Assembly (NCBI RefSeq): GCF_003054445.1
Contig: NC_042508.1
Coordinates: forward strand, 1,612,001-1,676,000
Direction: 5' to 3'
DNA from: Pichia kudriavzevii
Lineage: Eukaryota; Ascomycota; Pichiomycetes; Pichiales; Pichiaceae
DNA length: 64,000 nucleotides
The notes below the pieces were generated by a model, which saw only the letters and a list, made by a program, of their open reading frames with translations, ran no database searches and had not been told where the DNA came from. Position 1 is the first letter of the stretch. Every line of letters begins with the position of its first letter. A program made the translations under genes and the position numbers. Of this stretch, positions 1 to 64,000 are shown one piece after another.

Positions 1-155
1 AGTATTATTCTCGACTTGAAGCCACCATGAGGAAAATAAATTTTTCACAATGTACAAGATCTGAAATTTTGAAAAAAAAAAAAAGAAAGATTGATAAATG
101 AATTGTTTTTTACTTTGTCATAATTTTTACCTGGGTTATACTACACAATTAAGAT

Positions 156-536
156 ATGAAGTTCTTGACAACAAATTTTGTGAGATGTGCAGTTAAGAGT
201 TGTGACGGTACCGAAGGCTCTTTTCCTCTAAGATATAGGGAATGTCAACTTCAGTTAGAAGAACAAGATTTTGATCCAGAATTCGTAATATCGATGCTTG
301 AAAGATTGAACTGGTCAGCATTAGTGAAGGTTGCTAATGATTTAGGAAATACATCATTACCTCCACAAAAGCCAGAACACATTGAAGAAAACGAGATATT
401 GTTGAAAGACTTACATTCTTTACTACTTGAAACGAATATTACTGAGGGTCAAATGGTCTGCAATAACTGTAAACACATATACTACATTAAGAATGGCATC
501 GCATCTTTTCTACTTCCTCCACATTTGGCCAAGTAG
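156..536 (+). CDS. TRM112: Trm112, activator subunit of methyltransferases
   Basis: The 126-residue protein matches Trm112 over its full length. Family knowledge: Trm112 is a small zinc protein that binds and stabilises several methyltransferases (Trm9, Trm11, Bud23, Mtq2), and so serves tRNA, rRNA and translation release factor modification in cytosol and nucleus. Seen here: four cysteines at residues 11, 16, 102 and 105 in the positions expected for the zinc site, the N-terminal MKFLTTNFVRC block, and the C-terminal IASFLLPPHL tail. The start is the first ATG of the frame and gives the usual family length. It lies upstream of FPK1 on the same strand with its own spacer. Identification is firm. 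Confidence 0.96.
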   Translation: MKFLTTNFVRCAVKSCDGTEGSFPLRYRECQLQLEEQDFDPEFVISMLERLNWSALVKVANDLGNTSLPPQKPEHIEENEILLKDLHSLLLETNITEGQMVCNNCKHIYYIKNGIASFLLPPHLAK

Positions 537-956
537 TTCCCCATGGAATATATAGATGTCTGTATAGCTAATCTGTCCAATAACTTTCTGCTTGTACTAG
601 GCTCTGTTCTGTGAAGTTTCTTTTTTCTTGGTTTTTCCTGCGATTCATGTTTTTTTTTTCTTCAAGAGTGAGGAGACAGCAACACTTGTAAGCCTCGGAA
701 GGAAATGATTCCCTTCAGGAACAGGGGTATTAGGAGTCAATTTCTGTTTGGTAACGGATAATACGCAGCCAATTAAATATCCAGACCACATATCACCCAA
801 CGTTACTCCATCATAGCTGCCTCACTAATTATAATAATACATACATACTTGATAGAAAGATAGCTAAACGTACAGGTGTCAACAATAATCAAGATCTCAG
901 GTGCAATTCGGTGAAAAATATTCAAGGAAAGCTACTTACAATTATACCAGCATCAA
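537..956. promoter_or_regulatory. Spacer TRM112 to FPK1, FPK1 promoter
   Basis: This 420-base spacer holds the TRM112 3' region and the FPK1 upstream region. It has a pyrimidine-rich stretch around 618-662, a CCAAT motif near 770, and no ORF or RNA gene that I recognise. Confidence 0.5.
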
Positions 957-3452
957 ATGCCAACTCCACAGAGGTATCAGAATTCTCCATTATCAACCCA
1001 GCAAACTGGGTTTTACGATGCATCTTCGCACTTAACTGACGTGTCGTCTTTCCCCACACCAACATCCCCAGGGTCGCCATACAATAGAGGAACTCAGAAA
1101 GGTCGAAACAATGATAGTCCGTTGTTTTTGGAGAACTTGAGTGATACGAAAGAGATATCTTTTGATCAACCACAGTCAAGCTTTAAACATAAATCACGAT
1201 CAAGATCAAACTCCAGAAAACTATCATTTGGAAGACTATTCCTTTTTGGTTCTGATAACAATAACAATAACAATAGTAACAGTAATAACACCACTGGTAA
1301 TAATAACAATAACATTAGCAACAACAATAACAACAACAATAACAATGGTAACAACAATAATATTAATAGTATTTTTAACGACTTACCGAATACTCAGTCG
1401 GAATCAATAAATACAGATCTGTCAGCAACATCATTAAGAACTCCGAAAATTGAAGAAGATGACCCTTTTATAGTTCAAACTCCGCCAGCTACGAATGACT
1501 TTCCAAATTGTGATACTCCATCAACAACCGTTAACAACTCGGCACATGATGATTATTTCACCCATGGTTTGCACAGTAACACAAAGGAAAGGGAACCCCA
1601 AACCCAAAATCATGATGATAACCATGATGATGTAATTAGACCTAGACGTTTAACTAAAATTAGAAACTTGTTTAAATTCTCAGGTCATGAAGATTCAGCC
1701 GTTTCAGATGATCCCCCAGCTACTGGTGAAAATGGTAGTAACTCTAATCATCAAGATTCCTTAAACCATAATTCTAAAGATAAAGATTTGGATTATGAAC
1801 ACGAAGAGCAATCCATATCCTTGATGCAAAAATTTAGAAGAAAGAGAACACCCTCAAGTCCGGTTCTTAAGTCGGAGAAAAATGAGCCTAAAACTATGGA
1901 TAATGTTGTGGAAATAGATCTAGCAGAGCAGAATTTGGACCTGGATAAGGACAATGATGATCCAACTGAAAAGAAAGACGTGGAATTAAACGACGAGTCA
2001 CGGGATGAACTAAAACCTTTGAAAGCTGAACCTAAAGGTTTCATTCAGAAGAGGTTACGCAGGGTGACCTCTGCACCTTTAAGCTTGAGAAATTTGACAG
2101 AAAACCATGGAAATAACGGCGTACCTGTAGAGAAAGTTGATGAATTAATCAACCACATAGGTGAGATTAAAATATCCAAGTCCAGCAAACAGACTAGTAG
2201 AAACTACTCAAGTAATTCAACTAGATTATCTGACATCCAGGTTGGCCCCCAATCATTCGAGAAGTTAAAATTATTAGGAAAGGGTGATGTGGGTAAAGTT
2301 TACCTTGTCAGGGAGAAGGCTACTACAAAGTTATATGCAATGAAAATTCTCAATAAGAAGGAAATGATTGAACGTAAAAAGGTAAAGCGTGTATTAGCAG
2401 AGCAAGAAATTTTAGCTACGGCAAATCATCCGTTTATTGTTTCTCTCTATCATTCTTTCCAATCTGAAGATCATCTTTATTTATGCATGGAATATTGTAT
2501 GGGTGGTGAGTTTTTCAGAGCTTTACAAACACGTCGTATGAAATGTATACCCGAGCAAGATGCTAAGTTTTATGCAGCTGAGGTTACTGCTGCTTTAGAA
2601 TATCTCCATCTGATGGGGTTTATATACAGAGATTTGAAGCCTGAGAATATTTTACTTCACCAATCTGGTCATATAATGTTAAGTGATTTTGACTTATCGA
2701 AGCAGTCAAATAACGCTGCTAATCCAGAACTAATATCAAGCACTAAATCTTCAACTAGCCTTCCGCAATTAGACACTAATGCATGTATCAACGGATTTAG
2801 AACAAATTCATTTGTTGGTACCGAGGAGTACATTGCTCCAGAAGTTATATGGGGAAAGGGCCATACATCAGCCGTTGATTGGTGGACATTAGGCATTTTT
2901 CTCTATGAAATGCTTTTCGGTATTACACCGTTCAAAGGCCCATCAAGAAATCAGACTTTTTCCAATATTCTGAAAATCGAGTGCCAGTTCCCTGATTATA
3001 ATCAAACTTCAAGTAATTGTAAAAATTTAATCAAAAAGCTATTAATAAAGGATGAAACGAAGAGGCTAGGATCACATTCAGGTGCATCTGAAATCAAATC
3101 TCATCCTTTTTTTAAAAATACACAATGGGCTCTACTACGGAATCAGAAACCACCAATGGTTCCCATAATAAACAGGAAAAAGAAAAATGTTACAAATGCA
3201 AATAAATCGGGCAAGTCCAGTAAAGTGAGTAATACATCTTCTACAGGCACATTGAGAAGTAAAAGAAAGACAAGTACTTCTACTGCTGTGACGGGCGAAA
3301 GTGATCCTTTCAAAGACTTCAATTCAATTAGCATCATACACGATGATGATTCTGAGATTATGAGATTTGAAGGGTCAGATATTGGCGAGATTACATATAC
3401 TCTTCAGTCCACAGGTTCCGAAACGTTTAGTAAGAAGTTCCTCAAAATGTAA
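957..3452 (+). CDS. FPK1: Fpk1/Kin82-type AGC kinase (flippase activator)
   Basis: An 831-residue protein with a long disordered N-terminus and a C-terminal AGC-type kinase domain from about residue 434. Seen: glycine loop GKGDVGKVY, catalytic RDLKPEN with Asp559, DFD in place of DFG (LSDFDLSKQ), a long insert before the activation segment [12 protein letters not shown], and a C-terminal extension. DFD and that insert are hallmarks of the fungal Fpk1/Kin82 and plant phototropin-like branch. Known role: Fpk1 phosphorylates Dnf1/Dnf2 aminophospholipid flippases at the plasma membrane and works with TORC2-Ypk1 signalling. An Asn-rich run is encoded by AAC/AAT repeats at about 1255-1373. The start is the first ATG of the frame. 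It could equally be called KIN82; I see only one copy here. Confidence 0.93.
1255..1373 (+). repeat. AAC/AAT trinucleotide tract coding poly-Asn
   Basis: This imperfect AAC/AAT repeat inside FPK1 encodes a run of asparagines broken by Ser, Thr, Gly and Ile. It lies in the predicted disordered N-terminus, well away from the kinase domain. Confidence 0.85.
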
Positions 3453-3554
3453 TCTTCTACAATTTCTTCATGTGTACATAAATCTATAATCTACATATCA
3501 TATTTTCTCCTCTACCATTTTCTAACGTGCATAGCTTTCAGGATTTCATAAATC

Positions 3555-6500
3555 TTAGGTCGAATCAGCTAATTGAAACAAGTTTTCAACATCATTTCTT
3601 TTGATATTATTAGCTATTCGAGTGATTTTTCTTCTCAGATGGGTAACTTCGAAATCATTAGAAATTTGATTCGCTTTAGCTAGAATATTATCAGGCAAAC
3701 CAGCAATTCTTGCACAATATATACCAAAAGAGCTTGCACTGTAACCTGGTGTTAACTTATATGTGAACATTACAGTTTCCTCACCATTAGCATCATTCAA
3801 GAGTTTATAGCCTAAATGATAATTTTTCACAATTCCCTTACTCTTTTCCTGAAAAGCTTCAAGTTCATTGAAGTGGGTGACAAACAAGCATAATACAGTA
3901 TCAGACATTTCGTAAGTAAGGTAATCCAATACAGACCACGCAATGCTAGAACCGTCAACAGACGATGTACCCCTGCCCAATTCATCCAATAGAATCAATG
4001 AATTACCAGGTTTCCCACTCTTGTTTAAAGCTTCATCTTTGTCTTTTTCGATGCAAGTTTCTAAAATATTTCTGCATTCCAATAATTCAACTTGAAATGT
4101 AGATTTTCCTGCAAATATATCATCATTAGATCCTAACCTAATACAGATATTAGCAAACGTACCTAATATGGAGCCTTCACTACACGGTATGAAAGATCCA
4201 ATCTGTGACAAAATTACAATCAATCCAACCTGTCTCATAAAGGAGGATTTACCTCCCATATTAGGGCCCGTTATTAAAGCAATTCTCGAGCTGTCCTTTG
4301 GATCTCCACCTTTTAGTTGAAAATCGTTTTCGATATATGTAGATGGCAAGGAATATTTGTGCAGTTGATTCGACGATCCATTACTTTGTATAATTGAAGG
4401 TTTCTCTTTTAGAAGTTTTTCGGCTATTGGATTTCTGGAACCTTTGATGTGAATAATCGGTACATCTACTACCAAAGGTCTTGAAAAATTATAATTGAGA
4501 GAAGTAAGAGTTAAAGATAGAAGTGAATCAAATTGAGCTAGTAATCTGATTAATTTAGTTATTTGTATGTGATAATTGCTAATGCGGGTAACAAAATCAA
4601 CAAATAGAGAATCACATGTTTTTTTTAATGAATCCTGATGATATTGTAATTTTTTGTATAATTGGACCATTTCAGGGGTTCTATACCTGACACAGTTCAA
4701 TGTTGCGCTAATTCTTACCCAATCTGGAGGGACATGTTTGACGTTCGATTTTCTGATTTGAATCAAGTATGGTTCATTTGAAACAGTAATGTATTGGGTA
4801 TCTCTATCTTTCGTAATTTTTTTGATCTCTTGTAACTCTTGATCAAAGAGCTGTTCGATTCTAGAAATCTCCTCATTCTCAATTTCAATTTCTAGATAGT
4901 CATAAAACTTTTCATTAAAATATCTAATGATATGGTCATTTGACTTTGCATCCATTGCATGTTGTGAGTTAATCATTGACAAATAGTCATTAAAATCGAC
5001 TAAGTCTGACTTCGATAACTCCTTGATATAGTTGAAAAGATCAAATAATAATGCAGAGTTTAAAACATCTAGGCTAATTAGTTCATCCCTCATAGTATTA
5101 AAGACATTCAAAATTTCAGAAATTTTCTTTAAAAAAAGGTAAACTTCTTTTCTATTTGATCTGCCATAATGAATCCTAGATAAAATTAATTCCAAATCTG
5201 GACAATTTTTCAAAACTGACTTTACCCTTTCAATTTGTAGGCCATTTAATTTGCCCATAAGTGAGTCAATAGCTTCATGTCTATCATTGATATCATTTTT
5301 ATCAATCAAAGGTCGTTGTAACCAGCTTTTCAACATTCTCTCACCAAATTTGGTCATTGTGCAGTTTATAAGCTCAAATAACGTTCCATCATTAGAATTC
5401 GTCGTTAAGTTACTAAAAATTTCAAGATTTTGTAAGACATGAGAGTTTAGTATTGTACAATTATCAATATCTGAGAATTTTTTGAAATTTTCCAAATACT
5501 TGAAAATTGCAGTTAAACCAAATTCGTTCAGATAATCAAATGCCTTATTAAAACATTCTAATAAAGATTGGTTGAATGATGACAAAAAGGAGAAAGTGGA
5601 AGAATCATCTCTGAATTTTTTTTCAATTTCAACTAGCAAATCACTAAATGATTTCCCTGACATTGGTAAGCTGATATAATTTATATTACTAGTATGTGAC
5701 TCATTGAATTTAACAAAATTTTTGATACACCGCTCCGTTTTAGAAGATATATCTCCAACAGCTATAATTTCGATAGGTTCTAAATGATGCAATCTCGATT
5801 CCAAGTTGATTCTGGTGAAATCATCCTTAAATTGATCATAAGCAATCTCAGTTATATACACATTGATCGAAACCACAGAAAGAGTATCATCAGATGATTC
5901 GTTTAAAAACAAAATTGATTTGCCGTTAACATTTTTCTCAAGGTCTTCATCATTGATAAAAGTTCCCGCTGAGTAAACATTCGACAGGTGACGGTCAAAG
6001 ACTTTACCCTTTGATTTCGAATTATCCCTGATCGCCTTTGTCTCAACTTGGTCTACAACACCAACTTTATAACCTTTGACAATCAACCTTCTGACATGAA
6101 CTAACAACCTTTCAATAGGTATAGAAGCATACGCAAAGGTTGAATATAAATGATCATCCTTCGAGGGGTTTTTAAAATCAAATGAGATTTTACCATTCAC
6201 TAATTTTATATTTAGAATGCGTGATGCAGTGACTGCATCACTACCAAAAATTTTATAACGATAACCGCTTTGAATGAAAAGTAACTTGTCAAGATGATTC
6301 ACTTTTAAGTCTAGTACTTGTTGTTCAAAATCAGTCAAGCCTTTAGCCTTTTTAGGTTTATTGGGAGTTGGTTCAATTGATGCTGGTCTTTTGCGGGATT
6401 TGGGATTGGAATTATCATTAGCTCTTGATGTCCCTGTGAATGCGAATGTGCTGAGTTTTGAAGTTGGGGTTGACTGACATGCATCTTCAGCTACCGCCTC

Positions 6501-6557
6501 ATTTTTCACATTGGTTTCCTTTTTAGAGAAAAATCGGCTCAATAATTGTTGTGACAT
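3555..6557 (-). CDS. MSH3: Msh3, MutS-beta mismatch repair ATPase
   Basis: A 1000-residue MutS homologue of the Msh3 branch. With Msh2 it forms MutS-beta, which recognises insertion/deletion loops in nuclear DNA. Seen: a PCNA-binding motif right at the N-terminus (QQLLSRFF, residues 3-10), the MutS I domain (FIQSGYRYKIFGSDA), connector and lever regions, Walker A GPNMGGKSS at about 764-772, Walker B LILLDELGRGTSS, and FVTHFNE. I chose the ATG at 6557 because it places the PIP box at the N-terminus as in other Msh3 and Msh6 proteins. The frame stays open 59 codons further upstream but that stretch shows no family similarity. It is convergent with FPK1 across a 102-base gap. Confidence 0.95.
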   Translation of the reverse strand: MSQQLLSRFFSKKETNVKNEAVAEDACQSTPTSKLSTFAFTGTSRANDNSNPKSRKRPASIEPTPNKPKKAKGLTDFEQQVLDLKVNHLDKLLFIQSGYRYKIFGSDAVTASRILNIKLVNGKISFDFKNPSKDDHLYSTFAYASIPIERLLVHVRRLIVKGYKVGVVDQVETKAIRDNSKSKGKVFDRHLSNVYSAGTFINDEDLEKNVNGKSILFLNESSDDTLSVVSINVYITEIAYDQFKDDFTRINLESRLHHLEPIEIIAVGDISSKTERCIKNFVKFNESHTSNINYISLPMSGKSFSDLLVEIEKKFRDDSSTFSFLSSFNQSLLECFNKAFDYLNEFGLTAIFKYLENFKKFSDIDNCTILNSHVLQNLEIFSNLTTNSNDGTLFELINCTMTKFGERMLKSWLQRPLIDKNDINDRHEAIDSLMGKLNGLQIERVKSVLKNCPDLELILSRIHYGRSNRKEVYLFLKKISEILNVFNTMRDELISLDVLNSALLFDLFNYIKELSKSDLVDFNDYLSMINSQHAMDAKSNDHIIRYFNEKFYDYLEIEIENEEISRIEQLFDQELQEIKKITKDRDTQYITVSNEPYLIQIRKSNVKHVPPDWVRISATLNCVRYRTPEMVQLYKKLQYHQDSLKKTCDSLFVDFVTRISNYHIQITKLIRLLAQFDSLLSLTLTSLNYNFSRPLVVDVPIIHIKGSRNPIAEKLLKEKPSIIQSNGSSNQLHKYSLPSTYIENDFQLKGGDPKDSSRIALITGPNMGGKSSFMRQVGLIVILSQIGSFIPCSEGSILGTFANICIRLGSNDDIFAGKSTFQVELLECRNILETCIEKDKDEALNKSGKPGNSLILLDELGRGTSSVDGSSIAWSVLDYLTYEMSDTVLCLFVTHFNELEAFQEKSKGIVKNYHLGYKLLNDANGEETVMFTYKLTPGYSASSFGIYCARIAGLPDNILAKANQISNDFEVTHLRRKITRIANNIKRNDVENLFQLADST

Positions 6558-6959
6558 GCAAAAAAAACTACAGAAAAATGGCTCAACAAATTTCAGAAAA
6601 AAATAAACAAATGAAGGACAACAAAAGAGATTCTCTTTTTGCCGATTTACAGGTAAACCAAGTATGAATAGTAGACTATGAGAATGTATCAGATTACACG
6701 AAATTCGCCTGTATAATATGGACTTTATATGCAAAATTTACGCGGCTGCGAGAAAATTCAAATAATAAGATTTGGTGAGAGTAACAAAGAAAAAATAGCA
6801 ACCAAAAAAAAAAAAAAAAAACTGAGCCTCGCACAATCAGAAATTTTTTTCTGTATATTTTTGTTTAGTCTAGTCTGGTCTGGTCTAGTTTGTTTTGATG
6901 CGATTGTTTGATTGTGTTTTTGTTATCGGATACAAAAGAGGTAGTCAGCACCGAACAGC
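6558..6959. promoter_or_regulatory. Divergent promoter region MSH3 / CWC21
   Basis: A 402-base spacer between divergent genes. It holds A/T runs (for example around 6806-6821) and a TCTGGTCT-type repeat near 6868-6888. I see no gene in it. Confidence 0.5.
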
Positions 6960-7490
6960 ATGTCATATAATGGGATTGGGTTGAGTTCTGCTAAGGGGTC
7001 TGCCACGTCCGGACATATCCAGCGGAACCTAGGGAATTTAAAATCCAAGGATAATGAGGAAAGTAAGGGTAAACATTATTTGGAGAGACAGATCAGGAAA
7101 CGGAAACAGGAGAAAATTGAGAAACAACGCAAGATGACAAGTTTAGAAATTGATAGGGAGATCCTAGACCATTCTATTAAACGGGAAATTGAGGTGAAAG
7201 TTATGGAGTATCGAGATAAGGTGGAAGATGAGAATCCCGATTGGGAAGATGACAAGATCGACGACGTTGTGAAGATGTATCGAATAAAATTGATGGATTT
7301 GGAGAAAGTTAAACAGAGGAAACGGTCCATGAGATCGTACAATGCACCAATCAACCCATTCAGAGCGATGGCTATTGATGACTTTAGCAGCAGCAACCGC
7401 TGCAATAGCAGTGAAGACAAACAATGCAATGATGACAAGGCTAAAAGCGGAGTAGAAGATAATATTGGGAGTGGTAGCAATAATGAATAA
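6960..7490 (+). CDS. CWC21: Cwc21, spliceosome-associated protein (SRm300 N-terminus)
   Basis: A 176-residue protein. The N-terminus MSYNGIGLSSAKGSATSG is the diagnostic block of the Cwc21/SRm300 family, followed by a short cwf21 domain (about residues 55-115) rich in charged helices. Known role: Cwc21 binds Prp8 and Snu114 in the activated spliceosome near the catalytic centre and influences the first step and splice-site fidelity. The C-terminus is low-complexity (Ser, Asn, Asp). It is divergent from MSH3. The start is the first ATG and is fixed by the conserved N-terminal block. Identification is secure despite the short length. Confidence 0.93.
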   Translation: MSYNGIGLSSAKGSATSGHIQRNLGNLKSKDNEESKGKHYLERQIRKRKQEKIEKQRKMTSLEIDREILDHSIKREIEVKVMEYRDKVEDENPDWEDDKIDDVVKMYRIKLMDLEKVKQRKRSMRSYNAPINPFRAMAIDDFSSSNRCNSSEDKQCNDDKAKSGVEDNIGSGSNNE

Positions 7491-8421
7491 AAGAAGGCAA
7501 TATTTTTGGTACTGCAGTTGCCGATTTTCTCTCCACCTCCATTAGGAATGAGCCTACCATTTTGCACCTTGTTCAGGTGTGGGATATTTTAACTTAGGTA
7601 TAGTTGCCAATTATAGTTTCTCTGTAAAATATCATAGTAACAAAAATACCACATACTATGGACACAATTCTTGGAACAGCAACGTCACGGTTCTGTACAC
7701 CGTACCATACTTTACCACTAACACAATCTTTACGTCCTACCAATGTACCACTGGTATGCTATTGACATATTTAGCATACCATACCACTGAGTTGATATTT
7801 GTCCTTGCTCTTCTTACACAGGTATGGCATTCAGAGGTAGCCGCACAAGTCGTGGATCCACAGAATCTAGTACTTGTTTTTTCTTCCAAGTGATTCCATT
7901 TGCGCGCTCTCTTGCCCGTTTGGGTCGTTTTTTTATGGTTACACTTCTCTCAAATCTTGTTCTCACGCTTAGTGCCGCCGCCCCCCCTGATTTGCATGCG
8001 CTATAGCCTGTCTAGTCCGCTTTTTCAATTTTGGACCGTCTTTTAGACCCACATTTTGCGCTACTAATTTTTCCATTCATACCTCACGTATATTATTTGT
8101 CCTTAAGTCCCCTACAGGTGCCAAAATGCGGCCCTCAAATACGACGCGATATGCGAAAGAACAACGCAGATCTTTTTTACATGCTGAGAAGAAGCCGATC
8201 TGTATTTCTCCTCTCAGTTGGCGGACTGCGTATTAAATGACCCTATAATCGTCCGTTTGTTGGTCACTACTGCAGGATACAAGAGAGTGAAAAGGGGGGG
8301 GGGGGGAGGCTAAATAATATTCCCCCCTCCTCTTGTAGGTTTAGTCTATAGTTGGATTGCGGTTAGTGTCATCCCATTTATTCTTTCACTATACAGATAC
8401 ACAGATATGCAATCATTCAAG
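7491..8421. other. Long spacer between convergent genes, no gene recognised
   Basis: This 931-base interval separates the 3' ends of CWC21 (+) and the Gln-rich gene (-), which is long for a convergent junction in this compact window. The first part (about 7630-7790) is rich in TACCA/TATGG words. A small ORF from an ATG at 7824 begins MAFRGSRTSRGS but resembles nothing I know. The second half is richer in GC and contains a 13-base G run at 8294-8306. I searched by eye for tRNA B-boxes and spliceosomal RNA cores and found none. Confidence 0.4.
8294..8306 (+). repeat. Poly-G run of 13
   Basis: Thirteen consecutive G on the + strand, followed by AGG, in an otherwise AT-rich spacer; a C-rich stretch follows near 8322-8330. 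Confidence 0.95.
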
Positions 8422-10668
8422 CTAAGTGTACACGGTCCTGTCTCCAAAGAGACTCTTCTTGAGCCGGTCGTCAATCAAACACCCCTTCTCCAACATCTCA
8501 TTGAGCTCTTTCTCACTTCGTGTCAAGAGCTCCTCCTTGATGTCCCACAACAACATCTTTATATCGTTGTATAATACAAAGTTGTACCTCGAACTCAACA
8601 GGTGCAGATTCATGCCGCCCTTATACCTTGGATAACAGATTCTGCGCTTGACCCATTCCGGAGTATAACAGTACCGACCATCTTTATCAACTGGTGGCTT
8701 GATTGTCTCAAGTTTGAGGATGTGGCCATTGTTATCCCGGATTGTCTTGACAAACACATAATCTTCATCGTTCTTGAAGGCCTCGTTGATGAGATTGTGG
8801 AAGTTGATTGTTCTCTTGCCACAGGCCTTGTTCTTGTCGTTTTTGGATTGATATGAAATGTTTTTCTGCGTTGGTGTAAATTGTTCCCTATATCCTTCGA
8901 CCTTCATGACATCGTTGTGTCTACAATTCATAAACTTATCTAATGCCTCCATTGATACGTCAGAATTCAGCTTGTCATTGATCATATCAGTTCTTAAGAT
9001 AGAGTCATTGTTCAAACTACCTTGTAGGTTTTTCAGCAATATCTGATATATTGGTGAATCTTCAAGCCTAGAATACAAACCGGTACAGTTACTATTATCT
9101 AGTTTGATTTCGTTCTTCATATCATAGACAATAAATTCATTGTTGTTCTTCTTGTCCACATGATTCAGTAGACTCTTCAGGTTATCATGTAGCCAGAACC
9201 TGCACTGTAAATTACTACTGAATGGTCTACCCTGACTTCTATTTGTTTCCTCCTTAAATAGACTTTCACTTTTCTCCTCATTTGTATTTGGCTTTAGCCT
9301 TTTAAAAACAGCATTGGAATTGTATATCACGCCAGCAATCGATGATTTCTTTACCTCAAAATTTTGTATTTCATCATACCCCCGTTTTCTGAGACCAGTT
9401 CCATTGCCAATCGCATCCTTAAAGCTGCTATTGTTATAGCCATTTAACGTGTATTGGGGAAGATTATAATAAGCCAAAGGAGGATTGTTGTATGGTGAAC
9501 GTTGGTTGATGTTATAGTTGGTATTGGTGACCAAATTCATATTGGAATTACTACTGCTCCTACTATGCAAAGGCTGTTGGGTTTGTGAGATTGTATTATC
9601 ATAACCCAATTGATAACTTAAACCAGCTGTGTAGTTTATGTTGTTGTTATTGCTATTGCTACTGCTAGTATTGATACTACTGCCGTTGGTCATATAGCCG
9701 GTAGTGTTAATGCTGGGATTGTTAACATTGATAATATTGTTATCATATATGTTGGTGTATTGCTCGCCCCTCTTGACTGGTATTTGCAAATCACTAGAGG
9801 AGGAATGGTGGGATAGTTGATGTGGCAATGGTGGATAACTGACGGCTGCATTGACACTTGAATTTGGGTTTGCATTGGCATTGATATTCATATTGGAGTT
9901 ACTATATGGATATTCACTTAAAGTCGATAAATAAGGTTGGGTTAACTTTGTTTGCACATACCAACTATCCTCAACTTTTAATGGTAAAACTGAAGTTGCC
10001 TGCTGGGGTTGCACGTGCTGAGGCAATACCTTTGGGGAAGGTATTTCTTCAGATACAAGGGATTGTGAAATGACAGGTTGTGATCCAATAGGTTGTGATG
10101 TGTAAGGAGAGACATAACTATAGCTTGATTTGGCCGAAGGTGGAGTTATATTCTTTGGTTGATATATACGCTGTTGATACTGCGATGGGGGCGGTAAAGA
10201 TTGCTGATGAGGTTGAAGGTTTTGTTGGTTTGAATTTGAGAGGTTACTGATTGGAGAGTGGATCTTCGAGTAAACTTGATTAGGATTTTGTTTCGCCAAC
10301 TGGTGGATAAAATTTTGGGGTTGCGGGGAGTTTGAATGGTCTTGTATTGCCGAGGCAGTAAGGTTTTGTTTGGGGTGATGGTAAAGAACAGATGAGGAAT
10401 TGGTTGGAACGATAGGGTAAAGAGAAGAATAGTTCATCTGCTGCGATCTTGTTGGGATGATTGGTTGTTGAGCCTGTTGGGCCTGTTGTTGGAATTGCTG
10501 TAGTTGTTGTTGCTGTAGTTGTTGTTGCTGTTGTTGAGAGTGGTGAATAAAGTTTTGGCTTCCTACCACTGAGACCGTTGCTGAACGCAGATGTGCCATA
10601 TCTGCAGAAGTAGTGTGTTGGATAGCCTCTGTATGAGGGTGTTGGGTATACATGTGTATGTCGGGCAT
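8422..10668 (-). CDS. Gln/Asn-rich protein, possible transcriptional regulator
   Basis: I do not recognise this 748-residue protein. Seen: a poly-Gln segment at about residues 44-67, a long Ser/Pro/Asn/Gln-rich middle with Asn runs around 330-350, and a more ordered C-terminal third (about 480-748) containing FWLHDNLKSLLNHV, a region spaced with short helices, and a Tyr/Trp-rich end (YCYTPEWVKRRICYPRYKGG). No zinc finger, bHLH, homeodomain, kinase or membrane segment is visible. Gln/Asn-rich flanks around a compact domain are common in fungal transcription regulators, but that is inference only. The start ATG at 10668 is the first in frame, and a long T-rich leader region lies upstream. Confidence 0.75.
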   Translation of the reverse strand: MPDIHMYTQHPHTEAIQHTTSADMAHLRSATVSVVGSQNFIHHSQQQQQQLQQQQLQQFQQQAQQAQQPIIPTRSQQMNYSSLYPIVPTNSSSVLYHHPKQNLTASAIQDHSNSPQPQNFIHQLAKQNPNQVYSKIHSPISNLSNSNQQNLQPHQQSLPPPSQYQQRIYQPKNITPPSAKSSYSYVSPYTSQPIGSQPVISQSLVSEEIPSPKVLPQHVQPQQATSVLPLKVEDSWYVQTKLTQPYLSTLSEYPYSNSNMNINANANPNSSVNAAVSYPPLPHQLSHHSSSSDLQIPVKRGEQYTNIYDNNIINVNNPSINTTGYMTNGSSINTSSSNSNNNNINYTAGLSYQLGYDNTISQTQQPLHSRSSSNSNMNLVTNTNYNINQRSPYNNPPLAYYNLPQYTLNGYNNSSFKDAIGNGTGLRKRGYDEIQNFEVKKSSIAGVIYNSNAVFKRLKPNTNEEKSESLFKEETNRSQGRPFSSNLQCRFWLHDNLKSLLNHVDKKNNNEFIVYDMKNEIKLDNSNCTGLYSRLEDSPIYQILLKNLQGSLNNDSILRTDMINDKLNSDVSMEALDKFMNCRHNDVMKVEGYREQFTPTQKNISYQSKNDKNKACGKRTINFHNLINEAFKNDEDYVFVKTIRDNNGHILKLETIKPPVDKDGRYCYTPEWVKRRICYPRYKGGMNLHLLSSRYNFVLYNDIKMLLWDIKEELLTRSEKELNEMLEKGCLIDDRLKKSLFGDRTVYT

Positions 10669-12142
10669 GGGCTACAGAATAGAACAAAATATTGATCATC
10701 GAAACATCCAAGACTAGAAAGAAGAAGAGAAGAGGGAAAAAAAGTGGGAAATGTGCATCTTTATGGCTCCACTTAACCAAGAGACGACAAACGAATAAAC
10801 CAGTGAAGATGTGATAGATTATCGATTATCAATGGAGTTTTCAATAGGTGTTACATACTAACACCGACGCAGAAGGTCCTAATCTTCAAATGAGGAGTCA
10901 CTATTTTGCGATCAAACGAGATATGCGGTAAATATGTTACTCCTTTAAGTGATCATCTAGATCTAAAAATTGGAGGCGCTTCCATACAGTAGTAGTGGAA
11001 GCTTAACTGCAGGCATCGGTGCATGAAAAGAAGGCTTCTCGGCTTTTGGCAGGCGTTCTATGGCCGGTCTCTGCCCCGATTTTCGGATCTAAGGTTACCC
11101 GGGAAGGGTTTAAGAAGGCTCCATGCGACATTTTCAGCGCCGGATTTTATTTCCTCTCTTCTTCTTTCCCGTTTCGGGCTTTTCTCATTTCTGCCCTGTT
11201 TTTTAGCTTTTTGCTGACCTTATTGGAAAACTGTATCTAAATTTTGCCAACCCCTTTTAAGCTTTTCCAGGCCTTTAGGGACATCTTCGTGAATAAAAAT
11301 AAAGGCGGACAATTTTAAGCTTTTTTATTTTTTATTTTTTATGCTTGCTGTTTGTTTTAAGAATTTTTTATCTTTTAATATAACTTTTTATCTTTTAATA
11401 TAACTTTTTATCTTTTAATATAACTTTTTAACTTTTAATTTTTTTGATGGTTTTTTTTCTTTAAATTTTTGTAATTTTTATAATTTTTTTGACGTTTTTT
11501 TTTTTATAATTTTTTTTTTTAATTTTTTATTTGATGTTTTCCTTTTTTTTCTCTCAATTTCTAATTTTCTCATTTTCCCATTTTCTCATTTTGTTCCATT
11601 TTCGCATTTTCGCATTTCGTTCCATTTTGTTCCGTTTTCGTCCTGTTTCCCCAAAAAATCTTATCTGGTGCCAGCCACCTCACCAGAATCCAACCTGATG
11701 CTCATACCTGCTCTCACTTGCACATCCATACACTTTCGTTTGTCCTTACTGTCAAGGCATACCGTCCTGAGCATCTCACCCATCAGGTATACTTCCCCCC
11801 AGACATCTTTGAACACCATACTCCGTTCCCCACTGTATCCGCTCAAATTATCTTTATCGAACCGGTAGGAAACTGTATTACCGATAAACTCGTCTTTCCA
11901 TTGAATCTATAAAAGTTCCATCCATCTTTTATTATTGGTATTCTTCCCCAAAGGCTGTGTCTGGTAAAATATTAGACCTTTTATCGATTAAGGAATTTAC
12001 CTGTACACAAACACATACACACAAATACAAACGCATAGACGCACTCATATAGTCAAGCCAGTCTTATAGTTACTCACATCCCCCTTTTTTAGCTAGTTTT
12101 ACATCTTCTATTCCTTGTCTACATCTCGCCACTTTGTTTAAT
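10669..12142. promoter_or_regulatory. Long divergent promoter region, Gln-rich gene / VAC8
   Basis: A 1.47 kb spacer between divergent genes. It contains a Reb1-like TTACCCG at 11095-11101, a very T-rich strand from about 11315 to 11660 with CATTTTC-type words, and a 20-base tandem repeat at 11365-11430. ORFs here are low-complexity and not credible genes. Confidence 0.5.
11365..11430 (+). repeat. 20-base tandem repeat, 3.3 copies
   Basis: The unit TTTTTATCTTTTAATATAAC is repeated three times exactly with a partial fourth. It lies in the T-rich spacer upstream of VAC8. Confidence 0.9.
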
Positions 12143-13753
12143 ATGGGTTGTTCTTGCAGTTGTCTTCGAGGTCATGAGGATTCCGGCCTATACCGTCAAT
12201 TGTTAGCAGACAACGAGAGAGAAGCAATTGCATCATTGTTGGAATATTTAGAAAACAGAACCGATGTTGATTTTTTTTCAGAAGGTCCATTGAGGGCATT
12301 GAGCACACTGGTTTATTCTGACAACATCGATCTACAAAGAAGCGCTGCTTTGGCATTTGCAGAAATCACTGAAAAGGAAATCAGACCGGTCAATAGGGAT
12401 GTCTTAGAACCAATTCTTATTCTACTGCAAAGCACTGATCAAGAAGTCCAAAGGGCCGCTTGTGCTGCATTGGGAAATTTGGCCGTCAATGATGAAAACA
12501 AGGTACTGATTGTTGAAATGGGTGGTTTGACCCCTTTGATTAGACAAATGATGTGTCCGAATATCGAAGTTCAATGTAATGCCGTTGGTTGTATAACCAA
12601 CTTGGCAACCCAAGATCAAAATAAAACCAAGATTGCCAAATCGGGTGCCTTGATCCCTTTGACTAAATTGGCGAATTCTCCCGATTTGAGGGTCCAAAGA
12701 AACGCAACTGGCGCTTTGTTGAACATGACACACTCCTACGAAAATAGAAAAGAGTTGGTTGATGCTGGTTCAGTACCCGTTTTAGTTCAGTTATTAACTA
12801 ACCCGGATCCTGATATTCAATATTATTGTACAACAGCCTTATCCAACATTGCTGTTGATGAGGAAAATAGGAAAATGTTAGCTACAACCGAACCAAAATT
12901 AGTTAGTCAGTTAGTTCAGTTGATGGATTCTTCAAGTACAAGGGTTCAATGCCAAGCTACATTGGCTTTGAGAAACCTAGCCAGTGACGGCCTTTACCAG
13001 CTAGAGATTGTTAGGGCTGGAGGCCTACCTAATTTGGTGCAACTCTTACAGTCACCTCATGAACCTCTTGTCCTAGCAGCTGTCGCTTGTATTAGAAACA
13101 TTTCAATCCATCCAATGAATGAAGTCTTGATTGTCGAAACCGGTTTTCTAAAACCACTGGTTGAATTGGTTGATTATCCAAATAACACAGAGATCCAATG
13201 TCATGCAGTTTCGAGTTTAAGAAATTTGGCTGCCAGCTCAGAAAGAAATAGGTTGGCCTTGCTGGAAGCTGGTGCAATTGAAAAGTGTAAAAATCTGGTT
13301 TTGAATGCCCATGAAAGTGTTCAAAGTGAAATTTCCGCTTGCTTTGCCATCCTAGCTTTGGCTGATGAATTAAAGGAGAAATTGTTGGAAATGAATATAA
13401 TTGATGTTTTGATTCCGTTGACCAAATCTCCAAATTCGGAAGTTTGTGGTAATTCTGCTGCTGCCTTGGCAAATTTATGTTCGAGGATTCAATCTTACAA
13501 GATTATCTTACAACATTATGATGAAATATCCGAGTTCATATCGAATTTCTTGAAGAGTCGGAATCCAACATTTGAGCATATTGCACTATGGACAATATTA
13601 CAGTTGTTGGAGTCCAACAATAAGGAAATCAAAGATAAAATTAAGAAGGAAATAAGTAAGGGAAAAATTGATTTGAGTAACTTGACAGGCGAAAATAATG
13701 ACAATCATGAAATATCTAATTTGACTATTCAAATTCTTGATTTGATTAAATGA
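12143..13753 (+). CDS. VAC8: Vac8, vacuolar armadillo-repeat protein
   Basis: A 536-residue protein made almost wholly of armadillo repeats, with close identity to known Vac8 proteins (for example [32 protein letters not shown]). Known role: Vac8 sits on the vacuole membrane and scaffolds vacuole inheritance (Vac17), the nucleus-vacuole junction (Nvj1), the Cvt pathway (Atg13) and homotypic fusion. The start is fixed at 12143: it gives MGCSCSC, with Gly2 for N-myristoylation and Cys3, Cys5 and Cys7 for palmitoylation. An upstream in-frame TTG would bury that signal. CTG codons at 12425 and 13157 align with conserved Leu (LLQS, KPLV), which supports standard CUG decoding. The C-terminus is shorter than in S. 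cerevisiae. Confidence 0.97.
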
Positions 13754-14153
13754 TTGCAACAAAGAAAAGAAAAAGAAAAAGCAATAAGATAAAAGAAAAC
13801 TGAAACAAAAAGAGACAAACGAAATCAACAGTGACAATAATAGTGATAATAGTAATCATAATATATATAATAACAACAATAAAAATAATAACAGCACGTT
13901 ATAATTTGATACCAATTCTTCTTAGCTTTATTCAGTCTAAAATTACTTAAACCACCTACTATTTTCCGCTTAAGAAAAAAAGTCGAACTCACAAAGTTCT
14001 CCTCTCTTTGAATAAATTTAACAATTTCATAAAATTTGACTTTTATATATCTAATTGTATAAGATATAATTAATGATTATATTAATAGCAACGGTATCTG
14101 CCACGTGCGAGACTTTAGGAGCAGGAAACAACAAGCCCCGTTCAACTCCGATG

Positions 14154-14237
14154 CTTATCTAAATGAAATACTCCGATGTTGTGCGGGTACGGAAGGAGAT
14201 GAACGGTAATACGAGGGGATGCGCGGAGATAGATAAG
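14154..14237. promoter_or_regulatory. GATA-factor site cluster upstream of URC1
   Basis: CTTATC (GATAAG on the minus strand) lies at 14154-14159, and GATA-GATAAG lies at 14228-14237. These match the core of fungal GATA factors such as Gln3/Gat1. They sit 146-229 bases upstream of the URC1 ATG. Binding is inferred from sequence only. Confidence 0.5.
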
Positions 14238-14291
14238 CGTAACACTGTGACGGGGCATATGCTAAACATTCTTTTGAAATGAACCAAACTC

Positions 14292-14298
14292 TATAAAA
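14292..14298 (+). promoter_or_regulatory. TATA element of URC1
   Basis: TATAAAA at 14292-14298 lies 85 bases before the URC1 start codon, a usual distance for a regulated yeast promoter. Confidence 0.6.
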
Positions 14299-14382
14299 GG
14301 GTATATTGGCTCCCGATTAAACAAAGCTGTCAGTAGAATTTAACCAGATGTTAATATTATATAGCAGTTTACTCATTGAGAA

Positions 14383-15726
14383 ATGACTACCATCCACACT
14401 TGCAAGCAACAACACAAACAAGAAGACATTAAGCAATCTCGCACTTCAACCATCAAGCCTACAGAGGTTGAATATTTTGGAGATAAGCTGAGACTTACCA
14501 CATTCACCAATGAATCTGATATAAAACCAATTCCACTGAATTGGGGAGCTGCAGACCCTTTGGTGAGAGGCCCAGTAATTACCTCTAAATACAAAGATGG
14601 CATGTCGAAACACAATTCCATTGGTGCACATGCTGGTCCTTACTCTATTTACCATGCCCTAAGTATTGCATCTAAGCAGTTGGACACTAACCATGAACCA
14701 GACTACACAAATGCACATCCTTCTTACAACTTTAAGCAACAGCCACAATGGTCTGAACATGGTAAGATTGTTACAATGGATCCATTTGGGCATTTAGCTC
14801 CTTGGATCTTCAAAGATTTAAGTAATGCAGAGAACATCCAAGTAAAGCCAACCATGTCTATCACCAAAGCGGTGTTGTCAATCCCCGAGATAAAGGAAGA
14901 AGTCCAAAAAGGTAACTTAATCCCAGACGGTAAGATTGTTTTGAATGAATTGGGTGAAATGGCATGCACTAAAATTGCAATTGATCCGGTCTGGTATTTG
15001 CCGGGTGTTGCGGAAAGGTTGAATATTTCAGAATCTGAATTAAGAAAAGCCTTATTTGAAGATACCAATGGCATGTATCCCGAGTTGATTTCGAGACCTG
15101 ATATTAAGACGTTCTGTCCTCCAATTGGTGGCACAACTGCATACATTTTTGGTGATCCGGAGAACTTACCAAATCCAGAAAAACGGCTTGCATTCAGAGT
15201 CCATGATGAATGTTCAGGTTCAGATGTTTTCTTATCAGATATTTGTTCTTGTAGGTGTTATTTAATTTTTGGGTTGGTTGAAGCTGCGAAGGAGGCGCAG
15301 AATGGTGGCAATGGCTTGGTATGCTATTTCCGTAAAGAAGGTAGATGTTTAGGCGAAGTTACCAAATATCTTGTGTACAATGCTAGAAAGAGAGGCGGTG
15401 ATACTGCGGATGAATATTTCCATCGTACTGAATGTATTGCAGGTGTTAAAGATGCAAGATTCCAAGAGCTAATGCCTGATATTCTACATTGGTTAGGCAT
15501 CACAAAAATTGATAGAATGTTATCAATGAGTAACATGAAACATGACGCTATTGTTGACTCTGGCATTAAAATTGCGGAACGTGTTGAAATTCCGGACCAC
15601 CTATTACCAGCAGATTCAAGAGTTGAAATTGATGCAAAAATAGCTGCTGGTTACTTTACCAATGGTCACGTTTATACTACTGAAGAGTTGAAGAAAGTCG
15701 AAGGTAGAAAATGGGACAGCTTGTAA
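14383..15726 (+). CDS. URC1: Urc1-like uracil catabolism protein (GTP cyclohydrolase II fold)
   Basis: A 447-residue protein related to GTP cyclohydrolase II but with a long N-terminal domain, as in Urc1 of Lachancea kluyveri and urg1 of fission yeast. Known role: Urc1 is needed in the URC pathway, which uses uracil as a nitrogen source; its exact reaction is not settled in my knowledge. Seen: the zinc-type cysteine block (HDEC at 277, then CSCRC at 288-292), and the EGRCLGE segment equivalent to the EGRG(I/L)G loop of the cyclohydrolase. The N-terminal half (NWGAADPLVRGPV) is typical of the Urc1 subgroup and absent from riboflavin enzyme Rib1. GATA sites and a TATA box upstream fit nitrogen-controlled expression. 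Confidence 0.88.
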   Translation: MTTIHTCKQQHKQEDIKQSRTSTIKPTEVEYFGDKLRLTTFTNESDIKPIPLNWGAADPLVRGPVITSKYKDGMSKHNSIGAHAGPYSIYHALSIASKQLDTNHEPDYTNAHPSYNFKQQPQWSEHGKIVTMDPFGHLAPWIFKDLSNAENIQVKPTMSITKAVLSIPEIKEEVQKGNLIPDGKIVLNELGEMACTKIAIDPVWYLPGVAERLNISESELRKALFEDTNGMYPELISRPDIKTFCPPIGGTTAYIFGDPENLPNPEKRLAFRVHDECSGSDVFLSDICSCRCYLIFGLVEAAKEAQNGGNGLVCYFRKEGRCLGEVTKYLVYNARKRGGDTADEYFHRTECIAGVKDARFQELMPDILHWLGITKIDRMLSMSNMKHDAIVDSGIKIAERVEIPDHLLPADSRVEIDAKIAAGYFTNGHVYTTEELKKVEGRKWDSL

Positions 15727-16200
15727 TATCTGATTATTCCCGTTGCTTCGTATTGGACACCTTGTTTATACTCAATACGACGTTTTCACACGTTACTCCC
15801 GTTCGTTATTTTCACCACCAAGATATAGATTATCTAGGGGTTGTTACTAGTACCCTCTTTTTATAAAGCACTGAAATGTATATAATGTTTAAAAAGAAGA
15901 AATAGATGTTTTGTCACAACGTTAAAAGGACCCCAACTTACTTGACGGTAATGCGTTACCATTCACGCTTTTCCTTTATCCCTTTTTATGGATTTTTTTT
16001 TTTTTTTTTAATACGGAGTCCAGTCGAGGGACTAAATTGTTTTCGGGAAAAGCGTAGCTAGTTAAATACTAAGCGAAAGAGGTGTGTGTTTTCATTTGAG
16101 ACAGCCAGTGGGTTTGAAGGTATTTGACTTTTCGTCTGTTTGGTAACATTGCCAGCGTACGTGGTAAACGACTCCAAAACATTCTTACTCTGAGTGAGAA
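15727..16200. promoter_or_regulatory. Spacer URC1 to SEC7
   Basis: A 474-base spacer with a short palindromic element GGTAATGCGTTACC at 15947-15960 and a T run near 15989-16010. It serves as URC1 3' end and SEC7 promoter. No gene seen. Confidence 0.5.
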
Positions 16201-19200
16201 ATGAGTGATATTGAGATACAAGAAGAGAACGATCAATTGCCCTCTGTGAAGCCGGCTCACGATACACCAGCCGATAATGAGGATCGCCGTCAACATCCTG
16301 AAATTGAAGTTCAACTTGAACATGCGGATGAGGAGGAGGAGGTAGAAGGAAATGGAAGGCCGGGAAACGATGCAACCGATATGCCTGAGTCGATTCGTAC
16401 CGACCAGCGATCTGTTTATTCCATGAGCAACATGTCACCTGTAAAGAAGAAATTAACCAATACTTCATCACACCTCAATGAATCGGCAAGTATATCATTT
16501 TTGAGATCAAGTTTTGAACAGCTCATTTCTATTAAAGATATCATGAAAAAACACCAAGATATTGTTCAGAAAAGTACAACTGTTATTGGCACATTGAAGG
16601 CAGGTCATATGCCTGAGGAAAATATTATTTTTGAACCTTTAAAATTGGCATGCGAACAGAGCAATATCGAAGCAAAGGTTTTAGCATTGGATTGCTTGAG
16701 CAAGATATTTACATTCAACCTGTTCAATAAACCAATATTCTGGGACTATAAAGGAACCAAGCCAAAAGTTGTAAGTTCAAATGAGGACTTGGAAGCCGGT
16801 TTAGATTCAGGTACGAATAATGGGAAAGTTCTACTGATTGAGGCAGCAGTAAACACAGTTATATCATGCTTTGAAGGAGAAGGGACTGATGAGCGTGTTG
16901 AGCTGCAAATTGTTAGGGTTTTAACAGGCACTGTTGTCAATGAATCTATGCCAATTCATGGTAAGGTTCTATTACAAGTTGTTAGGCAAATTAATAATAT
17001 CTTTTTGTTATCACTATCCCCAGTTAATCAAAGTATTGCACAAGCTGCGTTGATTCAAATTGTTGATACTGTTTATGGTAAAGTTTCCAAGTTGAGGAAC
17101 AAAAAGAAAATCACAACGAAATTGGGAAATGGATTCACACCCCAAGATCAATCCAAGGGAACTTTGGTGAATAGTGACTCTCACACAGAAAATGACCACA
17201 TCAGCAATGGAAATGAAAATGGCCAAAGCATGACCCTACAGCAGCTACAAGATACAAGTAATGATAACGTTCAATTAACAACCGAAGAGGTTCTTGGTGA
17301 TGACGATGAGCTTTATGTTAAAGACGCATTTTTGATTTTCAGGTCAATCAGCAATCTGGCATCAAAAGTTATTGAAGTTGAATCATTAGATATGAGGTCT
17401 CACCAGGTTAGGGTAAAAATGCTATCATTGCATATTATCCATATGATCATCAAAAATTATTCGGATGTCTTTGCCGATAAGGAACATTTAATATTCAATA
17501 AGAATAGCTCGGAATCAACAGCTTTGGTTGATGGTATTAGAAAATATTTATGCTTAGCTCTTTCAAGGAATGCAACCTCTCAATTGTCATCGGTTTATGA
17601 GATTACAATGGAAATCTATTGGCTGATGATCAAAAACTTGAGATCGGAATTCAAATTTGAGATCCCTGTTTTCTTAGATGAGATATATTTCCCCGTTTGT
17701 GAAATGAAAACATCTGTTCCTTACCAAAAACGTTACGTCCTAAATATGATTTACAAAATTTGTTCCGACCCGAAGATTTTGGTGGAATTCTATTTAAACT
17801 ACGACTGTGATACAGTTTTACCTAACTTGTGTGAAAAGATAATTGATCACCTTGCAAAACATGCATTGCAAAGAGTTGATGCTACGCCTCAACAAAAAGC
17901 AAGCTTTAAGTTATTCCAGAAAATGGAACTAGCAAGCCAGAAATTCGATATAATTCCTGAGTTAAACTCATCAAAATTAACAAGCACAGCTCCAAATCCT
18001 GATGTTACGATGAACTTCCCCAATGATTTCGCATTAAAAATGATATCCATTGATTGTATTGTTTCATTCCTCCAATCTTTAAATATATCTTGTGGAACAC
18101 CCTTGGAATACTTTTCTGATGATAACCAAATGGTGTCGCTAGATGAATTGAAGACAATTTCTAGCGAAATGAGATTGAGAACGGGGTCCATAACTTCAGG
18201 CTCTATATCCCGTGTCTCCCTTAACCATTCCGACTCTCAAGTTAATACGCCTACTATTGCCGAATCAGAGGAGACGCTTGGAACTAAGCAGTTTGATAGT
18301 GCCAAACAAAGAAAGACGGCTTTACTTGAAGGTATCAGGTTATTCAATTTTTCACCGAAGAAAGGTATCGCATTTCTTGAAAGAAATGGATTTCTAAATA
18401 CAAAGGATCCTTCAACAATTGCGAAGTTCATCATTGATAATCCAAATCTTGATAAAACACAGGTTGGTGAATATTTAGGTGGAAGTAAAGAGGAAAACAT
18501 TTCTGTAATGCATGCCTTTGTTGATATTATGGACTTCAAAAATAAAAGTTTTTTGGATGCATTGAGATCATTCTTACAGCATTTCAGACTACCCGGCGAG
18601 TCTCAGGTTATTGATAGATTTATGTTAAAGTTTGCAGAAAAATACGTGAACGATAATCCAAAGGTATTTGCAAATGCGGACACAGTCTATGTCTTGTCGT
18701 ATTCTGTTATATTACTAAATACTGACCAACATTCAGCGCAAGTTAAAAAGAGAATGACATTGGATGATTTTATAAAAAATAACAAAGGAATTGATGACGG
18801 CAAAGACTTAGATCCTAAATTTTTGGAAGAGGTTTACAAGGACATCCAAAACAATGAAATTATCTTGAACAGTGAGCAACAAGCTGTAATGATATCGAAC
18901 GATGTGAGTGCATATCAACCACTGTTAAGTAACCCATTTTTTGGTAGGAATTATGCTAAGGAAGCATATACTAAAGTCACGAAAGTTTTAAGTAAGAATA
19001 CCGAAAACACAGTGATTTCTTTAGGTAAGAATGCAAGAAAAAATTTACGGTATTTTACATCAGATTCAGCATCTAACCCTGAACATGTTAGATCAATGTT
19101 TGATAATCTGTGGATGTCTTTGCTCGCCGGCTTAACCCCACCATTCAAAGATTACGATGATGAAGATGTTGCTGATGTTTTATTGCTTGGTATTCGTCTA

Positions 19201-21645
19201 TCGATTCATATGTCTTGCATATTTGACATTGATTACGCAAGAACTTCATTTATCAGAGCATTGGTTCAATTCACCAATATGAACAATCCAGAAGATATGA
19301 AGGATAAGAACATTAAGGCAATTTATACTATCTTAGAAATTGCGATTGATGATAATTCATATCTAAAATCTTCATGGAGGGATATTTTTATTACCATCTC
19401 TCAAGTTGAGAGACTTAGATTATTGTCTAAAGGTGTTGATGGTAGTAGTGTTCCTGATTTGATCAATGCCAGGCTTTCCAAGAAATCTTTAGATATCAAG
19501 AAGCATGAACAGCATTCCGGATTCTTCTCGGCTATTAGTGGGGGCAAGAAAGTAAGTGTATCAGAGCAAGCCTTTTTGAACCACGTCAATCAAAAGTTAC
19601 CTACTGAGATGGTCAATAAGATCAACACCACCGAATTAGACGTTAGAATTGACAAAGTTTTCAGTAAGAGTTCTGAAATTCAAGGTGACGGCATTTTTGA
19701 TTTTGTTAGCGGTTTAGTTGAGGTTGCACGCGAGGAAATCAAATCATCTGGTGATAGCCAAGAGCCAAGAATGTTTTGTTTACAGAAGATGGTTGATTTC
19801 TGCTATTACAATATGAGTAGAATCAGATTGCAATGGTCTGAGATTTGGAAGGTTATGAACCAAGAATTCAATGAATTTGGATGCAGCTCTAATAATGCAG
19901 TTGCATTTTTTGCAATTGATTCATTAAGACAATTGAGCGAGAGGTTTTTTAGTATTGAGGAGTTAGCCCATTTCAAGTTTCAAAAGGAGTTTTTGAGGCC
20001 ATTTGATTATATTATTATCAATAGCCCGAGTCTCGATGTTAAGCAGATGGTTTTGGACTGTATTCAATATTTGATACTCAAGAACTCGAAGGATATTAGA
20101 TCTGGTTGGACTACTATTCTAGAAACGTTGGCACACGCTGCTTATTGTATTGATAGTGAGAAGTTTGTTTCTTGTGGCCTCAAGTCTGTTCAACAAATTT
20201 TAGAGACCCATCTCGACGCAATCGAAGAACAGAATGGATATAGTGCTCTGGTTGAGTGCTTGTGTGAGTATGGTAAAAATGAGAGGTACCAAAAGGTTGG
20301 ATTGAGAGCTTTATCTATGATCAACTTATTGGTCGAAAAAACCGGCAATGAAGTCGATATTAGAGTTGGTGATGATGACTATTTGAACGATAGATGGTTC
20401 CCTTTATTGTTAAGTTTTCACAGCATTATTATGGAAGGTACTGATTTAGAAGTGCGTTCAAAAGCTTTAAACTTTTTGTTTGATGGATTGATTACCCATG
20501 GTAAAAATTTTGATGAAGAGTTCTGGCGTAAAGTTTGGCTAGAGCTACTGTTCCCGATCTTTGATATTTTGAAGAGACATGGCGAAATTAACATCATTCA
20601 AAATGAAGGATTATGGGTGTGGCTCTCGAGCACAATGATTCAAGCCTTAAGAAAAATGGTTTTACTATTTACTACATTCTTCAACGATCTCCATAGCATT
20701 GTGGACGACTTTATGAGTCTTTTGATATCCTGTATTTGCCAAGACAATGATGCCATTTCAAAGATTGGTATTTCGTGTTTGAAGGACCTCATTATTGAAA
20801 ATATCACCAAATTTGATGATGATAAATGGGAGAGAATTATCAAGACTTTCAGTACGCTATTCAAGATCACTACTGCAAAAGAGTTATTTGAGCTAGATCC
20901 GAAAAATATCAAACCAAATGGAGCAAGGTCTCCATGCAATGGGGACGAGAATAATAACGATGAGGAAGAAATAGACAACGAAGATAGTGAGGAAGAATCT
21001 GAGCAAGCGTATTCTGAGATTACCCCTGAAAAAACGTTTTCATCACAGGAGATTGTTGTTAAATGTGTTTTACATTTGCATATGATCCAATTACTCTCCG
21101 AGTTATTTGACGATGACAAGTTCTATGCATGTATTCCATACAAACATTTGATTTCATTAAGTAAATTACTGGAGGGAAGCTACCAATTTTCCAGAGATTT
21201 CAACGAAGACTACAATCTTCGTGTGAGGTTGTGGAATTCTGGGGTAGTTGACAAACTGCCAAATTTGTTAAAGCAGGAGACGTCCTCTGTTGGTGTTTAC
21301 ATCAGTATCTTGTTCCGGCTGTACTGCGATGAGGACAAGGTTGACAATGAGGGCAGGGTAAAAATAGTATCCACATTGATTCCATTGTCAAATGCACTAT
21401 TTGCAAGAGCGACTGAATTCCAGCAACGCCAAGAGTTCAAGAACCTGCAGTCGTGGATACCGGTGGTCATTGAGGTGTTGCAGGCCTTGACCGAGTTGAA
21501 GGATGAGGATTTCCGCCGGGCATGTCCAGTGACATATGGGCATGTTATTTCGCTCTTTCAGGGGAACATCTCTGAGGGGCTACAGGGGGTGTTGAGGTCG
21601 TACCTCACTCGTGTTGGGTCGCTCTACATCGACACCGCTAGATAG
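16201..21645 (+). CDS. SEC7: Sec7, Golgi Arf guanine-nucleotide exchange factor
   Basis: An 1814-residue large Arf-GEF of the Sec7/BIG family, slightly shorter than S. cerevisiae Sec7. Known role: it activates Arf1 at the trans-Golgi and so drives coat recruitment and vesicle budding. Seen in order: an acidic disordered N-terminus, DCB and HUS regions (about 90-560), the Sec7 catalytic domain at about 700-890 with the catalytic Glu800 in LPGESQVIDR, then the HDS repeats to the end. An acidic low-complexity patch lies around 20940-21015 (DEEEIDNEDSEEESE). The start is the first ATG; the N-terminal acidic segment is expected. It is a single uninterrupted frame. Confidence 0.97.
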   Translation: MSDIEIQEENDQLPSVKPAHDTPADNEDRRQHPEIEVQLEHADEEEEVEGNGRPGNDATDMPESIRTDQRSVYSMSNMSPVKKKLTNTSSHLNESASISFLRSSFEQLISIKDIMKKHQDIVQKSTTVIGTLKAGHMPEENIIFEPLKLACEQSNIEAKVLALDCLSKIFTFNLFNKPIFWDYKGTKPKVVSSNEDLEAGLDSGTNNGKVLLIEAAVNTVISCFEGEGTDERVELQIVRVLTGTVVNESMPIHGKVLLQVVRQINNIFLLSLSPVNQSIAQAALIQIVDTVYGKVSKLRNKKKITTKLGNGFTPQDQSKGTLVNSDSHTENDHISNGNENGQSMTLQQLQDTSNDNVQLTTEEVLGDDDELYVKDAFLIFRSISNLASKVIEVESLDMRSHQVRVKMLSLHIIHMIIKNYSDVFADKEHLIFNKNSSESTALVDGIRKYLCLALSRNATSQLSSVYEITMEIYWLMIKNLRSEFKFEIPVFLDEIYFPVCEMKTSVPYQKRYVLNMIYKICSDPKILVEFYLNYDCDTVLPNLCEKIIDHLAKHALQRVDATPQQKASFKLFQKMELASQKFDIIPELNSSKLTSTAPNPDVTMNFPNDFALKMISIDCIVSFLQSLNISCGTPLEYFSDDNQMVSLDELKTISSEMRLRTGSITSGSISRVSLNHSDSQVNTPTIAESEETLGTKQFDSAKQRKTALLEGIRLFNFSPKKGIAFLERNGFLNTKDPSTIAKFIIDNPNLDKTQVGEYLGGSKEENISVMHAFVDIMDFKNKSFLDALRSFLQHFRLPGESQVIDRFMLKFAEKYVNDNPKVFANADTVYVLSYSVILLNTDQHSAQVKKRMTLDDFIKNNKGIDDGKDLDPKFLEEVYKDIQNNEIILNSEQQAVMISNDVSAYQPLLSNPFFGRNYAKEAYTKVTKVLSKNTENTVISLGKNARKNLRYFTSDSASNPEHVRSMFDNLWMSLLAGLTPPFKDYDDEDVADVLLLGIRLSIHMSCIFDIDYARTSFIRALVQFTNMNNPEDMKDKNIKAIYTILEIAIDDNSYLKSSWRDIFITISQVERLRLLSKGVDGSSVPDLINARLSKKSLDIKKHEQHSGFFSAISGGKKVSVSEQAFLNHVNQKLPTEMVNKINTTELDVRIDKVFSKSSEIQGDGIFDFVSGLVEVAREEIKSSGDSQEPRMFCLQKMVDFCYYNMSRIRLQWSEIWKVMNQEFNEFGCSSNNAVAFFAIDSLRQLSERFFSIEELAHFKFQKEFLRPFDYIIINSPSLDVKQMVLDCIQYLILKNSKDIRSGWTTILETLAHAAYCIDSEKFVSCGLKSVQQILETHLDAIEEQNGYSALVECLCEYGKNERYQKVGLRALSMINLLVEKTGNEVDIRVGDDDYLNDRWFPLLLSFHSIIMEGTDLEVRSKALNFLFDGLITHGKNFDEEFWRKVWLELLFPIFDILKRHGEINIIQNEGLWVWLSSTMIQALRKMVLLFTTFFNDLHSIVDDFMSLLISCICQDNDAISKIGISCLKDLIIENITKFDDDKWERIIKTFSTLFKITTAKELFELDPKNIKPNGARSPCNGDENNNDEEEIDNEDSEEESEQAYSEITPEKTFSSQEIVVKCVLHLHMIQLLSELFDDDKFYACIPYKHLISLSKLLEGSYQFSRDFNEDYNLRVRLWNSGVVDKLPNLLKQETSSVGVYISILFRLYCDEDKVDNEGRVKIVSTLIPLSNALFARATEFQQRQEFKNLQSWIPVVIEVLQALTELKDEDFRRACPVTYGHVISLFQGNISEGLQGVLRSYLTRVGSLYIDTAR

Positions 21646-21823
21646 ATTATTTTGTAACAATAACAGTACCACTAACTCTAGACAACCTTAAAGTGAAGAA
21701 CTACATTTGCACCACATGATCCTCTATTAAACCACCAGCTGCCACCGGCAAACCTCGTGCCACTAATCCGGCCTATAAGCACCCCTTGCACCGCGAACAT
21801 TTCCCAAGGACGGGAGAGCTCGC

Positions 21824-21834
21824 GGGGGGGGGGG
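21824..21834 (+). repeat. Poly-G run of 11
   Basis: Eleven G in the SEC7-STM1 spacer, about 110 bases upstream of the STM1 start codon. Confidence 0.95.
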
Positions 21835-21944
21835 CAGAGGATGGCCATTTCATGAAATATTACAAGGAATGGACATTCCTGCCAACGGATAGTGGGGGGA
21901 GAGAGACCCTGGAATGGCTGGAAACTAGAGAATACACATCCAAA

Positions 21945-22969
21945 ATGTCTATGCAAAACAAGGTATGTATCAGTTAAGGTGTCTACATGGCTTCGAAGAG
22001 AGCGGTTGCGTTTGTGAGTGGGTTCTAATGCAGGAAAGGAGGCGAATGTTTGTGTCAATGACAGATATTTCATATTATGCAATGGAATTGTCCATTGTAG
22101 AGCAGTGAATGTTGATTGTCAATGGCACCATTTATTCTTCCATCCTCCTCAGCTGTTTTTCTGTCATAGGAATGTCGATTGGGCAATTTCTAACATTTAG
22201 TTTCTCCTCCTGCTTTGAATTCGTATAGAATCTTTATGCGTTATTAGGTAATGACGTTTCTGGTGACGAAGGTGATTTCGTTGCTCCAGTTGAAATCGTT
22301 GCACCACTCAAGTCCACCAAGAAATCTGGCACTCCTCCAAAGGCCGACAAGTCCAAGGCTAAAGGTGGTAAGCCAAAGGCTTCTGCCAACGAAGCAGGTG
22401 TCAAGTTCACCAACAAGAACAGAGATGCTTCTGCTCCAAAGTCCACCCAGAGAAAGGGCGGTAAGGACAAGAAGTTCGACAGACACTCCAGAACCGGTAG
22501 AACCGACACCAAGAAGGCAGAACACCAAAGATTAGGTGACGAAGTTGAGGCGCAAATCGAGGGCGAAGAAGATGCTGAAGCTGAGATTGAAGAAGAAACC
22601 GGAGAAGCTAAGCCACAATTGAGATCTGCTGCAGACTTCTTTGCGGAATTGCAAGCTTCCAACCTGAACAAGAACTCCAAGGCCGCAGCTCCTTCTTCCT
22701 CTATCAATGAAGAGGATTTGCTTGTCAAGAGCCAAGAAGCTTACATTTCAGGTACCACTGAGAAGAAGGTCAGATCCAAGGCTAAGAAGGAAAAGGTCTT
22801 CCTCGATGTCAACGTCACTGTTACCGATGGTTTTGAAAGACCAGAGAGACCACAAAGATCCGACTTCCAAAAGGGTTCCAGAAAGCCAAAGGGTAAGAAG
22901 TTTGCCGGTAAGCCAAAGGATGCCTCAAAGAAAAACGTCCTTACTGAACAAAACTTCCCAGCTTTATAA
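21945..22969 (+). CDS. STM1: Stm1, ribosome-associated clamp/preservation factor (spliced)
   Basis: Spliced gene: exon 1 is 21945-21962 and exon 2 is 22229-22969, giving 252 residues. The join yields MSMQNK then NLYALLGNDV, which matches the Stm1 N-terminus. Known role: Stm1 (SERBP1 family) occupies the mRNA channel of 80S ribosomes, protects them in stationary phase, and acts in TORC1 signalling. Seen: the HSRTGRTDTKK motif at 22485-22517, shared with yeast Stm1, and a basic composition with an acidic middle. Without the intron the frame would lack an ATG before the conserved start. S. cerevisiae STM1 is, to my knowledge, intronless. Confidence 0.9.
21963..22228 (+). other. STM1 intron
   Basis: A 266-base intron in phase 0. 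It starts GTATGT, has a branch-like TTTCTAAC at 22187-22194, and ends TATAG at 22228. It follows only six codons. Confidence 0.85.
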
Positions 22970-23546
22970 ATGAGCTGTTGAGGTCTCTGGCTATGTACTG
23001 GACTGATTCTTTGTTGCCCTGTTGATCATCACCGGTCTGTTCTCTCGACAAATGATCAAGACTACCGTAATCAATAATACTCCACGTTTATAAAAACACC
23101 ATTACACTACACAACAACCCTCCCCATATATACTTGATGTACATATCTTATAATTAAAACATCTTACAGTAATAACCCCCCTAGATGTCTTGTCGTACCT
23201 TAAACCCTCTTGTTGCTATGTGGTGGCTGAAAACGGCAATGTGTGCTGGAATATGATGGAATTTGGTAGAACATTGTAAAGTTAATGCGACGGAATTTCC
23301 CTAACAATACCATGATGACCGTTTTATATAGGGCGGTTTTTTTTAATTTCCTGCGCTCCATTGTGCTTGGTGATTGAAATTTCAGTGGAGTTTGTGTTTG
23401 TATTGATTATCTACCCGTTGGAACACACCCACCTTTTCCTCCTACCCACAAAACCCCCCAATAAAATCACATTATTGTACTTCTCATACCAAGCGATATA
23501 ACCAACACACTCTATCTTAGAACCTCTCCCCATTCTTGCAGGTAGA
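22970..23546. promoter_or_regulatory. Spacer STM1 to STB3
   Basis: A 577-base spacer. A TATATAGGG-like element lies near 23324 with a poly-T run following, and a C-rich leader precedes the STB3 ATG. I see no gene. Confidence 0.5.
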
Positions 23547-25163
23547 ATGACGTCTCCATTCCAATACGAACACCCAAACGCTCACATGGGACACGCCAAT
23601 CATGCAGCAGTCCCACCCAAAACAGTCTATAACACTGCAAGTTTTACTTCCGGAACCGCCACAACTACAGGCAACTTAACCCCTAAGATCCATAATCTTA
23701 TTCATGCCGACAACAGTAACAGTCAGGCCGAACATTTCAACTCCTTTGTGCCATTATCAGGAAATTCTACAGTCACTCCGATGCCATCCACGATGGTGAA
23801 AAATAACTCATTTGAAACTATAAGTAAGTCTCCTAAAGAGGCCAAGAACTACACCTCGGGTGTTAAACATACCAAGAAGACTACGAAAAAGAAGCAGGCT
23901 AATAATGAAGAAAAGCACTTGATCTCCACCTCGTCTCCTGAAGGTATTGCAGCTGCTTCTGAAATCACCCCTAATAGGATCGCCTCAATCTTGATCAAAG
24001 AAGGTCCACTTCCTATCCGTCATTTAACTGCACACTTGATTGAACAGGTTCCTGCTTTTGGACACTTGTCTCTTTCCAAACAGAGAAGACTAATCATGGC
24101 TGCATTAGAATCCGGTGATTTAATCACTGGATGTGTATTTGAAAAAATCGGATGGGGTCAATGGGAGGCCAGATTGGTTAGCAAAGATCTAGTTAAAACG
24201 AGAATTGAAAATAGCACCCCTTCAACGACTATATCAAATATCAATTCCTCAAATACTTCAATCGATGCAGCAACAGATAATATAAAAGAAAAAATTGGTT
24301 CTTTATCTCCACCCCCATCTACTGGTGAGTTCGTTACAAATGATAAGAAGAAGCTAAGATCTGTGTCTGCATCCGTTGCCACTACAAGAAGAGAATCTAT
24401 CACTGCACATCTGAATGAATATTCGGCACTCCCTACCTCTCCAACGTTAGGACCATTAGGTCATTTTAGGAAGGACCTAGCCCACTATGGCGATATCGAC
24501 GAAGCAATAGAATCTTCTTCTTCAATGTCCGATGATGAAGAAATTGAAGAACATGCATTGAATAAAGTCTCCAACGGAACTTCGTTCAGTAGACATTCAC
24601 CTGATTATGATTATTCAAACACCCAAACATTGTATGGAGGTAAACAAAAAGGTCAGAACATTCGTTCACCATCTGTTCCATCCTCACGCCGCCCTTCATT
24701 TGCTGGTGTACTAAAACCAAGGAAGCCAAGAACTTCATTCAACCAACAAACTTTAGAAGCAGCTCTAGATGATGCACCCATGGAGAGAAGAGAATCAAGG
24801 GTTTCCTTTTCAAATTCTTCCAATTTATCACGTCAATCCTTTTTGAGAACAATAATACCACAACGTTCGAACAACCTTAGCTCCAATTCTTCACACGATA
24901 GAGATGATGAAAATGCTATAGTTGATGATGAATCCGAGTCACCAACCAATAGTAATGAGCCTAGAAGCGAGGGATCAAATTCAAATTATACAGATGAAGA
25001 AGATTGGAAATCCTTGGGGCCTTCTTTATTGAAAAGAAAAGGACAACATTCCAGTATATCCACTGTGTTTCCATCTGCTTTCGATCCAAATAATCCGAAA
25101 AATAACGGCAAAACAACAGAAGAGTTGGCTGCTATCGCTTTATTAGACCTTAAGTCTGTTTAA
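23547..25163 (+). CDS. STB3: Stb3, Sin3-binding RRPE factor
   Basis: A 538-residue protein with one recognisable domain, the Stb3 DNA-binding region at about residues 139-210 (ITPNRIASILIKEGPLPIRH ... FEKIGWGQWEARL). The rest is disordered and Ser-rich with possible phosphosites. Known role: Stb3 binds the ribosomal RNA processing element (AAAAATTTT) and, with the Sin3-Rpd3 deacetylase, represses ribosome biogenesis genes when TORC1 and Sch9 are off. The N-terminal segment carries a Lys-rich stretch (KHTKKTTKKKQ) that may be a nuclear signal. The start is the first ATG. Family assignment is firm; the length is similar to other Stb3 proteins. Confidence 0.92.
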   Translation: MTSPFQYEHPNAHMGHANHAAVPPKTVYNTASFTSGTATTTGNLTPKIHNLIHADNSNSQAEHFNSFVPLSGNSTVTPMPSTMVKNNSFETISKSPKEAKNYTSGVKHTKKTTKKKQANNEEKHLISTSSPEGIAAASEITPNRIASILIKEGPLPIRHLTAHLIEQVPAFGHLSLSKQRRLIMAALESGDLITGCVFEKIGWGQWEARLVSKDLVKTRIENSTPSTTISNINSSNTSIDAATDNIKEKIGSLSPPPSTGEFVTNDKKKLRSVSASVATTRRESITAHLNEYSALPTSPTLGPLGHFRKDLAHYGDIDEAIESSSSMSDDEEIEEHALNKVSNGTSFSRHSPDYDYSNTQTLYGGKQKGQNIRSPSVPSSRRPSFAGVLKPRKPRTSFNQQTLEAALDDAPMERRESRVSFSNSSNLSRQSFLRTIIPQRSNNLSSNSSHDRDDENAIVDDESESPTNSNEPRSEGSNSNYTDEEDWKSLGPSLLKRKGQHSSISTVFPSAFDPNNPKNNGKTTEELAAIALLDLKSV

Positions 25164-25474
25164 GGAATGCTAAATGTTAAGCAAAAACAGATCCCATTCA
25201 ATACACAATTGTACTTTTTAGTTTATTTTTCTTCTTTGATTCTCCATGTCTCGTGTTTCTTTTTCTTTTTCTCTTTGTAAACTATGTTTATTCCTTTTAT
25301 TATGTCTTTCACAATTCTGTTCTATACTGTTATGTTTAATATTACATATTCCTGTAATGTATGAAACATTTCTAAAAAAGAATAAACATAAAATCGCACA
25401 CATTAAAAAAACGTAGTTAAATCTAGTTATAAATTGATGATGTTATTCAGTGGATTATATTTATATAATAACTC
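25164..25474. other. Convergent spacer STB3 / FAS2
   Basis: 311 AT-rich bases between convergent genes, with a TTTCTTTTTCT pyrimidine tract near 25258-25276. It holds only 3' processing signals as far as I can see. Confidence 0.5.
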
Positions 25475-28400
25475 TCAGAATTCAGAAATTGCAACAGCAA
25501 CAGATTGGACATCATCGTGAGAAATTGAAACCTTAACGTTCTTGACACCACGCTTGTTTGCAGCTTGTAAGGCACTACCATGCAAAGTAACAGTTGGCGC
25601 ACCATTAGCAGCATGGACAATTTCAATATCTTTCAATGAAGCACCTGCACCCTTTGATTCGACTTCCAAAGATTTGAAAACTGCTTCCTTTGCAGACCAC
25701 GCACCAGCAAATGATGATCTTGGGTTAGCGGAACCAGAACAGTACTTGATTTCTTCTTCAGTGAAGTTTCTTTCGATGAAGGTTTCATTGTTGATGTTAA
25801 TCTCGGCAATTAACTCAACGTCAACACCAACACCCTTTGAACCAATCTGTTCCTTGGTCAAATTAGAGAGAACTGAAGCTGTTTTATCAGCAACCGGTGA
25901 GATGTATTTACCGTTTTCCTGCAATTCATTATCGTTGAAAACTAGCTCATCCTTTTTATTTGGAGAAACTCTTGCTAATGGATCTAAGTAAACGGATTCT
26001 TGTTGATCGTCATTGTATGGAGCGTGGTCCTTAGCAACGAAGATAGAGTTGTTCAACATACCATTGTGAATGTACGCGTATGACTTCTTTTGTCTGGATG
26101 AGACCTTAGCAGTGTAACTTTCATATTCTTCCTTCGAAAGAGCTGCGTACAAGTAATCTGGGTGAATAACAATTGCTTGTGCACCCTTTTGACCGAAACC
26201 GAAAGAGGTGACAGAAACGGCCTTGATACCATCAGTAGTGATAGTTCTGGATGGGAATAAAACATACTTGTAATCCTCCAAAACCTTATCAATATTGTCC
26301 GCATTCCTATTACCTGGAACAATACCAGTGTTTAAGATTTGAATAGCACCATTCAACATCCATGCACCTGCAGCACCCTTTGGATGACCAGTTAAGAACT
26401 TTTGGAAAACACCATAGACAGTATTACCCTCAGTTCTACCCAAGTGTTGCATCATCTTATCAACAGTTGCAGTTTCATTTTTGTCGTTAGCCTTGGTGGA
26501 TGTACCATGGAAAGAGCACACGTCCAGATCATCAATGGTTAAATTGTATGTTGCCAAAGCACCTCTAATTGGAGCAATTCTTGGATCGTTCTTCCAGAAT
26601 TCATTACCAAGTTGTCTCTGAGCATCCTTCACCTGCTTGATTGCATCTCTTTCGATTTCTTCAGTTCTTTCTCTCAAGAATTCAGATTTGTTGAAAGAGG
26701 CGTCGGACTCAGCCAACTGTGCAGCTTCTTCTTGAATGTAATCTAACTCACCTTCAGCCCAGTTTTTAATTTGAGCAATTCTGTTCTTCAGTTGCCTAGA
26801 TCTGTATTTGATATCCATCTTAGCAGATTTATACTTCAAGTCACCTTGGTATTCTCTTGCGGTAGTTAAGATACCCTTACCTGGAGCTGGAACAGATCTA
26901 CCAATTTTATCACTTGCGGTGGAACTCATCGCAACAATAGCATAAATTGGAACACCCATTTGTAAAGCTAAGGAAGCAGTCATCAAAACTTGAATACCAG
27001 AACCCTGAGCTTCCATGAAACCATTTCTAGTTGTTGTTGCTGGTCTACACATTTCATCAGGTGTTCTACCATGAGCAAATTCTTCAACTGCATTAGAAGT
27101 AGCATTCATGTTTGCGAATTCATAAGAACCTTCTTCTTGGAAGTCATCATAACCACCAACTAAGACAATCTTAGCCTTACCTGACAAAATAGTTTCGACA
27201 CCAACATCAACAGATTCCAATGCAGTAGCGCAAGCACCCACAGGTGTCTTGATTGGACCAGATGATGAAAGCAACAGCATATTAACCCAAGCAGACATGG
27301 TGTTAATGAAAGATTCTTGGAGAATATCGTTTTGAACAGGAATTTCCTTATATCTATCTCTGAACATACCCTTCAATGCAGAGACACCACCCATACCAGA
27401 ACCAGAACAGTTACCAACTTCAGAGACATGGACATATTTGTAGAACTCGTAAGGATCAGTAATACCAGCAGATAGCAATGCCTCGACGGTCGCAACTAAG
27501 ACATACAAAGTGATAGGATCAACTTGGTCAATAATATCATCTGAGATACCATAGTGTTTTGCATTCCAACCGGTTGGGATTTGTCCGGCAACTAGTCTAT
27601 CAAATCTTAATGCCTTCGGAACATACAGTGTAGCACCCTTTAAGATCTTAACAGAATATTCTTCGCCAGACTCGTCTGGGAAGACTTCAACCTTTTCACC
27701 ATGTTGTAATTGGTACTGCATTGCTGTAGGCTTGTCAGTAATAAATGGTTCTAGGTCGTGCTGAATAACAACTTCTTGAATTAATTGTTTTTTGTTTGGA
27801 TCATAACCATGGAACAACTCAGGTTCAACCAATCTGATACCAGAATGTGCAAGGATTTCTGCTTCATACTTCTTCTTAACATCAACATCATCAACTGGTA
27901 CATTGGTCTTTGCGTCAACCCAACCAGTATATTGCTTACCCTTAATGTTACCATTGAAATATTTAATGAAACCCATAATCCATGCCATCTCAATACAACC
28001 CTCGAGAGAAAATTCGCCAAAAGCTTCCATCTCCCATCTAGTTCTAGAATTACCCCAAGGACCAACTTCGGAAAAACCGGTGACAACAATAACCCTTTCA
28101 AGGTCTAACATGCCTTCGAGTTCAGGAGCCTTGGCCTTGATTTCTTCGTATGGACTAGTTTCAGGGAAGTCAAATGTTAAGTTAGCCTTTGGTTTAACTT
28201 CTGCCTTATTAAATGGAGCATCGGCATTTTCACCATTAACAATTTTATGTTCGATGGCAGTTTCAATAGAAACAGCTCTTCTAACTTCAGACGTGTTGTT
28301 AATCTCGGATCTCAACTGGTTTGTGTACTCTCTTAGGTTTTCAATAAATTGTAAACCACCATTCAAGTCGGCCATAACTGGACCTTCTTCGCACATTCTA

Positions 28401-31400
28401 ACAACTTCAGGGGTCATTAAACCTAAGATGTTGAATGCCATTTCCTTTTGGGAGAAAGTTCTCACACCCAATTTCTCAATACCTTCTGCAATCATATTGT
28501 TACCGGACATTAAACCGGTACCTCTGGTCCAACCAATGACTGCACCACAAATAGTTAAAAATGTGGACCAAGACTCTGAGTGCCATCTGTTGAATAAGGT
28601 CTCTAAGGCAAGCTTGGATTCAGAGTACAAACCGTCAGAACCAAAAGTACCGTGGTTTGGTGACAATGGCAAGATAACTTCTGCTGGTCTGGTGGTGATG
28701 TTTCTTGCCCTCTTGTTAGATGCAACTTCACCTAATAATCTCAGCAAGTTAGTTAGCATGATTCTATGTGCTAATTCGGACTTAGAGCCAATATTTTCAA
28801 CTTCGATACCAGCTTCTGGAATAGCAGCAAATGGAATAACAAAATCTAAATCCCATCCTAAACCACCCTGCTTAACATCGTCATAAATGTACTTGACTAA
28901 CGCAACAACATCTTGCTTGGAACCTTGGTTGAATGGAACAACAACCAACGCTGAACCAGATGCACCAAATCTAGAATATAAAGATTGGTAGTATTCAGTA
29001 ACCTTCTTTGAGTATCTAGAGGTAGTAACAATGACCTTAGCACCACCTGACAGTAAACCCTTCAAGACTTCTGCACCAATAGAGCCTGCACCTGCACCAG
29101 TGACTAAGGCAATCTTACCTTTGTAACTGATACCATTGACTGCACCTTTTTCTAAGCCATCCAAAAACAAAGCAGACTTGGTCTTATCGTAAACCCAAGA
29201 ATCTAACTTAGTCTTGGACTTGATGTGTAAGAAGGGAATAGTTTCTGGTGGAATAGTGGAAGAAACTGGCTTTTTAATTTCAGAGAAGTCTTTCAATGAT
29301 GCGATTTCATCGGTTTCATCATCGGTAGATTCGTTGTCTAAAACAGCAGAAACAGACTTTGAGACTTCAATTTCGTTGGATTTCTCGACGAACTCGATCA
29401 ATTGTTTGTATAAGCTTTCAATTTGCAATTGATTTTCAGCAGATGCTTGTCTGGACAAAGCCTTGTAAACCTTAGCTAAGTCTTCCTCGATAGTTGGTTT
29501 GACTTCTTTAGTCATCTCGCCACCCTTCGCCATATCGTGGACATACTCTTCGAACTTTCTACAAGAATCTCTAGAAACTTCTTCGTAATTGATGTTACCC
29601 TTAGCATCGACAGTGGTTTTTGGACCGGTTGGGTATGAAACATCCTTGAAAACAGGTGATTGGTTCTTAGAAAGCATCTCTTTACAGTTATCAATCAACT
29701 GTTGACCCAACTTCTTCGCAAGTTCGTAAGTTTCACCTTTATAAGTTGGAGTGTGGTCGATATGATACTGCATAAATTCAATCAAAGTTGGGTTTGCTCT
29801 ATTCATAATTTGAATACATTGGGTCACAGTTTCTCTATCAATTGATTTCAACTTACCAAAAATAATATCGAAGTACATGGATAGAGAGTCCTGTCTAGCC
29901 CAGTTCCAGTATGAATCGTATTGTCTAGCCTTCAATGGAGAGAAAACTGGTTTGATACCTGAGGCATAGAATTCCCCGTGTTCTTCAGCCCATAAATCTA
30001 ACTCAGCTTGTAAAACCTTAGATGCTTCCTTTTCCTTAATCAAAGATCTGTCACCCTTGGTCAAATCCAACTTGAGGTATCTTGCTAGAGTTTCTAATTG
30101 TTGACGAGCTAGGTCCTTGGTTTCTTTGGTAATTGCATCTAAAGCTGCAGTATCCATGACTGCTCCACCAGCACCTGCACTTGCACCGCCTGCACCGCCT
30201 GCAGAAAGAGAAACACCTTCAGCTGCAGCGTATTTTTGAGCGACAGTGTCAAAGAAACTCTTTGCTTCTGCTTCAGAACCTAATCTAGCAGCTGGTTCGT
30301 TTGTTAAAGCATATAATAAGACTGCATCTTGTCTACCTTGTTGCAACCCCCATCTGGATTGTAGGTACTTTCTAGCAGCACCAACAGAGAATCCACCTGG
30401 CATCTTGGAGGACATCAACTTGGCAATCAAAGTAGATGATTGCTTACCTAGAGTACCGTTAAATGAATCTTGGAATTGATCTGCCAATTCTTGCAATGGA
30501 GTGTCTTCTGGCTTTTCTGGTGTGGAACCAAATTCCTTACCCAAATCACCCAAAATTTCGTTTTGAACAGTAGACTTACCTCCAACTAAATCCTTGATTG
30601 GTTTTGACATTGGAACATCAGACAATGGTTTTTTTAACTTGTGCGCAACTAAAGTGTGTAAAACTAAGGCAGCTGGAACAGGAGCATCTGGAACATCTGC
30701 AACTGGGCCTGCGCCTGCTGCAACTGCAACAGCACCAACTGCAACAGCACCGCCGGCTGGAGCGCCCGATGAAAGAGAAACACCTTCTGCTGCAGCATAC
30801 TTTTGGGCTGCAGCATCAAAGAAAGCTTTAGCTTCTGGTTCAGAACCTAATCTGGCAGCTGGTTCGTTCGTTAGAGCATATAATAAGACTGCATCTTGTC
30901 TGCCGTGTTCTAGGCCCCATCTGGATTGTAGGTATTTTCTAGCAGCACCAACAGAGAATCCACCTGGCATCTTGGAGGACATCAACTTGGCAATAAGAGA
31001 TGAGGTTTGAGAACCTAAGGTACCATTGAAAGAACCTTGGAATTGATCTGCCAATTCTTGCAATGGAGTGTCTTCAGGCTTTTCTGGAGTAGCACCAAAT
31101 TCCTTACCCAAATCACCCAAAATTTCATTTTGAACAGTAGACTTACCACCAACTAAGTCCTTGATGGTCTTAGTCATTGGAATATCCTCCAATGGTTTCT
31201 TTAACTTGTGAGCAACCAGAGTACGCAAAACCAAGGCAGCTGGGACAGGAGCATCTGCAACACCTGCAACTGGGCCTGCTGGCGCTGGCGCTGCTGCAAC
31301 AGGCGCTGGAGCTGCTGCAACCGGTGCTGGTGCAGAAGAAGATGCAGCTGGAGCTGGCTCTGAAGATTCTTCTTCCAAGTCAGCAGGATCTGCAGTGTAG

Positions 31401-31798
31401 TAGATTTCCTTTTGGTCCTTGGAGTAACATAAAACTTGTCTTTGAAGAGACAATGCTGCATCGTATGACTCGTACTTGTTCTTGATGGTTCTAGTGGCCA
31501 TACCTGCCAATGTAGGAGATGGGCCGATTTCAACCACCCTTTCGGTGTTGTAGTCTCTTAGGAAAACATCTTGAGTTTCAATCCTGTATTTATCAATAGG
31601 TTTTCAAGGTAGAAAAAACAAAGGTTAGTATATGATCCAATCATAGGTCTTATTTAATATGGGTTAGCTCTTGATAGAAGATGAACAGGGAAAAGTTTTT
31701 TTTTCAAGTACATACCATCTAACTGGGGATGCAAATTGATAAGCTAAAAGCTCTGTTAAAAGAATGTGAGAAAGTTCTTGTTGGACTTCTGCTCTCAT
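25475..31798 (-). CDS. FAS2: Fatty acid synthase alpha subunit with tandem ACP domains (spliced)
   Basis: Spliced on the minus strand: exon 1 is 31716-31798 and exon 2 is 25475-31583, giving 2063 residues (S. cerevisiae has 1887). The join rebuilds the conserved SPVRWIETQDVF. Known role: the alpha subunit of the cytosolic alpha6-beta6 type I synthase. Domains seen: two ACP modules (about 138-300 and 327-488) with phosphopantetheine serines 176 and 365 in [11 protein letters not shown], ketoreductase with [12 protein letters not shown] near 855, ketosynthase with active Cys1479 in [10 protein letters not shown], and C-terminal phosphopantetheine transferase (GVGVDVE from about 1945). Ala/Pro/Gly-rich linkers flank each ACP. 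The second ACP is unusual for an ascomycete alpha subunit. No other break or missing catalytic residue was seen. Confidence 0.97.
30203..31255 (-). repeat. In-frame tandem duplication of the FAS2 ACP module
   Basis: Copy 1 starts at 31255 ([10 protein letters not shown]) and copy 2 at 30688 with the same residues, a period of 189 codons (567 bases). Copy 2 ends near 30203 at GVSLSAGG. The unit spans the canonical ACP helices, the fungal structural subdomain ([20 protein letters not shown]) and an Ala/Gly/Val linker. The copies are nearly identical over most of the domain and diverge mainly in linkers and scattered positions. Confidence 0.95.
31584..31715 (-). other. FAS2 intron
   Basis: A 132-base phase-2 intron that splits a Trp codon (TG|G). 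Read on the minus strand it starts GTATGT, contains TACTAAC, and ends ATACAG. Confidence 0.93.
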
Positions 31799-32362
31799 TT
31801 TGATTTGGTTAGATTAGCTTGCTAAAATAAAAAGGAAAGGAGAGGGGAGAAGGGAAGTATTAACAAAAATAATATTAAGCTGGACCTCCCATTGACCAAA
31901 AAGATGAAATATTCAACTATAAATACAAAGCTCAACAGACACGTTGCTGGAGCGTAAAAAAAACATGTTTTGTTGAGAGCCCAAGCCGCCAAAATTTAGA
32001 GAATGTTGGGCACGTACAGAAATGGCAATTTTGCGGTGGGGGGGAGCAAGACGGCGGCGGGGGGAGCGGTAATTTGATTTTTATTTTTTTTTTCTTCCTT
32101 TACTAATCTTCTAATGGATAGCATACTTGTATAAAAATTTAGTGAGAAGAACCAGTGTTGAAAAAGGGTATATACAGAGACTAAGTTTGGTTATTTACAG
32201 ACGATAGGAGTCGAGATGATGCATTCCTTCCTCCTAATTAGTATGAAGGGCTATTGTAAATATACTGTAGATTGTTCCGAATCCTAAAAAGGAGCCAAAT
32301 CCAAAATGAAATAAAAGTGAAATACCAGAGACCAGGAAATGAATTTAGCATCTGAGAGGCAA
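31799..32362. promoter_or_regulatory. FAS2 promoter and FTR1 3' region
   Basis: A 564-base spacer. G-rich runs (7 G at 32038-32044 and 6 G at 32059-32064) are followed by a poly-T tract, all upstream of FAS2 when read on the minus strand. No ORF of note. I could not find a clear inositol/choline element (CATGTGAAAT). Confidence 0.5.
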
Positions 32363-33553
32363 CTATTCACGGATTACAATAGGGACTGTGGACTCTTTAA
32401 TAGTGGCCTCCTTTGAGCTCCCCTCTTGAAGTACTGGTTCTGCTTCCAAATGTTCAGAATCCTCCGAGACTCTCTTGTTTAATTGAGCTTGCGCTTGGTG
32501 GAACAAGCGTGCCTCTTCTTCGTGGGATAGTTCATTCTTCTTTTTATTTTTGATGTGATACATTGGATTGAGTTGCCTCAAGGTCAAGTTCTTGAAGAAG
32601 GGCAAATGGCCATTTCTCTCCTCATACATCATCAAGACCAAGGTGATAATCATAGCAAGCCAATAAAGATTATAGGAGAGGATCGAGCCATAAGTGGCCG
32701 AGTTTTGCCAGCCCAATAAGGAGTTAAAAACGTCCCATCCCGAATCTTTTAATGGGTTACAACAGTTAACATGCCATACCGATTTGGAAATATCATAAGT
32801 GCCTGGACCAGAGCCATTTTCTGCAGCGTCACCACCAGTTTTCCTATTGTACATGTAGTTTTCGAAAAACCAAACCCCCCTTGAGAATAACCCTGCTGAA
32901 ATTAAATAAAGAATTGCCGTTGAAATACAGAGGAAAATCTGTAGGGAGATTGTTGAACCACCGAAATACATAAAACCCCCCACTAAAGCACCAGCAATCA
33001 ATCCACAAACCACGGGAAGGGGGAAAGATTTAGCAGGGGAGCCAATACCGACACCACCAACAAAGACTACGGCTTCAAGACCTTCTCTCAAAGTAGTGAT
33101 GAATGGCAAAATAAACATGGAATATTTCTTCAAGATATAACCACATTTCAGTCTATCCTTTTTATCAGCAGGAGGGGTCACCAAAGCTCTAGCGATTTTC
33201 ACCCTCCATTTGGCTTGCATTTTATTGATTCTTAACATTGCAACTCCCATACCTGTAATCAAGATGGTTGCAATAATACACATGATACCTTCATAGAGAT
33301 CTTCTGATCTTGACCAAATGTCATTCTTCAATGAATAGTAAGCACCAATAAATGCACAACCAATAGCAAGACAAATGAAAATACCGGAAAAGGCGCCAAT
33401 CCAAATTTGACGAACGAGTTTCTTGGTAACTTCTGGAGACTTGTTACCAATGGATTGTTTAACAAAAGCCAAAAGGACAGAAACAACAATAACAGCCTCA
33501 AGTGCCTCTCTAAACACCACAAAGAAGATTTGGACGTTAAAGATATCGTTCAT
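32363..33553 (-). CDS. FTR1: Ftr1, high-affinity iron permease
   Basis: A 396-residue polytopic membrane protein with about seven hydrophobic segments. Seen: the two iron-binding motifs of the family, REALEA in the first membrane segment and REGLEA (TLREGLEAVVFVGG) in the fourth, and a hydrophilic C-terminal tail rich in Glu. Known role: Ftr1 works with the multicopper oxidase Fet3 in the plasma membrane to import ferric iron. I chose the ATG at 33553 (MNDIFNVQIFFVVFREALEA); upstream in-frame codons have no ATG. No FET3 gene lies next to it in this window. Regulation by iron is expected for the family, but I did not identify a decisive site. Confidence 0.95.
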   Translation of the reverse strand: MNDIFNVQIFFVVFREALEAVIVVSVLLAFVKQSIGNKSPEVTKKLVRQIWIGAFSGIFICLAIGCAFIGAYYSLKNDIWSRSEDLYEGIMCIIATILITGMGVAMLRINKMQAKWRVKIARALVTPPADKKDRLKCGYILKKYSMFILPFITTLREGLEAVVFVGGVGIGSPAKSFPLPVVCGLIAGALVGGFMYFGGSTISLQIFLCISTAILYLISAGLFSRGVWFFENYMYNRKTGGDAAENGSGPGTYDISKSVWHVNCCNPLKDSGWDVFNSLLGWQNSATYGSILSYNLYWLAMIITLVLMMYEERNGHLPFFKNLTLRQLNPMYHIKNKKKNELSHEEEARLFHQAQAQLNKRVSEDSEHLEAEPVLQEGSSKEATIKESTVPIVIRE

Positions 33554-33900
33554 TTTGTGGCTGTGTGGATTATAACGAGAAAGAAGTAAAAGAAACCAAC
33601 GATGCAAATCAACCCAAAATTTAAATGTCCACTAAACTAAAGTAGACTAAAACTAGACTAGACTATACTAGACTAAAATGAACCGAAAACCGAAAAAAAT
33701 TTTTTTTTTTTTTTGGAATTATTTATTTAATAATCTGTGACACATTCAAGGAAAAGTGTGAGAAAAAAAGGGGGAGGGGAAGGGGTCCAATATAAAAGTG
33801 GACCCTAACAAACGGAAAAACCGAGAAAAAATTGAAGAGACAGAAAAAAACAACAGTCAGAAAAACTTGTGTTTCGGGGTATGAGAAATTTGCAATTGCC

Positions 33901-34010
33901 AATAGATGAAATTCCAATTGTTCAAATACCAATAGATGAAATTCCAATTGTTCAAATACCAATAGATGAAATTCCAATTGTTCAAATACCAATAGATGAA
34001 ATTCCAATTG
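33901..34010 (+). repeat. 30-base tandem repeat, 3.7 copies
   Basis: Units of 30 bases start at 33901, 33931, 33961 and 33991; the last is cut after 20 bases. They are identical to each other. An ATG at 33881 opens a frame through the array that would code IPIDEIPIVQ repeats (56 residues in all), but coding is doubtful. Confidence 0.95.
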
Positions 34011-34161
34011 TAGAAAAGTCAAAACGGTCTTTCCCTTTACCCAATCAATAGGTGCTTAATATTTTCATCAAATGGTCCCCATTTGGATTAACGAGAAATT
34101 TGTCTCTTCACACGGTCCCCAAATTCCCCCGCATGCCCCTTTTTGCCTAAGATTTTATTTT

Positions 34162-34173
34162 CCCCCCCCCCCC
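34162..34173 (+). repeat. Poly-C run of 12
   Basis: Twelve C on the + strand; a second run of nine C lies at 34280-34288, both in the FTR1/SLM1 spacer. Confidence 0.95.
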
Positions 34174-34545
34174 TTTTTCGGTTGTGTTTTGCATTTCGCG
34201 AATTCCAAGTGGCGCAGAACCACGCAAAGGAAAAAAGGCGGGGCATTCAAAGGAAAGAAAAATGTGCCCCTTCCCCATTCCCCCCCCCCTTCGGAGTTGC
34301 AAACTATGCAAAGAGGAAATAAGAACGTAGCGCACGCAGCAGCGCGCACGTGACACGCACTTCGGTCCGGCATGCGCCCCCTCCCCCCCTTCTCATCCTC
34401 TTCTGTGCCACTAATTGGTGCAGCATTTTATTCTCCTGTTTTGTATTTTATTATACTACACAGTACTACATGGCAATAGCAGAAAGGGAAGCAATGGTTA
34501 GGGCTTAAATGAGAAGGTATCACTATCGGTATTTTTATTATTAAT

Positions 34546-34665
34546 ATCATTATTATCAATATCATTATTATCAATATCATTATTATCAATACCATTATTA
34601 TCAATACCATTATTATCAATACCATTACTATCGCCATCTTTGCTATTGCCATCTTTGCTATCGCT
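34546..34665 (+). repeat. 15-base minisatellite, 8 copies
   Basis: Eight units of 15 bases beginning ATCATTATTATCAAT. The first three are identical, the next two carry one change, and the last three drift to ATCTTTGCTATTGCC-like forms. The decay is graded from left to right. Confidence 0.9.
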
Positions 34666-35211
34666 ATCAGTACATGGCTGATTCTTCTACTAATATAGTG
34701 TGATCAAAAATATAAAAGTTGTCAATGAATGATACTCGAATATGGAATCTCACATCACCAACTCTAATATTCTCTATCTACAGCATCAACAGAAACAACT
34801 TTGGTCTAGACGAAACAGATCTCCCTTGCAGGCGAGGCACCTGCGCTATGTGCAACTAAAAGATATATCCGAACATGCACTTGTTGGCTGCTATCAAATC
34901 TCGCGTCCGAATGGCGCGATGGTTAACAAGACGAGGAAGAAAAGGGGAGGTTGAGGGTTGAGGGTGGGGCTCAGCAAGAGAGATGAGGTGAGGGCTTCCC
35001 GGGGGGGTGCGGTGGATGTCGGGGGTGGCGAGCACTAAGGAGATGTGGACAGGGGACAGGAGCGTGACAATTAGTTGAAGAAGAGAGGAAGAACCAGAAG
35101 AGAAGTCCAAGTTTGGGGAAAAATACCGTTTACTGTTAAAGTTGTGTTTTTCTTGGTATAGTAAACAATTTGTTTTCTGTGGTGATTGTTGCGGTAATCC
35201 CTCCAGGTCAA

Positions 35212-35256
35212 ACAAGACAAGACAAGACAAGACAAGACAAGACAAGACAAGATAAG
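35212..35256 (+). repeat. ACAAG pentanucleotide repeat in SLM1 leader
   Basis: Eight exact ACAAG units plus one ATAAG, ending 11 bases before the SLM1 ATG, so very probably inside its 5' untranslated leader. Confidence 0.93.
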
Positions 35257-35267
35257 ACAGCACTGAC

Positions 35268-36725
35268 ATGATCAACTCGTTGCTACATTCAAGGAAAACA
35301 GTCTCACCTCAATCGGGTGAGGTGTCGCCACCTCCACAACTAGGTCAAGCCACCGATCTAACTGGCTTTGAGTTCCCTGACTCCTCGAGTCTCTTGAACG
35401 ACCGCTTCAATAAGTACCTCCAGTTGATTAAAACGTTGCAAATCTACACCGAAACACAGTTGAAGATTGCCTACGATTCAATGAAACACTATGAAGGATT
35501 GAACAAACAGGCTGTTTCCTCAATGCCCAATTTTGAAACAAACGCCGGTGGTGCAGATTCCACATTAGTGAGTGGATCACAGAAAATTGGCCAGGAAAAC
35601 GTTTCTGAAGGAAATGACGGCAATTCTCCAACACAGATTGACTTGAACAACTTTTTGTCTATAATGCGTAGAACATTTGGTAATGACTTATCCAATACTA
35701 CAACTTACCACAACAAGTTGCAGATGATATTGCCCAAGTTGAAGTCATTGGGTGAGCAGGTTGAGAAAAACCAAAAGGAATTTGTACAAACTGCTAATAT
35801 TGAGCAAAAAGATATCACTGTTTTAAGAGAACACTCTAATAAATCATTGCATCAATTGAGCAACTCTGTACAGGATTTCAAAACTTCAAAAGATGCTGAC
35901 TACAAGAAGGACCCATACTTGGTGAAGCGGAACTTGTTGAAAGATGCCACCTTGCAATTGAGCAGTGAAAATAACAGAATTGAGTTTCTCATCAACACGG
36001 AAAACCAAATGCATGCAACAGAGACAAAGATCCTGGTGGATTTGAAGAACATATTCAACCAACTGTCCGAACTTGTCAATTCACAGTACACACAACTGGC
36101 TCAAAATTCAATTTATCTGAACACCAACTTTGACAAGGTTTCCGAGGATTTGGAATGGAACAACTTTTTGACTAAAAACAGCAAATTCTTGCTAACTTCT
36201 CCAACAAACTTCAATACTGATGGCAGTCTCAATGAAGGTATGTCCGAATTATCGATTTCAAATACCCAATCCACTTTAGGTGCCAAAAATAGTCCTTTTA
36301 TGAGATCTATTGATCAGGTGACTTTCCCTAATTATGATAATCCTGTAACTAGGCCTCTGATTGAGGGTGTCCTACAAAAGAAGGAGAAAACCTTGGGTTT
36401 GATCTCTGGCGGCTATAAGTCACGCTACTATGCCATTTCACCAAAGGGCTTCTTTTACGAATTCCCAGCAAGAGACGTTGATGCAACCACTCCGACATTG
36501 GCGTTGTATTTGCCAGACTGTGAAGTCAAGGGCGGAGTTCAAAGAGGCAATTTCAAGTTTTCCATTCGTGGTAAAGACCACAGCAATCTTGCTCCATCAA
36601 TAAGGAAACGTTATGTTTTCCAGGCAAGCTCTGATGGTGACTACAACCAATGGTGGAGTATCATTTCTCAGTTTGTCAACTCCACAAGCGGCGTTATATC
36701 CAGCGATGGCTCTGATGTTGAATAA
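35268..36725 (+). CDS. SLM1: Slm1/Slm2-type PH-domain TORC2 effector
   Basis: A 485-residue protein with a coiled F-BAR-like region (about 40-330) and a C-terminal PH domain (about 365-472: GVLQKKEKTLGLISGGYKSR ... WWSIISQF). This is the Slm family layout. Known role: Slm proteins bind PtdIns(4,5)P2 at eisosomes and carry Ypk1 to TORC2 during membrane stress, and are dephosphorylated by calcineurin. I do not see the C-terminal calcineurin-docking motif of S. cerevisiae Slm1. One copy is present here, so assignment to SLM1 or SLM2 is arbitrary. The start ATG at 35268 follows directly on the ACAAG repeat leader. Confidence 0.92.
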   Translation: MINSLLHSRKTVSPQSGEVSPPPQLGQATDLTGFEFPDSSSLLNDRFNKYLQLIKTLQIYTETQLKIAYDSMKHYEGLNKQAVSSMPNFETNAGGADSTLVSGSQKIGQENVSEGNDGNSPTQIDLNNFLSIMRRTFGNDLSNTTTYHNKLQMILPKLKSLGEQVEKNQKEFVQTANIEQKDITVLREHSNKSLHQLSNSVQDFKTSKDADYKKDPYLVKRNLLKDATLQLSSENNRIEFLINTENQMHATETKILVDLKNIFNQLSELVNSQYTQLAQNSIYLNTNFDKVSEDLEWNNFLTKNSKFLLTSPTNFNTDGSLNEGMSELSISNTQSTLGAKNSPFMRSIDQVTFPNYDNPVTRPLIEGVLQKKEKTLGLISGGYKSRYYAISPKGFFYEFPARDVDATTPTLALYLPDCEVKGGVQRGNFKFSIRGKDHSNLAPSIRKRYVFQASSDGDYNQWWSIISQFVNSTSGVISSDGSDVE

Positions 36726-36993
36726 ATAACTTTGTTAAGTTCTTTTTTTTTGTAATGTATAAAAAATTAAGATATTATTAAATTGAGACAAAAAAGGAGT
36801 AAATTAACACAATAATAGAAGGGAGGGAAAAAGTAAAGACAAAAGAAAAGGGGGAGACAGTATAAACAAAAATGGTGTTAAAAAAAGTAATGAAAATAAA
36901 CGGACAGTAATGTTTTAAAGTAATAATTGCACATGCTAACGGGGAAGCCAAACAAGACTTACATTTCCTACTCTTTGGAGGAGCTCAACTATG

Positions 36994-37950
36994 TTAATGT
37001 CTTGAACCAACAACACCACCAACGACACCACCAACAATGGCACATATAAGGACAACAACCACCCAGAACAAGATCCATCTCCATTTTCTCCCCTTCTTTG
37101 CGTGATCTCTAGCCTTGACGACATTGGCATCACCTCTCTCTAACTGATCTTGTGCACGTTCAATGTTTTTATTTGCAGAGTCAATAATCTCGTCTTGCTG
37201 GAAAGCCAAGTTCTGTAAGTCATCCAAGAGGATGTTTAATTCATTAGTCATTTGAACTGCACGCAACACTTCTTGATGTCTAGTCTTGACTTCATCTAAA
37301 ACGGCAACAGCCTCACCTTTACGGTTGGCCATGTTGATAGCTTCATCAAACACCTGCTGGTCGCCTATATGGTCAATAAACTGTAGGGATTCGCTATAAG
37401 TGGCATCCGGATTAACAATTTGATATTGTTCAATGGCTTTATTTTGATTGGATTGACGGTAACTATCGTCAACTTGCTGAAATCTTAAGATAGCATTACG
37501 GAATTGGTTTCTGATATTATTGACTTGTTCTTCCTTATCAACGTCGCCGCCAACAGTCTCGTACAACTCTGTCAACTTCGGCTTGATTTCCAAAGTCTGG
37601 ACACTTTTAATGTTATTACTTACACTATCAATTTGCGCTTTTATGGCATTCAACTCGTCGGCAGAAACTGCATTCAAGGCGCTCATTTGTAAACGCTCAA
37701 TTTGATTGATTAGTAAATTGTAATCGTTCAAGTCGTCCTTAAGGGTTTGGATTCTTGAAAAAAAATCATCACCGGCATTATTAATGTTGTTGTTGTTGTT
37801 GTTGTTGTTAATATTGCTGCTTTGATTGTAAGTATTCATTTCATAGTCATTATCGCCTGCGTATGGGTTACCTGTGTTGTCAATATATGGGTTGCCTGTG
37901 TTTTCGGCATACGGATTACCCGATTGTTCGGCGTATGGATTGTAACTCAT
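36994..37950 (-). CDS. SSO2: Sso1/2-type plasma membrane syntaxin (Qa-SNARE)
   Basis: A 318-residue syntaxin with an Habc domain, a SNARE motif (zero-layer Gln in LAFQQDEIIDSANKNI) and a C-terminal membrane anchor (ILFWVVVVLICAIVGGVVGG). Known role: the plasma membrane t-SNARE that pairs with Sec9 and Snc1/2 in exocytosis. The N-terminus has four NPY motifs in the first 35 residues, spaced about 8 apart (NPYAEQSG, NPYAENTG, NPYIDNTG, NPYAGDND). In S. cerevisiae Sso2, NPY motifs at the N-terminus bind exocyst subunit Sec3. An Asn run (about residues 48-56) follows. The start ATG at 37950 is the first in frame. One gene is seen; SSO1 or SSO2 cannot be told apart. Confidence 0.94.
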   Translation of the reverse strand: MSYNPYAEQSGNPYAENTGNPYIDNTGNPYAGDNDYEMNTYNQSSNINNNNNNNNINNAGDDFFSRIQTLKDDLNDYNLLINQIERLQMSALNAVSADELNAIKAQIDSVSNNIKSVQTLEIKPKLTELYETVGGDVDKEEQVNNIRNQFRNAILRFQQVDDSYRQSNQNKAIEQYQIVNPDATYSESLQFIDHIGDQQVFDEAINMANRKGEAVAVLDEVKTRHQEVLRAVQMTNELNILLDDLQNLAFQQDEIIDSANKNIERAQDQLERGDANVVKARDHAKKGRKWRWILFWVVVVLICAIVGGVVGGVVGSRH

Positions 37951-39576
37951 GTCTGTGTTTAACTATGGATTTCAGTAGAGTGGTATTATGGTATCGATTG
38001 TTTTCAAAATGGTTGTCACAATGAAAAGCCCCAAGATAATCAAATGGAAAGTACCTAATGTGCTATTGCGATGTCTTGTCCAAAAATAATGTTGCTAGAG
38101 CAAAAGTAATATATAAATGAGGGAATGGCAAATAGAAAATGGCAAATGTAGAGATTGCTAGACAAGTCGCTTCACCGGTTGTTAAAATTTGTACCGAGTT
38201 TCAACAGAATCTCGTGGGGTTTCGGTAAGAATAGAAGAAGATACCAAATGAGGACGGGAGTGGAACACTGTCAAATGTAATAAGAAGCTACCAATAGAGA
38301 AAAAATCGTTCTCTTTTGTTTGTGGAGTGTGTCTGTAGGTGTATCTCCTAATTTACCTCTCTTTGAATGTCTGCTATTGTTCAGGTGTTTATATTATCTC
38401 GAACTTTAAAATGGTGTCTCTCTCTGTGAGTCGCTATACTGGAAATCCCAACTGCTCTCTACCTTGAAACGAGTCCACCTTATACGGCGATTTTTCGGTG
38501 CGACTCTTGCGAGAAAAAAAAAAAAAAAAAAAAAATCCACTGGACAAATTCGAGCATTCTCTTTGCAGAACTGATTTTTCGTCCGCGCCAGCTTCTCCTT
38601 TTTTTTTTTTTTTTATGTCTGTGTTTTACTTTAGCCGTTTCTAGTGGAATCGAATAACGATCTCGTAGAAGGCGAAGCATTTGGAAATGGCCAAAAGGGG
38701 AAATACAAAAACAAGGACAATTGTAAACAGAATGTAGTACTTTTTATTTTTAAGTTTAATTTTATGTTTATTATGATACTGATAGTTAGAGGAGAATTTA
38801 CAGAAAAGAGATTCTAAAGGGGCGAGGAGGAGGGAGTAAAGAAAGTAAAAAAAGTAAAGAGAGACAACCACCTCTTTGTATTGTTTAATGGAGAAGAAGG
38901 GCAGGAACTTCTGATGGCTTTATTTGTCTATATCTTTTCTACTTTCTTGGTCTAGTACTTTCAAATATCTGTTGCTTTTCATTTAATTTGGGTCCAAACA
39001 CCTGTGCACCGAGAAGTTCAGATGGAAAAGTAGAAAACGGATTATTTTATTAAAAAAAAACAAAAAAAAAGTCTCTGTAATGCGCCACATTGCTAGAGTG
39101 TAATTACATCTACAGCAAGCAAGCAAAAAAAAAACAAAAAAAAAACGAAAAACGAAAAACGAAAAAGGAAAAAGGAAAAAAGAAAAAGGAAAAAGAAAAA
39201 GGAAAAAGGAAAAGTTTCACTGGCTGTCGATGCATGCGCCACGCTAGAGGAACGGGGTTTTTTTTTTTGTTTTTTTTTTCTCGGGTTTTGTGTCGTTGTT
39301 ATTTTATGATAATCGAACCACTCTCTATAAGGAGATGCTCTATATTGCCATTCGCATAATGATTGATACTCGAGCTGTCTTTTTTTTTTTCTTTTTTTCA
39401 GTTTTTTCAATTTTTTTTTTTTTATTCAAACTTTTCACTATCAATCATGTCATTGTAGAAACGGCTTGGATTTCTTCGTTTACTTTACGACTCTCCAATA
39501 CAAGACTTTCTCTCTGTTTGATCCTTGTAGTTTCCTTTCTTTGATCTTTTTAAAAAGGTATAGGATCGTTTGTAAT
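37951..39576. promoter_or_regulatory. Divergent spacer SSO2 / TPA1 with homopolymer tracts
   Basis: A 1.63 kb divergent spacer. It holds a 22-base A run (38514-38535), a 16-base T run (38599-38614), a polypurine tract (39125-39213) built of AAAAAC, AAAAACG and AAAAAGG units, and T runs near 39381-39423. No convincing ORF or RNA gene. Probable promoters with nucleosome-excluding dA:dT tracts. Confidence 0.5.
39125..39213 (+). repeat. Polypurine tract, A-rich
   Basis: About 89 bases of almost pure purine with the word GAAAAA repeated at 5-7 base spacing, about 360 bases upstream of TPA1. Confidence 0.85.
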
Positions 39577-41499
39577 ATGACTTCAAAGAGAACACCAACA
39601 CAGACCATAAACGATACCATCACGCCAAAGAAGAAGATATCCATCAAACAAACCCCTGAAGAGGAAGCACAGGCTAAACAGTACTTCCAATCGCATGTCT
39701 TTGAAGACTCCTTCAGAGAACAGCTTACCAAGAATGTCAGGGAGTCCCAGCCTTATCGATGGGGGACCATCAAGAATTTGATAAACGACCAACTTCTGAG
39801 AAACGTCAGAAGTGAAATTATGTCCGAAATCGAATTCACAAAGAAGGAGACCGATATCTACAAGGTGTTCCAGTCCGGTGATTTGGCCAATCTCTCTGCC
39901 ATGCCTCAAGACCTACTTGAGAGATTGCCTAGTCTCTACAAGTTAAGATCTGCAATTTACTCGGAATCGTTTCGTTCCTTTATCTCCGCCGTAACGGGCT
40001 GTGGTAAATTGAGTGGAATCAAAACAGATTTGTCAATCCAACTATACACAAAAGGATGCCACTTACTCACCCATGATGACGTTATTGGCTCCCGTAGAGT
40101 CTCATTCATCCTGTATATGCCAGACCCCGATTCACACTGGAAATCCCACTACGGTGGCGGCTTGCAACTCTTTGATTCGTTGGTTCCTAACGTGCCACAG
40201 TCTGATGTTCATTCAAAATTGAATCCTGCATTCAACCAAATAGCTTTTTTCCAAGTTCAGCCAGGCCTCTCGTTCCATGCCGTTGAAGAAGTCAAGGTCG
40301 ACAGACAGAGACTCTCCTTACAAGGATGGTTCCATATCCCTCAAAAGGGTGAAGATGGCTACATACCTGGTGAACAGGAGAAAACTGAAAGCTTATCCAC
40401 CTTACAAGCTTTGGAATCCAAAGAATTGAAGGAGTATGATTTCCCAAAACTTAGATTCACTTCTATCCCAGCCCCAATTTCCCTAAAAGGTAACGACAAG
40501 TTGACATTGAGTGACTTGGATAAGGAGTATCTAACAAAATTTATCAACCCCTCATTGCTAACATCTGAGTCCATTGCCAAATTAGGCGAAATATTCAATG
40601 AAGAGTCTGTTGTTGATATAATGTCCTTTCTGAATAAAGACTATGAGGGTGCATTTAAACAACTACTCAAAAACACGGAAATTAACGAGTTCCCCCCAAT
40701 GCCAACACTTCAAACCCAAGTTGAAGAGGCATATCCTTGGAAATTGGCTATACCATGTCATAAGCAACGATATGTTTATATTGATGGCGCCAACGAGGAA
40801 GATATAAACACCCCAAAAAGTATCTCCCAAATCAACCAGGTCAAAGTTGACTCAACCAACGGTGTGAATTTTGAAATGAGTGCAAAGATCTTCAGATTAA
40901 TGGATCAAATTCCTGACTCCAAATTTGATGAGGTTAAAAAAGAAAATCCTCATGCTGTCAGAAACTTGGAGATATCAGCAAAGTTGTGTGATTTGGCAGC
41001 TATGTTCAAATCGCAGTCATTCCACAAATGGATCACACTAATAACGCAGCTCAAGCTCGTCAAGAACCATACTCTAATCAGAAGGTTTAGACCTGGTTAT
41101 GATTTTATCCTTGCTACTAATAATACCGGTGATGAAGAAAATGAGCCTAATATAATGGAAGGTGTGTTAGAATCAACACTGAACTTGACACCAACACAAG
41201 GATGGGAAACAGGTGAATGGGGAGGATATGAGTTGTGCCTGATTGACGATGACCATTCAGACAAGAAACTCGGAGATGACTTGCAAAAAGATGATGGATT
41301 AAATGAGGATGAAGCCGCAATATACAGAACAGCAGATCAAGATAGTGTTGTATATGAAAGTCAAGCATGTTGGAACAAGTTCTCCTTGATGTACAGAGAC
41401 CCTAGTGTTATGAAATTCGTCAAATATGTCAGTTTTGAGGCACCAGGTTCAAGATGGGATATCAACTGTAGTTGGAAGTGCATTGATGAATCAGAATGA
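39577..41499 (+). CDS. TPA1: Tpa1, ribosomal prolyl hydroxylase (OGFOD1 family)
   Basis: A 640-residue 2-oxoglutarate/Fe(II) dioxygenase with the two-domain layout of Tpa1 (S. cerevisiae 644). Known role: hydroxylates a proline of ribosomal protein Rps23 and affects translation termination, with Ett1. Seen: iron ligands His166 and Asp168 (LLTHDDV), His234 (LSFHAVEEV), and the 2-oxoglutarate Arg245 (RQRLSLQGW); all four lie seven residues after their S. cerevisiae counterparts (159, 161, 227, 238). The C-terminal domain ends in SRWDINCSWKCIDE. I chose ATG 39577 because upstream in-frame sequence has no ATG. Identification is firm. Confidence 0.95.
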   Translation: MTSKRTPTQTINDTITPKKKISIKQTPEEEAQAKQYFQSHVFEDSFREQLTKNVRESQPYRWGTIKNLINDQLLRNVRSEIMSEIEFTKKETDIYKVFQSGDLANLSAMPQDLLERLPSLYKLRSAIYSESFRSFISAVTGCGKLSGIKTDLSIQLYTKGCHLLTHDDVIGSRRVSFILYMPDPDSHWKSHYGGGLQLFDSLVPNVPQSDVHSKLNPAFNQIAFFQVQPGLSFHAVEEVKVDRQRLSLQGWFHIPQKGEDGYIPGEQEKTESLSTLQALESKELKEYDFPKLRFTSIPAPISLKGNDKLTLSDLDKEYLTKFINPSLLTSESIAKLGEIFNEESVVDIMSFLNKDYEGAFKQLLKNTEINEFPPMPTLQTQVEEAYPWKLAIPCHKQRYVYIDGANEEDINTPKSISQINQVKVDSTNGVNFEMSAKIFRLMDQIPDSKFDEVKKENPHAVRNLEISAKLCDLAAMFKSQSFHKWITLITQLKLVKNHTLIRRFRPGYDFILATNNTGDEENEPNIMEGVLESTLNLTPTQGWETGEWGGYELCLIDDDHSDKKLGDDLQKDDGLNEDEAAIYRTADQDSVVYESQACWNKFSLMYRDPSVMKFVKYVSFEAPGSRWDINCSWKCIDESE

Positions 41500-41919
41500 A
41501 CCAAATAAGATAATGACTTCACGTTTTACTTTTACCTTATATAGATTAAAAGCCTTTGAAGTTTGCGTTATAACCGAGTCTTGATATATGCAGCGGTATT
41601 TTCTTCCCCTCTAAACTCCGTGCCTTGCCTTACCTAGGCAACCGTTAAAAGTTGCGCAATGTTCTCATCTAAAAGGAAAGGCATCCCAGTGCACAGCATC
41701 CTTTGATAGGACTTACATAAACTGGCAATTCTTTTCGCTTCAAAACTAGAAAGCATAGTCCGGTATGGCAGATGCACATTAATGCATGTAAATTCACTAT
41801 TAAAGTTTCACTGATGTTACTGTAACAGAAACATGAAGATATAACGGTAAAAACTGATAAAAAAAATTAACAATGTGCTAAGAGAAAACAAAAGGGTATA
41901 AATATTGTAATAGTGGCAT
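41500..41919. other. Convergent spacer TPA1 / bHLH gene
   Basis: 420 bases between convergent genes with no ORF or recognisable RNA. It includes the short inverted words CCTTGCCTTACCTAGGCAACC near 41621-41641, of unknown meaning. Confidence 0.4.
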
Positions 41920-42726
41920 TTAACGGTTTGTACTTTGTAGCTGCTCAATAATCGCATCTTTTTTCTTACACTCTTCTTGCAAGAGCATAATATACTCGGT
42001 AACCATATCGAGAATCTCTGATTTGTTCAACTTCTTGAAACTTGTGTCATTGGATTGAGAAGAAGCTTTGTTCAGGTTATTTGTATTAATCTCAAACGCC
42101 ACACCATCCTGGGACAACCACGGGACTAATTTCTGTAAGCTTGCAATCTTCGAATTGATGTTAATTCTGTACTTCTTCTCGATTTGATTGTGTGCCTTTC
42201 TCTGCGCAACACTCAGGGGCTTTTTGACTCTTTTCCGTGCAACCGATTTCCTTCTGACTAGTATAGGAGGTTTTTCGTTTTCAAGTTTAGTGATTTCTAA
42301 AGGACTAACAGGCTCTATATATTCATGGCTTCCCAGTAGATTATCACCACCACCAAGTGGACTACCCTTGTCAAAACTGGATGCAGGGTGGCCCATTCCC
42401 AAGGACGCAAGATCGGAATTTATTGATGACGTGGTAGATGAAAGCGTTGCAACGTGACTGTGATGGTGGTTGTGGTTGTTTTCAAATGTATAGTTGTGAA
42501 AGTCATTGTTTAAGTCCCACTTGCCCGCAAGGTAATCACACTCATTGCTATCACCAGTTTCATCGGTACCTAATAAAGTAGCAGAAGGATCAAAAATGGA
42601 ATCCACTGAACTGATGCTGGAGGAATGGTCATTGGTTCTAAAACTTGTAGCAAAGTCTCCTAAAGATTCGAATCCATCCAATGTCATGCTTTGTTGATGC
42701 TTTTGATAGCTGTATTTATTTTCCAT
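41920..42726 (-). CDS. TYE7: SREBP-type bHLH transcription factor, Tye7-like
   Basis: A 268-residue protein with an acidic Ser/His-rich N-terminus and a C-terminal bHLH domain (about 170-262). The basic region reads HNQIEKKYRININSKI: His179 and Glu183 for E-box contact and Tyr186 in place of the usual Arg, the mark of SREBP-type bHLH proteins. The loop is long (LVPWLSQDGVAF ... NTSFKKLNKSEIL-like spacing). Known relatives: Tye7 (glycolytic gene activator), Hms1 and Cph2. Size and the C-terminal bHLH without membrane segments favour Tye7. I chose the ATG at 42726; upstream the frame has only a TTG. The 3.07 kb region upstream suggests complex control. Confidence 0.72.
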   Translation of the reverse strand: MENKYSYQKHQQSMTLDGFESLGDFATSFRTNDHSSSISSVDSIFDPSATLLGTDETGDSNECDYLAGKWDLNNDFHNYTFENNHNHHHSHVATLSSTTSSINSDLASLGMGHPASSFDKGSPLGGGDNLLGSHEYIEPVSPLEITKLENEKPPILVRRKSVARKRVKKPLSVAQRKAHNQIEKKYRININSKIASLQKLVPWLSQDGVAFEINTNNLNKASSQSNDTSFKKLNKSEILDMVTEYIMLLQEECKKKDAIIEQLQSTNR

Positions 42727-45700
42727 TGTTTTGTAACCTATTGTAAACAAAGGCCGATTCTAAAATGAACGTTTCTCTTTAAGAGTATTGAATTAGCAAA
42801 ATCCTCGAGCTTCTTAAATTAGTGTCTAGCCAGTAGAGTCACCTTGAGATTGAGAGAGACTTTGACAAAACGGGAGGTGTTGAAAAAAGACAAATTTACA
42901 TTAGGGTTACGTGGAAAGGTTTGTTTTGGGGGATGTGCCCTTTTAATAGACGGTTATCAGAAATTCTGCGCTATAATCTTGAGCTCTACACTTCTCCACT
43001 TGAAAACAAAGGAAACCATAGATTAGCGGGAAACTAGGCCCTGCCGAGACTTCCAGATGCATCAATCTGCATGCTTCCGCGGAAATAGGGCACTAGGTCT
43101 CGTTTAGCGCGAGGTTTAATACAGTAGGTATCCGAATATGCATGCAGGAATCGAAGATCATGCTGGGTTGCGTGAGGCAGACGTTACTTTTTTTTTCATG
43201 AGGTCATTGTCCATATTTTGAACTAGCGCAAATCCATTGGGGTAGAGTGATCTCGACTATTCGTCTATTTGCTACCTAAAGCTCTTGAATGAGATATTGT
43301 TCGGGTTGTAAGAGTTAACGCCATGGGCATAATGTTGCATAAAGAGAAAGTTTATTTTTTCTCAAGAGCAATAATCCAGTTTAACTTCCGAACCTATCCA
43401 ACGCCATCACTGTTGTCTGTGGATTGTCATTTCCAAGTTGCATCCTGTGAGGACACAAAGTATGCTTTCTAATATTTAGGTTCCAGAATTTCGGTATGTT
43501 GCAGCAGACTTTCCCAGTTGAGAAGGCAGGCACTTACCAACCTAATAATTAAAATATACCTCATAGTAAGACTGGCAGTCTCAATGCTGGTGTTTGGCCA
43601 TGGCGAAACTTCCATTACTGACGTACTTCAAATGAGGTGCTATGCAATAGCTGATTCTTACTTTATTTTATCTATAGTGGATATTTGAAGTTCTTTAATT
43701 TGGGATTCACAAGAATAAAAGACAGGCCACTTTGGTTTTGTATGTAGCAAAATTTGCCACCAAATCAAAGCCTCAGCTTTCTCATGAAAACATTTTTCTT
43801 CCACTCCAAATCTTTTTGTATCCATATGAGGTATTTATTATTTTTTTTAATGTCTCCCGATCTTGCTATGTGGGGATTTAATGGTACAAGTATACATTCT
43901 GGATCTTCCCTCCCTGTTGCAAAAGTTCCTTAGTACCCGAACACATTTGACGGGGTTTGCCTTCAATGTGGGGAAATAAGTCGGAAAGCCCAAAAATTTT
44001 ATGAGTTCAGCTATTTGAATCGTTCAAATTGGTTGGCATGGCTGCATTTTTCTATTAATGGAAGTGCCAAGTCTGCGAGGAATAGGAGGTAGAACTTCCA
44101 CCTTTTCATCAAGATGCTGAACGTACATCCGTTTTTCTTTCAAAAGTATAACAGCATCTTAGCCGGGACAAGGATTACGGTCCATCATAGTCGTACCTGC
44201 CCTACAATAACTGCACTATCCTGCGATAGCTCTACTCTTAGACAACATGCATACTATTCCACATTTGCTCTACTCATCAGCACCAGTTATACTCTTTCAC
44301 GTTTGCTCTACTCGTCGACAACAGTTATACTATCCAACTCTAGCTTTAAAATCGAACATTAGTTCAACTGTCTAGAAATAGATGTAATATACCATAGAAA
44401 CCCCTATTACTTGATAAGACTTAGATAACTCTACATTAATGACTCTAGCTCAACAGAACAACAGCATTTGTTTTGAGAACTGCTTTTATTTGGTCATACG
44501 CAAGATTGCTAACGTTCAAAAGATGATGGTCAAACGCCTAGTGTCACAAGTACCATATTTGGGAAGTTATGCTTATCTAGGTTGCTGTAGGAACGTTGCA
44601 ATGTTTGGTTCTGGTCTAGATTATGGGCTTCTTATCCAAAATAGCAATGCAGTTCCCGAAACAAATGCAGCATCGTTTATCAATGACTTAGCTTATCTAC
44701 TGTTATTCATTTGTTTTTTCAACCACAACTCAAGTTACTAACTTTTACAAATCCGTTCCGCTTGATAGTTGTTATGCAAAAGCTATCAAATGGAACATTT
44801 AAGTAGTCTAACCAAGAGCAATATTTTTGAGATCTTCAGCTGTGATACACTGCATTATTTTGTTTATTGTACAATACATCTGTTTAATGATAGTTTGAGA
44901 AATGTATCTCATGCTTACCAATATTTAGATCAATGGTTTGGGCGCCTGAAATAAGTGAAAACAATAGGGACCCAAGGCATTATTTAGAAAAGTAATACCT
45001 TTGATTGGATACCATTTGATACTCTTTTTGTGACCCTTCCGAGTTGAACCAACTATTCTAAGGTTTGTCATGTTTGTGGGCTGGTCCAGCCTATCATCGG
45101 TTTATTTAACCCATTGTTGGTTTTTAAGATGTGAACTACGGAGAACCTTTTTCAAATGAGCCCTTTATTTAGAGCTAAATAACTTCTAAAAAAGCTGAAT
45201 TAAGTTGAACGGTTGCATGTGAAACTGATATGCTGAAGAAACATACCTTCCTAAAGTTTCTTATCATTTAAATGACTACAGAAAGCAAAATTCGACTACC
45301 CTAATAAACAAGGTATAAATCCACTTAGGGTTATTGCTTCAAACATCAGCTTTTATATACGACATTTTAGTTTGAGTATGGAGTGACTTCCAAAACAGAG
45401 TATTGTGTTTTACAAGTATTGACCCACTATCTACTTTGCTCCCACTTTTTCCTATAAAGTTTGAAAACTAAAATCACACATAGCTAAATTGAAAACGTAA
45501 GTGGTTAAATCAGAGGACGAACTTTCTGTTAAGTTCATCTAATCTATCTAATAGGCTTTTGTCATGTACGCAATGCAAGTCTGAACATATGGTAGAATAT
45601 AGTAAGTAAAATACAAATACACTAAAAAATTAATCTCGGAAATAAAAAATTCTCCTTTGAGAGAGTCTTGTGAAATCTTCACCTTTAAACAGGCCGGGTA

Positions 45701-45797
45701 AGTTTTTTTTTCCTTTTTATTTTTTTTTTTTTCAGAATGACACTTAGACAATTTCTTCTGTAACTTGAATATTATTCAATCGAAGTTTAAGAAGTGC
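42727..45797. other. 3.07 kb spacer without a credible gene
   Basis: The longest non-coding stretch here, between divergent bHLH and arginyl-tRNA synthetase genes. Its largest ORF from ATG (44439-44741, 100 codons) and the one at 44114-44362 (82 codons) resemble nothing I know and have no codon or domain signal. TGCATGC words occur at about 43068 and 43139. A degenerate 38-base tandem array lies at 44187-44339. Composition is more mixed than the other spacers. It may be a long regulatory region of the bHLH gene, hold an unannotated RNA, or be gene debris; I cannot decide. Confidence 0.5.
44187..44339 (+). repeat. Degenerate ~38-base tandem array, about 4 copies
   Basis: Units begin near 44187, 44226, 44263 and 44301 (spacing 37-39). 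Shared words are GCTCTACTC followed by GACAACA/CACCAGTTATACT. Units 3 and 4 are the most alike; units 1 and 2 have drifted. Confidence 0.65.
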
Positions 45798-47840
45798 ATG
45801 TTCTACAAAATTTCGAAAAAGTATATTGGCGTTGCAGCAACTTTAACTTCTACATTATACAAGAGAAATTTTACCAATAGCTTAGCAAAGAAAACATCTT
45901 ATTCAGCCATAAATACCAGTAGTATGGACGCATTGACTCAGAATCTAAAGAAACTAGACTTGGTTGCACCACCTTCGATTGAAGGTTCTTTCCCCGAATC
46001 AAACACTGTTGATTTATGTAGAAATTACATCACCGAACAACTTTCTCATTTAGCAGGCGTGGATAAATCAATTATTTATCCAGCGCTAGAGTGGTGTCAA
46101 GTTTTGGAGAAAGGTGATTTGTTGTTACCTTTACCAAGATTGAGACTAAAGGGTAATTTGGATGAATTAGCCGTTGAATTAGCCGAAAAGTTCCCACTGG
46201 GTGGTTATATTGATCGTGTTGTTCCACAGGGTAAATTCTTGCAGTTTTACTTTAACCCTTCGTTCTTATTAAAATATGTCACCAAAGACGTCTTAACTAG
46301 AACTAGTGACTTTGGTTCTGCACCACTTGGTAAAAATAAGAAAGTTGTGATTGAGTTTTCATCTCCAAATATTGCGAAACCTTTCCACGCAGGACATTTA
46401 AGATCCACTATTATTGGTGGTTTCTTGGCTAATCTACACGAAAAGTTGGGCTGGGATGTTATCAGAATGAACTATCTTGGTGACTGGGGTAAGCAATTTG
46501 GTGTTTTGGCTGTTGGTTTTAATAAATACGGATCTGAGGCCGAGTTAGAAGCAAACCCAATCCAACATTTATTTGACGTTTACGTTAAAATCAACAATGA
46601 TATTAAAGCTGAACAAGAAGCGGCTGAAGCAAAAGGCGAAACACTCGATCCAATCAATTCAATTGATGGTGAAGCAAGGGCTTTCTTCAAATCCATGGAA
46701 AATGGTGATGAAAATGCAATTGCCCTTTGGAAGAAATTCAGAGAACTGTCCATTGAAAAATACATTGACACATACGCAAGACTAAACATTAAATATGACG
46801 TTTATTCTGGTGAGTCACAAGTTTCTGCTGATGTTATGAAGGACGTATCAAAAACCTTATCTGAGAAGGGCATGATCACCGAAGATAGGGGTGCTTTGTT
46901 GATTGATTTCAAAAGTTTAGGTCAAAAGAAATTGGGTAAAGTTTTAGTCCAAAAAAGTGACGGTACCTCTTTGTATATCACCAGAGACTTGGGTGCTGCT
47001 ATTGAAAGAAAGCAAAAGTACAACTTTGATAAGATGATCTACGTCATCGCAACCCAACAAGATCTACATGTCAAGCAATTTTTCACTGCTCTTGAGATGA
47101 TGGGCAACAAATGGGCCAAAGATTTGGTCCATGTGAATTTTGGTATGGTTCTAGGTATGTCCACTAGAAAGGGTACTGTTGTTTTCCTTGATGATATTTT
47201 AGAGGCTGTCAAAGAAAAGATGCTTGAGATCATGAAGACCAATGAAGAAAAGTTTGCACAGGTTGAAGATCCAGAAAAAGTGGCAGATTTGGTTGGTATC
47301 TCTGCCGTGATGATTCAAGATATGCAAGCAAAGAGAATCAATAACTATGAGTTTGCATGGGAAAGAATGTTATCTTCTGAAGGTGATACCGGACCTTACT
47401 TGCAATATGCACATTCCAGATTGAGATCCATTCAAAGAAACGCAGGTGTTCCCGACGCTGAACTACTTGATGCAGATATGTCTTTAGAGACCTTGTGCGG
47501 CTCTATTGATAAGTTGAAGGAGCAAAACTTATCTGAAGAGGACTTTGAGAAGAAATCCAAATTATTAGAATCTCAGTTGGAGAAGACCAAGGCTCTAATT
47601 AGAATTATGGCTTCATACCCAGACACTTTGAGATACGCTTCAAAGAACTACGAGCCATCCACTGTTGTTACCTATCTTTTCAAATTAACCCATCAATTCT
47701 CCTCTACTTACAAAGTCTTACGTGTTCTAGGCGAAGAAAGAGAAATCATGATTGCAAGATTGGCATTGTTCTCAGCTGTCAGACAAATCTTACATAATGG
47801 TTTGGTGTTATTGGGTATCACTCCTGTCGAAAGAATGTAA
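45798..47840 (+). CDS. Arginyl-tRNA synthetase, probably cytosolic and mitochondrial
   Basis: Class I ArgRS of 680 residues from ATG 45798, or 638 from ATG 45924. It charges tRNA-Arg with arginine. Seen: the HIGH motif as HAGHLRST (FSSPNIAKPFHAGHLRST), the KMSKS region as MSTRKG, and the C-terminal DALR domain ending LLGITPVERM. The first 42 residues (MFYKISKKYIGVAATLTS...) are basic, Ser/Thr-rich and without acidic residues, like a mitochondrial presequence. The second ATG (MDALTQNLKKLDLVAPP) matches the cytosolic start. S. cerevisiae has two genes (YDR341C and MSR1) for these roles. The track of the frame further upstream opens with TTG and is not used here. Confidence 0.94.
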   Translation: MFYKISKKYIGVAATLTSTLYKRNFTNSLAKKTSYSAINTSSMDALTQNLKKLDLVAPPSIEGSFPESNTVDLCRNYITEQLSHLAGVDKSIIYPALEWCQVLEKGDLLLPLPRLRLKGNLDELAVELAEKFPLGGYIDRVVPQGKFLQFYFNPSFLLKYVTKDVLTRTSDFGSAPLGKNKKVVIEFSSPNIAKPFHAGHLRSTIIGGFLANLHEKLGWDVIRMNYLGDWGKQFGVLAVGFNKYGSEAELEANPIQHLFDVYVKINNDIKAEQEAAEAKGETLDPINSIDGEARAFFKSMENGDENAIALWKKFRELSIEKYIDTYARLNIKYDVYSGESQVSADVMKDVSKTLSEKGMITEDRGALLIDFKSLGQKKLGKVLVQKSDGTSLYITRDLGAAIERKQKYNFDKMIYVIATQQDLHVKQFFTALEMMGNKWAKDLVHVNFGMVLGMSTRKGTVVFLDDILEAVKEKMLEIMKTNEEKFAQVEDPEKVADLVGISAVMIQDMQAKRINNYEFAWERMLSSEGDTGPYLQYAHSRLRSIQRNAGVPDAELLDADMSLETLCGSIDKLKEQNLSEEDFEKKSKLLESQLEKTKALIRIMASYPDTLRYASKNYEPSTVVTYLFKLTHQFSSTYKVLRVLGEEREIMIARLALFSAVRQILHNGLVLLGITPVERM

Positions 47841-48191
47841 GTTATTCTTACCATTCTAAGTAAATTTCCGAAAGTTGGGCTCTTTATACTATAATATCAT
47901 GCACATAGATTTGTAGATTTATGCACTGTTTAGTAATATTACTAAAAAGTGCGTCTTTAATTAACAGAATGAAGACGCTATTTTTCCCCGTTTCAGCGAC
48001 AACCCCGGCATTCGGAAAATGGCATGCACATGGATTTGTCAGTAATTTTCCAAGAACCAATTTATAAAGACCAAGTTTCCACTCTAGAATGGAATGATTT
48101 GACTCCTACAAACTGGAGAAGCACAAAGTACATACCTTTTCTTGGTTATTCCCTTCATACATCGAAACTTGTTTGCTGGCCACCTAGAGTC
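47841..48191. promoter_or_regulatory. Spacer ArgRS to RIB3
   Basis: 351 bases. It holds an inverted repeat, GCGTCTT at about 47951 facing AAGACGC at about 47972, and a frame open from ATG 48024 into RIB3 (see RIB3). No separate gene. Confidence 0.45.
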
Positions 48192-48833
48192 ATGACATCA
48201 AATAATTCAGTTAAATTTACTCCAATTCCTGAGGCTTTAGAAGCCTTTAAAAACGGTGAATTCTTGGTTGTTATGGATGATGAAGACCGTGAAAATGAAG
48301 GCGACTTAATAATGGCTGCCGAACTAATGACTACAGAGAGGATGGCATTTCTGGTGAAGCACAGTTCTGGGTTTGTTTGTGTTCCTTTATCTACCGAACG
48401 AGCAGACGAGTTGAATCTACCATTCATGATCCCTGAAGACAAAATGACTGATAGACACGGTACCGCATATACCGTTACCGTCGATTACGCGGACGGTACT
48501 ACAACAGGTATCAGTGCACATGATAGAGGCCTTACAGCGAAAATGTTAGGTACAAAATCGAGCAAAGCAGATGATTTCTTAAGACCTGGACATATCTGCC
48601 CCCTTAGGGCAAAACCTGGTTTGTTGAGGGAGCGTCCAGGGCATACCGAGGCTGCCGTTCAACTGTGTGAGTTGACGGGCTTGCAACCAGCAGGAGCTAT
48701 CTGTGAGCTTGTAAGAGATGAAGATGGATTAATGATGCGTCTAGATGATTGCTGGAAGTTTGCTCAAAAATACAACATCAAAATCATCACAATTAAGGAA
48801 TTACTTGAGTATTTGAATCAAACAACTGTGTGA
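48192..48833 (+). CDS. RIB3: Rib3, 3,4-dihydroxy-2-butanone 4-phosphate synthase
   Basis: A 213-residue enzyme that converts ribulose 5-phosphate to the four-carbon precursor of riboflavin, plus formate. Seen: the acidic metal loop DDEDRENEGDL, DRHGTAYTVTVDY, GISAHDRG, and RPGHTEAAVQL, all catalytic blocks of the family. In yeast Rib3 is also tied to mitochondrial respiration. I chose the ATG at 48192 because it gives the normal family length and start (MTSNNSVKFTPIPEALEAFK). The frame is open to an ATG at 48024, adding 56 residues unlike the family; that extension is probably leader sequence. Confidence 0.95.
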   Translation: MTSNNSVKFTPIPEALEAFKNGEFLVVMDDEDRENEGDLIMAAELMTTERMAFLVKHSSGFVCVPLSTERADELNLPFMIPEDKMTDRHGTAYTVTVDYADGTTTGISAHDRGLTAKMLGTKSSKADDFLRPGHICPLRAKPGLLRERPGHTEAAVQLCELTGLQPAGAICELVRDEDGLMMRLDDCWKFAQKYNIKIITIKELLEYLNQTTV

Positions 48834-49359
48834 AACAAGCACTCTTCTTTGCCTCGTGTAAATAAACAATAGACTATACTTTAAAATTTGCTGTACTGTA
48901 ATTTATCCCTAAGTTTCACCTAAAAAGGTGCTTCTGTCCTCCCCCCTTGTTCGTCCCTATAGAAGTTAGGATCTTCGCTTGCAACATCTCACTAGCATGG
49001 GATAAAATCCATTCTCGCTGAAATACAGAGGCTTGATTTGTACTCTTGTCTATTATCTACGGAATACAGAAAAGAACAGCAATTTGATTGAGCATAGTGG
49101 ACCGTAAGACGTTTATTTATATCAGTCAGTAGCTATGATTGTATCTGTGTAGCTACATCCCTATAGTGTCAAGCGTGTTGGTAATCTTGTTCTTCTGGAA
49201 TCTTCTAGGGAATATGTGAAGGAAGGAATAGATATGGGTGAGTTTCAGCTAAGAATTTCTCTAGCAATTTTTGCAGCTTTATCGCAATCACGTTTTATTC
49301 GATAAAAGGACAACGTGCTTAGTTTCACTTGTAGAGCCAAACCGAGCTACAGGAAACAG
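48834..49359. promoter_or_regulatory. Spacer RIB3 to VPS60
   Basis: 526 bases with a small hairpin-forming element TTTTAT-TCG-ATAAAA at 49292-49306, just upstream of the VPS60 ATG. No gene recognised. Confidence 0.45.
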
Positions 49360-50013
49360 ATGAATAGACTCTTTGGAACAAAGAACAAGGCTCCTAAGCC
49401 CACCTTAGATGACGCCATTGGAAGCATCGATGGAAGAGTAGCCACTCTCGATGAAAAGATCAAAAAGGTAAATGCTGAGTTATCGGGATATCAATCCAAA
49501 CTATCGAAAATGAGAGAAGGGGCTGGTAAATCGGCCTTAAAGCAACGTGCTATAAAATTATTACGCCAGCGTAAACAGCTAGAATCTCAGAGGGATCAGT
49601 TGATGTCACAGAGTTGGAACATATCACAGGCGCAAATGACTACGGAGAATCTCAAAAATACAATGATAACCGTCGATGCAATGCGTCAAACCAATAAAGA
49701 GCTACGTAAAACATATGGCAAGATTGATGTAGATAAACTGGAAGATCTACAAGATGAAATGATGGATCTCATTGAGCAATCAAACGATATACAGTCTGCA
49801 TTGGGCCGTTCGTATGACGTTCCTGATGATATATCTGAAAGTGAGCTTGATGCGGAGTTGGAGGCACTAGGAGAAGAGCTTGAGCTTGAAGAGGAAATGG
49901 GACCGGAAGCCGTGCCTAGCTATTTGGATGCAACTCCTTCTGTAGAAATGCCTTCGTTGAACGAACAAGAACCTGCCAAGGAGGAGGTTCAAGATTCAGT
50001 TCCCGCACAGTGA
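49360..50013 (+). CDS. VPS60: Vps60, ESCRT-III associated Snf7-family protein
   Basis: A 217-residue Snf7-family protein (CHMP5 in animals). Known role: Vps60 assembles late in ESCRT-III and recruits Vta1 to stimulate Vps4 on endosomes. Seen: the N-terminal MNRLFGTKNKAPKPTLDDAI block, typical of Vps60, basic helices 1-2, and an acidic C-terminal half (ELDAELEALGEELELEEEMG) that carries the Vta1-binding region. The ATG at 49360 gives the conserved N-terminus; the frame upstream begins with GTG only. Length is close to S. cerevisiae (229). Confidence 0.95.
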   Translation: MNRLFGTKNKAPKPTLDDAIGSIDGRVATLDEKIKKVNAELSGYQSKLSKMREGAGKSALKQRAIKLLRQRKQLESQRDQLMSQSWNISQAQMTTENLKNTMITVDAMRQTNKELRKTYGKIDVDKLEDLQDEMMDLIEQSNDIQSALGRSYDVPDDISESELDAELEALGEELELEEEMGPEAVPSYLDATPSVEMPSLNEQEPAKEEVQDSVPAQ

Positions 50014-50145
50014 TTCTTTAACTGGAATAACTTTGCACGAGCATTGTTGTTATGATTTATAGTGTATTGTATACGATGCTTAATTATGCTTGTTTACTAG
50101 ATACAGGAACCAAAAACACTCTTCGGTGTATAAACTTTTATAAAA

Positions 50146-51087
50146 TCAAGCCTTTTCGGGGTTTCTCTTGAACGCCATTAAGTAATTGCCAATTTTTGGT
50201 GTTGCAGTATATATCCAGCCCACAGCTGGAAAATAAGCACATCCTCTAGAGTCAATAATTTCAAACTCCTCCATTTGCTCTGCAAAACTCCTGATCTCAT
50301 CCTCCTTGATGTACTTGGAGTATGTGTGTGTTCCAGGTGGAACAATTTTCAAAATTGTCTCCCCCATAAATATCGTGGTAAACCAAGAGACAAAATCTCT
50401 GTTGATTGTGGACAAGAACAAATATCCCCCAGGTTTCACATGAGACAAAGCTTTACGCAACACGACTGATGGATATTCCACATGCTCCAGCATTTCCATG
50501 CACGTTACCAGGTCGTATTTCTCCTCCAATGGTATGTCATCTAAGGAACTCAACTTGTACTTTAGTTTACCTTCCAAAATAGGGTCCAGTTTCAAGTGCT
50601 CTTCTGCAACAGCTATAACTTCAGGTGTCATATCTATTCCAGTAACATCGTTCACATTCGGTAATCGTGCAAGGGACTCGCATAATAGACCACCACCACA
50701 ACCAATGTCGAGACATGACAGCTTTTTATCGTTGAAGATCTTAAGAGTTGCTTTATCCAATTCTTGATCAATCTGGTTGGAAATTTCTGAAGGTAGTAAA
50801 TTTTGATGGCTCCATCCGGGAACGAACACTTTTTCATCTTCATTCTGAACACCTTCGTTGACTTTAATGTGGGACCGAATGTTGTCAACTATAAAATCCA
50901 TTCTCAAAAGATTCATCTTATGTAGGACTCTCTGTGGCCCATAGCTATCCCACCAAGTGTCCGCAAGTTGTTTAAAATGCTCCTTTTCTGAAGGTGTGAT
51001 TGCTGTATGGTTGACTCTCTCTCCATTGAAAGCTAAAGCGGATGTTCTAAACAGCCTGATATTTCTAAACTGGGTAACCCTTCTCAT
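50146..51087 (-). CDS. COQ3: Coq3, ubiquinone O-methyltransferase
   Basis: A 313-residue S-adenosylmethionine-dependent methyltransferase that performs both O-methylation steps of coenzyme Q synthesis on the mitochondrial inner membrane (matrix side). Seen: an N-terminal stretch rich in Arg and lacking acids for the first 20 residues (MRRVTQFRNIRLFRTSA), consistent with a presequence, motif I LDIGCGGGLLCESLAR, the CMEMLEHV and HVKPGGYLFLSTINR blocks, and PPGTHTYSKYI, which is highly conserved in Coq3/UbiG. It is convergent with VPS60 across 132 bases. Confidence 0.96.
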   Translation of the reverse strand: MRRVTQFRNIRLFRTSALAFNGERVNHTAITPSEKEHFKQLADTWWDSYGPQRVLHKMNLLRMDFIVDNIRSHIKVNEGVQNEDEKVFVPGWSHQNLLPSEISNQIDQELDKATLKIFNDKKLSCLDIGCGGGLLCESLARLPNVNDVTGIDMTPEVIAVAEEHLKLDPILEGKLKYKLSSLDDIPLEEKYDLVTCMEMLEHVEYPSVVLRKALSHVKPGGYLFLSTINRDFVSWFTTIFMGETILKIVPPGTHTYSKYIKEDEIRSFAEQMEEFEIIDSRGCAYFPAVGWIYTATPKIGNYLMAFKRNPEKA

Positions 51088-51360
51088 TATGCAGCAAAGC
51101 GTACGTTACACAAAGTCATAAATAGAGCTATGGAGCCTTAAAGAAAGCTGGTCAGGCTGAACCTTGTCTGCCTGTAAGTAGGAGTCTCTGTGAAAACCAC
51201 GGCGCGTTTTAGAGTTCGCTTTTACAGAGTCTCAGAAATATAATTCTTCTCACATGAATCTGCAATGCTGTTCACGATTAGTTTGGAATCTATGTATACA
51301 TCTATATATATATATATACGCATACTCTTGTCAGATAATTGACTCTACTTTTGTTGAAAC

Positions 51361-53427
51361 ATGCCTTCTGATAATAGTAGCTCTGAGAGTGAACCTGAAT
51401 TCGAAAGTATAATTGCTACTAGGGCACGTAGATCAAATGCAGGGTCAAGACTTCGCCAATTATTAGATTTAGAAGAAACCAATGCTGGCACTGTACCATC
51501 AAACGATGATGACGAAAATGTGAATCTTTTATTTGAGGAAGATGAAGATGATAGAGAGTTTCAAATTTCGGGTAGTGATGAGGACAACGATGAAGGAACA
51601 AACAGTGAGAGTGAGAAACCAAGAAGGAAAGAGGATATGTCTGCTATCAAAAGCCGTGCAATAGAGAAAAAAAACTATGGGAGTAGTAGAATTGAAACGA
51701 ATGGCATTGATAATGATAATGATCTTATTAGTGGTGGTAAATTTGATGTCAATAGTGACGATGATAATGATGAAGCAAGGGTAAACTCCGACGAAATGCT
51801 TTCTGAGTCTGATATGAGCTCCTCAGACACCGATGAAGAAGAAGGGGAACGGGAATTACAGAAGCAGGAACGTTTAAGAAAACGACGTAAAAATCAACAA
51901 GGCATACCAGGAATATTGAAGAAGACAAAGACTGCGGCTTCCACTAAGCCTAAGAAATTCATAAAAGAAGTAGAGCCTGCAAAATCACACAAGAACACCT
52001 TATTCCAAAATGTTCCTATTGCACCAACTCAAAGAAGACATTCATCGCGTACGGCGACCATCAAGAACAGTATAGCCACCCACAAAAAAATGGAGAAAGA
52101 GTATGAAAGACTTCAAACTTTGGAACCGGTGCAAAAGAAAGAATATGTTGAGAAAACATTGGAAGAGAGACTGGAAGAAGCTAAAATTACAGAGATTGAA
52201 AATACACAGTCCTTGAAAAACTTTTATCAGCAAGAAATTCAAAAGAAGAAGAGACAAAGAGATATGTTAAATGCGAGGAAGTTGAAAATGAGTAACTTCA
52301 TACGATTTTGGTCAACGGGGGTGTATATAACTCCTGCCGATGAAATTGCGGAAATTGAGGAACGAAAGAGAATCTTACAGGAGGAAGAAGAAAAGAAGGC
52401 TAAGCGAAAATTAATGTATTTGAAACGTAAACAAGCAAGATTAGGCATCAGGCCAGAAAATACTCAAACTATAGAAAAAGAATCAGGAGGAGAACAAAAA
52501 TCACAGCTGAGTGAAGAACATAATAGAGATATTGAAGATAAAAAAACCGAAAGCGTGCCAATTGATGCCACTACTAATCTTCTCAATCAGAACCATACCG
52601 CAGAGGAGGAAAAGCTGTCGCATGATACAGTAGCTACCGCTGAGAACGCACCCAGGGGAGATATTAAGACGGTCAACTTTAAAGAAAATGTTGAGGTTAT
52701 GGAGGACGGTGATTTAGAAAAGACTGAGAATGTTGCCGAATGCGATAAGCAAGAAAAGAAATTTGAAGATCCAGCAGTTGATGGAACGAATCTTCAAGAG
52801 GGAATTGATTCAAACGATAACGAAACAGTATATGAAGGTCCTGCAAGACGTGTGGTTAGAGATTATATAATATTTGAGGAGTTTGATGAAAATCTTTCTT
52901 CAGATAAAATAAAAGTGTTACTTTTAGGGCAGCAATCATTACTAACGGGTACTCGCCGGGATCCGAATTGTGAAACTGTTTACCTAATCAAGCAAGATGA
53001 ATCTTCAAACATTGATTTACAGAAAATTCAATCAGCACGTGCTGAATCATTCAAATCCCTACTCTCGTTACCTAGGTTTGGTGAAAGAATAGCCTTGGAT
53101 ACCCATGATGATGATTCCAATAAAGACGACAATGAAGAAGTAAAAATACACACACCAGCACCAGTTGGTATTCATTTACCCAATGGTGAAAAGAAGATGT
53201 GCTTAACAAGCGGGGAACCTTCAGTTTACTATGATCCTACGAATGGTGTACCATACTCTACAGTTGAAGACTTCAAGATCATTAAGGCCATAGTTGATGG
53301 CGATTATAACTGGTTGCAATTGGACAACGGTGGAATAAACTCAAGATTTGCAGGAGGTGTTGGATGTTATATCAGTAAAAAGAATCAGCGACATGCAAAA
53401 GGCGTCCCCGAAGGATTTGATAGTTAA
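51361..53427 (+). CDS. VPS72: Swc2/Vps72, YL1-family subunit of SWR1
   Basis: A 688-residue YL1 protein. Known role: subunit of the SWR1 remodeller that binds H2A.Z-H2B and linker DNA to deposit H2A.Z at promoters. Seen: the N-terminal H2A.Z-binding motif region (ESIIATRARRSNAGSRLRQLL), a long acidic stretch, the YL1 nuclear region (SSRTATIKNSIATHKKM, then ITPADEI), and the YL1_C domain at the end (CLTSGEPSVYYDPTNGVPYS ... GCYISKKNQRHAKG). The central part is highly charged and disordered. The start is the first ATG. Confidence 0.95.
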   Translation: MPSDNSSSESEPEFESIIATRARRSNAGSRLRQLLDLEETNAGTVPSNDDDENVNLLFEEDEDDREFQISGSDEDNDEGTNSESEKPRRKEDMSAIKSRAIEKKNYGSSRIETNGIDNDNDLISGGKFDVNSDDDNDEARVNSDEMLSESDMSSSDTDEEEGERELQKQERLRKRRKNQQGIPGILKKTKTAASTKPKKFIKEVEPAKSHKNTLFQNVPIAPTQRRHSSRTATIKNSIATHKKMEKEYERLQTLEPVQKKEYVEKTLEERLEEAKITEIENTQSLKNFYQQEIQKKKRQRDMLNARKLKMSNFIRFWSTGVYITPADEIAEIEERKRILQEEEEKKAKRKLMYLKRKQARLGIRPENTQTIEKESGGEQKSQLSEEHNRDIEDKKTESVPIDATTNLLNQNHTAEEEKLSHDTVATAENAPRGDIKTVNFKENVEVMEDGDLEKTENVAECDKQEKKFEDPAVDGTNLQEGIDSNDNETVYEGPARRVVRDYIIFEEFDENLSSDKIKVLLLGQQSLLTGTRRDPNCETVYLIKQDESSNIDLQKIQSARAESFKSLLSLPRFGERIALDTHDDDSNKDDNEEVKIHTPAPVGIHLPNGEKKMCLTSGEPSVYYDPTNGVPYSTVEDFKIIKAIVDGDYNWLQLDNGGINSRFAGGVGCYISKKNQRHAKGVPEGFDS

Positions 53428-53498
53428 TTGATGTTTAATTTTTTTACCATGTTTAGTCTATTACCAGTTGTAAAAACAATGATATATCTATTTAATAT

Positions 53499-54072
53499 TT
53501 AGTCTGTATTATGCTTAACCTGAGTTTCATTAGCAACCAGTAAGTCAGGTTGAAACTTCAGAAAAACTTCATTAACAGCAACAGGCAGAAAATGTTTCTT
53601 GATCAAATCCTTGTTGTCAGACTTGGATGTACGAATATCAAAAACAAAATCAGATTCATCGTAATCATGTTCAAATTCAGGTAAAACAACGGTAACTTCC
53701 TCTTCTTCCTCGCCAGTCGTGACATTTACAACGAACTCAATCTTCAACTCAAAAAGGCACTTCACCTTACCTTTTCTTTGAGTGACATCACAATCACCTG
53801 AAAGTGACTTGACTGACTTTACAGAAATTGTTGAATCATCTGCAGGAACAGAAAGCTTTGGTAAGTTTTCATTGAAGTAATTCTTTGCCCAAGGAATACA
53901 ATTTCTCTCAACCCAGTGCCTAAACAAACATATCAGATAGTGAACAGTTAGTATTTCGTTCGATCGTAACTAACAAATATCAGATAATGAGTGTCCGAAA
54001 ATGAGTGACACAAGCGTTCAAGATTAACTGCAATTATACATACCAGTTGTTTGGATTATGTACTGTTGTCAT
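53499..54072 (-). CDS. HCH1: Hch1, short Aha1-type Hsp90 co-chaperone (spliced)
   Basis: Spliced on the minus strand: exon 1 is 54044-54072 and exon 2 is 53499-53919, giving 149 residues. The join rebuilds NPNNWHWVERNCIPWAK, the conserved start of Aha1/Hch1 proteins. Known role: the N-domain of Aha1 binds the Hsp90 middle domain and stimulates its ATPase. The protein stops after the N-domain, so it is the short Hch1 form (S. cerevisiae Hch1 153) and lacks the second Aha1 domain. Seen: GDCDVTQRKGKVKCLFELKI and EVFLKFQPDLL. It is convergent with VPS72 across 71 bases. Confidence 0.92.
53920..54043 (-). other. HCH1 intron
   Basis: A 124-base phase-2 intron that splits a Trp codon (TG|G). On the minus strand it starts GTATGT, has TACTAAC at 53947-53953, and ends TTTAG. 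Confidence 0.93.
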
Positions 54073-54443
54073 TATATTAGCTGTCTTAAAACCTTTTTAT
54101 TGATAAATAGAGGAGTAATAAAACTCAACTTACAGGAGAGATGAGGCGGAATAAATAAATCTGTAGAAATCTCAGAGAAAAATTATCGTGTGGCAATAAA
54201 ATTCGATTGCTTTCCTAAAGTTCTCTCTTTTCTGGGGGGTTCACTATAAACTTCTGGAATTCAATCAGTACTAGAGATTAAATAGCTCTTCATGTGCTGG
54301 TCCCTTTGTATTTATTATGAGGTGACATTATCCTGAATAAAGGGTGTTGTAGAAGGTCAAAGACTGACAGTTTTGCATATTTTTTGAGTTTTGGCGATTC
54401 TAGAAAATTCCATTTTAGTCTGAAGAGAATATCCTCAACAATA
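54073..54443. other. Spacer HCH1 / unrecognised gene
   Basis: 371 bases upstream of HCH1 and downstream of the next minus-strand gene. AT-rich; no ORF or RNA gene recognised. Confidence 0.45.
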
Positions 54444-55307
54444 CTACCTCTCCCACAACGAATAGCTTAAAAACATCAGCAATGTATTGGCAAACCCAGC
54501 TCTGGAAGTCGGAGTATGAAGCTTGCAGATGTTGAAAGAACACATGTTCTCAGTATCCATCCAAAGAAATAGAAATGGGGTATTTTCATCTTGAATGTAG
54601 ATGGTGAACAATGGTTTATCTAGCTCGGATTTTGGCCTTGATAGTCTTTGTTCCTTAATTTTTGAGTGGATTTCCCGTACTTTTGATAGTCTGATATTAG
54701 AAGGGGATATAACTAGCATAAAAGGAGACAACGTTATTCCTGATTTGATTAAATACTGAAATATTACGGTTTTAATCAACTCCAATTTATCCACCTTCGT
54801 GCCCCTTAATTTACAAGGCAAATCATAGAAACTTAGCCACGCCAAAAATTCAAAACTTTGGTCTCTCATTGAAAGTGTATTGATATTAACTAGCTTTTCG
54901 GTCGTTGACGATGATGGGAAAGCAATAGGAAGAATATCTTCCCTAAATTTTTTAAACTTCAGCTTAGTTTGATGGGAGCTGTGGCCATCAGCTACTGCAT
55001 TTATTAGCTTCAACCATGACTTTGGTAAACAGATGATTATATTATGAGCCCTTCTTAGATTAGGATTGATTCTGAGCCTTATTTCAACTTTCAATAGCTC
55101 CGTGCTTGAATACTGGAGACTATGAATATCAGAAAACAACGTCAATTTTTGCTTTTTATTGGTAGGAGAAGACGCTATACAGGTATCGGAATCCATACTA
55201 ACAATTGTATTGCGACATATAATAAGGTAGAGTATGAATAGGAAGGTTAAGATGCAGAGTTTTAGAATAAGGTCTGGTGAAGGCTCAGTTATACAGTCTC
55301 GCAACAT
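54444..55307 (-). CDS. Unrecognised protein, 287 residues
   Basis: I do not recognise this protein. From ATG 55307 it has a hydrophobic segment near the N-terminus (about residues 13-33, ILKLCILTFLFILYLIIC) that could be a membrane anchor. An internal ATG at 55196 would remove that and begin MDSDTCIASSPTNKKQKL, with a basic PTNKKQKL that could be a nuclear signal. The rest has mixed alpha/beta character with an ordered C-terminus (TPFLFLWMDTENMCSFNI ... LLMFLSYSLWER). No catalytic motif is visible. Codon use and the length of the open frame support a real gene. Fast-evolving kinetochore or meiosis proteins would look like this, but that is only a guess. Confidence 0.65.
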   Translation of the reverse strand: MLRDCITEPSPDLILKLCILTFLFILYLIICRNTIVSMDSDTCIASSPTNKKQKLTLFSDIHSLQYSSTELLKVEIRLRINPNLRRAHNIIICLPKSWLKLINAVADGHSSHQTKLKFKKFREDILPIAFPSSSTTEKLVNINTLSMRDQSFEFLAWLSFYDLPCKLRGTKVDKLELIKTVIFQYLIKSGITLSPFMLVISPSNIRLSKVREIHSKIKEQRLSRPKSELDKPLFTIYIQDENTPFLFLWMDTENMCSFNICKLHTPTSRAGFANTLLMFLSYSLWER

Positions 55308-56377
55308 CTTCTAAGAAATTGGCAACATTGCCTGTACAAGCAAATTTTGTCACAATATAATAATATTTTATACTTTTGCTATTTTGTTTGATTTATGCTG
55401 ATCAACGCTTAGATGTCGAAAAGCGATATGGCAATTGGTATCATATAGTTTTAAGTACTTCTCCAGAACTTTTGAGAACAGATAAATGGTTTAAGCCCTC
55501 TGAAAATCGGTCTTACTTAGTTGGAATCCAAAACTATCATTAATCTTAGATTTTCAAGGCTTTTTAATACATTATGGAACTTTATCTTTACAAGAAGAGA
55601 GTGTAGCTTAAATCAAATACTCAAAATTGATTGTTCATGCGAGTTTCACAAAAAAAAACAAAAGGTATACATGTGGATCCAAATATGTATACACCAACTT
55701 TACCAAGCACTCAACTGAATTAAAGTGCGTTAATAAAGCCATTTATGTGATTTTTGACATATTTCCAATAATTTTATAGGTATTCTATATGATACTGAAT
55801 ATTTACCTCTTTTTGCTATTTAGGGTTGAGATTTCACAACGTCAAATAACTCTTTCTCTGAATCCCAACAAGCAGATTAATATTTGTGTCTGAATGATTC
55901 AATATCCCAAACCCTCCCGAAACCGGTCATTATCGTGCGCTGTGCAACTATACTTGATTTTCAGATTGGATATAGGCGTAGCAGATGTTTAATGAACATA
56001 AACAGTCCCTTTTCGACTGAAAAGAGTTCAAGTAAAATTTCGCTTTGTGTATTATTAGTAGATGACAAGTACACAGGCAAGTACTAGAATACTTATTACT
56101 TTAAGACTCCAAAGCTTTGTCATAGTATAACAACAAAATTATTGAAGAAGATATGGTAAGTTTCCCCGAGCTTTTTGGGAGACTAAATTAAAGGTTTTTC
56201 AACCTTAAAAGAAAACTGTTCGATAACAAAAGTGATATTACGTATGTTGAGCGTCCAGGAATAGTTTTCTGTGATTAAGAACCAAACACCCCTTCCTTTA
56301 AAATTTCCACCTCAAAACTGTGAAGTGCTTATGAGAGGTGTCTATGACCATGTATATATCCGATGCGTTTACACAAA
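55308..56377. other. 1.07 kb spacer, no gene recognised
   Basis: It lies upstream of the unrecognised gene and downstream of YJU3. It contains two ORFs of about 65 codons without any family resemblance, and no repeats or RNA motifs that I can recognise. Confidence 0.45.
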
Positions 56378-57319
56378 TCACGCATTCTTTTCCACAAAAT
56401 GGACAAGATCTTCGATGGCTTTGTTTCGAACTGCGGGTATGTCCATGGTGATACAATGTTTACCCTCTGGATATGTTATCAACGCCTTATTTTTCATATC
56501 TGGGAGTGAGTTAAGCGAATCGATGAATTTCTTGCTACCAAAAAGATCACAAATATGATCGTCTTCACCTTGACAAATTAATAGAGGGACATTTCTATCA
56601 ATTTGAGTGTAGATCTCAGGAGATAGCAGCTTTCTTCCCCTCAAAATGAAATCTCTGGTTTCAACGAAAGCGCCATCTAAACCTTCTGGGTTAGTAATAC
56701 TATTCAAGTACTCGAGATACACCGGATCGGCAGTCATGAACTCTGCCCTTAATGGACTTTTGACTCTTTTGTACCTGCCAAACTTAAAACTACATATAGC
56801 TCTGACAACAAGTTCAACAAAAATACCGGGATAAGTATCTTTATGAAGCAAGATCAAAGGATCAGTAGCTGAAAATGATTTAATTTCAGTCTTATATTTT
56901 CCGTGACAAGCATAATTTAGGGTTAGCCCACCACCCATCGAATGACCCATGAGATGCAATTTTGGAGGAAGGTTTTTCTTCTTTAAATGACTAACATTAT
57001 ACTCGATTATGTCATCGATACCCTTATAGGCATAATAATCATCACTAACACCTTTTTCGTCATTGACCAACCTGGTTTCACCTTCACCTCTCTGGTAAAA
57101 ATAGAAAAAATCAAAACCTGTCTTAGCAACCTTTTCAGCCAATTCATATATGAATTCATGCCTATCACGGTATCCGTGAATATAAATTACTCGACCTTTC
57201 CAATTATCCTTGGATGCATTCCAAGTATATGTACGGAAGACACAATCGTCGAGAGTAAGGTCCGTCTCCACAGGAGCTATTTCTTTACATGTGTAAGGAA
57301 GTGGAATGGTTGTTGTCAT
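56378..57319 (-). CDS. YJU3: Yju3, monoglyceride lipase
   Basis: A 313-residue alpha/beta hydrolase of the monoglyceride lipase family, which splits monoacylglycerols to glycerol and fatty acid on lipid droplets and membranes. Seen: the oxyanion region IYIHGYRDRHEF, the nucleophile elbow GHSMGGG with Ser127, Asp in CQGEDDHICD, and His in YPEGKHCITMD, completing the triad. I chose the ATG at 57319 (MTTTIPLPYTCKEIAP); six codons further upstream the frame opens with TTG only. The length matches S. cerevisiae Yju3 (313). Confidence 0.94.
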   Translation of the reverse strand: MTTTIPLPYTCKEIAPVETDLTLDDCVFRTYTWNASKDNWKGRVIYIHGYRDRHEFIYELAEKVAKTGFDFFYFYQRGEGETRLVNDEKGVSDDYYAYKGIDDIIEYNVSHLKKKNLPPKLHLMGHSMGGGLTLNYACHGKYKTEIKSFSATDPLILLHKDTYPGIFVELVVRAICSFKFGRYKRVKSPLRAEFMTADPVYLEYLNSITNPEGLDGAFVETRDFILRGRKLLSPEIYTQIDRNVPLLICQGEDDHICDLFGSKKFIDSLNSLPDMKNKALITYPEGKHCITMDIPAVRNKAIEDLVHFVEKNA

Positions 57320-57623
57320 TGCTGATGTAAATCCCAAATATAACGTCTTTTTTTTTGTTTGATTAATCAGCTGTAGCTAAAAGATCTATAGAAGGAGGGG
57401 ATCATTGAGAAGGGTCGCCGCACGTCAGAGGTCCGAAAAAAACAGACTAGTGGTAGTTGAGAAAAAAAGCGTTTAAAAGGAGCGCAGACGCCGATGATAG
57501 TATTTAAAAGAAGGCAGGGCCAGCTATTAAGGTTTCACTTGGATACACCTCTTTTAATAACGTTTGGGCAGCTGTTTATATATTCTGAACTACACTACAC
57601 AAATCTAATTTTCAATTTACAGA
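57320..57623. promoter_or_regulatory. Divergent promoter region YJU3 / GND1
   Basis: 304 bases between divergent genes. It holds GC-rich words (GTCGCCGCACGTCAGAGG near 57414) and a TATATTC element near 57578. No ORF. Confidence 0.55.
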
Positions 57624-59258
57624 ATGTCTGAAGCTATGTACGTATTCTATGGAAAATGGAAAAGGCTAGGATAGGATAGGTAAATTTAAATTGACATATC
57701 ACAATTGAATATACTCGATCTATTTTATTGCTGATAGAGATTCAACTACTAACATGCTTAATTGAAATATTTGTTGTTTTTCTTCTAATATAGTGGTGAT
57801 TTTGGTCTAATCGGTTTGGCCGTTATGGGTCAAAACTTGATTCTTAATGCAGCAGATCATGGTTTTACTGTTGTTGCATACAACAGAACTGTCTCTAAAG
57901 TTGACCATTTCCTTCAAAATGAAGCAAAGGGTAAATCCATTATTGGTGCACACTCCATTGAAGAATTATGTGCTAAGTTGAAGAAACCAAGAAGAATTAT
58001 GTTGTTAGTCAAGGCAGGTAATCCAGTTGATCAATTCATTGAACAATTGTTACCTCATTTAGATGAAGGCGATATCATTATTGACGGTGGTAACTCTCAC
58101 TTCCCTGACTCCAACAGAAGATACGAGGAATTAAAGAAGAAGGGTATCCTCTTTGTCGGTTCTGGTGTTTCTGGTGGTGAAGAAGGTGCAAGATATGGTC
58201 CTTCTTTGATGCCTGGTGGTGCAAAGGAAGCATGGCCTCATATTAAGGACATCTTCCAATCTATCTCTGCAAAGGCCGATGGTGAGCCATGTTGTGATTG
58301 GGTTGGTGATGCAGGTGCAGGTCATTACGTTAAGATGGTCCACAATGGTATCGAGTATGGTGATATGCAGTTGATCTGTGAAGCTTACGATTTGATGAAG
58401 AGAGTTGGTGGTTTAACTGACAAGGAAATATCTGATGTTTTCGGTGAATGGAACGAGGGTGTTCTCGATTCTTTCTTAGTTGAAATTACCAGAGATATCT
58501 TAGCTTTCAACGATAAGGATGGTACCCCATTAGTTGAAAAGATCTTAGATACTGCCGGACAGAAGGGTACTGGTAAATGGACTGCAATAAATGCTTTAGA
58601 CTTGGGTATGCCAGTCACTTTAATTGGTGAAGCTGTTTTTGCGAGATGTTTATCCGCTTTGAAGCCAGAAAGAGAGAGAGCTTCTGAAATCTTAAACGGT
58701 CCGGAAGTTGAACAAGTTTCTGCTGAAGGTAGAGCACAATTTATTGCAGATTTGATGCAAGCTTTATATGCATCAAAGATTATTTCTTACGCACAAGGTT
58801 TCATGTTAATCAGAGAAGCAGCAAAGGAATACAACTGGAAATTAAACTTCCCTTCTATTGCACTTATGTGGAGAGGTGGTTGTATTATCAGGTCTGTTTT
58901 CTTGGCTGAAATTACTGCAGCTTATAGGGAAAACCCTGACTTAGAGAACTTACTATTCAACAAGTTCTTCCAAGATGCTATTCATAAGGCACAGTCTGGT
59001 TGGAGAAAGACTGTTGCATTAGCTGTTACCCAAGGTATTCCAACTCCAGCATTCTCTACTGCATTGTCTTTCTACGATGGTTACAGATCCAAGAAGTTAC
59101 CAGCTAACTTGTTGCAAGCCCAAAGGGATTACTTCGGTGCTCACACTTTCCAAATTTTACCTGAATGTGCAGATGACGAAAAGAAGGTTGGTGATTACAT
59201 CCATGTCAACTGGACTGGTAAGGGTGGTAATGTTTCTGCTAGTACTTACGATGCTTAG
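57624..59258 (+). CDS. GND1: Gnd1, 6-phosphogluconate dehydrogenase (spliced)
   Basis: Spliced: exon 1 is 57624-57637 and exon 2 is 57794-59258, giving 492 residues (S. cerevisiae 489). The join gives MSEAIGDFGLIGLAVMGQN. It catalyses the NADP-dependent oxidative decarboxylation of 6-phosphogluconate to ribulose 5-phosphate in the cytosolic pentose phosphate pathway. Seen: the NADP loop GLAVMGQN, IIIDGGNSHFPDSNRR, GSGVSGGEEGARYGPSLMPG, HYVKMVHNGIEYGDMQ with the catalytic Lys, and IALMWRGGCIIRS. Codon use is strongly biased (AAG, GGT, TCT), typical of a highly expressed yeast gene. The 5' splice site is GTACGT rather than GTATGT. Confidence 0.96.
57638..57793 (+). other. GND1 intron
   Basis: A 156-base phase-2 intron: GTACGT at 57638, a TACTAAC branch site near 57747-57753, and an ATATAG acceptor ending at 57793. 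Using the downstream GTATTC instead would create an immediate stop. Confidence 0.9.
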
Positions 59259-59617
59259 TTGATATTTCTATGTTTTGAGTTCTGCTCGACTGTCAATGCA
59301 TCACGAGCACCCCTCCATCAAAATATGTATTTATCTCTTTATCTCTTCCTCTCTAATTGTTTATCTCTCTTTGTCAAGTAAGATCCGTTAACGTTTATTC
59401 ACAACTATCTTCTTATAGACGCGTCGCTTACGTATATTTTTCTAAGAAAAAAAATTTCGCTCCCCTTTTGGGAAGTGCTGAGCTGCTTTTTGTGACTGTG
59501 TTTTTGAGTTTTTCAATTTGCCAGTTACCCCCCAGTTACGGCTTAGCCCCCCAAACTCCAAAAGGGACAATAGATAAGGTGGATTGCAACCATTGATAAG
59601 GTTTACTGTTGCTGAAA
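59259..59617. promoter_or_regulatory. Spacer GND1 to SPP41
   Basis: 359 bases with a pyrimidine-rich GND1 3' end and two GATAAG words (59573-59578 and 59595-59600) just before SPP41. No gene. Confidence 0.5.
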
Positions 59618-60245
59618 ATGGACTCTCCCCTGCAGGAAGTTGCAGCTGATCATGAGGATCACTCTGACGTGGACACATCTCAACTACAAATACAGAAAGA
59701 GCAAATCGAAGAAGTTAACAATAATATAGAGAGTGTCGATATTGATAACACTATTCATGACACCATAAATGAACAAGACGTCCTCGATATAGCCAGTAGT
59801 ATAGTGGAGTCATTATACACCGAACATAGGCAACACTATGTGGACGACAATGAGGCCAATGATACCAATGTTAATGATGTTGATGCGGAACAGGCGATGG
59901 AGGCTCAACACAGTAAACAACAAAAGATAAACAACGAAATGGACAGAGGTATCAATGATAGTCACGGTGGTGATAGTGATCGGGATGGTCGTAGTCATAG
60001 TAGGGCTGATGAAGATAAATATGATTATGATTTTGATCAAGAAGCACTTATAAAAAACCTAGTTGGAGATGCAGTTAAATCTTTAGAGAAGCAGCATGAA
60101 AGAAGGCAGCAAAACCTGAAAGATGCCGATAGGTCACCGATTACGCATCATAATACTGGTAGCGATGCAAGTGAAGGTGAAAGTGGAAGTGAAGGTGAAA
60201 GTGGAAGTGAAGGTGAAAGTGGAAGTGAAAGTGGAAGTGGAAGTG

Positions 60246-60312
<67 letters not shown>

Positions 60313-63300
60313 AAGTGGAAGTGAAAGTGAAAGTGAAAGTGAAAGTGGAAGTGAAAGTGGAAGTGGAAGTGAAAATGATAGTGGCAGTAGTGGTAGCGAA
60401 GATGAAGTGGTGGGCAAATCGCATCGTATTGAGACTAATAGCAGTCAAAACGAAAGTGGTAGCGAAGGAAGAAATGGAGGAAGTAGTGCTAGGAGCAACA
60501 ATTACAATGCTAACTCGGGCCCCAATAATAATAAGGGTGAAATAGAGAATATTAAACCTCCCAGGAGAAATAAGCTTCGACGTGAAGATCTCCAGCACTT
60601 AATTGCAGATGCCTTGAACACACAGTACCCAGCACACACCGAAGAAATAGTTGCGAAAACTAAAACACCGTCTTCCGGTCAAAAAAATAACTTTTCAACA
60701 ATATTCAGTACAAAGGTACAGAGCCAAAATTCTAACCAATTTGACGCTGATGACGAGGCTAATGTTGATTTGATAAATGCCATAAATGAAGCGTTGGAAG
60801 ATAATCGAAAAGAAATACAGGAAGCAAGTTCTGCTCAAGATGACGAAGTAGGGTTGGAAGACGCAGTTAATTACGTACTTAGAAGCATTGGATCAGCCAG
60901 CGATAATAATGATCTGAAAAATAGCAGTGCCTTAAATGGGCCTCATCAGGATAATAGTGATGCAGGGAGCTGCAGTGAAGATAGTGACGACGATGAGGAA
61001 AAGAGGGATGGCTCATTAGCTGCAAAGGAACTGAATGCAGCGATTGCGGACGCTTTGAACAGTACTAGTTCTGTTCTGGATCAAATAAAGCAAAGAGAAA
61101 CACATAGTGAGATGACAGAAAATCAGTTTGACAAGCTATATAATGATATGCAGTCGCTAGTTGGTGAAACTGTTCAAAACTCAAACCACTCTAAGCAATC
61201 TAGACAGCTGATTAAGAAAGATTTTCAAGTCAATAATGACCAAGAAAATTCCGACGTAATCCATGATATTGATCTAAACGACGTCATGTTGTCAGCTCTT
61301 AATGAAGCAAATACGAAGAAGGTGGATGACACGATGGTAACTTCTGAACTCGATGATGCCATAAAGGAGGCTCTTTTAGCTGTTCCTGTAGACTTTAGAT
61401 CTCAGGCGGATAATATCAAAACTTCACAAGTGGGTTCGTTGCATAGGCAAGATGCTATTGACCCTGAAAATGAGATTTCTAAGGATTTTACCAATGCCAT
61501 CACTGATGCTCTAAAAGACAGTGGTTTGCATGAAAAGGAGCACGATACTACGGGTATTGTGTCCACGAATGAGATTGACTTTGAATCTGCATTGAAGAAT
61601 GTTGTCAACGATGTAATTGAAGAAACTTTGGCTGGCGAAGAAAATGGTGAGAGCCGTGAGCAGGGTGAAAGCGGCAATTCAGACAAGGAAAATGATTACA
61701 ATTGGGATGCAATCATGGGAAATGCTTTTGAGATGGCAATGGAGTATCCACATGGTCTAAATTTCCAAGTAAGTGATAACCTTTCGTGCCATGTTCCTCG
61801 AAAAAACCAGGTTAGCAAAGAAATCAGTGATTCTTCTGACAAAAATAATGCTATCCGAAAATTCGCATCTAAGCAGGTAACCTCTGATGTGGCAAAGGGT
61901 GTATTGCAGAAACGAGAGAAACCTAAAAGCTCCCATGCACCTGATAAAAGAAAATCAATTATCATCGAAAGCGTAAGCAATCTTTTGGAGAAAATAGACC
62001 TTGTTAATTTGCGTCCTTCTGATATTCTAAAACTCCAATCTTCACAACTAGAGCTAATAAAAAAACAAGTTGGCTCCACAATAACCACTTTAATCCAATC
62101 GAAATCCCAAACCAGCAGGGAAGAAAGGCCCAAGTACATAGCTGATGAGAAAGAACGAATTCGGTATGAAAACAGAGAGCGGAAGAAGCGTTGGAGAGAG
62201 TTTAACATAGAAAGAAACAGAGATAATGATTTAAGAACCAGAGTCATTAAAAGAGCCAATCAGCTGTATCCTAATCCTGAACATGCCGAGCTTAAACAGC
62301 AATGGATAACAGAAGAGTTTAAGAGGCGGAAGGAAAAGAGGTTGGAAAGAGAGCAAAAACAGAGTTTGACAATTAATGAAATCAAGCATTTTGATTCTAA
62401 GGATGCCTATCCATTTGACAATTTTTTTCAGAAGGACGGGAATATTTCAAGAATTGTTGAAATCTACAATGAAATGGGTGGTATGGTTTCAAAGGAAAAG
62501 TTGTTGTCTTCAGACTCCGATAAAGCTGTTCGCATAAATTCCATAGCATCTGTATTGACTGCTGGCTATTGGCTGTCTTCTGGTAATCAAAAGGTTGAGA
62601 CAGAAGAAATCAAATTGATAGTGCATTCATTAGTCTTGGCACTTGATAAATATCTATCTATGAGAGACATAAGTGATCCTTCAAAACTAACTAGGATTGC
62701 CAAAAACTCGGAAAATTCTTCTACTGGTTCATGGGAGATGCCTTTGGTTGAACAAAACCAGATAGGCCTATCTGTTGCAAGAAAGCCAGATACAACATTA
62801 GGCACACCCGCAAAAACAAGAGGTTTCCGAATGGAAAATAAGTCTATGAAGATTGCTCCTATAAGTGGTGGTGTTTCCTTTAAAGTAACAAAATCACGTT
62901 CTCTCAATAAATCAGCAGATACAATAGGTTCTACTATAGACATTAGTGGTAATGATTTGGATAAACATTTGAAAGTGAACACTTTTACCTTTCATACTGC
63001 AAAGAAAAATAAAGGAAACAACGAAACAAGAAAAGAAATTGCGGTGATTGAAGAGAATAAAAAGCCAGACAAACCTCGAAGAAGGCCGCCTCCTCCTGTT
63101 GTGGTTAACTTTGAAAAGTTCTTATCCCCAAAGCCACCTCCAGAAAGTATTTTGAAGAGAAAAATAGGTGAGGAGAATAAATCTGAAAATGTACCCAATA
63201 CAAAAAGGCCAAAGATTCAAGATCCAAGCGACAACCAGCAAATTCCCGAACTTGGCAATAGCCCGAAAACTGGCTCTTCTTCTTCTTCTTCTTCTTCCTT

Positions 63301-63721
63301 TTCTTCTACTCTTAATACTACTAAACTTGAATATCACAAGTCTGCTGATGGACCCGGCAACTCCACTGAAGAGAAGAATACTGCAACTAAAGATTCATCT
63401 AAAGGGAATGATGTGAAAGCTTCAACACCTAACTATGGGCCTAAATTTCCTCCTAGACCGAAAAGTAGGCCTGTACCATCCAGGCCGGTTATCCCCTCGA
63501 TACCCTTGCCTCATTACGGGGTGCCTAGACCAAACACGGGGGCTAAGATTCCTGTCAGTCTCAAGAAACACTCAGCAAATGAGAAAGTATCAACACCATC
63601 AATTGGTATCAAGCGTCCGGGTGCGTTTAGAAAGCCAGTAGCTTTTAGACCTCCAGGCACACCCGGTATTAGAGCGATCAAACCTTTTGAAGGAATCTCA
63701 GCCATCAAAAAAGCACAGTAG
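59618..63721 (+). CDS. SPP41: Spp41-like acidic protein with a DUF3020-type segment
   Basis: A 1367-residue protein resembling Spp41 (S. cerevisiae 1435). Spp41 was found as a negative regulator of PRP3 and PRP4 expression; its biochemical role is unclear. Seen: about a dozen short amphipathic motifs of the type DLxxAIxxAL in the first 720 residues, a Ser-Glu/Ser-Gly repeat from 60169, a basic helical segment (ERIRYENRERKKRWREFN ... AELKQQWITEEFKRRKEKR, about 62142-62360) that matches the DUF3020-type region, a later domain with GGMVSKEKLLSSDSDKAVR, and a Pro-rich C-terminus ending PGIRAIKPFEGISAIKKAQ. The ATG at 59618 is the first in frame (upstream is TTG). The family call rests mainly on the basic segment and layout. 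Confidence 0.8.
60169..60371 (+). repeat. Hexanucleotide AGTGAA/AGTGGA tract in SPP41
   Basis: About 200 bases of AGTGAA, AGTGGA and AAGGTG words coding Ser-Glu and Ser-Gly dipeptides. All three + frames and the opposite strand stay open because the unit is six bases with no stop. Confidence 0.95.
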
Positions 63722-64000
63722 TGATTTTTTATGGAACTGTATTATTATAAAATTGTACATTAGCGTTATGTAAACTTTAATACTTAGGTTTGCTTAAAAT
63801 GCATTTTTTATAAGCCAATTTTTATGAATACGAACTATTTGGTGTACCATCTGAAATTCTCCTTATTTCTGACATAGAGTATAATGATGTTTTGTTCTTG
63901 AGGATTCCATTTTTTTTTTTGTATTGATTTGTTACAAGATCTTTGCGTCCGATCTTTTTTCATCCAAGCGGGATATGAGATCAACAATTTATTTTAGCTA
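63722..64000. other. 3' flank of SPP41
   Basis: The last 279 bases are AT-rich with a T run at 63910-63920. No ORF of interest; the window ends before any further gene. Confidence 0.5.

Follow-up and report, generated by a model that had tools for sequence, protein, structure and literature searches.

Two tandem ACP domains in the fatty acid synthase alpha subunit of Pichia kudriavzevii, functional-looking and most likely of independent origin

The fatty acid synthase (FAS) alpha subunit of Pichia kudriavzevii, Fas2, carries two tandem ACP domains. Judged from its sequence, this two-ACP Fas2 is real, looks functional and most likely evolved independently. The explanation that best accounts for the whole, to which we give a probability of about 0.65, is a lineage-specific duplication that would provide two carriers working in parallel and raise throughput without a change in chain length.

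FAS2 lies on the minus strand of the window (the whole 64,000-nucleotide stretch of DNA analysed) and consists of exon 1 (31798-31716) and exon 2 (31583-25475), which together encode an alpha subunit of 2063 residues. Before intron removal the gene appears in the list of open reading frames as the minus-strand frame 25475-31537. Removal of a 132-base intron (31584-31715, minus strand; GTATGT...CAG, inside codon 28), predicted from the reading frame, supplies the N-terminus: the spliced frame starts with the ATG at 31798, has its sole stop at its end, shows GT..AG junctions and yields an N-terminus that fits yeast Fas2. Exon 2 encodes the end of MPT (presumably, as placed from yeast Fas2), ACP1, ACP2, the helical domain, KR, KS and PPT. 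In a Pfam search the frame matched PF18325 (fungal FAS alpha ACP) in two stretches and then FAS_I_H, adh_short (KR), KS and ACPS, and so presents the domains of the Fas2 class in order, with the KR match at 25.7 bits just below the Pfam cut-off of 26.6. The best solved relatives are 7bc4 and 2uv8, both matched near full length at E 0, together with 6u5v; we take these to be the FAS alpha subunits of Komagataella, S. cerevisiae and Candida albicans, respectively. We note that the public protein P0001 begins at residue 56 of the window Fas2, where intron-free gene calling probably missed exon 1, and that the same cause may have shortened the N-terminus of other relatives, which are 1816-1844 aa long. 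An open frame of 327 aa antisense to FAS2 (27903-28886, plus strand) is most likely spurious. Near FAS2 lies a gene for an Ofd1-type 2-oxoglutarate oxygenase (39466-41499, plus strand), a family that includes a sterol/oxygen regulator.

On the minus strand, an Ala/Pro-rich, low-complexity N-terminal tether (31262-31399, upstream end approximate) leads into ACP1 (30773-31261; residues 136-298, pantetheine serine 176), which is joined by an Ala/Gly/Val linker of 26 residues (30695-30772) to ACP2 (30206-30694; residues 325-487, pantetheine serine 365); a Gly/Ala-rich C-terminal tether follows (30137-30205, end approximate). The tandem period is exactly 189 residues, seen in a repeat search of the DNA as a 567-base spacing. 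The two cores are identical at 146 of 163 residues (17 differ) and differ at 64 of 489 bases; they are co-linear and gap-free across all 163 residues, which excludes a chance repeat. The solved yeast ACP, 2ml8, was matched across the whole domain by ACP1 (E 7.9e-75) and by ACP2 (E 4.9e-77), and both copies share 72-73% identity with the S. cerevisiae ACP, from which the ACP fold of each follows. The 13-residue serine motif is the same in the two copies. Each of the two tandem domains is thus a complete ACP with its pantetheine serine. The first-pass annotation had described a 189-residue unit present twice, with full ACPs and intact serines at 176 and 365, and the two PF18325 stretches, the 2ml8 matches and the period bear this out; the interval that it gave, 30203-31255, begins where ACP2 ends and finishes where ACP1 starts, to within a few bases.

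Both ACPs are under strong purifying selection. A comparison of the two gives dN 0.061 and dS 0.498, a dN/dS of about 0.12. Counted per site, there are 42 changes at 115 synonymous sites and 22 at 374 non-synonymous sites (pS 0.364 vs pN 0.059; Fisher p 7e-15, with sites treated as independent). The contrast is conservative, since dS would be reduced if a gene of this kind strongly favours certain codons. A few residues set the copies apart from single-ACP proteins. ACP1 has G211, S219, E253 and H254, all rare among single-ACP rows, and ACP2 has one odd residue, T412; at a further site, lysine in both copies takes the place of the arginine seen in 159 of 160 single-ACP rows. Serine 219 of ACP1 stands where 160 of 160 such rows have lysine, so that a competence of ACP1 equal to that of ACP2 is not assured. 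Against the Pichia-group consensus, seven changes are found in ACP1 only and five in ACP2 only, a difference that is not significant (p 0.77), and both copies differ from it at five more. Going by sequence, both carrier arms look functional.

We searched the five-contig P. kudriavzevii assembly (10,791,929 bases), in which the FAS2 window lies on contig 3, and found one FAS2 and one FAS1. The partner beta subunit was recovered as a single PF08354 match within a frame of 2057 aa (FAS1). No second FAS2 was found elsewhere in the genome; the sole other match is 25% identical, covers the KS region alone and is, we assume, the mitochondrial ketosynthase. Searched with the tandem DNA, and with only the best candidates scored, the genome returned one match, the tandem itself. 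Of five oligonucleotides tabulated for Candida krusei, a synonym of P. kudriavzevii (PMC12946185), three were searched in the assembly: two have exact matches at a single site on contig 1, where they overlap end to end, and the third has none with up to one mismatch.

Phylogenetic analysis places the duplication within the Pichia group. In three ACP trees ACP1 and ACP2 are sisters (99/98, SH-aLRT 98 and 100/98), and the pair is nested within the Pichia group, where the internal forks have weak support. It lies far from the Rhodotorula ACPs, contrary to descent from the R. toruloides duplication. In an ACP-free tree of 54 proteins the window Fas2 falls among 13 relatives (P0002-P0014), 13 of 13 with a single ACP, and closest to P0002 (SH-aLRT 99). 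For eleven of the 13 the contig is about 8 to 82 kb long, and one of these could hide a collapsed repeat; one ACP is also found in P. californica (P0008) and in Martiniozyma (P0013), the latter on a 1.8-Mb contig. The single ACP of the 13 nearest relatives and the sister grouping of ACP1 and ACP2 make a lineage-specific, independent duplication in a budding yeast the most likely origin, in agreement with what the first-pass annotation had proposed.

Tandem ACPs are not confined to this yeast. The best 120 from each of three sets of 1281, 1280 and 1432 matches gave 281 distinct proteins, of which 71 have two ACPs, 210 have one and none has three; 71 of 281 is not a frequency, because two of the three protein searches rank tandem proteins first. 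Among the matches listed, tandems carry the names Rhodotorula, Sporobolomyces, Rhodosporidiobolus, Phenoliferia and Saccharomycopsis and, outside Dikarya, those of Mucor, Mortierella and their kin, of Chytriomyces and other chytrids, of Piromyces and of the oomycetes Phytophthora and Pythium. A tandem partial record (P0135) is labelled Diplonema, and a tandem transcript record (P0215) is taken to be from Euglena, our reading of that record. The first-pass annotation had named R. toruloides as the known two-ACP fungal case: the tandem is indeed there, but that range was too narrow, as the genera above show. Tandem ACPs are therefore less rare than it implied, and P. kudriavzevii adds one more example of a design already known. 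Outside Dikarya, two ACPs are frequent in type I FAS among the matches listed (P0179-P0275; Mucor, Mortierella, chytrids, Piromyces, oomycetes), in a listing that favours tandems, and in fungi a FAS with one ACP may chiefly be a trait of Dikarya. In titles and the opening lines of abstracts, our literature search found no mention of a two-ACP FAS in P. kudriavzevii, which is weak evidence of absence, as subscription papers lay mostly outside the search.

The tandem proteins share two further features. The inter-ACP linker measures 22-33 residues in 69 of 70 tandem proteins (median 26.5; window and P0001 included, P0148 and P0210, each with a cut copy, left out) and 46 in the remaining one; it is low-complexity sequence, yet of near-constant length across separate lineages. 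The pantetheine serine is present in 143 of 144 ACP copies from 72 tandem proteins, again including the window and P0001 (139 by pattern and four, with a variant neighbour, by eye), and the remaining copy is cut short. Some Rhodotorula kin have one ACP (Microbotryum P0218 and P0220; R. graminis P0209 and P0211). P0209 is exactly 189 residues shorter than P0124 of R. toruloides (2739 vs 2928), which would fit either a recent loss or a collapsed assembly repeat; where single-ACP proteins occur inside tandem groups (R. graminis, Rhizopus), an error in the gene model or the assembly may be the cause. Fungal-type FAS alpha genes also occur in records labelled Deltaproteobacteria bacterium PRO3 (P0148, two ACPs) and Kocuria palustris (P0069), probably through eukaryotic contamination.

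We propose that a cassette of one ACP plus its Ala/Gly tether (189 codons) was doubled in tandem after the split from the nearest sampled relative. The tethers on both sides of the ACPs are low-complexity Ala/Pro/Gly repeats, and the doubling would probably have occurred by unequal exchange between them. Both ACPs would be pantetheinylated by the built-in PPT domain, and an alpha6-beta6 barrel of the known structure would hold twelve carriers, six per chamber. The second carrier would work in parallel, one ACP fetching malonyl while the other bears the growing chain, which would raise carrier concentration and throughput and leave chain length unchanged. More carriers per chamber, and hence throughput rather than chain length, would thus be the likely role. 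The support is by analogy. In PUFA synthases productivity rises with ACP number at an unchanged profile, according to the abstract of PMC5067506. In S. cerevisiae, expression of the R. toruloides FAS increased both lipid and free fatty acid, and the authors suggest that its two ACPs may help; the passages available from that paper do not trace the gain to the second ACP (PMC4894961). Fatty-acid composition was left unchanged by this FAS, as a review states (PMC10293357), which weakens the case for a chain-length effect. Crowding could cut the other way, since a docked ACP in yeast FAS blocks neighbouring sites for others (PMC7260205). If the limit is set by KS or by the supply of malonyl, additional carriers would not necessarily help, and a crowded chamber could slow shuttling. 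To our knowledge, P. kudriavzevii is not regarded as a high-lipid yeast.

The tandem could owe its existence to the assembly rather than to evolution, one ACP having been doubled by misassembly or as a strain artefact, and tandem repeats are a classic site of assembly errors. We regard this as scarcely credible. Divergence at 64 of 489 core bases is far above the strain diversity of P. kudriavzevii (3.95 SNPs/kb; PMC6053246), which rules out an assembly duplication, and P0001 has the same ACP tandem and differs from the window at three of 2008 residues; P0001 represents a public cluster of 26 proteins, and the comparison is with P0001 alone. The first-pass annotation had named misassembly as the alternative to exclude, and we reject it on the divergence of the copies and on this second sequence. 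An old tandem, ancestral in budding yeasts, lost in most and kept alike by gene conversion, is disfavoured and very improbable. Tandems are numerous among the rows listed from outside Dikarya, the copies share a single run of 19 identical codons that is longer than expected (permutation p 0.04) and could mark conversion, and there is no formal rejection of trees in which the two yeast lineages are united by their A1s alone (p-AU 0.086) or by their A2s alone (0.071). However, such an origin requires the tandem to have been lost in each of the 13 close relatives sampled, as well as in other yeasts of the tree, and a topology that joins the six budding-yeast tandem ACPs in a single clade is rejected (p-AU 0.012); the four Saccharomycopsis-type ACPs cluster weakly (87/36). 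Gene conversion was also considered as the main story and set aside, the single 19-codon run not being decisive.

Other readings concern what the second carrier does. It may work and yet bring no measurable gain, having been fixed by chance and then kept because its loss or poisoning harms the megasynthase, a possibility that we consider somewhat unlikely. The low-complexity flanking tethers lend themselves readily to duplication, the number of ACPs has shifted several times (at fewest six changes on the 54-row tree) and the 13 closest relatives in that tree have one ACP. Both copies are nevertheless under strong purifying selection, although selection against misfolding or jamming would give the same, and both serines are retained in other tandem lineages. 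A division of labour, in which a wall-anchored ACP1 (on the N-tether) and a hub-anchored ACP2 (on the C-tether) serve different active sites and diverge, is distinctly unlikely. The longer branch of ACP1 (0.13 vs 0.05), its rare residues and the separate grouping of A1s and A2s in the Saccharomycopsis pair (100/100) point that way; the lineage-specific changes are not different in number, ACP2 has its own odd residue and the serine motif is identical. Broader still, and in our view rather unlikely, tandem ACPs on a tether of about 26 residues might be an adaptive arrangement that has arisen repeatedly in type I FAS, on at least three occasions in Dikarya (P. kudriavzevii, Saccharomycopsis, Rhodotorula kin), with carriers tethered asymmetrically (ACP1 wall-side, ACP2 hub-side) and starting to specialise; if so, P. 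kudriavzevii would be a recent natural experiment. We favour two carriers acting in parallel after a lineage-specific duplication.

P. kudriavzevii is a yeast of industry and also an opportunistic pathogen (PMC6053246, abstract). With its sampled close relatives having a single ACP, it offers a clean natural comparison on whether carrier number limits fungal FAS, a question that has been asked about R. toruloides and in the engineering of yeast oils. Even in budding yeasts, a barrel with six carriers is not the general rule, and structural studies of Mucor/Mortierella kin, chytrids and oomycetes should expect to meet barrels with twelve.

Among known systems, the single-ACP Fas2 proteins of S. 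cerevisiae, Komagataella and Pichia californica share the domain order of the window protein, and their ACPs are 72-84% identical to its own (117 to 137 of 163); they differ in having one ACP and in being about 190 residues shorter. PUFA synthases belong to another megasynthase class, and their ACPs are small, lack the fungal structural subdomain and come in more copies. They resemble the present case in carrying head-to-tail carriers, with productivity that climbs with their number (PMC5067506, abstract). The Saccharomycopsis crataegensis Fas2 (P0121) and P0122 are of the budding-yeast type, with two ACPs and linkers of 26-27 residues, and Saccharomycopsis is a second budding-yeast two-ACP case. 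Its duplication, however, looks older, with A1s and A2s each in their own group, and a single clade with the P. kudriavzevii pair is rejected, as described above. The two-ACP FAS of R. toruloides likewise has two tandem fungal ACPs, of the same length as those of the window protein and with the serine in both, here joined by a 28-residue Ala/Gly/Pro linker. In contrast to the window protein, its subunits are split differently, the alpha subunit (2928 aa) also containing MPT and DH according to PMC10293357, its tandem region is 53% identical to that of the window, and its ACPs are placed apart in the tree.
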